Virus record (IMG/VR): IMGVR_UViG_3300043399_000099
Coordinates: 1 to 56,622 of that record
Direction: 5' to 3' (one strand)
From: a virus
Length of the DNA stretch: 56,622 nt
Both the position numbers and the translations under genes were made by a program. Below, piece after piece: positions 1 to 56,622 of this stretch. The notes beneath the pieces were generated by a model. That model was not told where the DNA came from, ran no database searches, and worked only from the letters and a program-made list of their open reading frames with translations. The number at the start of each line of letters is the position of its first letter. Positions within the stretch are counted from its first letter, which is position 1.

Positions 1-235
1 GAGCAGTTGGATCATTCATAACTTCAAACATACTGAATGCAGCCTTAACTCCAACATGGGCAATGAACTTCTTGGTAAGCTCAGCGATCTCATCCTCAAG
101 GCTAGTCACAATGTCCTTAGTGGAATATTTATCACTGTAGCCAGCCAGCTTCTTAGCTTGTACAAAATCACCCCGTGCCTCTTCAAAGAGGACAGAAAGA
201 AATCTCTGTTGGTTATCTGTAAGCTCTCTAGCCAT
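1..235 (-). CDS. terminase small subunit, partial (N-terminal part)
   Basis: This is the start of the small terminase gene. It begins with ATG at 235 on the minus strand and is cut by the left contig edge. It matches the complete copy at 56257-56619 except for one Lys for Asn change. It is the same locus seen twice because of the terminal redundancy, not a second gene. It shows that the lysis and small basic protein genes to its right lie directly upstream of the packaging genes in one minus-strand operon. Confidence 0.85.
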   Translation of the reverse strand, partial: MARELTDNQQRFLSVLFEEARGDFVQAKKLAGYSDKYSTKDIVTSLEDEIAELTKKFIAHVGVKAAFSMFEVMNDPTA

Positions 236-238
236 GTT
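1..238. repeat. terminal direct repeat, left copy
   Basis: The first 238 bases recur at 56385-56622 in the same orientation with one difference: T at 128 against G at 56512. This is either the overlap left when a circular or circularly permuted genome is assembled, or a real direct terminal repeat. It lies inside the small terminase gene, so the contig break is probably arbitrary. The mismatch changes an Asn codon (right copy) to Lys (left copy). Confidence 0.95.
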
Positions 239-239
239 C

Positions 240-605
240 TTATCCAATCGGAATAAAAGTTTCAGTTACAGTACAGGCAGCATCCAGCCTCATTGCGCTG
301 TTGCTTGTAGCCTTAACTTTTACAGTATCCCCCGGCTGCAATACAAGAGTTGCTCCTGTAAAAAGGATAAACTCCCCAATGGAAATATTCTTTCCACCAA
401 GGAGGTGGCAGATTTCACCATCTGTTGCAGTAGTCCAAGTCACATCAATAGAAGGACTGTCTGTCACACCAACAAGAAGAAGCATGGTCATTTCAGCTAC
501 ACAGTTTGCAGGACAAGTATAGAGAGTGTAGTTAGTCCCACTTACTGTGCAGCTTATATGTAGACTTCTTGATCTAGCTGGTTTACCCTGAGATACAAGT
601 GTCAT
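240..605 (-). CDS. putative structural protein, small beta-rich
   Basis: This is a 121-residue protein of unknown function. The sequence is rich in Thr, Val and Ala with an alternating beta pattern. Its second half resembles a small beta-sandwich of the kind found in head or tail accessory proteins, with segments such as TLVLQPGDTVKVKA. It has no signal peptide or catalytic motif. It lies 4 nt from the small terminase start and 3 nt from the preceding basic protein gene, so it belongs to the late operon. A virion or head-completion role is inferred from position only. Confidence 0.6.
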   Translation of the reverse strand: MTLVSQGKPARSRSLHISCTVSGTNYTLYTCPANCVAEMTMLLLVGVTDSPSIDVTWTTATDGEICHLLGGKNISIGEFILFTGATLVLQPGDTVKVKATSNSAMRLDAACTVTETFIPIG

Positions 606-608
606 TAG

Positions 609-1088
609 TTACCCTTTGTACTTAGAAAATCCACCGCCAGAGAGAATATCCCCCAGTTTTTGGAAAGGATTCTTTGCAGTGGGCTTTGTGGTAGTTTTAG
701 TGATAGCGGTTACTTTTGGTCTATTGGCTGCACGACTCTTTTCACGAGCAGCTTTAGCATCTGCCTTAGCTTTCTCCATCATGCTCATCTTAGGTGCTAC
801 CTTACCAGCAACACTACGAGATGCACCACTCAAGCTTGGAGCAGCTTTCTGACCAGAGATTTCTGCAGCTTTAGCAGGACGTTTTGCAGCAGAAGAAACT
901 TTAGGTATAGCACCTGAGGCTGAGTTTAGTCCAGCAGGTTTAGCTTTTGGTTTTGTCCCTGTAGCTGAGGCAGCTTGCTTTTTATCATCAGCTCTATCTG
1001 TAGAGTAAGACTTACCTTGCCACATGAAGGTTTTACCAGCACCTTTCTCTTTACGAGCAGCAGCGAAGGCTTCCTTAAATGTTGCCAT
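609..1088 (-). CDS. Lys/Ala-rich basic protein, possible virion DNA-associated protein
   Basis: This 159-residue protein is very rich in Lys and Ala. The N-terminus (MATFKEAFAAARKEKGAGK, then an aromatic WQGKSY stretch) resembles a small conserved N-terminal module of marine phage proteins. The rest is low-complexity, with repeated AKA, KPK and TKTTTK segments, and is probably disordered. It is the first of four consecutive strongly basic small proteins transcribed towards the terminase genes. A role in neutralising packaged DNA is an inference from charge and location. No known fold was recognised. Confidence 0.65.
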   Translation of the reverse strand: MATFKEAFAAARKEKGAGKTFMWQGKSYSTDRADDKKQAASATGTKPKAKPAGLNSASGAIPKVSSAAKRPAKAAEISGQKAAPSLSGASRSVAGKVAPKMSMMEKAKADAKAAREKSRAANRPKVTAITKTTTKPTAKNPFQKLGDILSGGGFSKYKG

Positions 1089-1090
1089 AA

Positions 1091-1321
1091 TTACTTCTTA
1101 CCCTTCTTAGCCATACCCTTGGCTTTGGCCATGCCACCTTTAGCCATACCCATAGGCTTCTCTGCCATACCACCATATGCCATACCTTTAGTTTTAGCCA
1201 TACCACCTTTAGCCATACCAGTCTTAGGTAGCATGATTGGGGTGCCGGGTTTCTTTGGCATAGGGATAGGCTTCTTCGAGATAGGTGCAGGCTTCTTTGG
1301 CATTGGAGTAGGTTTAATCAT
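1091..1321 (-). CDS. basic Gly-Met-Ala-Lys repeat protein
   Basis: This 76-residue low-complexity protein has two parts. Residues 1-33 contain three PMPKKP-like proline and lysine repeats. The remainder is built of GMAKGGMAK-like repeats. It has almost no acidic residues. The repeats resemble the GGMA-rich tracts in phage virion proteins, including the large protein at 48197-52102 of this genome. It is packed between two other basic genes with 2-nt gaps, which supports real translation. Function is unknown; nucleic-acid binding is a guess from charge. Confidence 0.6.
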   Translation of the reverse strand: MIKPTPMPKKPAPISKKPIPMPKKPGTPIMLPKTGMAKGGMAKTKGMAYGGMAEKPMGMAKGGMAKAKGMAKKGKK

Positions 1322-1323
1322 AA

Positions 1324-1506
1324 TTATTTCTTCCCTTTGATTTTGCCAGCTTCACTTAAAGCTATGGCGATTGCTTGTTTCCGACTCTTTACAACTCGTG
1401 CTTTCTTTGGCCCCTTAGGGTCAACACCAGAGTGTAACTTTTTATCCTTGAACTCACCTAGAACCTTGGCGATCTTGGCTTGTGCTTTGGTGGGTTTCTT
1501 AGCCAT
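1324..1506 (-). CDS. DUF6496-like small basic protein
   Basis: This 60-residue Lys-rich protein has the pattern I associate with DUF6496: an AKIAKVLGEFK segment, an LHSG motif and a conserved SRKQAIAIALSEAGK C-terminus. Homologues occur in phages and bacteria and have no established function. The final helix is amphipathic and basic. Its start codon overlaps the stop of the 126-residue gene upstream by 1 nt, showing tight operon packing. The family assignment is from memory of the motif. Confidence 0.7.
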   Translation of the reverse strand: MAKKPTKAQAKIAKVLGEFKDKKLHSGVDPKGPKKARVVKSRKQAIAIALSEAGKIKGKK

Positions 1507-1886
1507 TAGGATTTCTTTCTAAACTTAGCTGTCTTAGCTGCGATAGCCTTGGGCTGCTTTACAAACTGTTTACCTGCTGCAGTTCCAGCACGTTTTGCTT
1601 TAGTGGTAGCAGCATACTCAGAATCGGAAAGAGCTTCCCTAGCTTTCTTTGGGAGATAGCGTTCACCTGTCTTGTTGGAAGGCTTACCACTCTTTGTACC
1701 CCAGTCCTCTTTAGTCCACTTAGTCATAGACTTTTGAGCTTTGGTTTTCTCACCAGTGTACTTTCCACCAGCATCTTTATAGAGCTTACCTGCAAGTTGC
1801 ATTGCTCTGGCAGAATGTTCTCCACCCATCTTAGCTTTGGCCTTAGCCTTAGACTTTTCCCAGAGGGCTTCGTTAGTCCTGCCCAT
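1506..1886 (-). CDS. DUF5872-like basic protein
   Basis: This 126-residue basic protein has a C-terminal half that fits DUF5872: KWTKEDWGTKSGKPS, a RYLPKKAREALS core, then TTKAKRAG and GKQFVKQP motifs. Related proteins are known from phages and large DNA viruses. Their function is not established. The N-terminal 60 residues are Lys/Ala-rich. It precedes the DUF6496-like gene with a 1-nt overlap. The grouping of DUF5872- and DUF6496-like proteins with other basic proteins suggests a shared virion or DNA-compaction role, which is inference. Confidence 0.7.
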   Translation of the reverse strand: MGRTNEALWEKSKAKAKAKMGGEHSARAMQLAGKLYKDAGGKYTGEKTKAQKSMTKWTKEDWGTKSGKPSNKTGERYLPKKAREALSDSEYAATTKAKRAGTAAGKQFVKQPKAIAAKTAKFRKKS

Positions 1887-1888
1887 AG

Positions 1889-2287
1889 TTAATCTTCTTC
1901 TTCTTCTTCGTATTCAGCCATAGGATCATTGCTTTCCCATGCTTGGCATACACGTAGGTTGTGGCAGATAAAGTCAAACTTCTTGCAGTAGCCACGGCCA
2001 CCACCAGTTGCATCAAACTCGTTGAAAGGAATCTGTTCCAAAGCTTTGAGCATCTTTGGGGTATCCACGAAGTATTCGCAGTTAGCACAAAGTTGGCGAC
2101 GAGCTTGTTTCTCCTCGATGTTCCAGACCTTAGCGATCTCAGACCAGAAGGGTGCGTTATCTCCGGGCTTCTCAGAGCCTTCTTCAGGCCCAAGCGTCCA
2201 GTATTCCGCAAGCCATTTGGTAATCTCAAGATTCTCTTTAGCTGTTGGAATCTCTTCAGTTGGAATCATCAGTCCAAGCATTGTCAT
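1889..2287 (-). CDS. cysteine-cluster protein, possible metal binding
   Basis: This 132-residue protein has a cysteine cluster in its second half: CANC near residue 68, then GYC, FICH and RVC spaced through about residues 100-116. It ends in a poly-Glu tail (EYEEEEED). The five cysteines suggest a bound Zn ion or an iron-sulphur cluster. Similar Cys-rich small proteins occur in marine phages without assigned function. It sits 45 nt downstream of the DUF6321-like gene in the late operon. A HiPIP-like fold is possible but unproven. Confidence 0.65.
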   Translation of the reverse strand: MTMLGLMIPTEEIPTAKENLEITKWLAEYWTLGPEEGSEKPGDNAPFWSEIAKVWNIEEKQARRQLCANCEYFVDTPKMLKALEQIPFNEFDATGGGRGYCKKFDFICHNLRVCQAWESNDPMAEYEEEEED

Positions 2288-2332
2288 TTAACCTTATTTA
2301 TATTAAAAGCTTCTATTACCACTTAAGTCAAC

Positions 2333-2626
2333 TCACCACTTCACTCGGTGACTCCAGAATTTTGCAGATAGCTTGGTCGTTGGCTTACCTTGAGCGTTAT
2401 GTCTAGCATAGTAGCTCTTTTTTCTTGCTTTATCCTCAGCAGATTTAGGATTATCCCCTGCACCTACCACACCTTGTTGTCCAAAACGTACAAGTTTGTA
2501 CTTTTCGCCCTCTTTAGCCATCACAACATGAGATTTAGTGGGGTGAGAAGGGGTTTTCTTGGGTTTATTTACACCAGATACGCCTATTTCCGCCATTTTA
2601 TTTTTGATACGAGGTGGGACAGCCAT
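2333..2626 (-). CDS. DUF6321-like phage protein
   Basis: This 97-residue basic protein has a conserved block typical of DUF6321: KPKKTPSHPTKSHVV, then LVRFGQQGV, GAGDNP, a KSYYARH segment and a C-terminal FWSHRVKW. Homologues are widespread in marine phages near structural genes. Their function is unknown. The start overlaps the end of the spanin gene by 43 nt. The spacer downstream (2288-2332) is AT-rich and may hold a weak promoter for the next gene. I saw no well-spaced consensus there. Confidence 0.7.
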   Translation of the reverse strand: MAVPPRIKNKMAEIGVSGVNKPKKTPSHPTKSHVVMAKEGEKYKLVRFGQQGVVGAGDNPKSAEDKARKKSYYARHNAQGKPTTKLSAKFWSHRVKW

Positions 2627-3009
2627 AGATAAATCCTATTTCCGATGTATTGTGGTGTTGGTAGTACCCATGCTATCATCAACATTACGATAAGCCACGG
2701 GGAAGTCTCGTTGATTACAACATTTTCAACAGATTCAGTCTTAACCCTGTTATCTTGTGCTTGAATCTGCTCAACTCTATTGCTATGACCCTCAATCTTA
2801 TCAATCTTTTGATCACCACTAGTCTCTGACGTACCTATCGTTTGGGTTGCTACCTTAGCCACTTGAGTATTAGCTGCTACGTTTGGCCCCGCCCCCGTCA
2901 GGAGCTTCATTGGTAGGCTGCTGCAACTGCTTAGCCCAACTATCAAGACCAAAGGCAGCACCAAGGAACGCAAAGATAGGCCACACAAGGATTTCGACAA
3001 TGTTAGCAT
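2584..3009 (-). CDS. putative unimolecular spanin (lipoprotein with C-terminal membrane segment)
   Basis: This 141-residue protein combines an N-terminal lipoprotein signal (hydrophobic LVLPLVLIVG followed by the lipobox LSSC, Cys at about 29) with a C-terminal hydrophobic segment (WLIVMLMIAWVLP) and a basic tail. That is the layout of u-spanins, which tether outer and inner membranes and fuse them during lysis. The segment after the lipobox (SSLPMKLLTGAGPNVAANTQ) matches the spanin2-type proteins of alphaproteobacterial phages. Its 5' end overlaps the upstream membrane protein gene by 140 nt, an arrangement reminiscent of nested Rz/Rz1 genes. Confidence 0.8.
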   Translation of the reverse strand: MLTLSKSLCGLSLRSLVLPLVLIVGLSSCSSLPMKLLTGAGPNVAANTQVAKVATQTIGTSETSGDQKIDKIEGHSNRVEQIQAQDNRVKTESVENVVINETSPWLIVMLMIAWVLPTPQYIGNRIYLWLSHLVSKIKWRK

Positions 3010-3079
3010 CCTTCACCTCAACGACATAAGCCAGCCAGATCAGAAGGGCTACGGCAACTTCTCTCTTGTAGGTCTTCAC
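2870..3079 (-). CDS. small membrane protein of the lysis cassette, possible holin
   Basis: This 69-residue protein has two predicted membrane segments, near residues 8-22 and 28-45, followed by a polar tail. It lies between the coiled-coil membrane protein and the spanin, directly downstream of the M15 endolysin, so a holin role is reasonable. It overlaps its upstream neighbour by 4 nt (ATGA). Its 3' part is also read in another frame as the start of the spanin. The holin call rests on topology and context only. Confidence 0.65.
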   Translation of the reverse strand: MKTYKREVAVALLIWLAYVVEVKDANIVEILVWPIFAFLGAAFGLDSWAKQLQQPTNEAPDGGGAKRSS

Positions 3080-3312
3080 TTGATCAGTCCACCATTGATG
3101 ACCCAGACAACTGCAGCAGATATAAATCCTCCAACAACAAACAGTAGTGACTTGTCACGAAGTTCGGTTCTACGCTTCTCCGATGCACTCATATTCTCCA
3201 CTGTCTTATTCAGAACAGCGATAGTCAGATTGAGTTCATTGATGGTTGCACAGAGTCTGGCAATTTCTTCTTCCAGTCTCTCAACTCGCCTAAGCGTATC
3301 TTCCTCGGCCAT
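3076..3312 (-). CDS. coiled-coil membrane protein, holin- or XhlA-like
   Basis: This 78-residue protein has an N-terminal heptad-rich coiled coil (about residues 5-45: RRVERLEEEIARL, then LNLTIAVLNKTVENM). One C-terminal membrane segment follows (LLFVVGGFISAAVVWVI). This topology resembles XhlA or hemolysin-type phage membrane proteins. It starts 1 nt inside the end of the M15 endopeptidase gene. It could be the holin, or a partner controlling the other membrane protein. Confidence 0.65.
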   Translation of the reverse strand: MAEEDTLRRVERLEEEIARLCATINELNLTIAVLNKTVENMSASEKRRTELRDKSLLFVVGGFISAAVVWVINGGLIK

Positions 3313-3719
3313 TACTTATAGACCTTTGCAGATAGTTGATGATGGGGTGCATCCCAGCCCCAGTCCCATCCATGTTCCATCTCAATGTCTAAGTCTTTGG
3401 CAGCTTGCTTCATAGCTTCATAGATTGGCTTGTACGCATCCCAGTCATCTGAGTTAGGGATACCATCAACATCATGATCCCCTTTGTAGGGATGTGGGTG
3501 TAGGTCTACAGCATGGCCAGTAAGGTGACGAGAGTTCATGGTACGAGAAGCACCACTGGCTACCAGCCGCTTCTGACGCTCTAGGCTACGCACACCTTCA
3601 CCAACTGTAAAGTCTTGAGTGGTAGTTGTGATAGCCTTCTCGACCACCTTAATGAGATCAGCGTGGACACCCTTAAGGTTCTCTCTGGATTTTGCCCCAA
3701 GACTAAAGCTCATTCCCAT
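3312..3719 (-). CDS. M15-family D-Ala-D-Ala/L-Ala-D-Glu endopeptidase (endolysin)
   Basis: This 135-residue peptidoglycan peptidase is the main lysis enzyme candidate. It shows the M15/VanY zinc motif: SRHLTGHAVDLHP at residues 63-75, giving His65 and Asp72, and a second zinc-ligand block WDAPHHQLS at 122-130. The upstream GEGVRSLERQ segment is also typical. It acts in the periplasm on peptide stems. No signal peptide is visible, so export would depend on a holin. Two Met codons (positions 1 and 3) are possible starts. Confidence 0.9.
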   Translation of the reverse strand: MGMSFSLGAKSRENLKGVHADLIKVVEKAITTTTQDFTVGEGVRSLERQKRLVASGASRTMNSRHLTGHAVDLHPHPYKGDHDVDGIPNSDDWDAYKPIYEAMKQAAKDLDIEMEHGWDWGWDAPHHQLSAKVYK

Positions 3720-3952
3720 TCCCTTTTTCGTTCTGGTTCAAAGACATCTCGTTTCTTAAGATGCCCTTCAAGATACATTGCTCTCTCAACTCTATCCAAA
3801 CTATACCTAACGCCAGTAGCTTGATGAATCGCTTCTCGAACATAGAACACATCAGAACGAGGGATGTGTACCCGTTGTAGAACCTTTTCGTCACCAGCAG
3901 CAAGTGCCTTGTAGAACTGACCTAGTACGTCTTCATCTGAGAAATACTTCAT
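3710..3952 (-). CDS. conserved hypothetical protein, first gene of the late operon
   Basis: This 80-residue, mostly helical protein has no recognised domain. Conserved-looking features are the N-terminal YFSDEDVLGQFYKALAAGD, the HIPRSDVFYVR block and a C-terminal MYLEGHL. Similar proteins occur next to lysis genes in roseophages. It is the first minus-strand gene after the divergent spacer, with a promoter-like TTGACT-N16-TATAAC immediately upstream. A GGAG lies 11 nt before the ATG, so translation may be weakly initiated or leaderless. It overlaps the endolysin by 10 nt. Confidence 0.7.
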   Translation of the reverse strand: MKYFSDEDVLGQFYKALAAGDEKVLQRVHIPRSDVFYVREAIHQATGVRYSLDRVERAMYLEGHLKKRDVFEPERKREWE

Positions 3953-3957
3953 CCGTA

Positions 3958-3985
3958 GTTATACTCCAAGTGTCTCCATAGTCAA
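3958..3985 (-). promoter_or_regulatory. candidate sigma70-type promoter of the late operon
   Basis: On the minus strand TTGACT (3985-3980) is followed after 16 nt by TATAAC (3963-3958). The -10 lies only 5 nt before the ATG of the first late gene, so a transcript from it would be nearly leaderless. The same TTGAC-N16-TATAAC architecture recurs before the capsid gene at 47288-47261, which supports a functional signal. Confidence 0.5.
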
Positions 3986-4140
3986 GCTTTATCTTGAATG
4001 AACGACAATACAAATTATTTTCTAGAGGGTACTTGAAATTTGCTTTCTCCTACCTACGTATATACTTAATGATATACATGATGTTCTACCTCATGCTTCC
4101 TTATGTTTTTCCTATATTTATATATAAGAATAAGTAATAC

Positions 4141-4208
4141 TTAAGGTATCATTATGAAAGCATAAGGTAGCTTAGGGTAGCTTAAGGTACCTTTATGAGT
4201 ACCTTATG
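4141..4208. repeat. TAAGGTA iteron cluster in AT-rich DNA
   Basis: The heptamer TAAGGTA occurs three times directly (in 4141-4149, 4172-4179 and 4181-4189) and once inverted (TACCTTA, 4200-4206) within 70 bp. TAAGGTAC (4183-4190) and GTACCTTA (4199-4206) form an 8-bp inverted repeat. CATAAGGTA (4171-4179) pairs with TACCTTATG (4200-4208). The flank at 4100-4140 is almost pure A+T and could be an unwinding element. Confidence 0.7.
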
Positions 4209-4316
4209 TCTCTCATGATGTATCTCATCATGTATCTCTTTAAGTATACTTAAGTAAAATACCCGCGATCCACCCTTTTGTCAATACCCTATTTCAAATA
4301 AATTAGAAGAAATGTA

Positions 4317-4499
4317 CTAGGCTTCCCATGTGGGACTCTTCGAGATTGACTTAAGGAAGGTTCTGCGGGAGATACCTAAGCTTTGACCTTGGTGAATCAC
4401 CCGCCATCTGGTGTACAGCCCTAAGATAGCTAAAAGCGCCACGGAGAGAGTTGCCAGATGGGGTCTAATGGTTTTTGTAGGTGAGGGTAGCCGAGACAT
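4317..4499 (-). CDS. doubtful small ORF with a hydrophobic segment
   Basis: A 60-codon open frame runs on the minus strand within the divergent spacer. The peptide is basic with one hydrophobic stretch (LATLSVALLAILGLY). The upstream sequence has no clear ribosome binding site. An inverted repeat (4404-4411 with 4454-4461) runs through it. I consider structured regulatory DNA or RNA at least as likely as a protein. Confidence 0.2.
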   Translation of the reverse strand: MSRLPSPTKTIRPHLATLSVALLAILGLYTRWRVIHQGQSLGISRRTFLKSISKSPTWEA

Positions 4500-4576
4500 C
4501 TAGAGGCTCTGTAGGGTGCCTCCTAGGGCTTCTACAACTGTGGTGTCAGGATACCGTGTATGTGTGGATCATACTG

Positions 4577-4609
4577 GTGTTAACCATGTGACCTCTTTCT
4601 GGTTAACAC
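4577..4609. repeat. GTGTTAACC/GGTTAACAC inverted repeat
   Basis: Nine-base arms (4577-4585 and 4601-4609) flank a 15-nt loop. The 8-mer GGTTAACA within the arms also forms the palindrome just upstream of the tRNA gene at 10975-10991. The two places may share a binding factor. No T-run follows, so it is not a standard terminator. Confidence 0.55.
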
Positions 4610-4863
4610 TTATTGGTTTCCCTAATTTCTGGCAGAGTGTGTATACGCTAACGTGACACCCCCGTATGGCCCATGCCCGCCCCCCTGATCCGCCCGGATA
4701 GGCATAGGTACAGGGCTTCGCCCCAGAATGTTTGTCTTCGGGATGCCAACACATTGATTTTCAACAACAAAATACAGAATGAATCTTTATGCTTTACCGA
4801 AGGTAGGGGAGTTTTTGGTGGGGTTTCCCACATCATGCCGCAATGCAGCGAAAGCATGAACGT

Positions 4864-4906
4864 CATCATGCCATCATCATGTCATCATCATGCCAGCATC
4901 ATCATG
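4864..4906. repeat. CATCATCATG iterons
   Basis: CATCATG (4864-4870) is followed by three CATCATCATG copies at 4872-4881, 4883-4892 and 4897-4906. The first three copies start 8-11 nt apart, about one helical turn. Related CATCATG words occur at about 4830 and 4226. Such spacing is typical of iterons bound by an initiator or regulator. It could also be simple trinucleotide slippage. Confidence 0.6.
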
Positions 4907-4991
4907 TTCGCTTTTCCTTGCGCATTATGCTCGCCAAAAGATTGCCGTCTCACAGCTCCCCTTTTCGTCCCCTCTCCCTTTAGGGAGGATA

Positions 4992-5008
4992 TGTCGGATC
5001 GTCCGACA
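4992..5008. promoter_or_regulatory. early-region palindrome copy 1 (TGTCGGA-TCG-TCCGACA)
   Basis: This is a perfect 7-bp-arm palindrome with a 3-bp spacer. It lies 126 nt upstream of the first early gene and next to another small inverted repeat, CTCCCT-TT-AGGGAG (4974-4987). It is one of five copies with a conserved 5' flank (GATAT) and 3' flank (AGRT). Confidence 0.75.
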
Positions 5009-5134
5009 GGTCAGCCTTTTGGCCCACTACCTTCGGTAAAATAGGGCTTGACAGCGGTTTCGTTTTGAGGTTTTGTTAATAGGCCAAGTCGGCAAATCAC
5101 TTGAAACACCCCAAAGGGGAAACGGAGAAAAATC

Positions 5135-5722
5135 ATGGCTAACATTGCTAACGTAGTTATCGCTTCGGATTCTGTCGTTATGGTCGGCAAGAAAAAATTC
5201 ACCCTTGATGCAGCGGTCAAGCATGCCGTTGCCGTCTATGATGCCATGTGGTTGCTTCAAGAGAAGCAGTTGGGTCACTACAAGGAAATCGGGGAAATCC
5301 TCCTAGGATTGCAAAGCCTGTTTGGCGACAACAAGGTTGCCTTCGGCAAGTATCTTGAGGGTTCTGACCTTGGTCAGATGTCACGTCAGGATCGTTCAGA
5401 TGCCATGTTCCTCGCCGCAAACTGGACTAAAGTCCAGCAAATGAACAAAAGCGGTGCATTGGATACTCTTGGAGTATCGGCAATCCGTAAGCGTCTCAAA
5501 GCTGCCGAAGGCAAAGGTTCCAATGGGGCTGGAAAGCGGAAAGAGGATCAGGCCGTATCCCCTAAAGGGGAAACCGAAGGTGATGCAGCCCCTAAGGCAA
5601 AGCCTTTGGCTGTACAGAACGAGGCTGAATTGGCCGCTATGGTGATGCAGATTATCGTAGATAATAAGTTCAACATGACTGTGTTTGCCAAGGCTCTGGC
5701 AGAACTGCGGAAGGGGGCGTAA
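5135..5722 (+). CDS. conserved hypothetical protein, possible DNA-binding regulator (DUF3102-like pattern)
   Basis: This 195-residue protein is the first gene of the early operon. Residues 40-120 are helical, with a segment (GHYKEIGEILLGLQSLF, then FGKYLEG and MSRQDRSDAMFLA) that resembles DUF3102- or KfrA-like phage and plasmid proteins, often DNA binding. A Lys/Glu/Pro linker at 125-155 is followed by a C-terminal helical domain. GGAG at 5124-5127 is the ribosome binding site. A hairpin spans its stop and a terminator follows, so it can be transcribed alone. A regulatory role is inference from position. Confidence 0.7.
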   Translation: MANIANVVIASDSVVMVGKKKFTLDAAVKHAVAVYDAMWLLQEKQLGHYKEIGEILLGLQSLFGDNKVAFGKYLEGSDLGQMSRQDRSDAMFLAANWTKVQQMNKSGALDTLGVSAIRKRLKAAEGKGSNGAGKRKEDQAVSPKGETEGDAAPKAKPLAVQNEAELAAMVMQIIVDNKFNMTVFAKALAELRKGA

Positions 5723-5759
5723 GCCCCCCACTACCTCACCCACATCATAGCACTGCATT

Positions 5760-5779
5760 AACCCCTACGGGGGTTTTTG
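5760..5779 (+). terminator. rho-independent terminator after the first early gene
   Basis: AACCCC-TACG-GGGGTT forms a 6-bp stem followed by a run of T. A second G/C hairpin (GGGGGC-GTAA-GCCCCC, about 5714-5729) covers the stop codon just upstream. Confidence 0.75.
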
Positions 5780-5803
5780 TCGTTAGTGCAAAGCACTAGG
5801 ATA

Positions 5804-5820
5804 TGTCGGACGATCCGACA
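5804..5820. promoter_or_regulatory. early-region palindrome copy 2 (TGTCGGA-CGA-TCCGACA)
   Basis: This perfect palindrome lies between the terminator and the ribosome binding site of the 23-codon membrane peptide gene. It is followed 6 nt later by ATCCCC-TTTA-GGGGAT (5827-5842), a second small hairpin. Confidence 0.75.
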
Positions 5821-5857
5821 GATAGCATCCCCTTTAGGGGATAGATTGGAGAACGAT

Positions 5858-5929
5858 ATGCGATACTGGATGCTTGCCCTAGCGGCATATGGCTTGTGCC
5901 TCACCCTTGCCTATGCGTTAATGACATGA
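5858..5929 (+). CDS. tiny membrane peptide (23 aa)
   Basis: ATG at 5858 opens a 23-codon frame, mostly hydrophobic (MLALAAYGLCLTLAYALM), consistent with a single membrane segment. GGAG lies at a suitable distance upstream (TTGGAGAACGAT). Its stop TGA overlaps the next ATG (ATGA), suggesting translational coupling. It could be an early host-membrane effector or a leader peptide for the next gene. Confidence 0.45.
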   Translation: MRYWMLALAAYGLCLTLAYALMT

Positions 5930-6135
5930 TGCACAGGCGTGACCGTATGGCGCAGCGCGCTGACAAGTGGTGGCGTAGCGTGTGGCATATGCAGATGTGT
6001 ATGTCCGCGCGTGGCCCAGTGACGAGTCCCAAAACCTTGACAGACGGGGCAGATCATGCCAATGTCATTGGACTAAAGCGAAACCAGACCAGATATGTCG
6101 GACGATCCGACAGGTCGAACCAACAGGAGGAATGA
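5926..6135 (+). CDS. hypothetical protein, coupled to the tiny membrane peptide
   Basis: This is a 69-codon frame starting at ATG 5926, inside the stop of the preceding peptide. The N-terminal part is Met-, Arg- and Trp-rich (RADKWWRSVWHM). The last third reads through palindrome copy 3 at 6096-6112, which argues that the real product may be shorter or the frame fortuitous. No family was recognised. Confidence 0.35.
   Translation: MMHRRDRMAQRADKWWRSVWHMQMCMSARGPVTSPKTLTDGADHANVIGLKRNQTRYVGRSDRSNQQEE
6096..6112. promoter_or_regulatory. early-region palindrome copy 3 (TGTCGGA-CGA-TCCGACA)
   Basis: This copy is identical to copy 2. It lies 12 nt upstream of the AGGAGGA ribosome binding site of the gene starting at 6137. 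A TTGACA at 6037-6042 lies upstream but has only a poor -10 (CAATGT after 17 nt). Confidence 0.75.
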
Positions 6136-6136
6136 T

Positions 6137-6409
6137 ATGTGGAATGTAGTTATGGCAAAGGTGTGGATGTCGTTTGTGTGTCTTGAGTGGGAGCGTGAGT
6201 GCAATGGCATTATGCAGCACCTGAGTGTGTCGTTGTATAATGATGGGCCTATGGCTGTGCGTGTGACCTGCACCACTCCCGTCAAGGCTGACGAGTCCCG
6301 CTTCAAGCGCACCTTTGAGATGGGTGAGATGGCCCGCCGCTACCTCAAGGATGACGAGTCCCTTGATGACCTGTTCAACCACGTATTCTTTAACGGAAAG
6401 GATTGCTAA
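6137..6409 (+). CDS. hypothetical early protein
   Basis: This 90-residue protein of unknown family appears to be a small mixed alpha/beta protein (CNGIMQHLSVSLYND, then MAVRVTCTT) with an acidic helical C-terminus (RRYLKDDESLDDLF). The start was chosen at 6137 because an excellent AGGAGGA (6125-6131) precedes it. An upstream in-frame ATG at 6095 would lie inside the palindrome and lacks a ribosome binding site. The next gene follows after 1 nt. Confidence 0.65.
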   Translation: MWNVVMAKVWMSFVCLEWERECNGIMQHLSVSLYNDGPMAVRVTCTTPVKADESRFKRTFEMGEMARRYLKDDESLDDLFNHVFFNGKDC

Positions 6410-6410
6410 G

Positions 6411-6683
6411 ATGCTGATCACGATGAAATCCCAGATGACTGGTGTGATCCACACCAAGGACATCAGCATGACCCAAGACCAGTATGATGACTGGCTGATG
6501 GGTGCTGACCTGATCCAAGATGCCCTGCCCCACCTGTCTGACAGTGAGCGTGAGTTCCTGATGACGGGGATCACTGACGAGGAGTGGGATTCTTTAGCGG
6601 ATTCCCTCACGCTGGATGATGACTATGATGGGTGGGATCACGAGGATGACCCGTCAGAGGATGATATGCTTTGGACTACCTAA
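6411..6683 (+). CDS. hypothetical acidic early protein
   Basis: This 90-residue, very acidic protein starts at ATG 6411. It carries MTQDQYDDWLMGADLIQDAL and SDSEREFLMTGIT helices, then an Asp-rich C-terminus (DDDYDGWDHEDDPSEDD). Highly acidic small early proteins are often DNA mimics or host-enzyme inhibitors in phages, but that is only a possibility here. The ribosome binding site GGAAAGG lies within the end of the preceding gene. Confidence 0.65.
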   Translation: MLITMKSQMTGVIHTKDISMTQDQYDDWLMGADLIQDALPHLSDSEREFLMTGITDEEWDSLADSLTLDDDYDGWDHEDDPSEDDMLWTT

Positions 6684-6748
6684 CTGGTTGAAAGATTATT
6701 GCACCTCAGGCTAATGCTTGGGGTGTGATGATAAGGCAACCAAGGATA

Positions 6749-6765
6749 TGTCGGACAGTCCGACA
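6749..6765. promoter_or_regulatory. early-region palindrome copy 4 (TGTCGGA-CAG-TCCGACA)
   Basis: Perfect arms with a different spacer (CAG) show that the arms, not the centre, are conserved. It ends 3 nt before the AGGAGA ribosome binding site of the gene at 6780. Confidence 0.75.
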
Positions 6766-6779
6766 GATAGGAGAACACG

Positions 6780-7208
6780 ATGGACTACTTGAGCAAGACA
6801 ACACCCCTGTACACCAGTGAAGTGAATGGGTGGACGAATGTGTACCGCCATGATGAGGTGGAGTGGGATGATGGTCGTCCCTATGGACAGGCTTGCTGCC
6901 AGTTGCTGAGGCATACGGCTGATGAGCCTGCTACATGGTGGACAGTGGGCGTGTACACGCAGTATAGGCAGTATGGTGGGCCTGAAGAAGGCGGCTGGTA
7001 CTATGATGCTGGTGACATAACATGGCATGGTGCGATGAAGTTCTTCGACAACTATGATGAGGCTGAGGCTTATCGTGATAAGTTGTGGGATTCTGTTGAG
7101 AAAGAGAACGTCAAGGAACGTGGGGCTGAGGTGCGTCTGACTGTGCGCTGCACCACTGAGTCTATGCCTGACACGCACTACCCCAAGACACGACCCTACT
7201 ACAGCTAA
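6780..7208 (+). CDS. hypothetical early protein, Tyr/Trp-rich
   Basis: This 142-residue protein was not matched to a family. It is rich in aromatic residues (WWTVGVYTQYRQYGG, then GGWYYDAGDITWHG), suggesting a compact beta-rich fold, followed by a helix (FDNYDEAEAYRDKLWDSV). An AGGAGA site sits 5 nt upstream of the ATG and palindrome copy 4 is immediately before it. A hairpin follows at 7216-7244. Confidence 0.7.
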   Translation: MDYLSKTTPLYTSEVNGWTNVYRHDEVEWDDGRPYGQACCQLLRHTADEPATWWTVGVYTQYRQYGGPEEGGWYYDAGDITWHGAMKFFDNYDEAEAYRDKLWDSVEKENVKERGAEVRLTVRCTTESMPDTHYPKTRPYYS

Positions 7209-7215
7209 ACCATTG

Positions 7216-7244
7216 ACAGGTGTGGTTCCTTGGGCTACACCTGT
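7216..7244 (+). other. intergenic hairpin ACAGGTGT/ACACCTGT
   Basis: Eight-base arms flank a 13-nt loop between two early genes. No T-run follows. It overlaps a TTGACA (7213-7218). It may be an mRNA processing or stability element. Confidence 0.5.
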
Positions 7245-7269
7245 TGAACCGAAACATGAGGAGACTGAC

Positions 7270-7860
7270 ATGACAACGACAGTACGTAACATCCTGAAGG
7301 TGTACAGGATGGCAACAGAGGCAGAGGTTCTGCATGGCACATCATGGTATGTCCAAGCACAGGCTCAGGCACAGGCTATGGCTGACTACCATCAGGTTCC
7401 CCTGCGTGTAGTTGTGGGTGTGATTGCCGCCCTGTCACCCAACAATAAGTGGGAGCGCAACACCAAGGATGCTGACACTATGATCTCTGCATTCCTGCGT
7501 GGTGATCCCGTTGACGTGTGCCGCCCATCCACCTACACAAAGATGCGTGACAAGGCGTGGCTGATCATTGCCTCTATGCCTGACACTGATGAGGAAGTGA
7601 TGAGCCTACTTAATGGGCAGAAGATTGTGTCCTTCTTCAAGAACATCATGGGCTATGACACTGTGACTATTGATGGTCATGCCTACAACATCGCTCGTTA
7701 CAAGCGAGTGACCTTGACAGATGACGAGACTAACATTAACAAGTCGGTCTATCTGGAGATGCAGGAAGCCTACCAACGTGCTGCAAAGCGAGTGGGCTTG
7801 AAGGTTTACCAGTTGCAGGCTATCACATGGGTAGTCTGGAAACGCATTCACAACATCTAA
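7270..7860 (+). CDS. DUF7178-like phage protein, possible HhH/glycosylase-type fold
   Basis: This 196-residue protein has a conserved core: VIAALSPNNKWERN, then DA and a C-terminal IVSFFKNIMGYDTVTIDGHAYNIA block. The pattern matches a widespread phage family I recall as DUF7178. The D-G-H-A block and the KI..F..NI motif recall helix-hairpin-helix DNA glycosylase folds, but no activity is established. The start at 7270 was chosen for the GAGGAGA upstream; an in-frame ATG at 7213 lacks a site and overlaps the hairpin. Confidence 0.65.
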   Translation: MTTTVRNILKVYRMATEAEVLHGTSWYVQAQAQAQAMADYHQVPLRVVVGVIAALSPNNKWERNTKDADTMISAFLRGDPVDVCRPSTYTKMRDKAWLIIASMPDTDEEVMSLLNGQKIVSFFKNIMGYDTVTIDGHAYNIARYKRVTLTDDETNINKSVYLEMQEAYQRAAKRVGLKVYQLQAITWVVWKRIHNI

Positions 7861-7875
7861 TCAGGAGCAACACAG

Positions 7876-8094
7876 ATGTTTATTATCTTCGCAACCAAGC
7901 CACTGAACGACCGCACACAGGGGTTCCGCTTCAACATCATGGGCCAGAAGGGTCTGACCCGTAAGCGTAAGCACAAGCGTATCCAGTGGGGCATCAAGCA
8001 TCAGGACTGCATGACCTCCATCCACATGGGAAAGCGTAGCGTGTACTTTGAACACAACGCCACCATCCGTAAGCTGTGGCACTTCGCTGGTTAA
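7876..8094 (+). CDS. hypothetical basic early protein
   Basis: This 72-residue basic protein has a run of Lys, Arg and His in the middle (KGLTRKRKHKRIQWG) that could bind nucleic acid. No family was recognised. CAGGAG lies upstream of the ATG. A hairpin (8102-8129) follows the stop. Confidence 0.6.
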   Translation: MFIIFATKPLNDRTQGFRFNIMGQKGLTRKRKHKRIQWGIKHQDCMTSIHMGKRSVYFEHNATIRKLWHFAG

Positions 8095-8101
8095 TCTAAT
8101 G

Positions 8102-8129
8102 GTCACACTAGGCTTAGGCTTGGTGTGAC
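8102..8129 (+). other. intergenic hairpin GTCACAC/GTGTGAC
   Basis: Seven-base arms enclose a 14-nt loop containing two TAGGCT repeats. No U-tract follows. It lies between the basic early gene and the palindrome-initiated gene at 8161. Confidence 0.45.
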
Positions 8130-8160
8130 TCTGTAGGTAAATCAAACAGGAGAGATTGAT

Positions 8161-8301
8161 ATGACGGATCGTCCGACAGATAAGCTGCAACTAAAGTTAC
8201 TAGAGATGTGTGAGAAGCTGCTGCCCAAGACGAGTGAGCATGGTAATCAGGCACTCATCACACTACTCAAAGACATACGCAAACAACTGGAGGGTAAATG
8301 A
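8161..8301 (+). CDS. small protein whose start codon lies on a palindrome copy
   Basis: A 46-codon frame starts with ATG at 8161 after an AGGAGAG site. Its first codons are the fifth, one-mismatch copy of the early palindrome (TGACGGA-TCG-TCCGACA, 8162-8178), encoding MTDRPTD. The rest is a helical peptide (LQLKLLEMCEKLLPK, then ALITLLKDIRKQL). The stop overlaps the next ATG (ATGA). A protein bound to the palindrome, or an RNA hairpin there, would directly block initiation, suggesting self-contained control. Confidence 0.6.
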   Translation: MTDRPTDKLQLKLLEMCEKLLPKTSEHGNQALITLLKDIRKQLEGK

Positions 8302-8525
8302 TTAAGCGTATTCATGTGAACCAGCACACCATCAGGGCAAACAACACGGCAGACGAGAAGCTGCCGCCCCTGTCAGTCAAGACCTACAACAGCAACACGC
8401 TGTGCTATGAGGTGACTGTGCTTGGGCCTAGCAAGATCGTGTACAGCCCAGACAAACCCCTGTCGTGTGGTGCTAAGGTGTGGATAGAAACAGAGGCAGA
8501 GGTTCTGATGGTGACAACGCAATGA
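8298..8525 (+). CDS. conserved phage hypothetical protein
   Basis: This 75-residue protein has a pattern I recall from many marine and enterobacterial phages: IKRIHVNQHTIRAN at the N-terminus and LGPSKIVYSPDKPLSCGAKVW near the C-terminus. It is small and beta-rich. Function is unknown. It is coupled by ATGA overlaps to the genes on both sides. Confidence 0.7.
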   Translation: MIKRIHVNQHTIRANNTADEKLPPLSVKTYNSNTLCYEVTVLGPSKIVYSPDKPLSCGAKVWIETEAEVLMVTTQ

Positions 8526-8920
8526 TACCGAGTGACACACCATCAGGCAGGGACAACTGTGGCATTGTGTCTGTTGCTATGCTTGCTGGCCTATCATATG
8601 CTGAGACTGAGCGTATGTTCATGGACTTGTTCAACAAGTCAGACTACACATCTATCTGGGACAGGATGGAAGTGATACACCTGATTGGCTTGACAGTCCT
8701 TGAGGAAAAGCACTACAAGTTTAAGCCGACACTAAAGAACTGGCTGACCACAACATACAACCCAGCACATGACTACCATGTGTCTATGTTAGGACACGCT
8801 GTCACAATACGGGATCACTTGTTGTTCGATCAGGTGTTTACATCAGGTGTGCCAGCACTACAGTCACCATTCACCCGTAAGCGTATCACTGCTTACATTA
8901 AACTGAGGAGAAAGAAATGA
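8522..8920 (+). CDS. putative papain-fold cysteine protease-like protein
   Basis: This 132-residue protein has a C39/papain-like arrangement. A Cys lies in DNCGIVSVAMLAG near residue 12, at the start of a helix. A downstream GHAVTIRDHLLFDQ supplies a His and an Asp at the usual spacing of such folds. Phage proteins with this NCG...GH...D pattern are known but uncharacterised. Possible roles are host-protein cleavage or bacteriocin-type processing. The start at 8522 overlaps the preceding stop. An earlier in-frame ATG at 8480 lies inside that gene. Confidence 0.6.
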   Translation: MIPSDTPSGRDNCGIVSVAMLAGLSYAETERMFMDLFNKSDYTSIWDRMEVIHLIGLTVLEEKHYKFKPTLKNWLTTTYNPAHDYHVSMLGHAVTIRDHLLFDQVFTSGVPALQSPFTRKRITAYIKLRRKK

Positions 8921-9123
8921 TTGCGTATAAGAATCTGGATGACATCTGCGAGGGTGTGTCTGTGTGGTCTTTGATGAATGACGAGGGCCATGCTAAGCTA
9001 AAAAAATGTATTAAGGTATATTGGGACGCATACTATGACCCGCCTGAGGGTGTGGTTGGTGTGGGCAGGATCACATACGCAGAGCAACAGCTAGTGCTGG
9101 CACAAGAGGTGAAACAACTATGA
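8917..9123 (+). CDS. hypothetical early protein
   Basis: This 68-residue protein has no recognised family. It has GAGGAGA upstream and overlaps the preceding gene by ATGA and the next gene by 4 nt, which supports expression. It is mostly helical (WSLMNDEGHAKLKKCIKVYWDAYY). Confidence 0.6.
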   Translation: MIAYKNLDDICEGVSVWSLMNDEGHAKLKKCIKVYWDAYYDPPEGVVGVGRITYAEQQLVLAQEVKQL

Positions 9124-9287
9124 TCTATGAGGAAACAGAACACTTGACAGCACTTGATGCTAAGTCTAAGGGTGAAGCATTCAAGACCGCTTGGGGGTGG
9201 GGTTACGATCCTACCTATCAGGTATACTACAACGCAACAGATGAAGTGTGGGTGTGCCGCACTAGCAGATACTCTAGCTGTGATTAG
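9120..9287 (+). CDS. small hypothetical early protein (55 aa)
   Basis: ATG at 9120 overlaps the previous stop. The 55-residue product has a helical N-terminal half (EHLTALDAKSKGEAFKTA) and an aromatic C-terminal half with two Cys (WVCRTSRYSSCD). Position in a chain of overlapping genes is the main support. No family was recognised. Confidence 0.55.
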   Translation: MIYEETEHLTALDAKSKGEAFKTAWGWGYDPTYQVYYNATDEVWVCRTSRYSSCD

Positions 9288-9296
9288 GAGATAGAT

Positions 9297-9695
9297 ATGA
9301 CATTGCATAATCTGACAGACCTAGCTAACGTATTGCGTGGGTTGGATAAGTATGATCCTCTCGATGGTGAGGGTTTTGACATGCGCAATGACTGGATCAC
9401 CAGAAAGGAAACAGAACATTCTTGCGGTTCAGCCTGTTGCATTGGCGGATGGGTTCAACATCACAATCCAGAAACTTTTAGGGATCAATTGGGGGTAGTG
9501 GGTGCTGTGGCTACACTACTACCTATGAGTGTGGACAAGGATGATATTATCTGGGATGAACTGAATGAACTTTGCTACCCTACCTACCTTGAGGCATGGG
9601 ATGCGACACCACAACAGGCAGCACGTGCAGTAGAAATCCTTCGTGATACTGGCAAGTGTGATTGGGAACGTGCAATGAGTGAGGAAACAAAATGA
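9297..9695 (+). CDS. hypothetical early protein with Cys-rich motif
   Basis: This 132-residue protein carries EHSCGSACCIGGW near residues 40-52. That motif recurs in phage and host proteins of unknown function with a (H..CG..CC..GW) pattern. A helical C-terminus (TPQQAARAVEILRD) follows. AGGAGATAG precedes the ATG. It overlaps the next gene by 4 nt (ATGA). Confidence 0.65.
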   Translation: MTLHNLTDLANVLRGLDKYDPLDGEGFDMRNDWITRKETEHSCGSACCIGGWVQHHNPETFRDQLGVVGAVATLLPMSVDKDDIIWDELNELCYPTYLEAWDATPQQAARAVEILRDTGKCDWERAMSEETK

Positions 9696-10072
9696 ATACT
9701 TATGACTTTGGTAATGGCCCTGTAGCTGCACATAAGCACCCTAATGGTGGCGGATGGGTAGCTGATAGTGCTAAGGTATATGGTAATGCTGTAGTATCTG
9801 GTAATGCTGTAGTATATGGTAATGCTGTAGTATCTGGTAATGCTGTAGTATCTGGTAATGCTGTAGTATCTGGTAATGCTTGGGTATATGGTGATGCTGT
9901 AGTATATGGTGATGCTGTAGTATCTGGTAATGCTGTAGTATCTGGTAATGCTGTAGTATTTGGTTATGCTAAAGTATATGGTGATGCTGAGGTATATGGT
10001 GATGCTTGGGTATATGGTAATGCTGTAGTATCTGGTAATGCTAGGGTATATGAAGGGGAGATTACGGAATGA
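9692..10072 (+). CDS. left-handed beta-helix (hexapeptide-repeat) protein
   Basis: This is a 126-residue protein. Residues 1-27 form a capping segment (NTYDFGNGPVAAHKHPNGGG, then WVADSAKVY). About 16 near-perfect hexapeptides of the form GNAVVS, GNAVVY or GDAVVY follow. This spacing is diagnostic of a left-handed parallel beta-helix. There is no catalytic domain attached, unlike bacterial acyltransferases with the same repeat. A trimeric scaffold, decoy or host-protein mimic are possibilities. The repeats are also near-identical at DNA level (18-nt units), so copy number may vary between relatives. Confidence 0.85.
   Translation: MNTYDFGNGPVAAHKHPNGGGWVADSAKVYGNAVVSGNAVVYGNAVVSGNAVVSGNAVVSGNAWVYGDAVVYGDAVVSGNAVVSGNAVVFGYAKVYGDAEVYGDAWVYGNAVVSGNARVYEGEITE
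9776..10050 (+). repeat. 18-bp coding tandem repeats
   Basis: Units of the form GGTAATGCTGTAGTATCT, or TATGGTGATGCT variants, repeat in tandem and encode the hexapeptides of the beta-helix gene. Identity between units is high enough for slippage or recombination. Confidence 0.85.
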
Positions 10073-10212
10073 AATACCTACAGATGTTCACATACTACAT
10101 GGTTGTAGTGGCGATTGTTATTCACCATATCCCATTCCTGCGGGCAAGTTTTGAGGTTCAAACTGACTACTACTATAAGACCATGGCAGAGGAGATGGGG
10201 TTGTGGGAATGA
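10069..10212 (+). CDS. small membrane protein (47 aa)
   Basis: ATG at 10069 overlaps the stop of the beta-helix gene. The 47-residue product has one membrane segment (FTYYMVVVAIVIHHIPFL) and a polar C-terminal tail (TDYYYKTMAEEMGLWE). It might work with the beta-helix protein, to which it is translationally coupled, for example as a membrane anchor. That link is inference. Confidence 0.5.
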   Translation: MKYLQMFTYYMVVVAIVIHHIPFLRASFEVQTDYYYKTMAEEMGLWE

Positions 10213-10255
10213 TTAGCTTAGCAACTGCCCTAAAATAATAATGAAAGGATAAACA

Positions 10256-10591
10256 ATGGCTTTTTATATGTGGGATCAAAACAACTCTGGTGGAAGTTTT
10301 GTTGTAAATAAGAACCTTTCACATCGCGTTGTAATTGAAGCTAAGAATAAAAAGGAAGCGGAAAGTAAAGCATCTTACTTTGGTATCTATTATGATGGAG
10401 TAGAAGAAGGTATTGATTGTGAATGTTGTGGTGATCGCTGGTACAGAGATTCTTATGAACTTGATTGTGAGGGTATGGACACTTATCTACAAAACCTAGC
10501 TGATGAATATGGTTGGGAAGACCCTGACATTATTGTACACTACCTTGACGGAACTAAAAAGACTTTTACTGGCAAGGGGTACAAGAAGTGA
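10256..10591 (+). CDS. conserved phage protein, DUF7296-like
   Basis: This 111-residue protein has the pattern NNSGGSFVV at the N-terminus, then KEAESKASYFGIYYDGVEEG and DCECCGDRWY, as in a phage family I recall as DUF7296. The Cys-x-Cys-Cys cluster may bind metal. AAAGGATAA precedes the ATG. The stop overlaps the GTG start of the following hydrolase, so both are probably translated together. Confidence 0.65.
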   Translation: MAFYMWDQNNSGGSFVVNKNLSHRVVIEAKNKKEAESKASYFGIYYDGVEEGIDCECCGDRWYRDSYELDCEGMDTYLQNLADEYGWEDPDIIVHYLDGTKKTFTGKGYKK

Positions 10592-10950
10592 TAACCCTAG
10601 CAACCTTATGCCTTGCGGCTAACATCTACTTCGAAGCAAGAGGTGAGCCGCTTGATGGGCAAATCCTAGTGGCCGAGGTCACATTGAATATCGCTGGTGA
10701 AGATGGTGACATTTGTGCAACTGTCTTTGAAGAAGGAGAATTTAGCTGGACGAATGACAAGAACTTGGTTATAGAAGAACCAGAGGCGTTCAGTGAAGCG
10801 TTTGCTTTGGCACAGGAAATCCTTGAGAAAGGTTGCATCCTATGCACTAAGGCTACCAACTTCCACACTAGGAATACTGAACCTTACTGGGCTAAACACA
10901 TGACGTTTGTAGGTGCTTATGGTAATCACCTATTCTACAAGGAAGAATAA
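10588..10950 (+). CDS. SleB-like cell wall hydrolase
   Basis: This 120-residue protein matches the Hydrolase_2/SleB domain. It has AANIYFEARGEPLDGQ with the conserved Glu at about residue 16, a FSW segment near 49, and a C-terminal HTRN...W...G.H.FY block. Such enzymes cut glycan strands. It starts with GTG overlapping the previous stop. It has no signal peptide and lies in the early region, far from the late lysis genes and the virion transglycosylase. Its role may be recycling or remodelling of the wall rather than final lysis. Confidence 0.8.
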   Translation: MITLATLCLAANIYFEARGEPLDGQILVAEVTLNIAGEDGDICATVFEEGEFSWTNDKNLVIEEPEAFSEAFALAQEILEKGCILCTKATNFHTRNTEPYWAKHMTFVGAYGNHLFYKEE

Positions 10951-10974
10951 CACCTTGACTAAAGAATAACTATA

Positions 10975-10991
10975 GGTTAACAGTGTTAACC
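10975..10991. promoter_or_regulatory. perfect palindrome GGTTAACA-G-TGTTAACC before the tRNA
   Basis: Eight-base arms surround a single central base, ending 5 nt before the tRNA 5' end. The half-site GGTTAACA also forms the inverted repeat at 4577-4609. It could be an operator, a transcription terminator for the upstream genes without a T-run, or a processing hairpin for the tRNA precursor. Confidence 0.6.
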
Positions 10992-10996
10992 TGATA

Positions 10997-11073
10997 CTGC
11001 CACTAGCTCAACTGGATAGAGCAAAAGCCTTCTAAGCTTTAGGTTCCGTGTTCGAATCACGGGTGGCAGGCCA
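10997..11073 (+). tRNA. tRNA-Arg (anticodon UCU)
   Basis: A full cloverleaf can be drawn. The acceptor CTGCCAC (10997-11003) pairs with GTGGCAG (11063-11069). The D arm is GCTC-loop-GAGC. The anticodon arm AAAGC-CTTCTAA-GCTTT gives anticodon TCT. The T arm is CCGTG-TTCGAAT-CACGG. The discriminator is G and CCA is encoded. It reads AGA codons, which are rare in G+C-rich alphaproteobacteria but used by this phage. It lies between the SleB-like hydrolase and rIIA genes. Confidence 0.95.
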
Positions 11074-11093
11074 ACACATTCATGGAGTAGATC

Positions 11094-13043
11094 ATGCAGA
11101 CGAACACTAATCTCCGTGTGGTTGAGAACAACAGCCACGCTACTAAAGACTTCACCATCCAAGCATCGGGCAAGATGTTCCACATGGTTATCTCTGGCCT
11201 GTACTCTAACAAGCCACAGTCAATCACACGTGAGATTTGGTCAAATGCTTTTGATGCACACGCAATGGTGGGCAAACAGGACACACCCTTCGAGGTGACA
11301 TTCCCTACCTCACTGACCCCTACGTTCTCATGCCGTGACTTCGGCCCCGGAATTGCACATGAAAACATGGAAGGTTTCTACACTGTGCTTGGTCACTCTA
11401 CCAAAGAGAACACCAACAAAGCAGTGGGTAAGTGGGGCGTAGGCCGTATGTCACCTATGTCATACACAGATACATTCAGTGTGGTCTCTCGTCACAAAGG
11501 GATGATCGCCTACTATTCCATTCAGCTTGGGCCTGATGGATCGCCGCAGCTTCACGTCATGGCCGAGCCTTCGCCTACTAATGAACCAGATGGACTAGAG
11601 GTATCCTTCCCTGTTAAACGTGAGGATATCCCATCCTTCCAACGTGCAGCAGAGATTGTAGCCTATGGGTTCAAAGTTCCACCACGTGTTAAGAACTCGC
11701 AAGACAAACAGTTTCAACCTATTGAGAAAATCATTGAGGGTGAAGGCTATTACTTCTATAGCGACAGCCGTTTGTCTGGCACTTATGCACAGATGGGGTG
11801 TGTACTCTATCCTATCAACACCAACTCCCTACCTCCAGGTTTGCTAAGCTTTAACACCCGCAATATTGTGTTCGAGTTTGACATTGGTGATCTTGAGGTG
11901 ACTGCTTCTCGTGAAGACCTAAGCTATGGTGCGAATGACCCTACCTTGGGTAACATCAAGAAGGTTATCTCTAAGGTAAAAGCTGAGATACTTGGGCAAG
12001 CACAAACAGAAATCGACAAAGAGCCAAGCTTTTATAGGGCAATCAAAAGTATCACCAAATACACACACGCGCTTGGCTCCAATAATTTCTGTTGGAAAGG
12101 TACACCTGTCAAAGAGTTTAAATTAAATCTGGTATATAAAAACTTGGACATTCACGTAGATGGCAAGGGTTGGAGAGCCAACTCCACTATTGGGTTTGGT
12201 AGCAATAGTTTGGCATTACCACACTTAGATTACACTATCTACGTGCAGAATACTTCCGACAAGGTTGCTAATGTACGGGTAGCAAAGCGTATCTCTTCTG
12301 ATCTTAAACCTAATCAAAGCCTGATCTGGGTTAAGGCTGATCTGTCTGAGCCATTGGCAAAGACTAGCCTAGCTGCGCTAATCCATGACCTTGACTACCC
12401 TGTGAAGTATGTCAAAGACCTAGCTGATGATGGGCCAGTGAAGACAGGGACACGCACTAAGTTGTCTGTGAATAGCCTAGATGAAAGCGGGTATCGCCGT
12501 TCTCTGGATATGGACGATGCGATGTTCCAGAATGGTGGCTATTACTTTCCTATGGAAGCTGGGAAATACCCCCAATATCTTATTAACCTTATACCAATGG
12601 TGAGGATTGAACTACAACAGGAAATTATTCTTGTGCCTAAACCTATGTGGAAAAAGTTTGAGTCAGCCCAACAGTGGCAGTTGATTGTACCTAAGTTGGA
12701 CAGACGGATCGCATATCAGGCACGTTTTGCACAGCTAACCCTTGGTAATAAGTATCTTCACTATAAGTATAAAAAACTACGTGGGTTCACCAGTGATACA
12801 GGTATTGTAGGTGAGTTCGCAAAGAAAGCGAATGCCCCCGACAAGTATGAATATTTAGGCTTGCCCCGTGGCACTTGGGATGCTAACTTGCAACGACTTG
12901 GACTACCTATTATCAACGATGATAAGGTGGAGCAAGAGTATAACGTGATCCTTGACAAGTACCCGCTGTTGAAGCTAGATATAAACTTCGACAAACACAT
13001 TACACACTTCCTGCAATACATCAACCTAATCAACAACGCATAA
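11094..13043 (+). CDS. rIIA: RIIA-like protein (GHKL ATPase fold)
   Basis: This 649-residue homologue of T4 RIIA has an N-terminal region with the GHKL/Hsp90-type ATP site. Box N is ITREIWSNAFDAH (Glu47, Asn51, Asp54), box G1 is DFGPGI (82-87) and box G2 is GKWGVGRMSP (112-121). The long C-terminal part is uncharacterised. In T4, RIIA and RIIB are membrane-associated and needed to escape exclusion by lambda Rex. It starts 20 nt after the tRNA and is followed after 9 nt by rIIB, as in T4. A counter-defence role here is inferred. Confidence 0.9.
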   Translation: MQTNTNLRVVENNSHATKDFTIQASGKMFHMVISGLYSNKPQSITREIWSNAFDAHAMVGKQDTPFEVTFPTSLTPTFSCRDFGPGIAHENMEGFYTVLGHSTKENTNKAVGKWGVGRMSPMSYTDTFSVVSRHKGMIAYYSIQLGPDGSPQLHVMAEPSPTNEPDGLEVSFPVKREDIPSFQRAAEIVAYGFKVPPRVKNSQDKQFQPIEKIIEGEGYYFYSDSRLSGTYAQMGCVLYPINTNSLPPGLLSFNTRNIVFEFDIGDLEVTASREDLSYGANDPTLGNIKKVISKVKAEILGQAQTEIDKEPSFYRAIKSITKYTHALGSNNFCWKGTPVKEFKLNLVYKNLDIHVDGKGWRANSTIGFGSNSLALPHLDYTIYVQNTSDKVANVRVAKRISSDLKPNQSLIWVKADLSEPLAKTSLAALIHDLDYPVKYVKDLADDGPVKTGTRTKLSVNSLDESGYRRSLDMDDAMFQNGGYYFPMEAGKYPQYLINLIPMVRIELQQEIILVPKPMWKKFESAQQWQLIVPKLDRRIAYQARFAQLTLGNKYLHYKYKKLRGFTSDTGIVGEFAKKANAPDKYEYLGLPRGTWDANLQRLGLPIINDDKVEQEYNVILDKYPLLKLDINFDKHITHFLQYINLINNA

Positions 13044-13052
13044 GGAGCAACC

Positions 13053-13952
13053 ATGCGTATTCCCTACACACTCTCGAATGAAAGCATCACTGTCTTTGCT
13101 GGTGGTAAGATGCACACTGTCCTGTCTGGACATAAGAACTTTGACCTACTGCGTGACCACCTCAAGCTACCTGAACATTCCCTTGAAGTGATCCTGCGTC
13201 TGTCAGATCATGAAGAGAACCTTCGCAAGTCTGCCGTTGGAGCTAAGGTAGAGATTGCAGATGGTGTTGTCTGGTATGAGGGTGAGGCAATCCACAACGC
13301 ACTCACAGACAAGCTGCTAGACCTACTGGACGAGGGCTTTGATGCTACGCCTTGGGTTCGGTTCCTTGAGAACCTTATGCAGAACCCATCGTTCCGTTCT
13401 CGTGAATGCCTGTTCAACTTCCTTGAGAACTTCAACGCACCGATCACACCAGAGGGTAACTTCATTGCCTTCAAGCGTATCCGCAAGGACTACAAGGACA
13501 TTCACAGTGGCACTATGGACAACAGCGTAGGCAATGTGGTACAGATGGATCGCCGCAAGGTGGATGATGATCCAAAGAACACCTGTTCGTCTGGCTTGCA
13601 CGTATGCGCTGACCAGTATCTACAAGGCTTTGCTGACGCAGAGAACTCGCGTACTGTGGTGGTCGAGGTAAACCCTGCGAATGTTGTGGCTGTACCTTAT
13701 GACTATGACTTTGCGAAGATGCGGGTCTGTGAGTACAAGGTGGTCGAAGAGATTGAACCTGCACGTATCCCAGAAATCCTTGACAACCAGATGTATGGTG
13801 AGTATATACCAGAGGATGACTTTGATCTCACCGAGGAAGAACACGAGTGGGAAATTGAGGAGGAAGGTTACTCTTTCTCAGATGTTGATGGAATTGTAGA
13901 GGATGATGCTGACAAGTGTGGTGATCCTGACTGCTGGTGTGTGAACTCGTAA
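13053..13952 (+). CDS. rIIB: RIIB-like protein
   Basis: This 299-residue homologue of T4 RIIB carries the family core in residues 125-230: NFIAFKRIRKDYKDIHSGTM, then DNSVGN, KVDDDPKNTCSSGLHVC, YLQGFADAENSR and VVEVNPANVVAVPYDYDFAKMR. The C-terminus is strongly acidic and ends with a short Cys cluster (CGDPDCWCVNS). AAGGAGCAACC precedes the ATG. It acts with RIIA. The pair is well known from T4-like and N4-like phages and is less commonly noted in T7-like architectures. Confidence 0.9.
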   Translation: MRIPYTLSNESITVFAGGKMHTVLSGHKNFDLLRDHLKLPEHSLEVILRLSDHEENLRKSAVGAKVEIADGVVWYEGEAIHNALTDKLLDLLDEGFDATPWVRFLENLMQNPSFRSRECLFNFLENFNAPITPEGNFIAFKRIRKDYKDIHSGTMDNSVGNVVQMDRRKVDDDPKNTCSSGLHVCADQYLQGFADAENSRTVVVEVNPANVVAVPYDYDFAKMRVCEYKVVEEIEPARIPEILDNQMYGEYIPEDDFDLTEEEHEWEIEEEGYSFSDVDGIVEDDADKCGDPDCWCVNS

Positions 13953-14020
13953 TGTGGGGTATAGACTTAGCCTTTCTGGTTAATGCTATCCTGATCGTAC
14001 TACTTCTACTCTTTACATAG
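13952..14020 (+). CDS. tiny membrane peptide (22 aa)
   Basis: ATG overlaps the rIIB stop (TAATG). It encodes 22 residues that are almost entirely hydrophobic (LAFLVNAILIVLLLLF). Coupling to the rII genes, whose products act at the membrane, makes a helper role possible. The size alone makes this uncertain. Confidence 0.4.
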   Translation: MWGIDLAFLVNAILIVLLLLFT

Positions 14021-14029
14021 GACAACAAG

Positions 14030-14239
14030 ATGTACAGTGTTTACGTCAGGGATAGTGGTGATACTATTGCTTCGTCTGTGTTCGAGGGGTTGGCTGAGGC
14101 TGTCTCCTTTGGCAGAGAAGAAAGTCTTGAGGGTAATAGTATCACTGTCTATGAAGCAGTGCAAGATGCAAGTGGAAACATTCTGCATCTCAATAAGGTT
14201 CTCTCTATGGTTATGCCTAAAGAGACACCTTATGTTTAA
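14030..14239 (+). CDS. hypothetical protein (69 aa)
   Basis: This small alpha/beta protein (MYSVYVRDSGDTIASSVFEG, then EGNSITVYEAV) has no recognised family. AGGACAACAAG precedes the ATG. It is the last gene before the AT-rich region upstream of the integrase. Confidence 0.6.
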   Translation: MYSVYVRDSGDTIASSVFEGLAEAVSFGREESLEGNSITVYEAVQDASGNILHLNKVLSMVMPKETPYV

Positions 14240-14349
14240 CTTAAGTATTATATTCTTAAGAGATAAATACTTAAGTAATACATAAAGAGATAGAGGGTAG
14301 CACATGATGATGACTTATGCAAGTGCTACCCTTACACAAAGGGAACAAC
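14240..14349. promoter_or_regulatory. integrase control region, candidate attP
   Basis: This AT-rich segment has three CTTAAG cores (ACTTAAGTA at about 14242 and 14270, TTCTTAAGA between them). A strong inverted repeat AGGGTAGCAC (14294-14303)/GTGCTACCCT (14323-14332) with a 19-nt loop follows, just before the integrase start. CTTAAG-containing words also cluster in the divergent spacer at 4061-4258. Arm-type integrase sites or an operator would look like this. The crossover core cannot be identified without a host sequence. Confidence 0.45.
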
Positions 14350-15432
14350 ATGAAGTATACAAAGAAGATTACACTAAAGGATGGGTCAACTGTCTATAGG
14401 TTTAGTCCACCAGAAGAAGTTAGGAAGGCTGGTGTAGTTGCATCCAAGACCTTTACGGATGGTAGGGCTGCACGATATGAGATACCTAGACTACTCGAAA
14501 AGGTAGCGGCATATCGTAAAGGATATATCAAAGAGGGTAATGTAGGCCCAACCTCTAAGGTTAAACATATCATCAACTACTACCTACTATCCAAACAGTT
14601 TGCCTCTCTTGCTGGTAGTTCCCAGATCAAGTATGAGGCTGAATTGCTAAAGGTATCAGACATTTGGATGGGTGATGTGTCTGTCAATAAGCTTACTGCC
14701 AAGCTGTGCAACGAGGCATACGAACAGTGGGTGTCTGAACACTCCGTGGCTAGGGCCAATGAACGGGCAAGGCTATTCTCCGTGGTGCTAAACTTCGCAC
14801 GATCCTTGGACTTGATTAACGACAACCCTATGGGTAAGGTCAAGAAACTAAAGCATGAACCCTCTACTCCTATCTGGAAACAAGACCAAGTAGAGTTGTT
14901 CCTTGACACAGCCTTCAAGGATTTCAAGTGGAGAAACGTAGGGCTTCTCGTGATGATGTGCTACGAGTGGGCGCAACGACCTACTGACATCTGCCACCTG
15001 ACATGGGACAAGGTTGATCTGGTGGGTGCTAGGGTATCCATCAAGCAGTCCAAGCGTGGGGCCGAGGTGTTCCTGCCCATTGATGAACCCTTACTTGGGT
15101 TACTTAAGCAACAGCAGGATGATTGGGGCTTCCAAAAGCTAGTGGTTCCACACCATCGTATATCTGACAATGCTTATGTCCCGTTGACACCAGTAACATT
15201 CGGCCCTATACTTCGTTCAATAAAGGTTGCGTGTGGACTACCAGAAGACTTGAAGATTGGTCACTTGCGTAAGACAGCTATCAATGAGTTCGTGGCAGCG
15301 GGCGTTGACAGTACTGGTATCATGCAGGTGACAGGACACAAGAACATTAGCAGCCTCAACCCATACATGAGGCACACATACAATGGTGCTAAGACAGCAC
15401 AGGGTATTCGCAAGGGGAACAAAGATGCCTGA
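14350..15432 (+). CDS. int: tyrosine recombinase / phage integrase
   Basis: This 360-residue integrase has a SAM-like core-binding region (about 65-165) and a catalytic domain. The catalytic domain has Arg210 in WAQRPTDI, Lys235 in KQSKRG, Arg307 in GHLRKTA, His330 in VTGHKN and nucleophile candidate Tyr339 in NPYMRHT. The usual His three residues before the second Arg is Gly304 here, with His305 shifted by one. The start at 14350 was chosen over ATG 14317 because the latter lies in the hairpin loop and AAAGGGAAC precedes 14350. It suggests a temperate or formerly temperate lifestyle. Confidence 0.9.
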   Translation: MKYTKKITLKDGSTVYRFSPPEEVRKAGVVASKTFTDGRAARYEIPRLLEKVAAYRKGYIKEGNVGPTSKVKHIINYYLLSKQFASLAGSSQIKYEAELLKVSDIWMGDVSVNKLTAKLCNEAYEQWVSEHSVARANERARLFSVVLNFARSLDLINDNPMGKVKKLKHEPSTPIWKQDQVELFLDTAFKDFKWRNVGLLVMMCYEWAQRPTDICHLTWDKVDLVGARVSIKQSKRGAEVFLPIDEPLLGLLKQQQDDWGFQKLVVPHHRISDNAYVPLTPVTFGPILRSIKVACGLPEDLKIGHLRKTAINEFVAAGVDSTGIMQVTGHKNISSLNPYMRHTYNGAKTAQGIRKGNKDA

Positions 15433-15625
15433 CCTATCTATGTATGTACTAGTGTGCCATAATTGTGGGTCAAAGAAGTTACGCTCCTTGAGGTACGACA
15501 ATGATTATAGCATTGCATTTAGTGATAGTGGAGAATATTCTCTTGAATGTGCAGAGTGCTATATTGAGATATACCCAGCAAAGGATTTAAAACTTAGACC
15601 TAATAGAAAAGTGAACAAGACATGA
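15425..15625 (+). CDS. small zinc-ribbon protein
   Basis: This 66-residue protein has two CxxC knuckles (CHNCG at about residues 11-15 and CAECY near 44-48), consistent with one Zn ribbon. It overlaps the integrase end by 8 nt and the next gene start by 4 nt. A DNA- or RNA-binding accessory role is possible. Confidence 0.6.
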   Translation: MPDLSMYVLVCHNCGSKKLRSLRYDNDYSIAFSDSGEYSLECAECYIEIYPAKDLKLRPNRKVNKT

Positions 15626-15717
15626 GAAACTGGGATGAACCTACCCACTTCGAAGATGCAATGAGGTACTTCGCTGCATCCAGATACAACAGACATGACC
15701 AACAAAAGGAAAACACT

Positions 15718-16083
15718 ATGACTGAGAAGAAACTATACCAAATCAACACCCCTCTAGACGCTGTAAAGTATGGTCACAAGCTGGCTGTAAACAGTGCAGG
15801 TAAGTGGGTGATGGAAGTCAAAGGCACTGGTGAGGTGATTACCTGTGACAAGAATGACATTGAAGAAGTCATGCCATACACTGTGTCTGTCCAGTTTGAG
15901 ACGGGTAAGCAAATCTATAGCTACCTTGGGAACAAAGATCAGCTAGAGCTTAATGCCTTCTACTTATTTGATTCACCTATGGGGCGTTGTATTGCGCAGG
16001 TTGTTAAGCTTGATACCAAATCTCCTGTTGCAACTAAGGAGTTCAAACCTCTGGCTAAGCTGAATGTTACACTATCTGAATAG
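15718..16083 (+). CDS. hypothetical protein
   Basis: This 121-residue protein is beta-rich (GHKLAVNSAGKWVMEVKGTG, then YTVSVQFETGKQIYSYLG), possibly an SH3-like or OB-like barrel. No family was recognised. The start at 15718 follows AAAAGGAAAAC. An in-frame ATG at 15622, overlapping the previous stop, would add 32 residues and cannot be excluded. Confidence 0.6.
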   Translation: MTEKKLYQINTPLDAVKYGHKLAVNSAGKWVMEVKGTGEVITCDKNDIEEVMPYTVSVQFETGKQIYSYLGNKDQLELNAFYLFDSPMGRCIAQVVKLDTKSPVATKEFKPLAKLNVTLSE

Positions 16084-16270
16084 GGTTGTAGTCGCACTGA
16101 GCGTCTTGTTAAATGTTATCCTTGGTGGTAGCAATAACCAGACGTTCAGTGCTAGGAATTATGACTGGCAACGCAGGGGGTATCCAAATATAGTTAAGCC
16201 TATTGACTTCTTCCTTGGGGAAGATCACTGTATGGAGTGTTGGGTTTATTGGAAAGTGAGAAAGGATTAA
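16064..16270 (+). CDS. conserved phage membrane-associated protein (NQTFSARNYDW type)
   Basis: This 68-residue protein has an N-terminal hydrophobic segment (VVVALSVLLNVILGG) followed by NQTFSARNYDWQRRGYPN, then DHCMECWVYW. This pattern recurs in many phages of Proteobacteria. Its function is unknown. It overlaps the previous gene by 20 nt. Confidence 0.7.
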   Translation: MLHYLNRVVVALSVLLNVILGGSNNQTFSARNYDWQRRGYPNIVKPIDFFLGEDHCMECWVYWKVRKD

Positions 16271-16273
16271 GCT

Positions 16274-16621
16274 ATGACCGCACTTGAATTGAAGCGATAT
16301 GATTTATTTGCGACAGGCCCCGATTATGATGCATTTTTTTCGGATATAGTTGAAACACCCGAAGGAAAATACGTCCGCTTTGCCGATGTCGAAGCCTACA
16401 CCCAAGCCGCCATTGCAGCGGCTATGATGGGGGCGGCTGAACATTTATATCAGCTTATGATGGACAACAGTGACGAGGCACTGCAAGCACAAATCGACTG
16501 CCTTCTTGCCGACATGACTTTGGACGGAAACCCTAACCTTGCCGCCTATTTTAGGGACAAACTAATTGCATCTATCCCCACCGATGCAGCCACTACTTTA
16601 TCGCAAGGGAAAACAGAATGA
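16274..16621 (+). CDS. hypothetical protein with atypical codon use
   Basis: This 115-residue helical protein has a YVRFADVEAYTQAAIAAAMM motif seen at the start of many prophage small proteins. Its codons favour GCC, GCG and GCT runs and read as more G+C-rich than its neighbours, suggesting recent acquisition. Its stop overlaps the next ATG. Confidence 0.6.
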   Translation: MTALELKRYDLFATGPDYDAFFSDIVETPEGKYVRFADVEAYTQAAIAAAMMGAAEHLYQLMMDNSDEALQAQIDCLLADMTLDGNPNLAAYFRDKLIASIPTDAATTLSQGKTE

Positions 16622-16863
16622 ACAAGCAAAGAATTAAGCGAGAGGGGTGGGTGTCCTGTCTATCCTGTGGGCAAACCAGCAAGACATTCATCCTTGGGCG
16701 CAGTAATGAAACCTTGGAACCAACAGCTCCTTGCCCAAAGTGTAATAATGAAGCCCACTCGCAGAGTTTCCAAGGGCTATGGTCTTTTATGAGAGCCGCA
16801 TCAAAAGATATTGCACAGATCAAACTGGATATGATTGATCTAGAGATGGATGAGAGCAAATGA
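16618..16863 (+). CDS. zinc-ribbon protein
   Basis: This 81-residue protein has CxxC pairs at about 14-17 (CLSCG) and 39-42 (CPKCN), a classic Zn-ribbon spacing, then a helical C-terminus. It is coupled by ATGA overlaps on both sides. It may be a nucleic-acid-binding adaptor. No specific family was recognised. Confidence 0.6.
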   Translation: MNKQRIKREGWVSCLSCGQTSKTFILGRSNETLEPTAPCPKCNNEAHSQSFQGLWSFMRAASKDIAQIKLDMIDLEMDESK

Positions 16864-17045
16864 ATATCCAAAAGGCTATTGACTTAGAGATCACCCGTCT
16901 GCTAGAATTTGCAGCGGACATCCTTGAAGAGCAAAATAGGCGCTGCGATTGGGTATATGGTAGCATAACCCTTGAGGTAGTTAACCTACAGCTTGCTTCC
17001 TACAAAAGACTTGAACAAGATTTACAAAAGGACGATAACAAATGA
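16860..17045 (+). CDS. small hypothetical protein upstream of thyX
   Basis: This 61-residue, mostly helical protein (IQKAIDLEITRLLEFAADIL) has no recognised family. It overlaps both neighbouring genes by 4 nt, so it is part of the ThyX transcription and translation unit. Confidence 0.55.
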   Translation: MNIQKAIDLEITRLLEFAADILEEQNRRCDWVYGSITLEVVNLQLASYKRLEQDLQKDDNK

Positions 17046-17692
17046 TTGAGGTTACACTGATCGACAGGATGGGGACAGACCTCAGTGTTGTTAATGCAGC
17101 ACGAGTTTCTTTTGGTAAGAAGTCACAGTTTGAAGAGGCACTAGAGGGTCGTGTTCTTTCGGGAAAAGACGTAAAGCTAATCAAGTATCTTGCAAAACAT
17201 AAGCACTTCTCACCCTTTGGCCATGCCTTTGCATCCTTCCACGTGAAAGCTCCTATCTTTGTTGCACGGCAGTTGGTTAAGCATCAATACTTACGCTGGA
17301 ATGAAATCAGTCGTCGTTATGTTGATGATGAACCTGAGTTCTATGTGCCAGAGGTATGGCGTGGCAGGTCTGTTGACAAGAAGCAAGGGTCTGATGGGAA
17401 GTGGGAACCCGATCACAAAAAACTAGATGATGCTATGTGGGAACTAAAGGACTTGTACAACCAGATGGTTTATGATGGGTGCGCTCCAGAACAAGCACGT
17501 ATAGTTCTACCTCAATCGACTATGACGGAATGGTATTGGTCAGGATCACTTGACGCCTTCGCAGATATGTGTAAGCTACGCTGCAAAGATGATACACAGT
17601 ATGAGACACGCCTTGTTGCAGACCAGATCAGCAAAGAGATGAAACAGCTATTCCCAGTGTCTTGGGCAGCATTAGTAGGAGAAGAGGGATGA
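17042..17692 (+). CDS. thyX: FAD-dependent thymidylate synthase ThyX
   Basis: This 216-residue enzyme makes dTMP from dUMP using methylene-tetrahydrofolate, FAD and NADPH. The family is recognised by FSPFGHAFASFHVKAPIFVARQ, the signature region and the C-terminal PQSTMTEWYWSGSLDAF block. The canonical RHRxxSxNExSxRY signature reads KHQYLRWNEISRRY (residues 80-93), so both Arg residues of RHR and the first Ser are replaced. Asn87, Glu88, Ser90, Arg92 and Tyr93 are kept. With RNR and glutaredoxin it supplies dNTPs for phage replication. Confidence 0.92.
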   Translation: MIEVTLIDRMGTDLSVVNAARVSFGKKSQFEEALEGRVLSGKDVKLIKYLAKHKHFSPFGHAFASFHVKAPIFVARQLVKHQYLRWNEISRRYVDDEPEFYVPEVWRGRSVDKKQGSDGKWEPDHKKLDDAMWELKDLYNQMVYDGCAPEQARIVLPQSTMTEWYWSGSLDAFADMCKLRCKDDTQYETRLVADQISKEMKQLFPVSWAALVGEEG

Positions 17693-18024
17693 AGGATATT
17701 TCTGGCATGACTCGTGAGCAACTTCTTGAGCATATCATCTACCTTCAAGAGAAACTTTCACGATTGAATGAAGACAAGCTAGATAAGATTCAGAACGACA
17801 TTAACTGGATCGTTCAATATCTATTGAAGCAGGATAAACCTGTGCAGCTACCACCTTTTGTTCCACCCTATTACAACCCACTGTACCCTCAGGTAATTTC
17901 GCAAGAGCCGCAGTGTCCTAAGTGTAAGATGCGACTGGATCAGGTAATGGGGTATGTATGTGGTGATGTAAATTGCCCAACATTTACGAAGGTTACTTCT
18001 AACACACATATGGACAGCAGATGA
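17689..18024 (+). CDS. coiled-coil protein with C-terminal zinc ribbon
   Basis: This 111-residue protein has an N-terminal helical segment (REQLLEHIIYLQEKLSRLNEDKL), a proline-rich linker (LPPFVPPYYNPLYP) and a C-terminal CPKCKMRL...CGDVNCP zinc knuckle. The start at 17689 overlaps the thyX stop (ATGA). It may be a replication accessory protein, given the primase-helicase nearby. Function is unknown. Confidence 0.6.
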   Translation: MKDISGMTREQLLEHIIYLQEKLSRLNEDKLDKIQNDINWIVQYLLKQDKPVQLPPFVPPYYNPLYPQVISQEPQCPKCKMRLDQVMGYVCGDVNCPTFTKVTSNTHMDSR

Positions 18025-18323
18025 ACCATGAACTAGAAGACGAGATGTGTCCTAACTGTGTGACACCTTGGAAATGTAATGGCCCTCATATCTTAGAAGG
18101 AGATAACGAAGTGGATAAGTATGTATTGAAATGGCGTGGACTTGACGACGAGCAGAAAGCCAGCATTGCTGTAGAACTATTGACAGAACTCTTGAAAGAA
18201 GTTGACCACTTCGTCAGTTTATGGAATGAGTACCCTGAGTTTTGGAACAAGAAGGACTACAAGGCGGCGAAGCGTACCCGAGATAACCTTATTGCAGACT
18301 ATTGTCTACCCTCTGGAGATTAA
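18021..18323 (+). CDS. hypothetical protein upstream of the primase
   Basis: This 100-residue protein has an N-terminal CPNCVTPWKCNGPH cluster that could bind Zn, followed by a helical domain (AVELLTELLKEVDHFVSLW). It overlaps the preceding gene by 4 nt and ends 5 nt before the primase-helicase TTG start. Confidence 0.6.
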   Translation: MNHELEDEMCPNCVTPWKCNGPHILEGDNEVDKYVLKWRGLDDEQKASIAVELLTELLKEVDHFVSLWNEYPEFWNKKDYKAAKRTRDNLIADYCLPSGD

Positions 18324-18328
18324 GGTAA

Positions 18329-19900
18329 TTGAGTGAGTATCCCCATCAGGAGTGTCCCCTAGAGGGATGTAAAAGTTCTGACGCATTTGCTTGGAACGAC
18401 AAAGGGTTTGGTAAGTGTCACTCATGTGGTGGCAGTTACCCCCCAAAAGGAATGAAAGGGTTAAAGGATTGGGCAACAGAAAGGTATCCCGTGAAAGAGC
18501 AAGTTGATATTAAGTCTGTACCAACAACAGGGTTTACCTACGAGGGTATCCGTGGTATTGACCCAGACGTATGCAAACTATATAGCATCCAGCTACAGCT
18601 TGGCGTGGATGGCAAACCAGTTCGCTATGCGTTCAAGCATACTGACAATGTAAAGTATCGTGGGTATGACGAGAAGGTATTCTGGACGAAAGAAAAGGGT
18701 AAGCCTGTCGATGATCTCTTTGGCCCAGAGTTTAATGCTGGTACGTCAAAGAAAATCTTCATCACCGAAGGCGAGTTTGATGCTGCATCCCTGTATCAAA
18801 TCTTAGGTAAGACCTACCCAGTTAAGTCTTTGCCCAGTGCCAGCATCGGTGACAAGTTCATCAAGAAGAACTACAAGTATCTCTCCACCTTCCAAGATAT
18901 TATCTATGCTGGTGAGCTTGATGAAGCAGGGCGTAGGGCCGCAGAGATTTTGTATGCAGCCTTCCCTAAGAACTTCTGGTATGTCCCTATGTCCCAGTAT
19001 AAGGATGCCAATGAGTTCCTAATGGCAGGTGCTAGTGAGACCCTCAAGTGGGCAGCAGTAAAGCCACAACGATACACACCAGATAACTTCTTCTGTTCTG
19101 ATGATGCCGTTGAGGATGCTATCCGCAAGGAGAACCCATATAGCTATGTACCGACAGGTCATACGGGTATTGATGAGAAGTGCCGAGGTCTGGTCAAGGG
19201 TGGTCTGACCTTTATCAAAGCACCTCGTGGTATGGGTAAGACAGAGGTTGTGCGCTTCTTCGAGATGGCTATGTTGGCTGACCCTGATGAACGCATTGCC
19301 CTACTGCATATGGAAGAGATGAAGTCCACAACGTATCGTGCTATGGCTACCTATGAGTTGGGTGTTAATGTACGTACAAAGGATGATGCTCGTGATAACG
19401 GGGTGAGTGAGGATGATGTAATCAAGGCTGCACAGAAAGCAACCAAAGCAGAACGCACAATCATCTTCGAGATGCGGGTGCATGATGATCCTATGAAGTT
19501 GCTAGAGTATGTACGCCTTGCTGCATCTGTGTATGGTGCAGGTTATCTTTTCATTGACCATGTGCAACGTCTTGCTTATCTATCCAATGCTGGTGTAGAT
19601 GGTGCAACCTCGACGCTGACATCACTAGGCGCACAGATGGCACAGCTTGCTAAGGAGTTGAACATCGGTGTGATCTTCATCAGTCAGGTCAACGAGGATG
19701 GACGCACTAAGTACGCCGCAGCACTGGAAGAAGAAGCTATCATCTGTATCAAGATCAACAGAGATGTTGAGAGTGAGGATGAAGTGGAACAGAATACTAC
19801 TCATTTTGTAATTGACAAGAACAGACCATTCGCTAAACTCGGTGATGCTGGTTCACTCTACTATGATACCGAGACAACAATCTTGAGGGAAGGTTTCTAA
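18329..19900 (+). CDS. T7 gp4-like primase-helicase
   Basis: This 523-residue bifunctional replication protein has three parts. A zinc-binding primase domain carries Cys9, Cys14, Cys30 and Cys33 around SSDAFAWNDKGFGK. A TOPRIM segment (IFITEGEFDAASLYQ) is near 148-162. A RecA/DnaB-type helicase has Walker A RGMGKTE (about 300) and Walker B YLFIDHVQRL. It unwinds DNA ahead of the polymerase and makes primers. It starts with TTG at 18329, the only start that keeps the first zinc ligands, with a weak TAAGG upstream. It is similar in length to T7 gp4. Confidence 0.9.
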   Translation: MSEYPHQECPLEGCKSSDAFAWNDKGFGKCHSCGGSYPPKGMKGLKDWATERYPVKEQVDIKSVPTTGFTYEGIRGIDPDVCKLYSIQLQLGVDGKPVRYAFKHTDNVKYRGYDEKVFWTKEKGKPVDDLFGPEFNAGTSKKIFITEGEFDAASLYQILGKTYPVKSLPSASIGDKFIKKNYKYLSTFQDIIYAGELDEAGRRAAEILYAAFPKNFWYVPMSQYKDANEFLMAGASETLKWAAVKPQRYTPDNFFCSDDAVEDAIRKENPYSYVPTGHTGIDEKCRGLVKGGLTFIKAPRGMGKTEVVRFFEMAMLADPDERIALLHMEEMKSTTYRAMATYELGVNVRTKDDARDNGVSEDDVIKAAQKATKAERTIIFEMRVHDDPMKLLEYVRLAASVYGAGYLFIDHVQRLAYLSNAGVDGATSTLTSLGAQMAQLAKELNIGVIFISQVNEDGRTKYAAALEEEAIICIKINRDVESEDEVEQNTTHFVIDKNRPFAKLGDAGSLYYDTETTILREGF

Positions 19901-19901
19901 G

Positions 19902-21113
19902 ATGGCAATATATGAACTGACAAGCGGAAAAGATTTTGTAAAGCTGGGCGACAAAGTTTTCAGTAAGTATGAAGAAGTCCCACGCAAACCTTTCCAGTTC
20001 AACGACTGGCTATATACAGACTATCAGGACTGCTGGACAAATATAGCCTTTGGCACTGACACTACCCCAGCCAAGACTCTCAATAAAAAGCTGCACGAGT
20101 ACTTCGGTTCTAAGATAACCCTACGTCTGAACGCTGCGCTATACAACACGTTCATCAAAGCAAACTTCCCCCGTGAGATTTACTTCGCAATGAGTCGTGA
20201 TGGCAGGCATTGGAATACCTTCTCTCCCTATATGGTAGCTAAGGCCACAAAGAATAAGCACCTGATTGACCAAGCAGTTAAGGATAGAACGATCAACCTG
20301 ATACCCTTGATGCTTGAGTTTGAAGAAGACCCACAGCAGTTGCGTAAAAGGTTTGGTAAAGGTTTGTGGAAGCAACTCTCACATACCTCAAAGACTAGGA
20401 TGAAGTACCTTGCACCACTTATGAGAGATATACCAGAAGCTATTTCTGTGAGAACAGGTATCCTATCTGGGATATCAACCTATGCTATATCATATCAGAA
20501 TATGAAAGAGGCACTGGTAATCTCTGCGAAGGTTGCCCCACGTATCAAAGACTTTGATCAAACATTTGATATCATAAGAGATACTGTGCGTATGGCTGAT
20601 AGGGCTGGGGTTAAGGTAAACCCTAGTTGGTCTTATCGTCGTTGGCTTGAGGAGCATGATCATCTGTCATGGGATGTAGCACGTAAGGGTTACTCCGAGA
20701 CAAAGTTTACAAAAGATTGTGTCTTTACACAGGATGGATATACCTTTACACTTCTAACCTCACAGGCTGATATTGCTACAGAAGGTATGCAGATGCGTCA
20801 CTGTGTTGCATCCTATGCACACATGGCTTCACAGGGTAGGTATGCTGTGTTCAAGATTGAGGGCAAGGAGAGGGCAACACTTGGACTTACTCTTGGCTCT
20901 GCTGTTGATGTAGACAATCCGACAGGTAACAGGGTTCCCCATGCTATGATACAACAGTGCTACGGACATTCTAACAAGACCATCTCTGATGAACTACGTG
21001 CCACACTACCAGATATTGTAAGGAAGTATAATGATACTCTTCGACTGCGAGACGGATGGGCTGCTACGCCAAGCAACGAAAGTCCATGTGCTGTCGTGGA
21101 CTACGGATGGTAA
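19902..21113 (+). CDS. PcfJ-like protein
   Basis: This 403-residue protein has a C-terminal third matching the PcfJ domain: GMQMRHCVASYAHMASQGRY (about 294-313), VFKIEGKERATLGL, and IQQCYGHSNKTISD near 350-363. PcfJ proteins were first seen on conjugative plasmids and occur in phages; their biochemical role is unsettled. The N-terminal two-thirds are helical. Its last 83 nt also encode the start of the DNA polymerase in another frame. Its place between helicase and polymerase argues for a role in replication or its protection. Confidence 0.75.
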   Translation: MAIYELTSGKDFVKLGDKVFSKYEEVPRKPFQFNDWLYTDYQDCWTNIAFGTDTTPAKTLNKKLHEYFGSKITLRLNAALYNTFIKANFPREIYFAMSRDGRHWNTFSPYMVAKATKNKHLIDQAVKDRTINLIPLMLEFEEDPQQLRKRFGKGLWKQLSHTSKTRMKYLAPLMRDIPEAISVRTGILSGISTYAISYQNMKEALVISAKVAPRIKDFDQTFDIIRDTVRMADRAGVKVNPSWSYRRWLEEHDHLSWDVARKGYSETKFTKDCVFTQDGYTFTLLTSQADIATEGMQMRHCVASYAHMASQGRYAVFKIEGKERATLGLTLGSAVDVDNPTGNRVPHAMIQQCYGHSNKTISDELRATLPDIVRKYNDTLRLRDGWAATPSNESPCAVVDYGW

Positions 21114-22908
21114 GGATCACCAGTCTACCAATAACTATAATGATATGCGTGACCTACTCACTGGGGCTGACAGTCTCATTGGGCATGACATCTGCCGCTT
21201 CGACGTACCTGTACTAGAGAAAATCCTTGGTATCACCATCAAGGCTAAGCTCTATGACACACTGCCTATGTCTTGGGTAATCAACACAGACCGCCTAGGG
21301 CAACATGGGCTTGAGTCCTTTGGTGAAGACTTCGGTATCCCTAAGCCTGTGGTTACAGACTGGGTTGGCCTAAGCTACGAGGAGTATAAGCATCGCTGTG
21401 AAGAGGATGTGAAGATCAACTGGATGCTGTGGCAGAACCTACTCAAGCGTTACAAGATGCTGTATGGTAAAGACACAGACAGCATGGAGAAGTTCTTCCA
21501 GTACCTCACGTTCAAGATGCGTGTGGCACACAAGGCTAGTGCTGCTGGCTGGCGTATCGACAAGAAGCTTGTGACAGAATCACTGGCTACGCTAGAGAAG
21601 CTACAGGTGGAGAAGGTCGAGGAACTACGCAATGTTATGCCTGATGTGATCAAGTATACCACCAAGTCTAAGCCTGAGAAGATGACCCTTAAGGATGGAT
21701 CACACAGCAAGGCTGCACTGGACTGGTTCAGGGTACTTGAGGAGAATGACCTACCCCTATTCCACGAGGGGGATGTTACTGTAGTTAAGAGCAAGGAGAA
21801 GGCTAACCCTAACTCACCAGATCAGGTCAAGGACTGGCTGTTCTCCTTTGGGTGGGAGCCATGCACCTTTGACTACAAGACCAATGATGATGGTAGCGAG
21901 AGGCTAGTCCCACAGATACGTAAGGAAGGGGAGCTTGCACCATCTGTTAAGCTACTCATTGAGGATCACCCAGAGGTGGGTGTTCTTGATGGCCTCACAG
22001 TCTTGCAGCACCGCAAGTCTATCTTCGAGGGTATGCTAGAGTCAGAGGTTGATGGGTATGTCAGTGCAGAGATTGCTGGTCTAACTAACACCCTACGCTT
22101 CAAGCATAAGAAGCCACTGGTCAACCTTCCCGGAGTTGATAAGCCTTGGGGCAAGGAAATCCGTGGTGCGCTTATTGCTGACGAGGGTACAGTACTATGC
22201 GGTGCAGACATGGTATCCCTTGAGGCTACCACTAAGCGTCACTTCATCTTCCCCTATGACCCTGACTATGTTGCAGAGATGTCAGTAGAAGGTTTCGATG
22301 AACACCTTGACCTAGCTGTACGTGCAGGGTATATCACCCGTGAAGACTATGATTTCTACACACGGGCTGACGAAGTTACTGTTAATGATATCTCGCGCTT
22401 CAAGGCTATCAAGAAGACACGCAAGAAGTTCAAGCCTGTTAACTATAGCGCAGTGTATGGCGTAGGTAAGAGCAAGCTGTCTCGTACAACAGGTATGTCT
22501 GTATCAGAAGCTGGTGTACTACTTGAGGCATACTGGGAGCGTAACTGGGCAGTCAAACAGTTTGCTAAGGAACAACAGGTGAAGACCCTTAACAAACAGA
22601 TGTGGGTAAAGAATCCTGTTAATGGCTTCTGGTACTCCCTACGATACGAGAAGGATATCTTCTCCACACTAAACCAATCCACTGGGGCATACTGCTTCGA
22701 CCAGTGGGTGGCTCACTACCTGACCAAGCGACCCAACATCATTGGTCAGTTTCACGACGAGTCTATCAATCGCATTCCACTAGGTGAGGAGACAGAACAT
22801 GAGTCAGTTCTCCGCTGGGCCATTGGGAAGGTGAACGAGAAGCTCAAGCTAAACATCAAGCTGGACATTGACGTACAGTTTGGGATGCGCTACTCCGACA
22901 TCCATTAA
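21031..22908 (+). CDS. family A DNA polymerase with 3'-5' exonuclease
   Basis: This 625-residue replicative polymerase has a proofreading domain with ExoI FDCETDG (Asp5, Glu7), ExoII HDICRFD (about 52-58) and ExoIII CEEDV. The polymerase domain has motif A GADMVSLE, motif B KKFKPVNYSAVYG and motif C FHDES. There is no 5' nuclease domain. The start at 21031 is required because ExoI is at residues 5-7. It has a strong AAGGAAG site 4 nt upstream, within the PcfJ-like gene that it overlaps by 83 nt. Confidence 0.93.
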   Translation: MILFDCETDGLLRQATKVHVLSWTTDGKDHQSTNNYNDMRDLLTGADSLIGHDICRFDVPVLEKILGITIKAKLYDTLPMSWVINTDRLGQHGLESFGEDFGIPKPVVTDWVGLSYEEYKHRCEEDVKINWMLWQNLLKRYKMLYGKDTDSMEKFFQYLTFKMRVAHKASAAGWRIDKKLVTESLATLEKLQVEKVEELRNVMPDVIKYTTKSKPEKMTLKDGSHSKAALDWFRVLEENDLPLFHEGDVTVVKSKEKANPNSPDQVKDWLFSFGWEPCTFDYKTNDDGSERLVPQIRKEGELAPSVKLLIEDHPEVGVLDGLTVLQHRKSIFEGMLESEVDGYVSAEIAGLTNTLRFKHKKPLVNLPGVDKPWGKEIRGALIADEGTVLCGADMVSLEATTKRHFIFPYDPDYVAEMSVEGFDEHLDLAVRAGYITREDYDFYTRADEVTVNDISRFKAIKKTRKKFKPVNYSAVYGVGKSKLSRTTGMSVSEAGVLLEAYWERNWAVKQFAKEQQVKTLNKQMWVKNPVNGFWYSLRYEKDIFSTLNQSTGAYCFDQWVAHYLTKRPNIIGQFHDESINRIPLGEETEHESVLRWAIGKVNEKLKLNIKLDIDVQFGMRYSDIH

Positions 22909-22918
22909 AGGAAAGAAC

Positions 22919-23071
22919 ATGGAAAAGAAGATCATTGGACTAAAGAAGTTGACCAAGCCAAACAGTATCCCTATGCGTATGGCTGCTGGTGGCAAGGAGT
23001 TGGTTCGGGATAACTCGAAGCAAAGAAAATATCGTGTAGCGGGTGAGAAAGCTGTTGCACAATCTAACTGA
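22919..23071 (+). CDS. small basic protein (50 aa)
   Basis: ATG at 22919 with AAAGGAAAG upstream opens a 50-codon, strongly basic frame (MEKKIIGLKKLTKPNSI, then SKQRKYR). It lies between the polymerase and SSB genes, and the SSB promoter candidate overlaps its 3' end. It may bind nucleic acid; unknown. Confidence 0.55.
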   Translation: MEKKIIGLKKLTKPNSIPMRMAAGGKELVRDNSKQRKYRVAGEKAVAQSN

Positions 23072-23084
23072 TACCTGCTATAAT
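23055..23084 (+). promoter_or_regulatory. candidate sigma70 promoter of ssb
   Basis: TTGCAC (23055-23060) and a perfect TATAAT (23079-23084) are separated by 18 nt. The ATG of the SSB gene lies 23 nt further, after an AAAGGAGC ribosome binding site. This allows separate, high expression of SSB and the downstream nucleases. Confidence 0.6.
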
Positions 23085-23107
23085 TACACATTGCAAAGGA
23101 GCTACAC

Positions 23108-23644
23108 ATGGCAACACGTAAAGTAAAACTAACTGGCATTGGCTACTGGGCTAAAGTCTTTGAGGACAACCGAGACTTGACTGGGTTTGAGAATGCCCTT
23201 AAGGATTCTGGCGGTCAATGCACCATCGACGTTGACTTGGATGCAGAGAGCATGGCCAAGCTGGCTAAGAGCAAGTCGATGCTCAAGGGTAAGGACAGCC
23301 CTGACAATGATGGGCTAACTCGTGTACGCTTCAAGCGTAAGTGGGAAGAAGCCTATGCAGGTGGCGCACCTAAGGTGGTCAAAGAAGATGGCACTGTCTG
23401 GGACTACGACGAGGATGGCTCTATTGGTAATGGTTCTACTGTAGAGGTTATCCTGAATGTCTATGATACTTCTCGCAAGAACATCATCGGCACTCGCCTT
23501 GAAAAGGTTAAGGTTACTAACCACGTAGAGTATAACCCTGACGAGGATGAAGAAGAGGCTGAGGCTCCACCACCAGCTAAGTCAACCACTAAGCCAGCGC
23601 CTAAGACTTACAAAGTAGAAGATGATGATGAGATTCCGTTTTGA
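23108..23644 (+). CDS. ssb: single-stranded DNA-binding protein (T7 gp2.5-like)
   Basis: This 178-residue protein has an OB-fold-like N-terminal two-thirds (KVKLTGIGYWAKVF, then DVDLDAESMAKLA and VEVILNVYDT). A disordered Pro/Lys/Glu linker (about 140-165) and an acidic tail ending DDDEIPF follow. Acidic tails of this kind contact polymerase and helicase in T7 gp2.5 and bacterial SSB. It has its own promoter candidate and a strong ribosome binding site. It overlaps the Cas4-like nuclease start by 4 nt. Confidence 0.85.
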   Translation: MATRKVKLTGIGYWAKVFEDNRDLTGFENALKDSGGQCTIDVDLDAESMAKLAKSKSMLKGKDSPDNDGLTRVRFKRKWEEAYAGGAPKVVKEDGTVWDYDEDGSIGNGSTVEVILNVYDTSRKNIIGTRLEKVKVTNHVEYNPDEDEEEAEAPPPAKSTTKPAPKTYKVEDDDEIPF

Positions 23645-24495
23645 GTAAAACACTGGACACACTTGTAGACGATATTTACAGGGTTGTCGAAGGTAAAGGG
23701 GGATGGGATGCTACATCTACAGAGTTCCTGTCTTCCTCTATTGCTACTGTTGCAGAGGCTAGGTTTTCCCAAGAGCAAGTACCACGGGATTACCTAAGCC
23801 TCTCTGGCATTGGCTCACCCTGCGACAGGAAACTTTGGTACAAGATCAACCAAAGCAAAGACTCTGAACCACTGCGGGCAGAAACTCTAGGGACTTTCTT
23901 CTATGGTGATCTACTCGAAGCCCTGATCCTGTCTCTTGCTGTAGCAGCAGGGCATAAGGTAGAGGGTATGCAGGACAGGGTGAATGTCTTCGGTGTTAGT
24001 GGACAACGTGATGCTGTCATTGATGGTGTCACTGTTGACGTGAAGTCTGCCTCTGAGCGTGGGTTTAAGAAGTTCAAGAAACATAACCTACGTCAGGAAG
24101 ACCCCTTCGGATATATCAGCCAGCTAAGCTCGTATGTATACGCAGGGAAAGATGACCCCCTTGTTAAGAATAAAACAGAGGGTGCATTTCTTGTAGTTCA
24201 GAAGGATAGGTTCAAGCTATGCCTAGACAAGTATGACTTCACAGAGGAACTTAAGGGTAAAGAACAGGAGATTAAACGTGTACAAAGCCTTGTTGCTGGC
24301 ACTATTCCTGAGGGTAGAATACCCCCTGTACCTCAGTCCGAGACTTCTGAAAACACTAAGCTATCCGCCACCTGTGGCTATTGCGAGTTTCGTAAGGTTT
24401 GTTGGCCAGAGGCAAGAACTTTTCTATACAGCACAGGGCCAGTATACCTTGTTGATGTCGTCAATGAACCTCGTGTAACGGAGTTGATCGAGTGA
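23641..24495 (+). CDS. Cas4/RecB-like PD-(D/E)XK exonuclease
   Basis: This 284-residue nuclease begins with a TTG that overlaps the SSB stop. A first Cys lies in GSPCDRKLWY near 60. The catalytic core is GQRDAVIDGVTVDVKSAS (Asp and DxK, about 121-138), and a Gln-containing helix (YISQLSSYVYA) follows. The C-terminal CGYCEFRKVCW supplies three more Cys. Four Cys in this layout form an iron-sulphur cluster in Cas4 and AddB proteins. Phage relatives serve in recombination or host DNA degradation. No cas genes are nearby. Confidence 0.85.
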   Translation: MSKTLDTLVDDIYRVVEGKGGWDATSTEFLSSSIATVAEARFSQEQVPRDYLSLSGIGSPCDRKLWYKINQSKDSEPLRAETLGTFFYGDLLEALILSLAVAAGHKVEGMQDRVNVFGVSGQRDAVIDGVTVDVKSASERGFKKFKKHNLRQEDPFGYISQLSSYVYAGKDDPLVKNKTEGAFLVVQKDRFKLCLDKYDFTEELKGKEQEIKRVQSLVAGTIPEGRIPPVPQSETSENTKLSATCGYCEFRKVCWPEARTFLYSTGPVYLVDVVNEPRVTELIE

Positions 24496-24839
24496 CAAGA
24501 GTAGCCAAACAAAAAGGTAGGCTTGGACAGAACGAGATTAGGGATAAACTTCTTGAGGTCTTCCCTGAGTTTGAACCTGACGATATCAAGTCAACAACAA
24601 TGGGTGACGGGGGAGAGGACATTCAGCTTTCTCCCGCTGCCCGCAAGAAGATGCCAATCAGTATCGAAGTCAAGCGGCGTAAGTCTGGGATGAAGATGCA
24701 ATATGATTGGATCGAGCAAGCTAAACGACACGGCAAAGGGATACCCGTGCTATTCTTTAGAGCAGATCGCGCTGATTGGATTGTCATGGTTAGCCTAGAA
24801 CATTACATGGAACTGTTGAGAGGTTGGAAAAATGTTTAA
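24492..24839 (+). CDS. PD-(D/E)XK endonuclease, possible Holliday junction resolvase
   Basis: This 115-residue protein starts with GTG overlapping the preceding stop. The motif GDGGEDIQLSPAARKKMPISIEVKRRK supplies the Asp and the E-x-K pair of a minimal PD-(D/E)XK site, and a helix (YDWIEQAKRHG) follows. The size fits a resolvase or T7 endonuclease I analogue, resolving branched replication intermediates before packaging. Confidence 0.75.
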   Translation: MTRVAKQKGRLGQNEIRDKLLEVFPEFEPDDIKSTTMGDGGEDIQLSPAARKKMPISIEVKRRKSGMKMQYDWIEQAKRHGKGIPVLFFRADRADWIVMVSLEHYMELLRGWKNV

Positions 24840-25152
24840 CTGGCTAAAAGAATGGGTGATGAATGTATTTGATCTACAGCCAAGAGCCTATGCACCAGAA
24901 ACCAAAGCAGAAATTTGGAGTATTATCGAGGGGCCGCAACGTGCAGAAGAGTTGGACTACTCGGAGATAGAAGGTCTAGATGTACATGACTCTGCAATCC
25001 GATTGGTGCTAAAGATTTCTGTTGATAAAGAGGTGTTCGATATCGAGGCTTGGTTTGATAGCTATGCAGATGCTAAGTATATCATTGACCACTTCAATAA
25101 ATCCATTGAGCCACTACCTATGAACCTAGGGGATTTTAATGAGTATGTCTAA
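24832..25152 (+). CDS. hypothetical protein
   Basis: This 106-residue protein has an amphipathic N-terminus (FNWLKEWVMNVF) and a mixed alpha/beta body (SAIRLVLKISVDKEVFDIEAWF). No family was recognised. It overlaps both neighbours, the resolvase-like nuclease by 8 nt and the phosphoesterase by 14 nt. Confidence 0.6.
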   Translation: MFNWLKEWVMNVFDLQPRAYAPETKAEIWSIIEGPQRAEELDYSEIEGLDVHDSAIRLVLKISVDKEVFDIEAWFDSYADAKYIIDHFNKSIEPLPMNLGDFNEYV

Positions 25153-25921
25153 AACAGTAGTAGTCTATTCCTGCGCGCACTCTGACCCTGATGTAAACAA
25201 CATCCGCTTCAAAGCATTGGGTAAGTTCCTATATGACTTGAAGCCAGACATGGTGTTTGATCTGGGTGATGGTGCTGATATGCGATCCCTCAATACCTAT
25301 GAGGATAAATACCCTAAGGCAATTTCATCGCAGAGTTACGAACGGGATATCGTAGCCTATAACCAAGCTCAAGAATATCTGCGTGAACCCTTTAAGTATC
25401 ATCGAAAGAAACGACCATACTGGGTAGGCTTCGAGGGTAATCACGAACATCGTATCAAGTCTTACATAGCTAAGAACCCACGCAGCGAAGGTGAGAAGTT
25501 TGGGATTTCTTTCAGTCACCTTGATACGGATCATTGGTTTGATGATTACCATGAGTATGAGAATGGTGGGCCAGCAGTTGCTATGTATGACGGAGTAGCC
25601 TATGCACACTACTTCACTTCTGGTAACTCTGCCACTGCAACTGGGGGTACCCATCATGCTCATAGTGTGATACAAAACCTAAGTTGCTCTGCTACCTGTG
25701 GTCATTCACATAAGCGTGACCTACACTTCAAGGACGCAGCACTACCACGAGGGAACATTGGCCTTGTTGTAGGTTGCTTCAAAGGTGCAGCAGAGGATTG
25801 GGCAGGCCAAGCTAACGCTGGTTGGTGGCATGGTGTGGTAGTTAAGCGAGAGTTGGCTAATGGTATGTATGAACCAGAGTTTGTATCTCTTGCGCAGATT
25901 ATGAGAGCGTACGAAGAATGA
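25139..25921 (+). CDS. calcineurin-like metallophosphoesterase
   Basis: This 260-residue enzyme has the five metallophosphatase blocks in order: YSCAHSD, DLGDGAD, GFEGNHEHR (about 97-105), GGTHHAHS and CGHSHKRD. These ligate two metal ions. Substrates in phages are unknown and could be nucleotides, cyclic nucleotides or nucleic acid ends. The position next to nucleases and MazG suggests nucleic-acid or nucleotide metabolism. Two nearby ATGs (25139, 25145) are possible starts. Confidence 0.85.
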   Translation: MSMSKTVVVYSCAHSDPDVNNIRFKALGKFLYDLKPDMVFDLGDGADMRSLNTYEDKYPKAISSQSYERDIVAYNQAQEYLREPFKYHRKKRPYWVGFEGNHEHRIKSYIAKNPRSEGEKFGISFSHLDTDHWFDDYHEYENGGPAVAMYDGVAYAHYFTSGNSATATGGTHHAHSVIQNLSCSATCGHSHKRDLHFKDAALPRGNIGLVVGCFKGAAEDWAGQANAGWWHGVVVKRELANGMYEPEFVSLAQIMRAYEE

Positions 25922-26076
25922 GGTACGAGATTACGTTGGTTGTTGAAGTTGATAGAGAGGCTGCTTTTGCACGGACAGATGACGAAATGGAAAACGTCTA
26001 TAGCCTTGTGGAGTCAGCCATCTTTGATTTAGATGATCTTAAACTGTACACCCTAGAAGTATTGGAACAAGGTTAA
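25918..26076 (+). CDS. small acidic protein (52 aa)
   Basis: ATG at 25918 overlaps the phosphoesterase stop. The 52-residue product has an N-terminal strand (RYEITLVVEVD) and acidic helices (DEMENVYSLVESAIFDLDD). It ends one base into the start of the MazG-like gene. No family was recognised. Confidence 0.55.
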   Translation: MRYEITLVVEVDREAAFARTDDEMENVYSLVESAIFDLDDLKLYTLEVLEQG

Positions 26077-26561
26077 TGGAACAACAACAAGTAGTACTAA
26101 ATGAACAACAACTGGTTGCACAGTTTATCAAAGCTTTCAAAGGTTCTTTAGACCTTCGCCTATGGGTCAACCTTATGAAAGAAGAGCTGGCAGAGTACAA
26201 TGCAGCTTTTAAAACAAATGACCGAGAAGAGATGTTGAAAGAGATTGCGGATGTACTCTATGTAAAGACTGGTTTCCTCTTGGTACTTGGTGGGGGTGTT
26301 GGAGAAGACATCATTAGTAGAGAAGAAGAACAAGAATGGATGAACATCCTTGATGAAACTCACAAAGCCTACCTACAAGCAGAAGCAATCTTTAGTACTG
26401 CAACAATCTGGGAAGCTTTCAAGCGTGTACATACCAGCAATATGTCCAAGCTAGGTGATGATGGTAAGCCTGTCCTTCGTGAAGATGGTAAGATTCTGAA
26501 AGGGCCAAACTACAAGAAGCCCTACTTGACAGACCTGTTAGAAGTTGGTAATATTACATGA
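26076..26561 (+). CDS. MazG-like nucleotide pyrophosphohydrolase
   Basis: This 161-residue all-alpha NTP pyrophosphatase has metal-binding Glu residues in KEELAEY (35-41) and KEIADVLYV (55-63). The C-terminal SNMSKLGDDGKPVLREDGKI motif is the hallmark of the phage HisE/MazG-like group. It may remove non-canonical dNTPs or lower host alarmones such as ppGpp, as proposed for other marine phage MazG. It sits in the nucleotide-metabolism block upstream of RNR. Confidence 0.85.
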   Translation: MEQQQVVLNEQQLVAQFIKAFKGSLDLRLWVNLMKEELAEYNAAFKTNDREEMLKEIADVLYVKTGFLLVLGGGVGEDIISREEEQEWMNILDETHKAYLQAEAIFSTATIWEAFKRVHTSNMSKLGDDGKPVLREDGKILKGPNYKKPYLTDLLEVGNIT

Positions 26562-26722
26562 CAGTAGAAGAACTCATTCGTAAATTAGAAAGAGTGAGAG
26601 ACCAGAGTGTGCCTGTAGTACTAGTCGAATGGGATATACAGAACCCCCTAGCCAAGAAGGCTGAGGTGACTCCCAATAGGATAGTGGTGCAGGCACATAG
26701 GGTTGCAATTATCATTGATTAA
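26558..26722 (+). CDS. small hypothetical protein (54 aa)
   Basis: ATG at 26558 overlaps the MazG stop (ATGA). The 54-residue product has a helix (VEELIRKLERVRD) and two strands (VPVVLVEWD, then RIVVQAHRVAIIID), a plausible compact alpha/beta domain. No family was recognised. Confidence 0.55.
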   Translation: MTVEELIRKLERVRDQSVPVVLVEWDIQNPLAKKAEVTPNRIVVQAHRVAIIID

Positions 26723-26733
26723 GAAAGAACAAG

Positions 26734-26934
26734 ATGAAGAGATACTTACGGAAGAGTTGGATTATCCGATGGCTTCGCTATGTGAAGACTTGGCGTGAAC
26801 ATCGTCGGATCATCAAAGAGTTGAATGCTCTAGACGACAAGACGTTACGGGACATTGGTATCAATCGTTGTGATATTGATACGCTCATTTGGTTGGAACA
26901 AGATTTGGAAAGACGAGGGACTCATGCGAAATAA
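26734..26934 (+). CDS. DUF1127-domain protein
   Basis: This 66-residue basic protein has a C-terminal half matching DUF1127: REHRRIIKELNALDDKTLRDIGINRCDID. The domain is characteristic of small alpha- and gammaproteobacterial proteins, some of which bind RNA and affect phosphate or carbon metabolism and stress. A phage copy is unusual and was probably taken from an alphaproteobacterial host. It overlaps the next membrane protein by 11 nt. Confidence 0.85.
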   Translation: MKRYLRKSWIIRWLRYVKTWREHRRIIKELNALDDKTLRDIGINRCDIDTLIWLEQDLERRGTHAK

Positions 26935-27136
26935 GGATGAAGATTGGACTACAATTATCTCAGGTTTTCTGGCAATCTTTGCGTATCTCGCATTGTTTGT
27001 AGGGGTAATCTATGGGTATATCTGGAATATCCTTACACTGTTTAATAACATGGATACAATCTCTGGGGTAGAAGCAGTAGTACGTTCTATTGGTATTATA
27101 GTTGGCCCTGCTGGCGCAATCATGGGGTACTTTTAA
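26924..27136 (+). CDS. small membrane protein with two transmembrane segments
   Basis: This 70-residue protein begins at ATG 26924. Hydrophobic segments lie at about 10-33 (IISGFLAIFAYLALFVGVIYGYIW) and 52-69 (VRSIGIIVGPAGAIMGYF), with a charged N-terminus. The topology would fit a holin, but it is in the middle operon, just upstream of RNR, not with the lysis genes. Its role is open. The overlap with the DUF1127 gene suggests coupled expression. Confidence 0.6.
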   Translation: MRNKDEDWTTIISGFLAIFAYLALFVGVIYGYIWNILTLFNNMDTISGVEAVVRSIGIIVGPAGAIMGYF

Positions 27137-29055
27137 TGAGCAGTAACTACCTACCTACAGATTATCAGTCCTTTATTGCAACTTCACGCTATGCCCGTTG
27201 GCTAGAGGAACAAGGTCGCCGTGAGAACTGGGGTGAGACTGTCTTTCGCTACATGGAGAACGTAGTCAATAAACTCCTTGCAAGCATTAACCACGTAGGT
27301 GGTGAGGCTATTGCTATTGAACAGGCTATCCTTAACCTAGACGTTATGCCTTCCATGCGAGCTGTTATGACTGCTGGCCCTGCGCTAGATCGTGATAACA
27401 CTGCGGGATATAACTGTTCGTATCTGCCTGTTGATGACCCTAAAGCTTTTGATGAAGCTATGTTTATCCTACTGTGTGGCACTGGTGTTGGCTTCTCTGT
27501 AGAGCGTCAGTTCATCAGCAAGCTGCCAGAAGTACCAGAGAATATGTACCAGTCCGAGACTACTGTTGTCGTTAAGGATAGCAAAGAGGGTTGGGCCAAG
27601 GCACTGCGTCAGGTTATCGCACTGCTGTACTCTGGTGAAATCCCTAAGTGGGACGTGTCTCTGGTTCGTCCTGCTGGTGCTAAGTTGAAGACCTTTGGTG
27701 GTCGTGCATCAGGCCCAGCGCCACTGGTTGACCTGTTCCAGTTTGTTATTGGGAAGTTCAAGGAAGCCAAGGGACGTAAGTTATCGTCTCTCGAATGCCA
27801 CGATATTATGTGTAAGATTGGTGAAGTTGTTGTAGTTGGTGGTGTTCGTCGTAGTGCTATGATTTCCCTATCTAACTTGTCAGATGATCGTATGCGTTAT
27901 GCGAAGTCTGGTAACTGGTGGGAAAATAACCCTCAGCGTGGTCTGGCTAACAACTCTGTGAGCTACACCGAGAAGCCAGATGCTACTAGCTTCATGCGTG
28001 AGTGGGTTGCTCTGATGGAGTCTGGTTCTGGTGAACGAGGTATCTTCAATCGTCAGGCATCCAAGAAGCAGGCAGCAAAGAATGGTCGCCGCAAGACTGA
28101 CTATGAGTTTGGCACTAACCCATGCTCCGAGATTATCCTGCGTCCCTACCAGTTCTGCAACCTGACGGAAGTTGTTGTACGTGCTACGGATACGATCAAG
28201 ACGCTGGAAGAGAAGGTTCGCCTTGCTACCATCTTGGGTACTATCCAATCGACCTACACTAAGTTCCCCTACCTGCGGAAGATTTGGCAAACCAATACAG
28301 AAGAAGAGCGTCTGCTTGGTGTGTCACTGACGGGGATCATGGACAACCCACTAATGACTACAAAGAATGCAGGTTTGTCTCAAACATTGGAGCATCTAAA
28401 GAATGTCGCTATTACTACTAATGCTGAGTGGGCTGGAATCCTTGGCGTTCCTGTATCTGCTGCTATTACTTGTGTTAAACCATCGGGAACCGTCTCGCAA
28501 CTTGTTGACTCCGCCTCAGGTATCCATGCTCGCCATAGTGCTTACTACATTCGGACTGTTCGAGGCGACAATAAAGACCCTCTTACACAGTTTATGAAGG
28601 ATCAAGGTATCCCGTCTGAACCTGATGTGATGAAGCCTACGCAGACAACTGTGTTTAGCTTCCCAATGAAGGCCCCAGAGGGTGCAGTGGTCACGGCTGA
28701 TCTTAGTGCTATCGACCAGTTGGAAATGTGGTTGGCCTATCAGCGTAGTTGGTGTGAGCATAAGCCTTCTGTTACTATTAACGTCAGAGGGCATGAGTGG
28801 GTTGAGGTAGGTGCTTTTGTCTACAAGCACTTTGATGAAATGTCTGGCGTATCTTTCTTGCCATACAATGAACATACCTACCAACAGGCTCCATACCAAG
28901 AGGTCGGTAAGTCAGAGTATGATAATCTGCTGTCTATGATGCCTAAGACTATTGACTGGGCTAAACTGGCGGACTACGAGAAAGAAGACAACACATCTGG
29001 ATCACAGACACTTGCTTGCTCTGGGGATAGTTGTGAGATTGTTGACCTGACTTAA
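27136..29055 (+). CDS. nrdJ: class II (B12-dependent) ribonucleotide reductase
   Basis: This 639-residue enzyme reduces ribonucleotides to deoxyribonucleotides using adenosylcobalamin. It has an N-terminal MPSMRAVMTAGPAL and YNCSYLPVDD region with a substrate-reducing Cys. LLCGTGVGFSVE and the catalytic GTNPCSEIILRP (NPCSE about 327-331) follow. Near the C-terminus ACSGDSCE supplies a Cys pair for re-reduction. No separate small subunit is needed. A glutaredoxin gene follows and is a likely electron donor. Dependence on host cobalamin is implied. Confidence 0.92.
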   Translation: MSSNYLPTDYQSFIATSRYARWLEEQGRRENWGETVFRYMENVVNKLLASINHVGGEAIAIEQAILNLDVMPSMRAVMTAGPALDRDNTAGYNCSYLPVDDPKAFDEAMFILLCGTGVGFSVERQFISKLPEVPENMYQSETTVVVKDSKEGWAKALRQVIALLYSGEIPKWDVSLVRPAGAKLKTFGGRASGPAPLVDLFQFVIGKFKEAKGRKLSSLECHDIMCKIGEVVVVGGVRRSAMISLSNLSDDRMRYAKSGNWWENNPQRGLANNSVSYTEKPDATSFMREWVALMESGSGERGIFNRQASKKQAAKNGRRKTDYEFGTNPCSEIILRPYQFCNLTEVVVRATDTIKTLEEKVRLATILGTIQSTYTKFPYLRKIWQTNTEEERLLGVSLTGIMDNPLMTTKNAGLSQTLEHLKNVAITTNAEWAGILGVPVSAAITCVKPSGTVSQLVDSASGIHARHSAYYIRTVRGDNKDPLTQFMKDQGIPSEPDVMKPTQTTVFSFPMKAPEGAVVTADLSAIDQLEMWLAYQRSWCEHKPSVTINVRGHEWVEVGAFVYKHFDEMSGVSFLPYNEHTYQQAPYQEVGKSEYDNLLSMMPKTIDWAKLADYEKEDNTSGSQTLACSGDSCEIVDLT

Positions 29056-29066
29056 CCTTGTAACAT

Positions 29067-29099
29067 AGCCTAGGACAGGATCAGCTTTTGTCCTAGGCT
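29067..29099 (+). other. long intergenic hairpin AGCCTAGGACA/TGTCCTAGGCT
   Basis: A perfect 11-bp stem with an 11-nt loop lies between the RNR stop and the glutaredoxin start. No T-run follows, so it is probably an mRNA stabiliser, attenuator or partial rho-independent terminator that lowers downstream expression. Confidence 0.65.
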
Positions 29100-29119
29100 T
29101 CATATCAAATGGAGTTAAC

Positions 29120-29350
29120 GTGTACACAATTATTGGAAGACCTGATTGTCGTTGGTGTGATAAAGCTAAGCAACTACTCACAGAAAAAGGACGAGAGTAT
29201 CAGTACATTGACTGCACTGAGAATACTTGGGTAGTGGCCATCATGTTGAAAGGCGGATACCGAAAGGTTCCACTAGTTATTCAACACACAGAAGTCATTG
29301 GTGGTTATGTAGAGCTAGAAGAGAAGTTTAAGGAACTATCCGATGGATGA
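29120..29350 (+). CDS. glutaredoxin
   Basis: This 76-residue thioredoxin-fold redox protein has active site CRWC (10-13), cis-Pro segment KVPLV (about 50-54) and a glutathione-site IGGY (60-63). It begins with GTG preceded by ATGGAG. It probably recycles the reductase encoded upstream. It overlaps phoH by 8 nt. Confidence 0.9.
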   Translation: MYTIIGRPDCRWCDKAKQLLTEKGREYQYIDCTENTWVVAIMLKGGYRKVPLVIQHTEVIGGYVELEEKFKELSDG

Positions 29351-30047
29351 AGGTAAGCCTAAAGGTAAACGAGTGAGTCGCTACAAGAATGCGGGGGCAG
29401 AAGCTACTGCACGTACTGTGAAACTTGTCGCTATGAATGACACACAGAAGCAGTACATTGCTGCACTAAACTCCCACAGTCAGATCATTGTGACAGGTTT
29501 CAGTGGTACAGGTAAGACTTACATCGCAGCAACACATGCAGCTAACCTTTACGCTAATCATCTGATTGACCGAATCATTATCACTCGACCTAACATCGCT
29601 GTTGGTAAAGACCTTGGGTATCTTCCGGGAACTCTAGAAGAGAAGTACACCCCTTGGATCATGCCAGTGCTTGACGTATTGGAACAACAGCTTGGTAAGA
29701 ATGTTGTTGATACCGCGATGAAAGCTGGCAATATCCAGATGGTTCCTCTGTCTGTTATGCGTGGACGCAGCTTCAATAGGGCTTTCATTATTGTGGACGA
29801 AGCGCAGAACCTTACTGTACACGAGATGAAAATGCTATTGACTCGCGTAGGTAAAGAGTGTACTATTGTTATCAACGGAGATATCAAGCAGAGTGACATA
29901 CAGACACAGAGTGGTCTTAGTAAGATTCTGCATCTAGCTAAGAAATACAATATGGATATCCCAACCATTGAGTTTGGTGTTGATGATATTGTTCGTAGTG
30001 ATATCTGTAAGCAGTGGATTATTGCATTCGAAGAGGAGAAGCTATAA
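29343..30047 (+). CDS. phoH: PhoH-like ATPase
   Basis: This 234-residue P-loop protein has Walker A GFSGTGKT (52-59), the TRPN segment and Walker B FIIVDEAQN (148-156), then sensor residues INGDIKQSD. PhoH is common in marine phages. Its function is uncertain, with proposals of RNA metabolism or phosphate-stress response. It ends by overlapping the DUF3310 gene by 1 nt. Confidence 0.9.
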   Translation: MDEGKPKGKRVSRYKNAGAEATARTVKLVAMNDTQKQYIAALNSHSQIIVTGFSGTGKTYIAATHAANLYANHLIDRIIITRPNIAVGKDLGYLPGTLEEKYTPWIMPVLDVLEQQLGKNVVDTAMKAGNIQMVPLSVMRGRSFNRAFIIVDEAQNLTVHEMKMLLTRVGKECTIVINGDIKQSDIQTQSGLSKILHLAKKYNMDIPTIEFGVDDIVRSDICKQWIIAFEEEKL

Positions 30048-30334
30048 TGGCTAAGTGGGATGTACTAGGTTGGCAAGAACCTGAAGAAGAAGCAAAGACA
30101 GACAATGTGAACCACCCAAAGCACTATGGTCAGGGTGATATTGAGTGCATTGATTACATTGCGGACTTCCTGACGTATGATGAATATGTTGGGTATCTAC
30201 GGGGCAATGTCGCAAAGTATCTGCATCGTTGGCGCTACAAGAATGGACTAGAAGACTTGAAGAAAGCACAGTGGTATCTGGCAAGGTTAGTTGAAGAGGT
30301 GGACAATGAAGAAAACAACCCTCATAAAACCTAA
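30047..30334 (+). CDS. DUF3310 protein, T7 gp1.7 nucleotide-kinase-like
   Basis: This 95-residue protein has the DUF3310 pattern: VNHPKHYGQGDIECIDYI, then YLRGNVAKYLHRWRYKNG and LEDLKKAQWYLARL. T7 gp1.7 of this family is a dTMP/dGMP kinase, so a nucleotide-kinase role next to ThyX and RNR functions is plausible. The start at 30047 overlaps the phoH stop (TAATG). Confidence 0.85.
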   Translation: MAKWDVLGWQEPEEEAKTDNVNHPKHYGQGDIECIDYIADFLTYDEYVGYLRGNVAKYLHRWRYKNGLEDLKKAQWYLARLVEEVDNEENNPHKT

Positions 30335-30554
30335 GGATAAACCAATTGAAATAGCTGTAATGCCCCTCGAAGAAGAAGCCAAGCAGTTTACTGCAAAGAA
30401 AAAGTTTGGTGGGCCACCCAAGCCTATGACATCCCGTATCTACCTTACGGGGATGGCAATGAATGCCCTGTTGTCTAGGTCTACGGGTCTAGTACGTAGG
30501 GAAGAGATCAAGCGTGAGGCAGAGGACTGGGCCGACTTTATGCTTGAAGACTAA
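30306..30554 (+). CDS. hypothetical basic protein, last gene of the plus-strand operon
   Basis: This 82-residue protein begins at ATG 30306 within the end of the DUF3310 gene. It is Lys-rich at the N-terminus and has a helical middle (SRIYLTGMAMNALLSRSTG). No family was recognised. The terminator follows 31 nt after the stop. Confidence 0.6.
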   Translation: MKKTTLIKPKDKPIEIAVMPLEEEAKQFTAKKKFGGPPKPMTSRIYLTGMAMNALLSRSTGLVRREEIKREAEDWADFMLED

Positions 30555-30585
30555 CAACAAGAACACCCATACTGTAAAACTTAAA

Positions 30586-30613
30586 GGGAGCCTTTCGGCT
30601 CCCTCTCTTTTTG
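30586..30613 (+). terminator. strong terminator between convergent operons
   Basis: GGGAGCC-TTTC-GGCTCCC followed by TCTCTTTTTG is a textbook rho-independent terminator for the plus-strand operon. The minus-strand internal virion gene ends at 30615, so it may also stop late transcription, although the minus-strand T-run (CTTTAA) is poor. Confidence 0.9.
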
Positions 30614-30614
30614 T

Positions 30615-33600
30615 TTACTGTCTTCTTTGATCTGGGAAACCTTTAACAGGCTCTGTCATTTGGTTAGACCACGCCATGATAGCCTGTCTTTTTTTAACCT
30701 CTTCCTCAACATTCTCAGAAGCACCGAGGAAAGAAGCAGCATCTGCAAACTCCCCGTTAGTAAAAGCTCTTACTGCGGTGTCATAGATATCTTTCTTACC
30801 AGAACTTTTAATGGCTTTTCTTTCTTCAATGACATAAAGATTACGAACATACCCTGCAGCCAACCGAGGTTTTTTATCTAGGAGTTCAATGAAGCTTTGC
30901 TCTATTTGATTCTTAGCCTTATCTCTCTCAATAGTAATAAATTGATTTAACAGATACCTCTGATCATCAGTATTTGTAATCTCATTATAAGTCTTATCAC
31001 CAAACCTACCACCATGCTTAACTTGATCTCTCCAAGCAACGAACATCCTAGGCAGGTTCTTACCCAGAATTTCCCTCACAAAGATATCTGCAGCAGGGTT
31101 TTCTACAGTCTTGTTGCCATAGATTTCAAACTCCTTGATTTGCATACGGCTCATCTCTTCCTGCAACTGGTTAGGTTTTGCAGATGTTTGCATACCAAGC
31201 TGCTTAGAGAGGGGGTCAAAAGTACCAATAGGAGTAGAGCTGAATGGGCTGTAATAAGGGATAGCGGACTTACCGTTGTAGCTCTGTGCGTACTGTACAA
31301 AGTCTACCTCTGGCAAGAAGCGTGTTGCTCTGCGGATCATCTCATCTATGAAGTTACCTTCACCATAGGTTTCAACATTGTCCAAATCTCCACCAAGAAC
31401 TTCTCTCGTGTACGGGGTAGTACCTAGCTCAGGGTTAACCTGCCCATAGAAGTCTCGTGTTGGGGTCAGAGGATAGGTGAACGTAGCAGCAATGTCTCCC
31501 AACGACCGAGCAAGACCAACTGTTAGAACACCCTCGTCATAGCTCTTTGCTATCTCTGTAAAGAGTGGGGCATCAATACCTATGTCAGTCTGACCTACAG
31601 AGATATCCATCATGGTACTAATGATACCCTCTGTTGGTAGGTCATTCTTCCAACGATAATAAAGATCACCCAAATACATATTCATCAGCCAAGGGCCAGC
31701 AGTACGGCTTAGGTCAACAAGACCTGTATCTGTCTTGAGCTTGTCATAGTCAACAGTACCTTCAGTAGATGCAGCAGTGTATGCACCCAACATAAAAAGG
31801 GAAGCCCCTGTCATCTGCCGTGCAAAACGATCCTGACCAGTCTTGTTGACATCCCCAAAGACAACACTATCATACTTGTTCAGACCACCAGTCATAAGAC
31901 CAATAGGTGTGTAGTCATTGATATGTTCAAGGTGGTTAGCGATATAACGAGGGAATGGTATACCAAAACCTGCGGATACAACAAAGGGTAGCTTGTGGTG
32001 TGCGTCGATAACACCCTGTGCTAGCTTACCAAAGGCAGACTTGTCACCCCTGTAGGAACGCTGGAAGGTAAACCTACGAGCATCATCAATAGCCTTAGTC
32101 ATAACACCTTCTGGAAGATTATCCAGTGGGATTTTCTTCGCTAGGAACTCACCGAGATTTTTACCAATGGCAGGATCAGCAATGTCCCTCAACTGTCTGT
32201 CTACACTAGAGTAGAGGACACCCTGCTTAAACACAGAGTCCACAGTGGAGTTCAGTATGTTGACACCCCTGCCAACCTTAGCCAAGCGAGAGGTACTCTC
32301 AGAGGCTGTCTCAGCACGAGTAGCTTCATAGAACAGTTCAGAGTACTGCTCTGGTTGTTCCTCAAGGAAGACCTCTTTGAAGAGCTTTGCGTCACCCTTG
32401 TTCCAAGAGAGTCCTTTGATTGTGGATAGAGTACCACCAACCCACTTACGTTGTACTTTATCCCCAACTTTTTTACCTACAGTGACGTTGGCTACGTTCT
32501 TCCAGAATTGGTCGGACATATCAATGAGTACGTTACCAGCAGAGGTGATAGTGTTAGCAGCAGTAGTACCAAGCTGAGAGGTCATAAAGGCAATACGAAT
32601 AGAGTCTGCCTCTTTCAGTGCATTGTAGAGGGGGTTGCCCTTGTCCTTATACACGCTGGCAGCAACAGTACGCAACTCAGAATCAGCCAGAGTCTCAAGC
32701 CCGCTTGCTGCTAGGAAGTCCAAGTCTCTTGTAGTTGCCTCGACCTCTCCCTTTGCAGTAGCCTTTGCTGTGGAACGAGTCTGAGCCTGCTTAATGTAGC
32801 TTGCTTCTGCCAGTGTCTTACCAGCCTGAGACAAGTCAGCGAGGAAGATATAAGAGGTTTGTTCTTTTGATAGGCCATACTTAGTGCGTAGGTCAGTCAA
32901 GTAGCTGCTATCAATCTTACCCGACTGCAGACCTTTCGCAACAGCAGAAGAGATACGCTCGTTAGGCTTGATTTTCAAACCCTCTGTCATCTCAATAGTA
33001 GCAGCAGTGATACTACGTAGTGTATCTATAGAGAGGTTGCTTGTGATAAACCTGTCTACTTTACCATTCAAGACTTCCTTCTTAAGGAGATTACCCTTCT
33101 CAACCAACTTAGGGTCAAGAGGGTCAAGCTTAACGCCCTTGAAACGTGCATCTAAGGCCAACGCTGTAGATACAGCACGATCAGCAGCAGCAGAAACTTT
33201 TGCAGGTTCCACCGAGGCTATCGTTGTCTTAGCATTAGTAACACCAGTAGTCTTAGTCGCAAGATTTGCAGCATCACGAGCAACAAGACTATCAACAATA
33301 CCACGCTGGGTTCTTGTGTCTAACGCACGAGTGGCAGAACCTAATGCACCACCAATGGTAGCTGCAATAAGTCCATCACGAAGAAGGTTGCCTGTTGTAT
33401 ATTCTTGCCCAGAAGCTTTCTCACGAGTCTTACCCTGCAGGAAGGATTGACCAGCACCAAGAGAACCTTCTACTACAGCAGAGGATACACCCCCCATGAG
33501 GGCTTGTTTAGCGATTGTGCCTGCAACCTGATCTTTAACAGCACCAGTGGCAACACCCTTACGCACAAGCTCAGAGATAGTCTGACGCATTGCTAGTTGC

Positions 33601-34037
33601 GCAGCCTTACCCGCTGCCTTTGCAGCAAGCTTAGAACCTACACCCCAACCAGCCGTACCCACTGTGGCGAGAGTGCTGGGAGACGTAGCGAAGGCTGACA
33701 GGTAGTCTACTGCACCATCCAGCATCCCCGTGCCACCACCCTCAGCCCTGTCATAGGCCATCATGAGATTGCCAAAAGACTTCAACTCTTCTTGGGGAAG
33801 GTTCTCCTGTTTTACAAAATTGTAATCCTTGAGTGCAGTAATCTCATTGGTATCCTGCCAGCGCATATGCTCAACGAACTTATCTGTTAAACCTTCCGCC
33901 CCAAGCTTCTTCATCTCGTCGCCAGACAGGCCATAACGAGAACTTCTAAAGAACAGCACAAGGTCTTTTTGAAACTCAGGGTTATCCTTAAGTTCCATAA
34001 AGTCCTTGCCATCAACCTCTTCTAGGTAGCTACCCAT
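30615..34037 (-). CDS. large internal virion (ejection) protein, gp16-like position
   Basis: This 1140-residue protein is the last gene of the late operon. It is largely helical, with an Ala/Gly-rich hydrophobic region near 125-230 (WGVGSKLAAKAAGKAAQLAMRQT, AGTIAKQALMGGVSSAVVEGSLGAG) that could insert into membrane. A long helical and polar remainder follows. Position, length and composition match the ejection-core proteins of T7-like phages that form a channel across the envelope. Sequence-level similarity to T7 gp16 was not apparent, and no transglycosylase motif was seen. The wall-cutting activity is instead in the separate 226-residue gene. Confidence 0.75.
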   Translation of the reverse strand: MGSYLEEVDGKDFMELKDNPEFQKDLVLFFRSSRYGLSGDEMKKLGAEGLTDKFVEHMRWQDTNEITALKDYNFVKQENLPQEELKSFGNLMMAYDRAEGGGTGMLDGAVDYLSAFATSPSTLATVGTAGWGVGSKLAAKAAGKAAQLAMRQTISELVRKGVATGAVKDQVAGTIAKQALMGGVSSAVVEGSLGAGQSFLQGKTREKASGQEYTTGNLLRDGLIAATIGGALGSATRALDTRTQRGIVDSLVARDAANLATKTTGVTNAKTTIASVEPAKVSAAADRAVSTALALDARFKGVKLDPLDPKLVEKGNLLKKEVLNGKVDRFITSNLSIDTLRSITAATIEMTEGLKIKPNERISSAVAKGLQSGKIDSSYLTDLRTKYGLSKEQTSYIFLADLSQAGKTLAEASYIKQAQTRSTAKATAKGEVEATTRDLDFLAASGLETLADSELRTVAASVYKDKGNPLYNALKEADSIRIAFMTSQLGTTAANTITSAGNVLIDMSDQFWKNVANVTVGKKVGDKVQRKWVGGTLSTIKGLSWNKGDAKLFKEVFLEEQPEQYSELFYEATRAETASESTSRLAKVGRGVNILNSTVDSVFKQGVLYSSVDRQLRDIADPAIGKNLGEFLAKKIPLDNLPEGVMTKAIDDARRFTFQRSYRGDKSAFGKLAQGVIDAHHKLPFVVSAGFGIPFPRYIANHLEHINDYTPIGLMTGGLNKYDSVVFGDVNKTGQDRFARQMTGASLFMLGAYTAASTEGTVDYDKLKTDTGLVDLSRTAGPWLMNMYLGDLYYRWKNDLPTEGIISTMMDISVGQTDIGIDAPLFTEIAKSYDEGVLTVGLARSLGDIAATFTYPLTPTRDFYGQVNPELGTTPYTREVLGGDLDNVETYGEGNFIDEMIRRATRFLPEVDFVQYAQSYNGKSAIPYYSPFSSTPIGTFDPLSKQLGMQTSAKPNQLQEEMSRMQIKEFEIYGNKTVENPAADIFVREILGKNLPRMFVAWRDQVKHGGRFGDKTYNEITNTDDQRYLLNQFITIERDKAKNQIEQSFIELLDKKPRLAAGYVRNLYVIEERKAIKSSGKKDIYDTAVRAFTNGEFADAASFLGASENVEEEVKKRQAIMAWSNQMTEPVKGFPDQRRQ

Positions 34038-35086
34038 TATTGTCCTAGCCCCATGTTCTCGTCCACTATACTATCAAGGGTGGACTCTGCAGTACCAGTG
34101 ATAAGCCCCTGAAGCTCTTCCTCTGTATCAGTGGGGTTAACTGGGACTACAGGAACTACAGGTGCTGGTGGGGGTGATTGTACAAAGCTTTCTGCAAAAG
34201 TCTTAGGGTCTGTTAAGACTGCATCAAAGTTGTCTACAAGAGCTTGCGCCCCGATATTACCTACAGTAACTGCAGTACGAATTTGATCTGTCACGAAAGC
34301 AGCCGCCTGTGTTGGGCTTAGGGTGGATTGTGGAGAGTAAGCTAATTCTCCTGCACGTTGTTCAGCCAACGCAAACAAGTTTGCCACCTCAGGTGCAGCA
34401 TTACTTGATACGGTGATATCCCCAGTACGCTCATTTACGGCAAAAGAGTCTGCGAACTGAGTCTGCAAAGCGGATGCAATCTGATTTTTCATAGCCTTGG
34501 TGTCAGTGAAGTCTGGGCCAGATACATAGTTAAAGTTCAAATCAAGGGGTTCCATTGGGGTAACCCCAACAGGGGCATAAACCTCTGCACCAAAGCGTCT
34601 TTGCAAATCTTCTACACTAGTAGCACTATAGATAGCTTCAGCCAGTGCCTCAGCAGATTGTTCTGGGTCTGTCGTATCTCTATCAGTAGATACACCATTG
34701 ATAAGAGCGGTTGAGATAACTTCATCACCAGCCTCTTCAAGGTACTTAGTGACAGTTAGGTTTAGGTCTTCAACATACTTCTTGTCAACTTTTTTATTCT
34801 TCTCGTACTGGTCAAGGAAAAGACTAAGCTGACCTGTACGCTGCAAAACTAACGCACTTGTGTCTGTTAGGCCAGCAATAATACCTGCAGAAAGTTCTGC
34901 TTGCATAGCAGCCTTTGTCGCTGTCTTTTTTGCAAGACGCTCAATATAACGATCCTGATAGGCTGCAAGTAGAGTCTTTTGATACTCTTCTCTCTTGAAT
35001 GCGTAGGCTCTATCTTCAGTCTCTTTTGCAGCTTTCTGATCAAGAACATACGTCAAGCCTTCGTTTATACCCTGCCAAAAACCCAT
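34037..35086 (-). CDS. putative internal virion protein
   Basis: This 349-residue protein has a helical, charged N-terminal half (KREEYQKTLLAAYQDRYIERLAKKTA is part of a long helix) and a Pro/Val-rich segment near the C-terminus (PPPAPVVPVVPVNP). It lies between two virion genes with 1-nt overlaps. An ejection-protein or core role is inferred from position. Confidence 0.65.
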   Translation of the reverse strand: MGFWQGINEGLTYVLDQKAAKETEDRAYAFKREEYQKTLLAAYQDRYIERLAKKTATKAAMQAELSAGIIAGLTDTSALVLQRTGQLSLFLDQYEKNKKVDKKYVEDLNLTVTKYLEEAGDEVISTALINGVSTDRDTTDPEQSAEALAEAIYSATSVEDLQRRFGAEVYAPVGVTPMEPLDLNFNYVSGPDFTDTKAMKNQIASALQTQFADSFAVNERTGDITVSSNAAPEVANLFALAEQRAGELAYSPQSTLSPTQAAAFVTDQIRTAVTVGNIGAQALVDNFDAVLTDPKTFAESFVQSPPPAPVVPVVPVNPTDTEEELQGLITGTAESTLDSIVDENMGLGQ

Positions 35087-35586
35087 TACTTAACTCCTCT
35101 TGACATCAGACCCTTAGGCTTTTCTACTGCAACTCTTTCCGCAGGTGAAACTTCCAAGACTTTTTTAGGTGGATTCTTATCCATTTGTTTAATCATTTTC
35201 TTGGCTAAGCCAGTGTTCTTCGCCTTGTTATACTCAGCCTTCTCTTCTTTATCCTCAAACCCATCATCAGGGTTAAGTCCAAAGGCAATAGCACCCTGCT
35301 TGATAAACTCATGGATCACAGGGGAGATCAGTAGCGCAACATCAATAGAGTGCATACCCTTAGATACAGCACCACGCATGATGCCATTGGTAATGCTCAT
35401 TACATCTAGCTCATCTACCTCAATCAGATCAAGGACACCATCAAGCATCTCTGGATCAGAGAGACGAGCCAAGTGCATTTGGATTGCTTCTTCTGGATCA
35501 ACAATCTCTGGGGGACGTTCCCAAGGAAAACCTTTAGGTTCTGTAGTCAAAGATTGACCGGGGATAGGCGCACTAAACATATCCAT
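35086..35586 (-). CDS. conserved virion-associated protein
   Basis: This 166-residue protein has a conserved N-terminus (MFSAPIPGQSLTTEPKGFPWERPP) seen in marine podoviruses and myoviruses next to internal virion genes. A helical domain (LDLIEVDELDVMSITNGIMRG) and a basic tail follow. Function is unknown. It is expressed with the internal virion proteins. Confidence 0.7.
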   Translation of the reverse strand: MDMFSAPIPGQSLTTEPKGFPWERPPEIVDPEEAIQMHLARLSDPEMLDGVLDLIEVDELDVMSITNGIMRGAVSKGMHSIDVALLISPVIHEFIKQGAIAFGLNPDDGFEDKEEKAEYNKAKNTGLAKKMIKQMDKNPPKKVLEVSPAERVAVEKPKGLMSRGVK

Positions 35587-35588
35587 TC

Positions 35589-36269
35589 TTACTCTCCAGA
35601 AATCTTATTGTATCTACGCAACCAGTCAGACTGGTATCTCTCAGCAGTAAGACCATTGTTAGCAGCCAAAGCTTCTTCACTCATCTTACCAGAAGGGTTA
35701 CCAGTAAACCAAACAACAGGAACTTTTGTAACATCGTTGTTGTTCGCAGCGAGAATCTCTTGCACATACTTTGCAGCTACGATATCTTGAACTTCTGTAG
35801 GTGCTTCCTTGGCAGTCTTATACTCAGTGCCAACACCATACTTACTTGACAAACTTCTCCACGTGCTATCAATAAATTGGTACCCCCCAGAGGCAGAGCT
35901 TTTAGGGTTCTTAGCACTATAGTCTCCACCAGACTCTTTACTCTTGAGTGCGGATAGAATACGTCTGATACCTTTATCTGTCACATCAGCAGAGATAGAA
36001 CCTGCCAGTTTGTTTGAGGTAGTACCTTTAGGTGATCCTGCAGGAGTAGTCGGCATCTGCTGTCTTTGTTCTGCAACAGGTGCAAATACATCACGAGAGA
36101 AGCTCATGTACTGTGGCAATAGGTCATCGAACTCTGAGAGCTTTTGCTCAGTCTTTGCCATGCGAGAAGCAAGACCAGCACCAGCCCTTACGTTTTCTCC
36201 AGAGGCAGCCGCAGAACGAATCCTTTCCACAAGGGAAGCTGCACTCTTGTAATTTTTACTATAGTCCAT
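35589..36269 (-). CDS. virion-associated lytic transglycosylase
   Basis: This 226-residue protein has a helical N-terminal part (1-95) and a lysozyme/SLT-like domain. The catalytic Glu lies in LKSKESGGDYSAKNP (Glu112), followed by SASGGYQFIDSTW (126-138). This pattern is typical of peptidoglycan glycosidases carried in virions to open a local hole during DNA injection. Its place among internal virion genes supports that. It is distinct from the M15 endolysin used for lysis. Confidence 0.85.
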   Translation of the reverse strand: MDYSKNYKSAASLVERIRSAAASGENVRAGAGLASRMAKTEQKLSEFDDLLPQYMSFSRDVFAPVAEQRQQMPTTPAGSPKGTTSNKLAGSISADVTDKGIRRILSALKSKESGGDYSAKNPKSSASGGYQFIDSTWRSLSSKYGVGTEYKTAKEAPTEVQDIVAAKYVQEILAANNNDVTKVPVVWFTGNPSGKMSEEALAANNGLTAERYQSDWLRRYNKISGE

Positions 36270-36284
36270 TGTTATCCCTTAGTA

Positions 36285-38063
36285 TTAGAAGCCAAAAATA
36301 AGCTTGGTAAAGAAGCTGGCTTTAGCTGCACTTTCTGCAGCTTGTTCTTTTTTCTTGGCCATCAAAAACTCTGCGGCTCTTTCTTTCTCAGACTCAAGTG
36401 CAGTAAAAGCAAAGGCCATGATGTCACGTTCTTTCTGCCAGACTTGATCTAGAGCTTGGCTAGTCAAAGCGTTCTTAGTCTTAGCTGCTTCCATGTTTGC
36501 AGTATTCTGTGCAGCAGTGTTGAGAGTAACAGTATTCTGTCTCCACTGTGCGTTAGCCTGAGCAATAACCAAAGAGTTAGTAGCATTAAACTGGTCACGC
36601 TGTGTCTCTAGCTGAGCATTAAACTTCTTGGTAGCATTAGTTTCACCAGCATTGAATTGCTTGATGGCATTGCTTTGCTCTGCATTGAAGAGGCTTACAC
36701 GGCTAGTTAGGTCTTCAAAGAATTGATTAGTCTGATTCTCACTCGAAGCATTGAACTGTGCTGCAGCGTTCTTTGCTGCTTGATCTGTAAGCAATGCCTG
36801 AATGTTAGACTGAGTGCGGAACATAGCAGTCTGTTGTTCATTACTAACATTCGTCAAGTCCATCTGCAAGAACGACTGTGCATTCTGAACAGCAGCTTGC
36901 TGACGATTGCTTAGGTTAGCTACATCGAGGTTAGCAAGGGCAGCAGCCTGAGCCATCACCATAGCTTGACGATTATTCAGATTCTCCAAGTTCACCGTGT
37001 TGACAATACGGCTGTTCTCCATCGCAATGTTTTGTTCTGCGGTGAAGTTCATGTTAGCAATGTCTGAAACCTTAGCGGCATTCATAACACGAGTCTGGAA
37101 GTTCTGGTCAAACTCTTGGCCGAGGAAGGTAGCACGTTGTTGAGCAGCAAAGATTGCAGTCTGCTGTCTATTGGAAAGGTTCTGTCCCTCGAACTGTGCA
37201 AAGGTACTAGCATCAACCTGAGCAATAGGTAGCGCAGACTCCATAGCAGCCTGAATGACAGCCTGTCCAGCTAGGGATGAAGCACCAAGCCCACGAGCAA
37301 CCAGAGCAGCGTTAGCAGCCCGCATAGCCCCTGCTGCCCATGCTGGTGTCTCACCACCTTCAAACTGTTTCATCAATCCTTCAAGCTGACCTTGTACAGT
37401 AGCTTGCTTAGAAGGAGTAGCTTCGGCTGCTTGAATGCTTTCGGATAGCTTATTAACTTTGGCTGCATCAACAGCAGAACCAGAGATAATTTCCCCTTCT
37501 TCCACCTTACGCTGCACAGGGTTATTCATAAGAATACCTGTACCTTGTTCAGCCTTTAGGCCCTCTAGAGAACTCTCAGTTTGCTGTGCAGCTTTAACTA
37601 TAGCACCCTCGGTCACAGCACCTACAACAGGCTGTAGTGCCTCTGTCTCTTTCTTAACTTCAGGGGCAGCAGTAGTAGCCTGTATCAAGCTGGCAGGAGT
37701 AGGAGCAGGAGTTGCTGCTGTAGTAACATCTGCGATAGTGGTAGGAGTTACTTCTGGTGTAGCTTCAACTTTACCTGCATTGGTATCAATAAGAGTCTCT
37801 GGGGTAACTGCAATGTTAGCTACAGCAGCTTGTTCAGTGAGGCTCTCTGGGTTACGGATAACTGCTTGAGAAAGTTCATCACCTGTAGATAGACCACCAA
37901 CAGCCATACCTGTACGTTTCTGCAAGACACGAGTGAACTTACCCATACGTGCTGCTGCACCGGGATTGGACGATAGGAAAGCTTCCATCATCTTAGGGTC
38001 TGTTGGCCCATTGTAGCCCATCTGTGTGAGCAAGTTATGCTGCTGTTGGGGATTAAAGTCCAC
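36285..38063 (-). CDS. internal virion protein with NLSNRQQ-type repeats
   Basis: This 592-residue protein starts with GTG (GGAG at 38074-38071). A Thr/Pro/Ala-rich region (about 90-150) precedes a long helical region with repeated NLSNRQQ, NLNNRQA and NVSNEQQ words (about 290-420) and QFNA words (about 430-500). The repeats imply a regular coiled or stacked helical structure. Similar repeat-rich proteins sit at this position in cyanophages and other marine podoviruses. A sigma70-like promoter lies upstream. Confidence 0.75.
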   Translation of the reverse strand: MDFNPQQQHNLLTQMGYNGPTDPKMMEAFLSSNPGAAARMGKFTRVLQKRTGMAVGGLSTGDELSQAVIRNPESLTEQAAVANIAVTPETLIDTNAGKVEATPEVTPTTIADVTTAATPAPTPASLIQATTAAPEVKKETEALQPVVGAVTEGAIVKAAQQTESSLEGLKAEQGTGILMNNPVQRKVEEGEIISGSAVDAAKVNKLSESIQAAEATPSKQATVQGQLEGLMKQFEGGETPAWAAGAMRAANAALVARGLGASSLAGQAVIQAAMESALPIAQVDASTFAQFEGQNLSNRQQTAIFAAQQRATFLGQEFDQNFQTRVMNAAKVSDIANMNFTAEQNIAMENSRIVNTVNLENLNNRQAMVMAQAAALANLDVANLSNRQQAAVQNAQSFLQMDLTNVSNEQQTAMFRTQSNIQALLTDQAAKNAAAQFNASSENQTNQFFEDLTSRVSLFNAEQSNAIKQFNAGETNATKKFNAQLETQRDQFNATNSLVIAQANAQWRQNTVTLNTAAQNTANMEAAKTKNALTSQALDQVWQKERDIMAFAFTALESEKERAAEFLMAKKKEQAAESAAKASFFTKLIFGF

Positions 38064-38087
38064 TCTATGTCTCCAGACGTTTGTTGT

Positions 38088-38116
38088 ATCTTACACTAAA
38101 AAGGGTTTGGTTGCAA
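38088..38116 (-). promoter_or_regulatory. candidate promoter for the internal virion genes
   Basis: On the minus strand TTGCAA (38116-38111) and TAAGAT (38093-38088) are separated by 17 nt, about 25 nt upstream of the GTG start. It sits in the only sizeable gap between the fibre cassette and the internal virion genes (38064-38133). Confidence 0.4.
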
Positions 38117-38133
38117 GAGTTTATTATAGTAAG

Positions 38134-38316
38134 TTAGTCAGCATCTTGGATCACGAGCGTACCAGCTTCGGCCTGACGCATGATTTCGTCGTAGTGACGG
38201 TTGCCCGGTGCCAAGGGGACGGACCACTCGATGCCGTCGATGGTGGCCTTGATGCCGCCGATGTTGCCGTCAAAGCCGTTGACATATTGGGCTGAGGTGA
38301 TGGTCATGGTGTTCAT
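38134..38316 (-). CDS. small conserved fibre-cassette protein
   Basis: This 60-residue protein (TITSAQYVNGFDGNIGGIKATIDG, then VPLAPGNRHYDEIMRQ) resembles short proteins that follow fibre genes in Rhodobacteraceae phages and prophages. G+C is high, as in the rest of the cassette. Function is unknown. Two Met codons (residues 1 and 3) could serve as starts. Confidence 0.7.
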   Translation of the reverse strand: MNTMTITSAQYVNGFDGNIGGIKATIDGIEWSVPLAPGNRHYDEIMRQAEAGTLVIQDAD

Positions 38317-38319
38317 CTC

Positions 38320-39423
38320 TTACAACTCCGCGTCCGCGACCCAGTGGCCGTAAATTGCGACAGGCACAAAAGCTGCGCCAACAGGCAGGCTTAAAATCCC
38401 GCTTTTGGTCCCCGGGAAGGGGACGGCGGCTCCGACTGCACCTGTCCCGCCGATAGCCCCAGAGCGAGTGTAGTCCCAAACATTTACCGTGCCTACATGG
38501 CGATAACCCACAAGGCTTGGGACCGCACGTTTTTGTACAGCGTAGTAGATAGTGCAGTAAGATAGGTTTGCACTATCAGACGACCCGGCGAAAACCGTAG
38601 CACCTTCCGAAGTGTTGGTTCCCGGCGCAACACCCACGCTGTAAGACTTCTCGTAATACCGCTGGCATCTCGCCAACTCTGGCCCCAATTCGGGCTGCTT
38701 GTATAGGTCAGCCGCCGCAACAGTGTGCGTACCCTGCTTGATGTGGATGCCCCACAGGTCAACGCCGATAGTTTGCAGGCCGAGGCTGTTGGTGCGGGCG
38801 TTGTAGTCAGAGCCTGCCGAGGTCCAAAACCTCAGTTCAAGGTAGTCGTTGCCATTGCTGCCAAGTGTCTTTCCAGTGATGGACGGCACGGCGATGGTGA
38901 CGGCAAACGCTGCCCACGATCCGGTGAGAGTGACGGTGGTCACGCCGATGCTGTTAACTTCGGTGGAAGGTGAGCCACCAGTGCCGAAGGATTGCAGAAG
39001 TTCGACCGCCACGTTCCCAGAACCGCTGGAACGCCTCGCCCATCCCAAGATGGTGATGGTCTGGCCAGCGTAAGACCTGACGCCTTCAATGCGTTGGCAA
39101 GTCAAAGCACCCTGTGACGCCAAAGTCTGGCCGCTGACAGTCTGCCGCAGGAAAAACGTGGGGCTGTTGTTGCCAAGCGTATCGCCAACGGTGAAGGACT
39201 GACGCGATTGAGTGACCGTCCCGCCAGTCAAATCATTGCGCCACCGATCCGCCGCCACATAGGCAGCAGAGGTGCTGCTTGTCCCCCGCTGCCAGAAGTC
39301 AAAGGCCCCGTTGATGATGCGGTTTTCAGGGTCTAGCACACCGGGACGCAAAGGTAGCCCGTTGAAGGTCGCTGTGTTACCACCAGATGCGTCAAGGATA
39401 GCGTTAGTGCGTAGTTGGCTCAT
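38320..39423 (-). CDS. tail fibre / receptor-binding protein with carbohydrate-binding-like domain
   Basis: This 367-residue protein was started at ATG 39423, overlapping the stop of the XkdW-like gene. It opens with an N-terminal NPENRIINGAFDFWQRGTS-type segment that is common in fibre tips. A beta-sandwich region (about 60-230) of carbohydrate-binding-module type follows, then a C-terminal domain (RCQRYYEKSYSVGVAPG) frequent in prophage fibres. It is G+C-rich compared with the core genome and likely host-range-determining. Confidence 0.8.
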   Translation of the reverse strand: MSQLRTNAILDASGGNTATFNGLPLRPGVLDPENRIINGAFDFWQRGTSSTSAAYVAADRWRNDLTGGTVTQSRQSFTVGDTLGNNSPTFFLRQTVSGQTLASQGALTCQRIEGVRSYAGQTITILGWARRSSGSGNVAVELLQSFGTGGSPSTEVNSIGVTTVTLTGSWAAFAVTIAVPSITGKTLGSNGNDYLELRFWTSAGSDYNARTNSLGLQTIGVDLWGIHIKQGTHTVAAADLYKQPELGPELARCQRYYEKSYSVGVAPGTNTSEGATVFAGSSDSANLSYCTIYYAVQKRAVPSLVGYRHVGTVNVWDYTRSGAIGGTGAVGAAVPFPGTKSGILSLPVGAAFVPVAIYGHWVADAEL

Positions 39424-39581
39424 GCCAGTTGCTCCTCTGTCGGGCGTGGTAATGTCGGGTGATCCCAAGCGGCGATATAGTCACCACGGCCATCGCTGTC
39501 GTTTTGCAGACGGATGACAGTCAGGAAATCCTCAATGGTCAGCGCAGGGTAGAGCGCCATGATTTTATCATACAGTGTCAT
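39420..39581 (-). CDS. XkdW-like small tail protein
   Basis: This 53-residue protein has the pattern LYDKIMALYPALTIEDF, then IRLQNDSDGRGDYIAAW and a C-terminal LPRPTEEQLA. This matches XkdW-type proteins that lie beside tail fibre genes in phages and prophages. A fibre assembly role is likely but unproven. It overlaps both neighbouring fibre genes by 1-4 nt. Confidence 0.75.
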   Translation of the reverse strand: MTLYDKIMALYPALTIEDFLTVIRLQNDSDGRGDYIAAWDHPTLPRPTEEQLA

Positions 39582-40165
39582 CACGCAACTCCTGCCAAGA
39601 ACCCAGAGAACACGTTTGTATTTGCGTCACTTGCTCCGACAGAAAATGTTCCTGTTCCAGTTACCCAAGCCCAAAGATCAAGGTAATCGGTTGAGCCGTT
39701 GAGGTAAAAAAACCCGCTTACGGATGCTATGGCACCAGACCCACCAGAGAGGGTAATGTCGAGCATCCGCCCATAGTTATTACCCTCGATTCCGTTAAGT
39801 CGAATTGTGATAATTGCCCTTGATAAGCTGGTGGTTGCTTGAAAATAAATGCTGCCATTCGTTTGGTAATACCCAGCCACGGTTGGCTGAAAACGATAAT
39901 TTGTCGTTGAGTCAAATGCGCTAGTACTGTCGAAAGACTTTGCTTGCAGCGCCACCTTTGTAAAAGTACCAGAGGTAATTGTTTGTGGGGATGTAGTATA
40001 GGCCCGAAAGGCTGGCATTGCTTTTTGAGTTACGGTACTGGCAGTCGTCAAAACCGTTCCCGTGTTATCCGGCAGCGTGAGTGTTCTGTCCGTATTCGAG
40101 TTGGGGGCAGCGATGGTGAATGCACCCGTGCCAGAGGCGTTGCCTTGGAGTTTGATCAGCGACAT
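39581..40165 (-). CDS. C1q/TNF-like fibre protein
   Basis: This 194-residue protein has an N-terminal GNASGTGAFTIAAPNSNTDR and TLTLPDNTGTVLTT segment typical of fibre shafts. A jelly-roll domain of C1q type (AFRAYTTSPQTITSGTF, then AGYYQTNGSIYFQA) follows. Such domains trimerise and bind surface glycans or proteins. It belongs to the fibre cassette. Confidence 0.75.
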   Translation of the reverse strand: MSLIKLQGNASGTGAFTIAAPNSNTDRTLTLPDNTGTVLTTASTVTQKAMPAFRAYTTSPQTITSGTFTKVALQAKSFDSTSAFDSTTNYRFQPTVAGYYQTNGSIYFQATTSLSRAIITIRLNGIEGNNYGRMLDITLSGGSGAIASVSGFFYLNGSTDYLDLWAWVTGTGTFSVGASDANTNVFSGFLAGVA

Positions 40166-40386
40166 TATTCAGTTTCCTCTGGGGCTACGTCAAGCGGGCC
40201 TTGGTCAGTCCAAAGCCAGCGGTCACGGCTCTCGCGCGATGGCAGAGTGCTGTCGTCCACAATGCGCCAAGGCTTACCCGCAGGCACGTCCTTATTGGCC
40301 ACAGCTTCGATCTGGTCTGAAAACTCAGGGGCTGGGATGATAACCGCAACGCCACCGCTGTTGTTAGGGAAAATGATTACTTGCAT
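40165..40386 (-). CDS. small fibre-associated protein
   Basis: This 73-residue protein has VIIFPNNSGGVAVIIPAP, then ANKDVPAGKPWRIVDDSTLP, a pattern common in alphaproteobacterial phages and prophages close to fibre genes, where assembly-chaperone functions are suspected. G+C is high. It overlaps the C1q-like gene by 1 nt. Confidence 0.7.
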   Translation of the reverse strand: MQVIIFPNNSGGVAVIIPAPEFSDQIEAVANKDVPAGKPWRIVDDSTLPSRESRDRWLWTDQGPLDVAPEETE

Positions 40387-40399
40387 GGTGGGTTTCCTT

Positions 40400-40819
40400 T
40401 TAGCGAAAGACTAAGACGCAGACGACTGATCGGTCAGTTAGTACAGCACTGTTATTATATGTTTCCACACCAACACTAGTAGTGGTATAACTTGTCAAGA
40501 CTACGCTTCCTGAGGTGGAAGCATGTGACTGAGCAGTTGCGTAGTTAATGTCCTGAAGTGCTGTCGTAAAGTTCACAGTGTAAAGACCTACTCCATTATC
40601 CGTAATGCTGGACACATTCCCAGACCCACGGATAGTTACAGTGCCTGCGCCGTTAAAGTTTACCCAAGCACGGCAGGCATAGATCGGAGCAGAACCAGAA
40701 GCGTTGAGAGCGCCAGTGATGCGGGCGGCATCTACGTTACCCGTGAGATCAGCACTATCTACGGCCCCGTCAAATGTTGCCGCTGTGACCCCAGTTGTTC
40801 CGTTAATTGTGACAGTCAT
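40400..40819 (-). CDS. tail fibre distal protein
   Basis: This 139-residue protein has an N-terminal TVTINGTTGVTAATFDGAVD shaft segment followed by a beta-rich domain (WVNFNGAGTVTIRGSGNVSS) resembling fibre tips. It directly follows the long fibre gene with a 1-nt overlap, suggesting a split fibre. Confidence 0.7.
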   Translation of the reverse strand: MTVTINGTTGVTAATFDGAVDSADLTGNVDAARITGALNASGSAPIYACRAWVNFNGAGTVTIRGSGNVSSITDNGVGLYTVNFTTALQDINYATAQSHASTSGSVVLTSYTTTSVGVETYNNSAVLTDRSVVCVLVFR

Positions 40820-42726
40820 TATAGTACCACCCAGTTAGAGCCAGTAGGGATAGTAACAGTAACACCAGAGTTTACTGTAATAGGCCCTGTAGACATTGCG
40901 TTTTTATTTGTTGTAAGAGTATAGTTAGATGTTACTGTTTGGGCGTTCTCAACGAAGACTTCATCATTGCCCCCGCCAGTTGCACCACCGCCAACCGATC
41001 CCCAAGCAGCTCCGTTGTAACCCTCAAACTTATTTACGGTTGTGTTAAAGCGGAAGAAACCTGTGCTAGGTGTACCATCTCGTTGAGCTTCTGTGCCTGT
41101 TGGGATTCCAGCAGAACCAGTAGCACTTGTGCGAGGGACATAGGCTGTGCTATCAGTTGTAGCTGCTGTACCAAGACCTAGGTTAGTCCTAGCATCAGCA
41201 GCAGTGGACGCACCAGTACCACCATCGGCTATAGCTAGGTCAGTAATCCCCGTGACAGAGCCACCCGTAATACTCACGTTGCTAGAATCTTGAGTAGAGA
41301 TAGTTCCGAGACCTAGGTTAGTTCTTGCACCAGAAGCAGTAGACGACCCCGTACCACCATCAGCTACAGCAAGATCAGTGATACCTGTGATTGAACCACC
41401 AGAGATACTTACATTATTACTATCCTGTGTGGAGATGGTGCCAAGACCTAGGTTAGTTCTAGCGCCCGAAGCAGTAGATGCACCAGTGCCACCATCAGCT
41501 ACAGCCAGATCAGTAATGCCAGTGATAGTACCTGCACTGATAGTAGCAGTATCAGCAACCAAGGAGTCAATGTTAGCAGTACCCGTAATGTACAGGTCTT
41601 TCCATTCGCTACCAACAGCGCCAAGATCGTAGAGGTTATCTGCAGAAGGGATCAAGCTGGATGCAACATCAGCCGTAATAGTTACAGTATCCGTAGCAGC
41701 ATTACCTAAAGTAGTATTACCGTTTACAGTAAGGTCAGCAGTGATGGTAGCTGATTCATCAACTTGGAGTGTGTCTACTTGAGCAATACCATCAACATAG
41801 ATGTTGCGCCATTCATCAGTAGCAGTCCCAAGATCGTGTGTGTTATCCACAGAAGGGATTAAGCTAGAGGCCACATCTGCAGTGATCGTTACGGTATCTG
41901 TCGCAGAATTGCCTAAGGTAGTATTACCGTTTACAGTAAGGTCAGCAGTAATAGTAGCAGACTCATCTACCTGCAGGGTATCTACCTGAGCAACACCATC
42001 AATGTATAGGTTACGCCACTCATCAGTAGCAGCACCAAGGTCATAGGTATTATCAATAGAGGGGGTCAAATGGGATGCAACATCTGCGGTGATAGTCACA
42101 GTGTCAGTTGCTGCATTGCCTAGCGTAGTGTTGCCGTTGACAGTGAGGTCAGCAGTAATAGTAGCTGATTCGTCTACCTGCAAAGTATCTACTTGGGCAG
42201 TACCATCAATGTATAGGTTACGCCACTCATCAGTAGCAGCACCAAGGTCATAGGTATTATCAATAGAGGGAATTAGGTCAGATGCTACATCAGCAGTGAT
42301 TATGACAGTATCAGTTGCAGAGTTACCCAAAGTAGTATTGCCGTTTACTACAGTGTTACCGACGATGGTAGCATTACCACTTACAGTAAGATCAGCGGCA
42401 ATGTTAGCTGACTCATCCACTTGTAGCGTATCTACTTGAGCAGTACCATCAAGGTACAGATTCTTAAACTCAAGGGTACTGGTACCTAGGTCAACAGTGT
42501 TGTCAACTTTGGGGCGCATTGCTGTGGTAGTGATAACAACATCTTGCACTGGGCCGAGGGTAACAACAGGAGCGCCGCCACCAGTAGTGCCATCGTGGGT
42601 GTGACCATCAATAGCATTCATGGCAGTTTGGATTGCGTCAAACTCTCCATCAAGGTCTGAAGCATTGATTAAGTTGCCATTGGAGATATTGTTAGCTGTG
42701 TCGTTACGAGTATAACCTGTTGCCAT
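40819..42726 (-). CDS. long repetitive tail fibre
   Basis: This 635-residue fibre has an N-terminal attachment segment (about 1-80). About four copies of a 69-residue repeat follow (core: DEWRNLYIDG, VDTLQVDESATITADL, VNGNTTLGN). Three copies of a 45-residue repeat come next (core: ITDLAVADGGTGASTA, GARTNLGLGTISTQDS), then a C-terminal tip. The repeats are near-identical in DNA (207-bp and 135-bp units), so length variation by recombination is expected. Confidence 0.85.
   Translation of the reverse strand: MATGYTRNDTANNISNGNLINASDLDGEFDAIQTAMNAIDGHTHDGTTGGGAPVVTLGPVQDVVITTTAMRPKVDNTVDLGTSTLEFKNLYLDGTAQVDTLQVDESANIAADLTVSGNATIVGNTVVNGNTTLGNSATDTVIITADVASDLIPSIDNTYDLGAATDEWRNLYIDGTAQVDTLQVDESATITADLTVNGNTTLGNAATDTVTITADVASHLTPSIDNTYDLGAATDEWRNLYIDGVAQVDTLQVDESATITADLTVNGNTTLGNSATDTVTITADVASSLIPSVDNTHDLGTATDEWRNIYVDGIAQVDTLQVDESATITADLTVNGNTTLGNAATDTVTITADVASSLIPSADNLYDLGAVGSEWKDLYITGTANIDSLVADTATISAGTITGITDLAVADGGTGASTASGARTNLGLGTISTQDSNNVSISGGSITGITDLAVADGGTGSSTASGARTNLGLGTISTQDSSNVSITGGSVTGITDLAIADGGTGASTAADARTNLGLGTAATTDSTAYVPRTSATGSAGIPTGTEAQRDGTPSTGFFRFNTTVNKFEGYNGAAWGSVGGGATGGGNDEVFVENAQTVTSNYTLTTNKNAMSTGPITVNSGVTVTIPTGSNWVVL
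41170..42500 (-). repeat. 207-bp and 135-bp coding repeats of the fibre gene
   Basis: Copies of one segment begin at 41995 and 42202, exactly 207 bp apart, with near-perfect identity over at least 65 bp. The 135-bp family spans about 41170-41570 in three copies. Short-read assembly of this stretch could be collapsed. Confidence 0.8.
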
Positions 42727-42727
42727 T

Positions 42728-44701
42728 TTACTGCCTGTCGTTATTAAGATACTCGATGGTGATAGCGTCCAAAGAGAAAGGAGGTGTTATGCTGGAGAAA
42801 TTATACTGAAGACTTATAGTGAACCCAGAGCCAACCATCTGGGATGTAAACGAGTAGGTCAGTCTACCTCCGTATGTTGCAGTCCCGTAGGTAGCTGCGC
42901 CGTAGAAGAAGGAACTGTCCGCAGTGTTTTCCAACACGATCTGTGGGGGTTGGATCACACCAATCTGACTGAAGTTTAAGTTTGGGTTAACTGTACCAGA
43001 GATAGAACCTTCTGGGTTAACGTAGGTGGTAAGTTTATACAGAGTTTTCCTAACTCTAGGATCACTCAAAGGTAAGTGTGGAGTAAAGTACTGTGCAGGA
43101 ATAGCACTTCCATCAAAGCTGTTTCCAGATTCTAGGTTGTACACATAACCATCTTTATTAGCAAAGATAATCTTCTCCGAGGAGTCTACAGAGGAATAGA
43201 TACCATCTGCAACATAAGCAAGGATACCATTGATTTCCGCCCAAGCCATACCTTGTGCCGTTTGGTCAGCAAACTGTGTAGCGATAACACCCACAGAAGT
43301 AGCTGCTGTTCTATTCGTAGCATACCCAAAAAGTCTATACTGGTTTTTACCACGAATAACACAAGAAGTAAAGCTGGTATTTGAACTTACAAGGTTATCT
43401 ACTTCAGATTGGATTGGACGAGATGCAACTGCAAAACCAAAGTCACCAATTCTATCTGTTGCGCTAAGAAGTCTAACACCATCTGGCCCAAGGAAAGCAA
43501 TGTCACCACCAACTTCTTGAATGGTATCTGTTCTAACGCAACCAATGTCAGCAGAGATAGGCTGTAGTTGGAAGTCTGAGATAGTATTACCAACAAGTCT
43601 GTGTATCTGGTTTGTGCTAAAGATGATTAGCTGTTCACGAAAAACAATCAGACCTGTAACTGTGTGGGTCAGGTTAATAGTGCCAGCACCATTTGCAGGA
43701 GTAAAATCAGTATCTGTATAAGGCGCAGTGAAAGTTAGGTTTGTACCCTTAGCAAAGAACAAGTGGTTCTTAAACTGTACTACGTGAGTAGCACCAATAA
43801 CATCTGAAGGTGCGCTAGTGATTGTTGAGTAGGTAGAGTTAAAATATCTGAAAGGTCTATTAGCACCATCGACACCAACAAGAGTGGGAGTACCTGTGAA
43901 GTTATAGCGTTCAAACCTCATCTTCGTGCTGTTAGGACGGCCAGAGTTAATGAAGGTGATAGCTGCATTATCAGTTGGCGAAGATGCAAGTGCAGGGGAG
44001 ATTGTCAGAGTTGCACTGCCAGAAGTCACAGTAACACTGTTAGTGATAAGGTAAACTTTCTGTACACCTGAGATAGTAAAGGTATCACCTTGTTGTGGGA
44101 TATCTGTCAACCCATCAACGACGAGACTTGTACCTGTTTGGCTTCCACCATTGACAAGCACAGTGCCGTAGGAAGGAGTATTGATCTTTGTCCAACCTGT
44201 ACCTTCGGACGACCAAAGATTACTACCACGAGCAGCAATAGCTTTCTGCCCAAAGTATACAAGACCCTCGATCAGGCTTATGTTATTACCAAAAGTAACC
44301 GCTGCCTTATCTGCAGGAGAGGAACTCAGGGCGAGGTTAAGTGTAAGATCAGCAGTTCGGGCTGTGCTATTAAAAGTTACAGCAGATACACTATACGTAC
44401 CAGTTACCCCTGCGATAGTTATGGTATCACCCACAAGAGGTGTCTCTAGTATGTTTGCAATAGTGAGGGCTGTACCTGTCTGACCACTGCCTTGTACGAG
44501 GGGTTGACCATAAGGGGGGACATAAGCAGTATCAAACTTTGTATAGCCTAGGATACGCTTATAGCCACCCTCGATAGAAGGTTCAAAGTTGACTAAACGT
44601 CTAGCCGATCCCGGAGCAGTAATACCTTGTTGAAGTGGGGAGATGTTTGTGACAAGACCCCCTTTAACTTCAATAGGATAAGTTTCCCATGCTGTTGGCA
44701 T
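42728..44701 (-). CDS. tail hub / packaged-DNA stabilisation protein (tail tubular B-like)
   Basis: This 657-residue protein has the N-terminal ETYPIEVKGGLVTNISP and RLVNFEPSIEGGYKRILGY pattern of P22 gp10-type and tail tubular B-like proteins, and a beta-propeller-like body. Two internal homologous insertions (about 70-140 and 185-255) each start with GSGQTGTAL or GGSQTGTSL and end in SSPADKAA or SSPTDNAA, suggesting duplicated Ig-like domains. It forms the distal tail tube. Confidence 0.8.
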   Translation of the reverse strand: MPTAWETYPIEVKGGLVTNISPLQQGITAPGSARRLVNFEPSIEGGYKRILGYTKFDTAYVPPYGQPLVQGSGQTGTALTIANILETPLVGDTITIAGVTGTYSVSAVTFNSTARTADLTLNLALSSSPADKAAVTFGNNISLIEGLVYFGQKAIAARGSNLWSSEGTGWTKINTPSYGTVLVNGGSQTGTSLVVDGLTDIPQQGDTFTISGVQKVYLITNSVTVTSGSATLTISPALASSPTDNAAITFINSGRPNSTKMRFERYNFTGTPTLVGVDGANRPFRYFNSTYSTITSAPSDVIGATHVVQFKNHLFFAKGTNLTFTAPYTDTDFTPANGAGTINLTHTVTGLIVFREQLIIFSTNQIHRLVGNTISDFQLQPISADIGCVRTDTIQEVGGDIAFLGPDGVRLLSATDRIGDFGFAVASRPIQSEVDNLVSSNTSFTSCVIRGKNQYRLFGYATNRTAATSVGVIATQFADQTAQGMAWAEINGILAYVADGIYSSVDSSEKIIFANKDGYVYNLESGNSFDGSAIPAQYFTPHLPLSDPRVRKTLYKLTTYVNPEGSISGTVNPNLNFSQIGVIQPPQIVLENTADSSFFYGAATYGTATYGGRLTYSFTSQMVGSGFTISLQYNFSSITPPFSLDAITIEYLNNDRQ

Positions 44702-44702
44702 A

Positions 44703-45425
44703 CTACCCTACCCGCATGTTTACTGAAGTACCTTTCAAGATACGGGTATCTCTGATATATTCATAGCGATTGATATAGAGAGTCCGCATATCCTTGATAC
44801 CATCATTGAATTTCTGTAGGTGCAAGGTTGCATCTTGAGTATTACCACGGAAAGTGTATGCGTAATACATAGCCCCATCTACAATGACAGGGCGAAACTG
44901 TTCTGGATACACAGGCACATCTGTGGCATTATCTAGATCAATGGTATTCTTGTAGTATTCATATACCAACGTGTACGCATTGTTAGGCACAGGGTGTACA
45001 CCATAGCCTTGATTAGGAGTTCTAAAGACTCTCTTAGGCAAGCTACGAATGGAGGTGTTGGTAGTGTTATACTCATCATCCAGATAATTATCAAGGTAAT
45101 CCTCATAAGAGATCACTTGAAGTTTCTGGGTGGTATTGTTAAAGGTATCATTACGTTTGATACGGAAGGACTCAAAGTCTACTGTCTTTGCATCTGTAGG
45201 ATAAGCATAACGAACTGTACCAGCAGTCAGAGCCTGTTCCTTCACAGCATGGTTGAAGGGCCACTCAAACTGGTTCTGTCCAAGATACTGGAGAGCAGAG
45301 TTGATGGAGTCTTTGGCAGAAGAATAGAAACCGACAGCAGAAGCAAAGTTGCTGGATGTCAACTCTACTTCATTGAGCCTACGATTCACATCATTCACAA
45401 GGCCAAGAAAATTATAGGCTGACAC
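44703..45425 (-). CDS. head-tail adaptor (tail tubular A-like)
   Basis: This 240-residue protein has the length and layout of tail tubular protein A: an N-terminal helix (FLGLVNDVNRRLNEVEL), a central SYEDYLDNYLDDEY segment and a PEQFRPVIVDGAMYYAY helix near the C-terminus. It attaches to the portal and carries the tail hub encoded next. Confidence 0.8.
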   Translation of the reverse strand: MSAYNFLGLVNDVNRRLNEVELTSSNFASAVGFYSSAKDSINSALQYLGQNQFEWPFNHAVKEQALTAGTVRYAYPTDAKTVDFESFRIKRNDTFNNTTQKLQVISYEDYLDNYLDDEYNTTNTSIRSLPKRVFRTPNQGYGVHPVPNNAYTLVYEYYKNTIDLDNATDVPVYPEQFRPVIVDGAMYYAYTFRGNTQDATLHLQKFNDGIKDMRTLYINRYEYIRDTRILKGTSVNMRVG

Positions 45426-45449
45426 GTTGTCTATCCTTAACAGGTAAAA

Positions 45450-45480
45450 GTTAAAAGAGTACCCCCGTGAAGAGGTACTC
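45450..45480 (-). terminator. terminator after the capsid accessory gene
   Basis: On the minus strand GAGTACC (45480-45474) pairs with GGTACTC (45463-45457) and is followed by TTTTAACTTTT. It likely reduces transcription from capsid genes into tail genes. Confidence 0.65.
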
Positions 45481-45498
45481 CTTATTAGCTTAGGCTAG

Positions 45499-45906
45499 TT
45501 AAGCCAGCAGATCACGATCAACTTCTGCAGCAGCCAGAACGCAGTCGTTCACGTCGATGGCCACAACGAACACACGAGCAGGGATAGCACCGGGGCTACC
45601 CGTAATGGTGGTCACAACGTCAACAGTGTCAGCAGTAGCAATAAAGCCAGCAGTCGTACCAACACGGATCGTATTAGCAGCAGCAGCGTCCAACGAAACA
45701 TCGTTAGCAAAGACAGTCGTACCATCCGTAACGTCAGCGGTGTAAACCGAGACATCAGGAACAGCCGACAGAACTTCAACGCCAGCAGCCAGTACCAGAG
45801 TACCAGCAGGAACCGACACACCTACGTTAGTGCCAGCAGTACCCGACAGGGTAATATACTTCTCAATAACCACAGCACGGTTACGGAGGGATTGCGAGAT
45901 AGCCAT
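45499..45906 (-). CDS. putative head decoration or capsid accessory protein
   Basis: This 135-residue, highly beta-rich protein (GTAGTNVGVSVPAGTLVLAAG, then SLDAAAANTIRVG) was not matched to a family. It follows the major capsid gene. It is bracketed by two similar hairpins and uses codons like those of the capsid gene, suggesting high expression. A capsid decoration role is inferred. Confidence 0.65.
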   Translation of the reverse strand: MAISQSLRNRAVVIEKYITLSGTAGTNVGVSVPAGTLVLAAGVEVLSAVPDVSVYTADVTDGTTVFANDVSLDAAAANTIRVGTTAGFIATADTVDVVTTITGSPGAIPARVFVVAIDVNDCVLAAAEVDRDLLA

Positions 45907-45942
45907 GTTAAATCCTTTCCTAGATTGATGGCAGAGTTAAGA

Positions 45943-45962
45943 GGTACCCCCGAAGGAGTACC
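45943..45962 (-). other. hairpin between capsid and accessory genes
   Basis: On the minus strand GGTACTCC-TTCG-GGGGTACC has an 8-bp stem with a stable TTCG tetraloop, and only a weak T-run (TCTTAACTC) follows. It resembles the terminator at 45457-45480 in stem sequence. It may partially terminate transcription or protect the capsid mRNA. Confidence 0.6.
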
Positions 45963-45978
45963 CCATAGTAACTTAGCA

Positions 45979-47052
45979 TTAAGCTAGGTTGTACTTTGCA
46001 GTTGCCAGAGCTTCTGGGCGCAGAATCTTACGACCATACAAGTGCATACCACGGATGATGTCTGCAAACGAGTCAGGATCACGGTAGGTTTCGGTCTTGT
46101 TGATCTGCTCAGCGGTAGCTACAGCCGAGTCATGACCAGCAACGATCACACCGTAGTTTGCGTTCTGGTTTGAAACGCCAGTCGTAGCAGCACCCGTACC
46201 AACCGAAGGCAGGTTGTTCGAGACGTACACACGGAAGCCGTTCCAGTTCGTCAGAACCAGACCATTACGCAGAGCGCCCGAATCACCATAGTCAGCATTC
46301 AGGAAGCGCGAGTCTTCGTCCATCAGTACTTCCATCAGAACGGGGTCGATCACGATCCAACGGCCAGCCTTATCGACATTCTGTTGATCCAACAGACGGC
46401 CCATACGGTTAATCAGCATGACAGGCGATACGTACTCGGTAGGAAGAGCAGTAGCACCGGGCAGACGAGCAGCCACAGGGATCGAGTGGTCACCCTTCGA
46501 AGCAGTCGTGATGTTGCCGAAGCTATCCTTACGGAGCTTCATCGAGGTCAGCAGTTCGTCGGAACCAGCAGTCGTGATAGCCTTCGTGCCATTCACAACG
46601 TCATTGACAGCGTTTGCGTTCGAACCCGAAGCAGTCTGCTTGTAGCCCGACAGGTAGCCCAGAACTTCTTGGTCATGCTGGTCAGCCAAGCGGTAAGCCG
46701 CACGGTTGGTAGCCAAGTCCATGAAGTTGACATGCGAGTGAGCTTCTTCGATGTCGTCGATCTTGAATGCAAAGTAGTTAGCTTTGTCGATCACCAACGA
46801 GAAGTCAGCATCTTGCAGGTCTTGTGCTTGCACCTGAGTGCCACGAGCATAGGACGATACCGAGATTTCAGGCTCTTTGATAATACGAACAGTATCACCC
46901 TGAGCAGCGATCTCACCGAAGTAGTCCGAATTAGTAATATCGCCAACGATGGTTGCTTTACGGAAAGCAAGTTGGACTTTTTTGGAATAGATAACCGAAG
47001 AGAAGTTACCATTTGGCAAGTTGCCATAACCAGCAGCAGATTGGAAAGCCAT
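45979..47052 (-). CDS. major capsid protein
   Basis: This 357-residue protein occupies the major capsid position between scaffold and tail genes and has the expected HK97-fold length. Recognisable segments are VIYSKKVQLAFRKATIVGDI, DTVRIIKEP, YFAFKIDDIEEAHS and the C-terminal IRGMHLYGRKILRPEAL. A strong AGGAG site precedes the ATG. A consensus promoter and a large hairpin lie in the 239-bp leader, as expected for the most abundant virion protein. Confidence 0.9.
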   Translation of the reverse strand: MAFQSAAGYGNLPNGNFSSVIYSKKVQLAFRKATIVGDITNSDYFGEIAAQGDTVRIIKEPEISVSSYARGTQVQAQDLQDADFSLVIDKANYFAFKIDDIEEAHSHVNFMDLATNRAAYRLADQHDQEVLGYLSGYKQTASGSNANAVNDVVNGTKAITTAGSDELLTSMKLRKDSFGNITTASKGDHSIPVAARLPGATALPTEYVSPVMLINRMGRLLDQQNVDKAGRWIVIDPVLMEVLMDEDSRFLNADYGDSGALRNGLVLTNWNGFRVYVSNNLPSVGTGAATTGVSNQNANYGVIVAGHDSAVATAEQINKTETYRDPDSFADIIRGMHLYGRKILRPEALATAKYNLA

Positions 47053-47210
47053 GAGAAATACTCCTATGATATTTGGCTTTGATAAGAAGCTAAACAGAGC
47101 GATAAGAGGCTGAATCTTTCCGAGGGTGCATCTTCTCTTTAGGTTGATCGACCTTTGAGAGACGGGCCTGTACTTGTCAGGTGAGTCTTATTTAGTTTAG
47201 ACTTGAAGTA

Positions 47211-47257
47211 GGCAAGTAGCATTGGGTAGTCTTGATCAGAGTCCTACGCTACTTGCC
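47211..47257 (-). other. large leader hairpin of the capsid transcript
   Basis: GGCAAGTAGC (47211-47220) and GCTACTTGCC (47248-47257) are perfect 10-bp arms around 27 nt. It begins about 4 nt after the -10 element of the capsid promoter, so it would form at the very 5' end of the transcript, where such stems protect mRNA from decay. The rest of the leader (47053-47210) holds no gene. Confidence 0.7.
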
Positions 47258-47260
47258 CTA

Positions 47261-47288
47261 GTTATACTAAGTTTGTCTTAGATGTCAA
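47261..47288 (-). promoter_or_regulatory. consensus promoter of the major capsid gene
   Basis: On the minus strand a perfect TTGACA (47288-47283) and TATAAC (47266-47261) are separated by 16 nt. It overlaps the end of the scaffold gene region and sits 209 nt upstream of the capsid ATG. The architecture equals that of the late-operon promoter candidate at 3985-3958. Confidence 0.7.
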
Positions 47289-47291
47289 GAG

Positions 47292-48155
47292 TTATCTTGC
47301 ACCACCACTCATATCGTAAACAAAAGTACCCTTTTGCATTGCAGCTTGAATACGCTTTTCCATTTTAGCAAAAGTATCCATACTCATCTTAGCAACATCA
47401 GACTCACTGATAGTCTCATTACCACCATCCAAGTCCACACTCGCTTTACTCTTTGTAACAACAGACGATGCAGCTTCTTTGGCACTAGCTTTTTTAGCTG
47501 CGGGGTTCAAACCTTTGTCAACTTTGTACAGGTCGATAACACGAATGACAGCACGAGCATCTTCTTCATTCTCATAAAGAACATCTTGTACCCACTTTGG
47601 TTGTTCATCTGCCCAATCATGGAAAGCATCTGACTTACGTAGATCATCAAAATCAGGGTGGCTTTCACGAATAGTATTGAGAGCTTTATTGCGAACAGTC
47701 TCAGCACTCAGTTGTTCGTACTCAGTAAACTGCCGTTCATACTTCGAGAGTTGTTCAGCAGCTTTCTTGTTAGCGATAGTCTCCACGATAGAAGCTACGT
47801 CAGGATACTTACGCGCCCACTCTGCGATATCTTCATCAGACTTGGGAGGAAGAATAGGGCTATTGTCTGGCTGGGCTTTAAGCAGTTCGAACTTCTTCTC
47901 CCACTCTTTTTCCTTTTCAGACATATGACGACGAAGATCACCATAACGCTTTTTAAACGAGCGTTCCTCTGGGTCTGTAGGTTCTACTTCTGCAGCAGGT
48001 TTCTCTGCTTCAGTTTTAGCTTCTACAGGTTGATCCTCTTCAGGTTCCTTACCCTTCATTAGATCATTTAGTTCCTTCTCCGAGTCTGCAATACGTTGCC
48101 GATTACGGCGCGAAGAAGAAGAGTTTGGGTCTACGTAGACTTGAGTGATAGCCAT
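47292..48155 (-). CDS. capsid scaffolding protein
   Basis: This 287-residue protein is highly charged. It has an acidic N-terminal region (KGKEPEEDQPVEAKTEAE), a long coiled coil (RHMSEKEKEWEKKFELL, then KYERQFTEYEQLSAET) and a C-terminal helical module (MDTFAKMEKRIQAAMQKG). This is typical of scaffolding proteins that direct capsid assembly and then leave. It lies directly upstream of the major capsid gene. Confidence 0.85.
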   Translation of the reverse strand: MAITQVYVDPNSSSSRRNRQRIADSEKELNDLMKGKEPEEDQPVEAKTEAEKPAAEVEPTDPEERSFKKRYGDLRRHMSEKEKEWEKKFELLKAQPDNSPILPPKSDEDIAEWARKYPDVASIVETIANKKAAEQLSKYERQFTEYEQLSAETVRNKALNTIRESHPDFDDLRKSDAFHDWADEQPKWVQDVLYENEEDARAVIRVIDLYKVDKGLNPAAKKASAKEAASSVVTKSKASVDLDGGNETISESDVAKMSMDTFAKMEKRIQAAMQKGTFVYDMSGGAR

Positions 48156-48196
48156 GTGTTATCCTTTATAGTGGGGTCAGCCGAAGCTGAGTTGCC

Positions 48197-51100
48197 TTAT
48201 TGTTTTCCGCCAAGACCTTTTGACTTGGGGTTAGTCTTCTTTGGTTTAACTACAAGACCGCCTTCAGCGAATCTTTCAGAGCCGGGTCTTCCTGTGACAG
48301 GCTTAGGGGTAGGTCTAGGGCCATCTACTCCACCACCAAGGCTAGGTTTAGGGGTAGGCTTAGGGGTAGGTCTAGGGCCATCTACTCCACCACCAAGGCT
48401 AGGTCTAGCAGGGGTCACTATTCTATCCTTGTTTGAACTTCCCCCAACAGAAGAAACTCCACCACCCCCACGGGTGCCTGTACCTTCTCTACGTTCATCT
48501 GCAGATTGCCCACCAAAACTCTTTGCAGCAGGTGCAGCAGCAGGAGTTGTCGTCACAGGAGAAGCGGCAGGTGCAGCAGCAGGAGTTTGTTTTGCTTTCT
48601 CTTCAATGGCCCTCATGTAGGCATTACCAGTACCCGCAACTTTAGAAAGTACCAAGCCTTGCTCTAGTGGAGAGATTTGTGCAACGTAAGCTTTAACCTT
48701 TTCAGTCAGTATCTTATAGTTTTCACTACCAGTAAGACCTTTAGATTCCATAATTTTCAAAGCAGCATTTGCATTTGCAATATTTTGAATGTCTTTATCT
48801 TTTCCTGTAAGGATGCCGATAAGTCCACCAGCCAAACCTTTTGAATCAGCTTCTTCTTGAGGCTGAAGAGCATTCATCCCAAACTCAAAAGGGTTACTGG
48901 TGATAGCATTGTAGTTTTGGTCTGCCCAAGAAGAGTATGCAGCAGAAGGGGTTGTATCTCTCTTATTGTCATCTCTCGATTTTCTTGAAGATTTTGGTTT
49001 TGTCGCACCTTTATTAGCGTCATAGGTATCTTGCAAGAATTGTGTCCAAGGAACAAAACCCGCAGGGATACTTCCCATTGCTGTACCAGACATGAAACTG
49101 ATGTTTGTTTTTTCACCTGTAGTAGGGTTAAAGTAAAGACGCTCTTCAACAGGACTACCTACACCAGTACTACCATAGTTAGGAATTGTAAATTCTGTGC
49201 GGTCAAACGCAACACCGCCCTCAGCCATACCAGATGGTAGAGACATAGCTTGTGCCAGCATCTGTTCTTCTTCAGGGGTAAGCTCCTCGTCTTGCCCTTC
49301 CACAGGTACACCGCTATCATCTACAGGAACACCACCAATGCGTCCCTCAGACTCCATCTCCATCATGCCTTGCTTAGCCTGAGCGCGTAGGTCTTCGAAG
49401 AACCTTACACCATAATAACGCAGCACATCTGCAGGCACAACATATTCTCCGCCAGACAGCTTTGCATCTACATTATCACGAACTTCAGAAGCCAAAGCTC
49501 CGGGAGGGATGTTGTTGCCAGTTACAGGTTCTCTTGACATACCATCATCGGCCATGCCACCCTCTTGCATTAGTCTGTTCATCTGTTCGTCCTCTACCAT
49601 GCCACCTTCGGCGTATCTGGGTTTAGTAAAATCAAATCTAGTTTTAGCTTCACTGATATCAATAGCTGTTCCGGGGGTATCTACTGGAAAAGTTTCACCG
49701 TAGGTATTTATAGCATCCCTATACGCGTGTTCTTTAAAAATCTTGTACCAGTCGTCCTTATCCTTATTAGCATAGTTTATCTCCCTTCGATAGACACTTA
49801 TAAAGTCCTCATACTGATCCTTTGTAAGACCTGACTGGCTTAAGAATTTTTCAAAGGTGATCTTATCCTTATAATAGTTACCAAGGAGTTGAGCAGTCTG
49901 CATATCTTTTAAAAAAGACTGTGCTATGTTCTCAGGAAGTCCTGTGTATTCTTTAGACTTCTTTTTATTAGAAGCCATTGGTGTAGTATTTCGCGTTTCT
50001 TTAGAGACTACTGCCCCAGTCTGTTTTGCTAAGTCTGCAGTAGCTTTTTCAAGTCCGATTACATATGTATTGTAAAAATTTGATCCGGGATTGACAGCCT
50101 CAAAAAAAGCAAGAGAACCCGGTGCATATCTTTCTGCAGCAAGTTGTTCAATAGAAGGTATAAACACCTTGTCTACGTTAGAGTCTTGAGCATACCCAAG
50201 TACACCATCAAGAAGGTTTTCCACGGAGTCTTTAACATCTCCTATAGGAAGTTTTGTAGTGCCTTTGTTTTGTTTTTTATTGACCTCATCTGAAACACCT
50301 TCCAACTCGTAGATGATGTTGTTAATCCTATGGATGTCCACTCCTTCAGAACGTAGCAGGTTTTTAAAATCTTGCCTTACTTCATAGTCTACATATGGAG
50401 TTTTAGCGTAGGTTTCAAATATATTAGTAATGGCATTTTTTGATACTTCTGAGAGATCATCGGTTGGCCCGTCTTCAAGGTCTTTAGTAAGAATCCTTGA
50501 GAGTGCTTCTTTTTTTACTGCATCTGCGTCTTTTGCAGGCGTAGCTCTACTTGCACCTTTTTGCAGGTAGTCACTCTGAAATTCGTAAACAACTACTTCT
50601 TTGCCCCCAGTTTTTATATTCTCTTCTGTACCTATTCTTGTGTGTGCGACTACATCGTCTGGAAAGTGATATTGTCCAAACTTCTTTTTACTTTCTTCAG
50701 AGAGTGTAAAAGTAGGTAGGTCAGAGTTTTTCCTGTTTACGCGCAACAGAAGTTCTTTATACTCACGTTTAGTTGGGTCATACTCTTCATAATCTCGTAC
50801 TTGAACACCCTCGTGTTTTGGTAGAGCTAAAACCTCAATCTTAGTCTCCCAAGTATTTGGTTCAATGGTAGTGAGTAATTCTTCCTTTGAGTAAGATTTA
50901 TTTTTGTCTATCCCAAGATCAACAGTGTTATACTGAGCAGCCTTTGTAGAGGGAGACTTGTCCAAAAATTTAATAAACTCAGAACCTTTTAGGCCATTTT
51001 TTGGAAAGGTGATTTCATCAACAACATCTACCACTGGATTTCTGTAGGTGATATTAAAGGTCTTTTCAAACCTTTTCCTATCGAACTTTCCGCCATAAAT

Positions 51101-52102
51101 TTTGTTTTTATTTAAGAACTGTTGATAATCCTCAACAGGTTTAGCTATCTCAAAAAGATCAAGGTAGTGTCTGAGTGCTGTGTTCTCATTTTCATACCCC
51201 CTAGACTTAAGGCCCTCAGTATCAAAAGTTACACCATAGTCCTTTTTTATTTCCTCAAGAACCTCTGGACTAGAGTAACTTTTATCTGCCATCTCTCTGA
51301 TAGTTGAAACAGGTATATCCCCAAGATTTGAAAAAGGTATAATACTGTCTCTTGCAAAAGAAGATTCCATGTCTGCAAACACTGAGCTTGATGGGGATTT
51401 TTCAAAATTCTCATACTTAATGAGTTGCTCTTCTGGTACAGTGTAACCCCTAACAGGTTTCTCAAACTTACCCTCAAAGAATCTACTAGTTTGTTTCTTT
51501 GTAGGAACTTCTCCTAAAGCTTCCCTAGTTTGATTTGCGCCTAAAGGTAGTGGCAAACTACCAGACTCATCTGCTATGAACTTCCTTGCAGTCTGGGCCG
51601 CTTCTGGAAAAGCATCAACAGCGCCCTTAGCCACTAGCCCAACGCCTTTAACAGCAGGGATAACTCCCGCTACGGTCATCACATCACTAGCAACAACTTC
51701 TCTTGCTTTAGTCACCTGATCAGGAGTAGCCTCTTCATAGCTTACTCCGTACATACGGTTTAGTTTTTCATCTAGGTCTTCTGTAGCAACTCTTTTGATA
51801 CTGCCAGCAGTGTCTTCAACGATTCCCTTGACACCTTCATAAGGATTTCTAACAAAATCTACAATGCCCTGTGCAAGACCAGTAGCCATATTCCCTAGTG
51901 TGCCATAGGTGTCTTCTCTAAGGGCTTTCTTTAGAGTTTCACCAGTGGACTCATACTCGTTATCAAGACCGTAGATGTTATCAAAGAAAAGGTCTGAGTA
52001 AGACAAACCTTTTTGTTCTGGTGTCTCTGCCCTAGCCTTTAGGTACGCGTCCCTACGATTTGACGGAGAGAAGGCACTCTGTGTTTGCTCATTTTGATCC
52101 AT
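48197..52102 (-). CDS. giant polyvalent-like virion protein
   Basis: This 1301-residue protein lies between the portal-side genes and the scaffold. An N-terminal helical region (1-200) is followed by a domain at about 440-680. This has the pattern of polyvalent-protein-associated domains of phages: YKELLLRV, then YHFPDDVVAHTRIG, VVVYEFQSDYLQKG (505-516) and a later IEQLAAERYAPG. A Gly/Met-rich part (830-960, AEGGMVEDEQ and GGMADDGM) and a Pro/Gly C-terminus with two SLGGGVDGPRPTPKP repeats follow. Polyvalent proteins are often injected with DNA as effectors; that role is inferred here. Confidence 0.65.
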   Translation of the reverse strand: MDQNEQTQSAFSPSNRRDAYLKARAETPEQKGLSYSDLFFDNIYGLDNEYESTGETLKKALREDTYGTLGNMATGLAQGIVDFVRNPYEGVKGIVEDTAGSIKRVATEDLDEKLNRMYGVSYEEATPDQVTKAREVVASDVMTVAGVIPAVKGVGLVAKGAVDAFPEAAQTARKFIADESGSLPLPLGANQTREALGEVPTKKQTSRFFEGKFEKPVRGYTVPEEQLIKYENFEKSPSSSVFADMESSFARDSIIPFSNLGDIPVSTIREMADKSYSSPEVLEEIKKDYGVTFDTEGLKSRGYENENTALRHYLDLFEIAKPVEDYQQFLNKNKIYGGKFDRKRFEKTFNITYRNPVVDVVDEITFPKNGLKGSEFIKFLDKSPSTKAAQYNTVDLGIDKNKSYSKEELLTTIEPNTWETKIEVLALPKHEGVQVRDYEEYDPTKREYKELLLRVNRKNSDLPTFTLSEESKKKFGQYHFPDDVVAHTRIGTEENIKTGGKEVVVYEFQSDYLQKGASRATPAKDADAVKKEALSRILTKDLEDGPTDDLSEVSKNAITNIFETYAKTPYVDYEVRQDFKNLLRSEGVDIHRINNIIYELEGVSDEVNKKQNKGTTKLPIGDVKDSVENLLDGVLGYAQDSNVDKVFIPSIEQLAAERYAPGSLAFFEAVNPGSNFYNTYVIGLEKATADLAKQTGAVVSKETRNTTPMASNKKKSKEYTGLPENIAQSFLKDMQTAQLLGNYYKDKITFEKFLSQSGLTKDQYEDFISVYRREINYANKDKDDWYKIFKEHAYRDAINTYGETFPVDTPGTAIDISEAKTRFDFTKPRYAEGGMVEDEQMNRLMQEGGMADDGMSREPVTGNNIPPGALASEVRDNVDAKLSGGEYVVPADVLRYYGVRFFEDLRAQAKQGMMEMESEGRIGGVPVDDSGVPVEGQDEELTPEEEQMLAQAMSLPSGMAEGGVAFDRTEFTIPNYGSTGVGSPVEERLYFNPTTGEKTNISFMSGTAMGSIPAGFVPWTQFLQDTYDANKGATKPKSSRKSRDDNKRDTTPSAAYSSWADQNYNAITSNPFEFGMNALQPQEEADSKGLAGGLIGILTGKDKDIQNIANANAALKIMESKGLTGSENYKILTEKVKAYVAQISPLEQGLVLSKVAGTGNAYMRAIEEKAKQTPAAAPAASPVTTTPAAAPAAKSFGGQSADERREGTGTRGGGGVSSVGGSSNKDRIVTPARPSLGGGVDGPRPTPKPTPKPSLGGGVDGPRPTPKPVTGRPGSERFAEGGLVVKPKKTNPKSKGLGGKQ

Positions 52103-52289
52103 CTACATTCACCTTGTCACGAAGTTTTTGTAGTTTGCGTAGGGCAAGTAGTTCTCCCTGAGCGCGATATACCTCAATAGGGTCTTTCACCTGTTCCAGA
52201 GTTTTATAACACAGTTGGATCATAGTGTCAAGTTCTTTGAGGAACTCTGGCCACAGCTTAGGGTCATTCACAAGAAGCTTTAGACTCAT
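52089..52289 (-). CDS. small conserved protein downstream of portal
   Basis: This 66-residue helical protein (LWPEFLKELDTMIQLCYKTL, then YRAQGELLALRKLQKLRDKV) overlaps the portal stop by 4 nt and the giant protein start by 14 nt. Small proteins of similar size occupy this place in marine podoviruses. Function is unknown; a head-assembly role is likely from context. Confidence 0.7.
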   Translation of the reverse strand: MSLKLLVNDPKLWPEFLKELDTMIQLCYKTLEQVKDPIEVYRAQGELLALRKLQKLRDKVNVDGSK

Positions 52290-54367
52290 TGCATAGCTCC
52301 ACCAGTGTTGGCACTAAAGCCCTGCTCTCCGGGAACAGGCACAGAGCCAGTACCCATGTTACCACCACCAGAGCCAGTAGTATCCTGAGCCTGCACTCCT
52401 GCGGGAGCCTGTTGCCCTTGAGGAGCCTGAGGCTGTTGTGGTTGAGATGCTTGGAAGGTCTTAAGGATTTCAGCTTGGATAGCTGCACGTTGCATAGAGT
52501 TCGATACCTTATCAGGATCAAGCTCCATCGACTTGGCAATCTCACGAACAATGTAATCCAGTCGAGCAAAGGGTGCAAGCACTGGGTTTTGTACAACACT
52601 AAGGAACTGCATCAGACGCTGAGAACGTACTTCATTGGCCATCAAAGACTCAGTACCAGCAGCCTTCACCTCTAGGTCACCCTTAATCTCTGGGTCAAAG
52701 TCAAACTGCATGTTGAAGCTAAATAGTGCCTTACCAAGTGGGGCCAATAGATAATCATCAATGTTCTTCACTACAGTGCGGATAGAGCCGTTAGCTGCTG
52801 ACATAAGCATAGAGATACCAGAAGCGGTACGACCTACACCAGAGATACCTGTCTGTCCATGTGCAAACGAGGGGAAACCAGTAGACTCATCCGCCAAGAC
52901 ACGAGCCTTGTCAAACATCTGCATATTCTCGTTAGACACGTTAGGGAACTTTGTACCAAAGATAGCTTGTCCCGGAGCGCCACCTTGACGACGAAACACT
53001 TTTCCGGGGTAAACTGTAAGGTCTTGTCCGGGAACCAGATTGGTTTCATCTACTTCAATCAGTAAGTTACCGCTAAGTGCTGCGTTATCTACAGCCATAC
53101 GCATGAAGCCATTCATCAAAGTCTGAGTGTCGTCCATGTTCTCAGCAACGCCTACACCCCACATGGAGTAAGGGTTGACCTCATAAGGAACAACAAAGAA
53201 TGGGATAATGCTGGGGGTAAAGGGGTTAAGGACTAGACGTAGGATACGGCCATTGCAGAGCCAGATGTTTACAGCAATATTGTCTTTGTCTTTCAGTTCT
53301 TTGGGGATATCGACTTTGTGTTCTTCAAGAGTTTTTCTTTCGACATTACCCCAGAACTCTAGAACCTCGAAGCGTTCAGTGGCAACTTGCTGAGCAGAGT
53401 CTTCCATTGCCTGCTCCCACCACTCTTTAGTGTAGCTAGGGCCAAACTTAAGTGCAGTCTCAATCTCATTCTTACGGAAGAAGGGGCGTTTGCCTAGCTT
53501 ACGCAATTCGCTGTAGGACATCTTATGACGCTCAATAGCGTACTCAGCCTCTTCCATATTGTGTGCGTCCGGGTCAGGGTAGAAGTTCCAAACGGATACA
53601 TTAGATACCATTGGTACAGTTTTGATAGTTGGTGAATAGGTACCTTCATCATCCCACTTGGGGTATTCCTTATCTACAGCAAATGGCCCCTTCATAATGC
53701 CAGTACCAAACAGGGCGCACTCTAGAGCAGTAGCACGAAGATGTTTGTTTGCCGAGGATTCTTCCAACTGATCATGGATTTTCTTTTCCATCTTCTTAGC
53801 TGCAATCATAGCAGGCTCGAAGGTGACCTGTGTAGGAGTCATACCGGGGCCACTACGAACTTCTTGAATAGGGCCAAGTTCATTCTTCATAGAACCAATA
53901 CGTTCCATGTAAGTCTGCATGGTTTCTCCGGGAAGCAGCGGCTCAATACCAACAGCTTTCTCGGCCTTCTTAACCTCGTCGTTAGTCTCAATGTGGAATG
54001 ACTCGACTACACCTTCTGGCAAGGTCGTAGGGTCAATAACAATCGGGAACCTACCATTACCAAAAAGAACTTCAGACATTTGACCATAGGCAGCAAGCAC
54101 CTTAGTCTTAGTCACCTTTACAAATACACGAGACTTTTCCGAGTTGTTAAACTTTACATCTTCACCATAGATACCACGATAATTTTTGTATGCGGTAATC
54201 CAGCGAGTCTCTTCTGTCTTACGGGAAGTTTCTGCTTTACTGAAACGCTCCTCAACATATGCTACGATACCACCAGCAGGTTTATCTAGAGGTGTATCCC
54301 CAGAGGTATCTTCTACAGCCAGCATCTTAATGCCATCAGTCGAGAGGTTGTCTTCTTCCATCTTCAT
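52286..54367 (-). CDS. portal (head-tail connector) protein
   Basis: This 693-residue protein has the layout of P22-type portals: an N-terminal segment (RWITAYKNYRGIYGEDVKF), central WNFYPDPDAHNMEEAEYAIERHKM, then MWGVGVAENMDDTQTLMNG and a helical stem. A Pro/Gln-rich C-terminal tail (QPQQPQAPQGQQAPAGVQ) ends the protein. It forms the dodecameric ring at one vertex for packaging and tail attachment. It lies 12 nt after the terminase large subunit. Confidence 0.88.
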   Translation of the reverse strand: MKMEEDNLSTDGIKMLAVEDTSGDTPLDKPAGGIVAYVEERFSKAETSRKTEETRWITAYKNYRGIYGEDVKFNNSEKSRVFVKVTKTKVLAAYGQMSEVLFGNGRFPIVIDPTTLPEGVVESFHIETNDEVKKAEKAVGIEPLLPGETMQTYMERIGSMKNELGPIQEVRSGPGMTPTQVTFEPAMIAAKKMEKKIHDQLEESSANKHLRATALECALFGTGIMKGPFAVDKEYPKWDDEGTYSPTIKTVPMVSNVSVWNFYPDPDAHNMEEAEYAIERHKMSYSELRKLGKRPFFRKNEIETALKFGPSYTKEWWEQAMEDSAQQVATERFEVLEFWGNVERKTLEEHKVDIPKELKDKDNIAVNIWLCNGRILRLVLNPFTPSIIPFFVVPYEVNPYSMWGVGVAENMDDTQTLMNGFMRMAVDNAALSGNLLIEVDETNLVPGQDLTVYPGKVFRRQGGAPGQAIFGTKFPNVSNENMQMFDKARVLADESTGFPSFAHGQTGISGVGRTASGISMLMSAANGSIRTVVKNIDDYLLAPLGKALFSFNMQFDFDPEIKGDLEVKAAGTESLMANEVRSQRLMQFLSVVQNPVLAPFARLDYIVREIAKSMELDPDKVSNSMQRAAIQAEILKTFQASQPQQPQAPQGQQAPAGVQAQDTTGSGGGNMGTGSVPVPGEQGFSANTGGAMQ

Positions 54368-54379
54368 TTCCCGTCTAGG

Positions 54380-55945
54380 TTAGTAACCAAAGGTCAAATC
54401 AGCAATCTGAGAATCATAGTTGCTGTAGCTTGTATCCATATCAAACATGCCAGTACTTGGGCGAGTCATTACACCGTACCGCAGAGCATCGTAGAGGTGG
54501 TCTTCAGAGTTTGTATCCACATCTTCAGGGTTAGACTTGCTGAGGGGTATAGAGGGTAGCTGAGAGATCAGGTTTCGGCATGTATTAAAGATAACCATAC
54601 GGGGTTCTTCCGTATACTCATCTATCTGTAGTCTTCTATGTATCTCGTTCTTACCTGCGATGCGTGATCCACGGCTTCTATCTGCAGGTCTCCAACGGCA
54701 TCCCTTAAGGATCATACGTTCTGCAATACTTGGGCCAGTGTCACCACGCTTGTGCCAGAGAGAGGAGTCAAGTACACCATAACGAATCTTTTCTCCATAC
54801 TCTGCACGAAGTACTTGGTCAGCCAAATCCTCTGCCAAAACTTTAGATACATAAAGTTCTCTATACACAATCAACTGACCACTAGGAGCAACAGCAAACC
54901 ATACAATACCACTATAAGAGCTATAACCATAATCTGCTGCACGGAATCTTGGCCAATTACTTGGGATATCAAAAGGTTCAATCGTATGTATCTTGCGGTT
55001 AAACTCTGAGAATGCTGCACCTTCTGCTACATCCCAGTTGCCTTCAAGAAGTTGTTTACGTTGATGCTCAGGTAGAGACATCAGGTTAGCTTCGTACATC
55101 CCATCTTCGGCAAGGTATGGGTTATCATAAAGAGTAGCAGGAATAAACCTGCGTTGAAACAATGGCTCACCAGCACGAACATGGTTGTCTGGCCACTTAA
55201 GTATCTCACCTGTTTCTGGATCAATGGCCCAAAAAGCTTTACCCGGTTTTGCAGGGTCGATGAAAGCTTTCTTTACCCAACCATGTCCAGCACCACCGGG
55301 GTTAGTTGTTGCTCTTTGGTATAGTTTTAGTCCACTTGCTTTGGTAGTACGCAAACGAGAACGCATGTAGTTCCAAGCAAAAGGACTAGCCCACTGTGTA
55401 AGCTCGTCGAAACCAATCCAGTTGTACGCTTGGCCCTGATAGCGAGTAACGTCATCATCAGCATCAAGGTAACTCATCCAGAGTGTTGCACCAGATGGGG
55501 CTACCCAAGTCTTATCTCTCTCAAGAAACTTAATTCCGGGGATAGCCTTGGGGTACAACACTTTCGAAACAGACACAAGTTCCCTAAGTTCTTCCGTAGA
55601 CTTACGAACCAGAAGCATCTTAGCGTGTTCGTTGTTGAGAAAGCGTACAGGGTCTGCTAACATAGCATAAGATTTACCACCACCAGCAGCACCACCATAC
55701 AAAACTTCTTGTTCATCAGCAGAAAGAAAGGCTGTTTGAGGGCCATCATTAGGCTTAAAGATTACTTCTCTAGCCTTCTTTTCGTCAATCTGCTGTGGCT
55801 TCGGCTGTGCTGGTACTGTTAGTTTCACCTCTGGTTGCTGCTCCACCGACTCTGGCTTCAAGCTTTTCGGCTTTCGAGATGGCTTCTTTGTACCTTTCGG
55901 CAAAGTATCTGTGTGTTGCAGCTTCTGTCTTACGCTTGTACTCAA
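54380..55945 (-). CDS. terL: terminase large subunit
   Basis: This 521-residue packaging motor has an ATPase domain with Walker A YGGAAGGGKS (83-92) and Walker B WIGFDELT (176-183). The nuclease domain has Asp residues in RAADYGYSS, GVLDSSLW and EDHLYDALRYG. No ATG precedes Walker A. The frame opens with TTG at 55945 behind AAGAGGATTAAAC, which gives a 161-nt overlap with the upstream HTH-like gene. Internal GTG codons at residues 34 and 40 are alternative starts. The first 60 residues are Lys/Pro-rich and look disordered. Confidence 0.9.
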   Translation of the reverse strand: MSTSVRQKLQHTDTLPKGTKKPSRKPKSLKPESVEQQPEVKLTVPAQPKPQQIDEKKAREVIFKPNDGPQTAFLSADEQEVLYGGAAGGGKSYAMLADPVRFLNNEHAKMLLVRKSTEELRELVSVSKVLYPKAIPGIKFLERDKTWVAPSGATLWMSYLDADDDVTRYQGQAYNWIGFDELTQWASPFAWNYMRSRLRTTKASGLKLYQRATTNPGGAGHGWVKKAFIDPAKPGKAFWAIDPETGEILKWPDNHVRAGEPLFQRRFIPATLYDNPYLAEDGMYEANLMSLPEHQRKQLLEGNWDVAEGAAFSEFNRKIHTIEPFDIPSNWPRFRAADYGYSSYSGIVWFAVAPSGQLIVYRELYVSKVLAEDLADQVLRAEYGEKIRYGVLDSSLWHKRGDTGPSIAERMILKGCRWRPADRSRGSRIAGKNEIHRRLQIDEYTEEPRMVIFNTCRNLISQLPSIPLSKSNPEDVDTNSEDHLYDALRYGVMTRPSTGMFDMDTSYSNYDSQIADLTFGY

Positions 55946-56225
55946 GTTTAATCCTCTTATACAGACCTACGTGAGAGATTACTCTTCCACTCTGTTCACT
56001 AAGCCAAGCTGCTACTGCACGATATGAGTAACGCTTAAGGTGTTTCTTTGCTTGTTCAAGAAGTTCCAATTCCTTAACGACAGGAAGCAGAACATCCTTA
56101 TCTTCTGTGTCTTCTACATACCCAAAAGGTACTTGTCTACCTATACGAACAACTGGCTTCCACTCGAAGTGGTCACCATGATCTGTAGGTTTAGGTAGCT
56201 TCCATTCTTTTTTGATTTTTGTCAT
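55785..56225 (-). CDS. conserved terminase-associated helix-turn-helix-like protein
   Basis: This 146-residue protein has WKLPKPTDHGDHFEWKPVVRIGRQVPFGY, then LELLEQAKKHLKRYSYRAVAAWLSEQSGRVISHVGLYKRI, in which the second block reads as a helix-turn-helix of resolvase or terminase-small-subunit type. Similar genes lie between small and large terminase genes in marine phages. It may recognise packaging DNA with the small subunit. Its 3' end overlaps terL by 161 nt in another frame. Confidence 0.75.
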   Translation of the reverse strand: MTKIKKEWKLPKPTDHGDHFEWKPVVRIGRQVPFGYVEDTEDKDVLLPVVKELELLEQAKKHLKRYSYRAVAAWLSEQSGRVISHVGLYKRIKLEYKRKTEAATHRYFAERYKEAISKAEKLEARVGGAATRGETNSTSTAEATAD

Positions 56226-56256
56226 GTGAAATTTATACTATGAATGGCTCTACTTG

Positions 56257-56619
56257 TCAATCACTATTTTTAGCAGGAAGGATAAACAGTGGGGTATCAG
56301 TCTCAACTTTAATTTCTTCTTTAGCCTTGAAGCCACCACGATCTAGGATATCCTTAGCCGCAGTCATCTTCTCCTTGTTACCAAGAGCAGTTGGATCATT
56401 CATAACTTCAAACATACTGAATGCAGCCTTAACTCCAACATGGGCAATGAACTTCTTGGTAAGCTCAGCGATCTCATCCTCAAGGCTAGTCACAATGTCC
56501 TTAGTGGAATAGTTATCACTGTAGCCAGCCAGCTTCTTAGCTTGTACAAAATCACCCCGTGCCTCTTCAAAGAGGACAGAAAGAAATCTCTGTTGGTTAT
56601 CTGTAAGCTCTCTAGCCAT
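56257..56619 (-). CDS. terminase small subunit
   Basis: This is a complete 120-residue copy. The N-terminal region (LTDNQQRFLSVLFEEARGDFVQAKKLAGYSD) has the helix-turn-helix layout of small terminases. Helical segments (DEIAELTKKFIAHVGVKAAFSMFEVM) for oligomerisation follow, then a charged tail. It recognises phage DNA and starts packaging with the large subunit. Its first 78 codons are repeated at the left contig end. Confidence 0.8.
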   Translation of the reverse strand: MARELTDNQQRFLSVLFEEARGDFVQAKKLAGYSDNYSTKDIVTSLEDEIAELTKKFIAHVGVKAAFSMFEVMNDPTALGNKEKMTAAKDILDRGGFKAKEEIKVETDTPLFILPAKNSD

Positions 56620-56622
56620 GTT
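56385..56622. repeat. terminal direct repeat, right copy
   Basis: This is the same 238-bp sequence as 1-238 with one difference (G at 56512 for T at 128). It marks the point where the contig closes on itself. Confidence 0.95.

Follow-up and report, generated by a model that had tools for sequence, protein, structure and literature searches.

As a general rule of the fold, hexapeptide beta-solenoids direct residues i and i+4 of each repeat inward and leave i+1, i+3 and i+5 exposed. The closest described relatives of the protein presented below are the YdcK family (PF18836; PDB 2f9c/2pig) and the phage proteins of PHROG 7964 and PHROG 5070, which have no assigned function and whose repeat evolution is not described in the papers found; a literature search likewise found nothing describing phage YdcK-type solenoids. 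Solenoid genes are common in phages, where they are labelled hypothetical, "polymer-forming cytoskeletal", "acyltransferase" or even "glycerol kinase". Among other beta-solenoids, BacM forms filaments via hydrophobic stacking (PMC4372379). The WD, ANK and TPR repeats of fungal NLRs are homogenised, with selected positions mapping to the interaction surface (PMC4986451), and the same signature of repeat evolution is reported for the PRDM9 zinc-finger minisatellite (PMC8925151). Here, we describe a free-standing solenoid gene of a marine phage, encoded in a viral record of 56.6 kb (IMG/VR IMGVR_UViG_3300043399_000099, all 56,622 nucleotides of which are called the window), and compare it with its relatives.

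A YdcK-type solenoid in the early region of a marine phage

Among DNA polymerases, that of an oyster-derived phage of the Zobellviridae was closest to the one in the window, and Roseobacter phage CRP-6 was one of the next best matches. The sole nucleotide-level match of the 8-20 kb region was Siovirus americense, of the genus of roseophage SIO1. The solenoid gene (9692-10072, + strand, ATG start, 126 aa) lies within a run of small genes, and the rIIA/rIIB homologues, integrase and replication genes are all located downstream. It encodes an N-terminal cap (MNTYDFGNGPVAAHKHPNGGGW, aa 1-22, 9692-9757), an array of 16 units of 18 bp (aa 23-118, 9758-10045) with the scaffold GTA TNT GRT NAT GCT NNR, from which the first unit deviates at exposed codons, and a C-terminal tail of eight residues (VYEGEITE) plus the stop codon (10046-10072, GTATATGAAGGGGAGATTACGGAATGA), which also holds a ribosome-binding site for the gene that follows. 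At the DNA level, the array is a tandem repeat of period 18 with 14.8 copies and 88% matches, and the motif G[NDY]AxV occurs 15 times in the protein, compared to a mean of 0.16 and a maximum of 3 in shuffled versions (n=2000).

Profile searches matched the protein to PF18836 in eight stretches (E 7e-18; 63.4 bits against a gathering threshold of 30), identified YdcK (PDB 2f9c/2pig) as the best solved relative (E 2e-13), and aligned the end of the cap and the hexapeptide array to PHROG 7964 and PHROG 5070 (E 8e-35 and 4e-30). Scores were far under the cut-off for the full-length YdcK equivalog NF040481 (37.8 bits; cut-off 350) and also below it for the hexapeptide acyltransferases, LpxA and others, of PF00132 (11.3 bits; cut-off 27) and for Bactofilin PF04519 (20.7 bits; Pfam cut-off 27.9). 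No catalytic domain was found in the protein, which consists of cap, repeats and tail only, as the first-pass annotation had described it (a short cap followed by about 16 hexapeptides). It is a YdcK-type beta-solenoid of a kind already widespread in phages. Neither a signal peptide nor a membrane span was seen in the sequence, and the protein is probably cytoplasmic.

AlphaFold2 predicted the expected solenoid fold as a regular model with one strand per six residues (pLDDT 82, pTM 0.75), and a rerun with a second alignment gave similar scores (pLDDT 78, pTM 0.73). Foldseek searches of either model against the PDB and viral models returned no significant match; the presumed left-handedness of the solenoid was for this reason derived from YdcK homology and the hexapeptide rule and not from the models. 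Face-specific periodicity of the exposed residues was not detected, as similarity at lag 3 (0.316) did not exceed that at lag 1 (0.326) and lay close to the shuffled value (0.288).

Further genes of the early region include a short SleB-like cell-wall hydrolase (Hydrolase_2; 10588-10950, + strand) and, between the hydrolase and the rIIA homologue, a tRNA-Arg with anticodon TCT (10997-11073, + strand); no other tRNA gene was detected in the window.

Solenoid relatives in phages and bacteria

Loci were gathered by query peptide patterns that favour regular arrays, and the same patterns were used for the bacterial control. Solenoid relatives were obtained from 61 phage records, 64 IMG/VR loci (a few of which hold tail-type repeats only) and 24 bacterial-genome loci. 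Two cap types were distinguished: type A (FDFGNG-V-AH-HPNGGGWVADTA), as in the window and conserved among its phage relatives, and the YdcK-like type B (KYEIT...LGGFIESEDNLSHEGDCWV). Solenoid paralogues stand in tandem in several phages (L002, L012, L018 and L024). Bacteria often have the same combination of cap and coils built as a module into large secreted proteins.

Unrelated phages have their solenoid genes at early or accessory positions. Streptococcus phage Sfi19 carries the gene between cro and the replication genes, with the anti-CRISPR AcrIIA6 a few genes away, and in Vibrio Zobellviridae it is placed among small hypothetical genes. No consistent anti-defence neighbourhood was observed across the solenoid loci. 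When gene neighbourhoods were compared, the neighbours in the window were absent from other solenoid loci outside the closest relative, save for the SleB-like hydrolase, which is shared with three other loci, two of them near-identical contigs (a relative lies just upstream of the solenoid gene in Curvibacter phage P26059A, L126, and likewise in L042/L043).

Several existing labels of solenoid genes deserve mention. In GenBank, the arrays of five Vibrio phages (L120-L124; MG592418, MG592419, MG592510, MG592511 and MG592579) are labelled as "CRISPR spacers" (ncRNA), which, inside protein-coding solenoid arrays, look like an annotation artefact. In Streptococcus prophage records such as MK448861 and MK448905, several solenoid genes are labelled "glycerol kinase", apparently a propagated misannotation.

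Fixed scaffolds and varied exposed codons

Within the window array, GTA starts 16/16 units, GCT encodes every alanine and GGT every turn glycine. Third bases are nearly constant throughout, and the exposed codons (i+1, i+3 and i+5) vary in bases one and two. Other phages carry other scaffolds (GTC..GGT..GCA in L037, GTC..GGG..GCA in L042, GTC..GGT..GCT in L045 and GTT..GGA..GCT in L048), so that scaffold codons are fixed inside young arrays and different between phages. As each phage has its own fixed scaffold, the scaffold has been homogenised within each phage. Codon usage was considered as a cause of the fixed scaffold and rejected, since scaffolds differ from one phage to another and preferred codons are not used at several scaffold positions; in the window, GTA and AAT account for 16/16 and 10/10 of the respective scaffold codons, compared to 30% and 43% in the large genes of the same phage.

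Departures from the unit consensus were then counted at four-fold synonymous sites and, for the three exposed codons, at bases one and two. The window units departed at 0/47 four-fold sites and at 26/96 exposed bases (Fisher p 1.2e-5, a descriptive value, as units are not independent). Pooled across 33 phage arrays, not all of which are independent, departures amounted to 238/1896 at four-fold and 1509/4380 at exposed sites, with an excess at exposed sites in 30 of the 33. Fisher p-values are too small here because of the dependence between units; the site-level test with relatives removed agrees with them, 26/84 four-fold and 127/168 exposed sites being polymorphic (stratified z = 6.9). In contrast, the two rates were close in bacterial-genome arrays (276/626 four-fold and 884/1818 exposed). 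Pairwise comparison of units gave pN > pS in 24/33 phage arrays versus 0/17 bacterial-genome arrays, which had a median pS of 0.66. The signal was lost in the older phage arrays L025, L028, L046 and L055 (pN/pS < 1), and the tail-protein repeats of the window reverse the solenoid pattern (pS 0.60-0.63, pN 0.06). These 135-bp and 207-bp repeats are found in a tail-protein gene on the - strand (41171-41532 and 41616-42348), and they are old and under purifying selection.

Synonymous and exposed sites of an array share one genealogy, and the higher variation at exposed sites therefore indicates that selection favours exposed variation; this reasoning does not require independent units, whereas the size of the Fisher p-values does. 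The main alternative is a neutral coding minisatellite, in which the units arise and are rearranged by slippage and the exposed residues are free to drift, constraint being limited to the core. Such a process would produce a tandem 18-bp array with indels of whole units, and tolerance is expected at the exposed positions of a solenoid. However, merely tolerated residues should vary no more than synonymous sites, yet in the window and five other phages no four-fold site of the array varies, compared to 0.24-0.52 per site at the exposed positions. Given this difference and the breadth of the exposed excess among the 33 arrays, we consider neutral drift an unlikely explanation.

Change between closely related arrays

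Direct comparison of related phages showed how the arrays differ. The Streptococcus thermophilus phages Sfi19, SFi18 and CHPC919 have solenoid genes of equal length, and between CHPC919 and SFi18 there are 11 non-synonymous codon changes and no synonymous one. These changes all lie within the array, at i+1, i+2, i+3 and i+5, and the cap and C-terminal domain are identical. As many of the changes yield unit types already present, unit swapping or gene conversion is the likely source. In the Vibrio phages 1.034.O, 1.034.X, 1.139.A, 1.139.B and 1.209.O, the flanks are ~98-99% identical and the array units differ in number and order, blocks having been gained, lost or swapped in the deposited assemblies, in which short repeats can be misassembled. 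The solenoid frame is broken in two of these phages, 1.139.B (L123) and 1.209.O (L124), by stops inside the array and a disrupted 5' part, reflecting either real loss, in which case the protein would be dispensable there, or misassembly at the repeats. Between L001 and L153, two close relatives of the window, the cap is 96% identical and the array 78% identical with 36 gap columns. Among near-identical IMG/VR contigs, no recent length change was seen and array length was constant.

A candidate binding rod with a diversified surface

Because the exposed positions are diversified in a mode known from recognition repeats, we propose that the protein is a rod that binds through a diversified surface. 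According to this model, the inward valine (i), alanine (i+4) and turn glycine would build the rod and stay fixed, and the outward residues i+1, i+3 and i+5 would form its faces and be kept diverse. The 18-bp units would recombine through duplication, deletion and unit swapping, homogenising everything neutral, synonymous sites included, while selection would keep or restore differing exposed residues. The surface of this early accessory product could thus change fast via module reshuffling, and its likeliest use would be binding a variable protein of the host or of a rival phage, in host take-over or counter-defence. That the cytoplasmic, free-standing solenoid is a diversifying rod of this kind seems to us about evenly poised between right and wrong. 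Points against it are the older phage arrays that lack the signal, the constant array length among near-identical contigs and among the three S. thermophilus phages, the broken Vibrio copies and the lack of a consistent anti-defence neighbourhood. Surface binding is putative, with a host factor as the presumed partner, and counter-defence is perhaps the leading guess for its role. The first-pass annotation had suggested a variable-length early solenoid next to a membrane anchor, possibly directed against the host or its defences; the free-standing, variable-length and early character of the protein was borne out and its presumed diversifying surface is compatible with such a role, whereas the membrane anchor was not retained (see below). 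A broader proposition, put forward as a speculative possibility and more doubtful than probable, is that early, free-standing beta-solenoids make up a recognition-array class of their own in phages. Reshuffling of 18-bp modules, with core codons fixed and contact codons variable, would change their specificity, as a phage equivalent of repeat diversification in NLRs or PRDM9, and their targets would be variable proteins of the host, of its immunity or otherwise.

Other functions were weighed against the binding-rod model. A self-assembling scaffold or filament in the infected cell, similar to bactofilins, with surface differences that tune self-assembly, could draw on the precedent of BacM as a stacked beta-solenoid filament (PMC4372379) and on weak Bactofilin matches, which are under the Pfam cut-off in most members and above it in L126. 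Nevertheless, caps or tails at both ends fit head-to-tail stacking poorly, and rapid surface diversification is not predicted by self-assembly, making a filament quite improbable. Mimicry of DNA or another nucleic acid, as by the Qnr/MfpA pentapeptide proteins, had also been raised in the first-pass annotation, and a rod-shaped solenoid from the early region would suit it. The surface is, however, not strongly acidic, with a weak net charge of -6 over 126 aa (D+E 7.9%, K+R 3.2%; relatives -18 to +7), and exposed residues are mixed and include many V, W, K and R, leaving mimicry with very little probability. Similarly, targeted mutagenesis by a diversity-generating retroelement or the like, rather than selection, could make the exposed variation, as third bases appear protected and the i+3 residues look like a mutated AAY codon. 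Yet the changes are not restricted to adenines and turn up in all units, and no PF00078 reverse transcriptase was found in the window or in eight further phage records (five of them possibly partial contigs), so we regard this mechanism as highly unlikely.

The membrane peptide is an accidental neighbour

The solenoid stop codon overlaps the start of a 47-aa ORF (10069-10212, + strand) as ATGA, and the encoded peptide has a single hydrophobic segment (mean Kyte-Doolittle value over 19 residues, 1.79), in agreement with the one-pass membrane protein described in the first-pass annotation. A Shine-Dalgarno-like site predicted for this ORF (AAGGGGAG, 10053-10060, + strand) is located inside the solenoid gene. 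A single synonymous codon separates the window peptide from its L153 copy, and three and four codons separate it from the copies in L001 and L066; judging by this conservation, it is a real gene. The whole peptide was found in four records only, a fifth (L065) being cut off inside it.

The order of genes around the peptide is variable. In L001 and L153, the solenoid gene overlaps a gene for a 68-aa soluble protein, which is followed by a 111- or 113-aa gene and then the membrane peptide. In L066, the peptide lies behind the 68-aa gene and the solenoid is absent from the 10.7-kb fragment. A homologue of the 68-aa gene is found in the window upstream of the solenoid (9120-9287). Stop/start overlaps occur at all compared borders (window, L001, L153 and L066), and the ribosome-binding site of the peptide always lies in the last part of the gene before it (AAGGGGAG for the window, AAGGAAAC for both L001 and L153, TATGGAGA for L066). 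L001 retains the solenoid tail DNA GTATATGAAGGGGAGATTACGGAATGA, as does L153 apart from two changed bases, and in both it precedes a different gene. At none of the ~40 distinct solenoid loci other than the window does a relative of the peptide follow directly.

Since relatives separate the pair and every upstream gene supplies the ribosome-binding site of the peptide, its adjacency to the solenoid gene in the window is, as far as gene order can tell, a local event, and the peptide an accidental neighbour, not a fixed partner or membrane anchor. The earlier proposal of a single anti-host device at the membrane, which the stop/start overlap and the conserved hydrophobic peptide had made attractive, is thus scarcely credible: the adjacency expected in relatives with similar early regions was not found in the other three of the four whole-peptide records.

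Two further features of the related loci were noted. L001 contains a second, reverse-strand copy (1400-1564, - strand; 53% identity) related to the window gene at 9120-9287, which suggests a region with mobile small-gene cassettes, and in L153 the early genes are preceded, at positions 1-550, by short tandem repeats with readings of RPSYRL/LLDQVY type and HMVDNLS type.

Comparison with known systems

The phage solenoid shares its hexapeptide repeat type and fold with the YdcK family (PF18836; PDB 2f9c/2pig; NF040481). Unlike YdcK, it has a different cap and its array is a young, homogenised minisatellite, and its full-length score is far below the equivalog cut-off (37.8 versus 350 bits). PHROG 7964 and PHROG 5070 proteins share the cap end and hexapeptide array. 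Secreted bacterial proteins, including the Svx/AvrXca family (NF040510), have the HPNGGGWVADSA cap and first coils in common with it; there, however, these form one domain of a large protein with old repeats (pS 0.45-0.79), whereas the phage solenoid stands alone. Bactofilins (PF04519) are likewise beta-solenoids with weak profile similarity (20.7 bits), yet the phage protein scores below their cut-off and has a different repeat unit.

In mode of evolution, the closest likeness is to the high-internal-conservation repeats of fungal NLRs (HET-D/HET-E type) and to PRDM9, which also combine homogenised repeats, unit shuffling and variation at interaction positions. The solenoid arrays display homogenised units, length polymorphism and a non-synonymous excess at exposed sites, as recognition repeats do. 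The NLR and PRDM9 repeats have folds unrelated to the phage solenoid, and the correspondence is an analogy of mode and not homology. If the surfaces are truly diversified by selection, these solenoids would offer ready-made probes for the variable host factors to which phages have to bind. They would also be a rare instance, in viruses of bacteria, of the strategy of repeat shuffling that fungal NLRs and PRDM9 exemplify.
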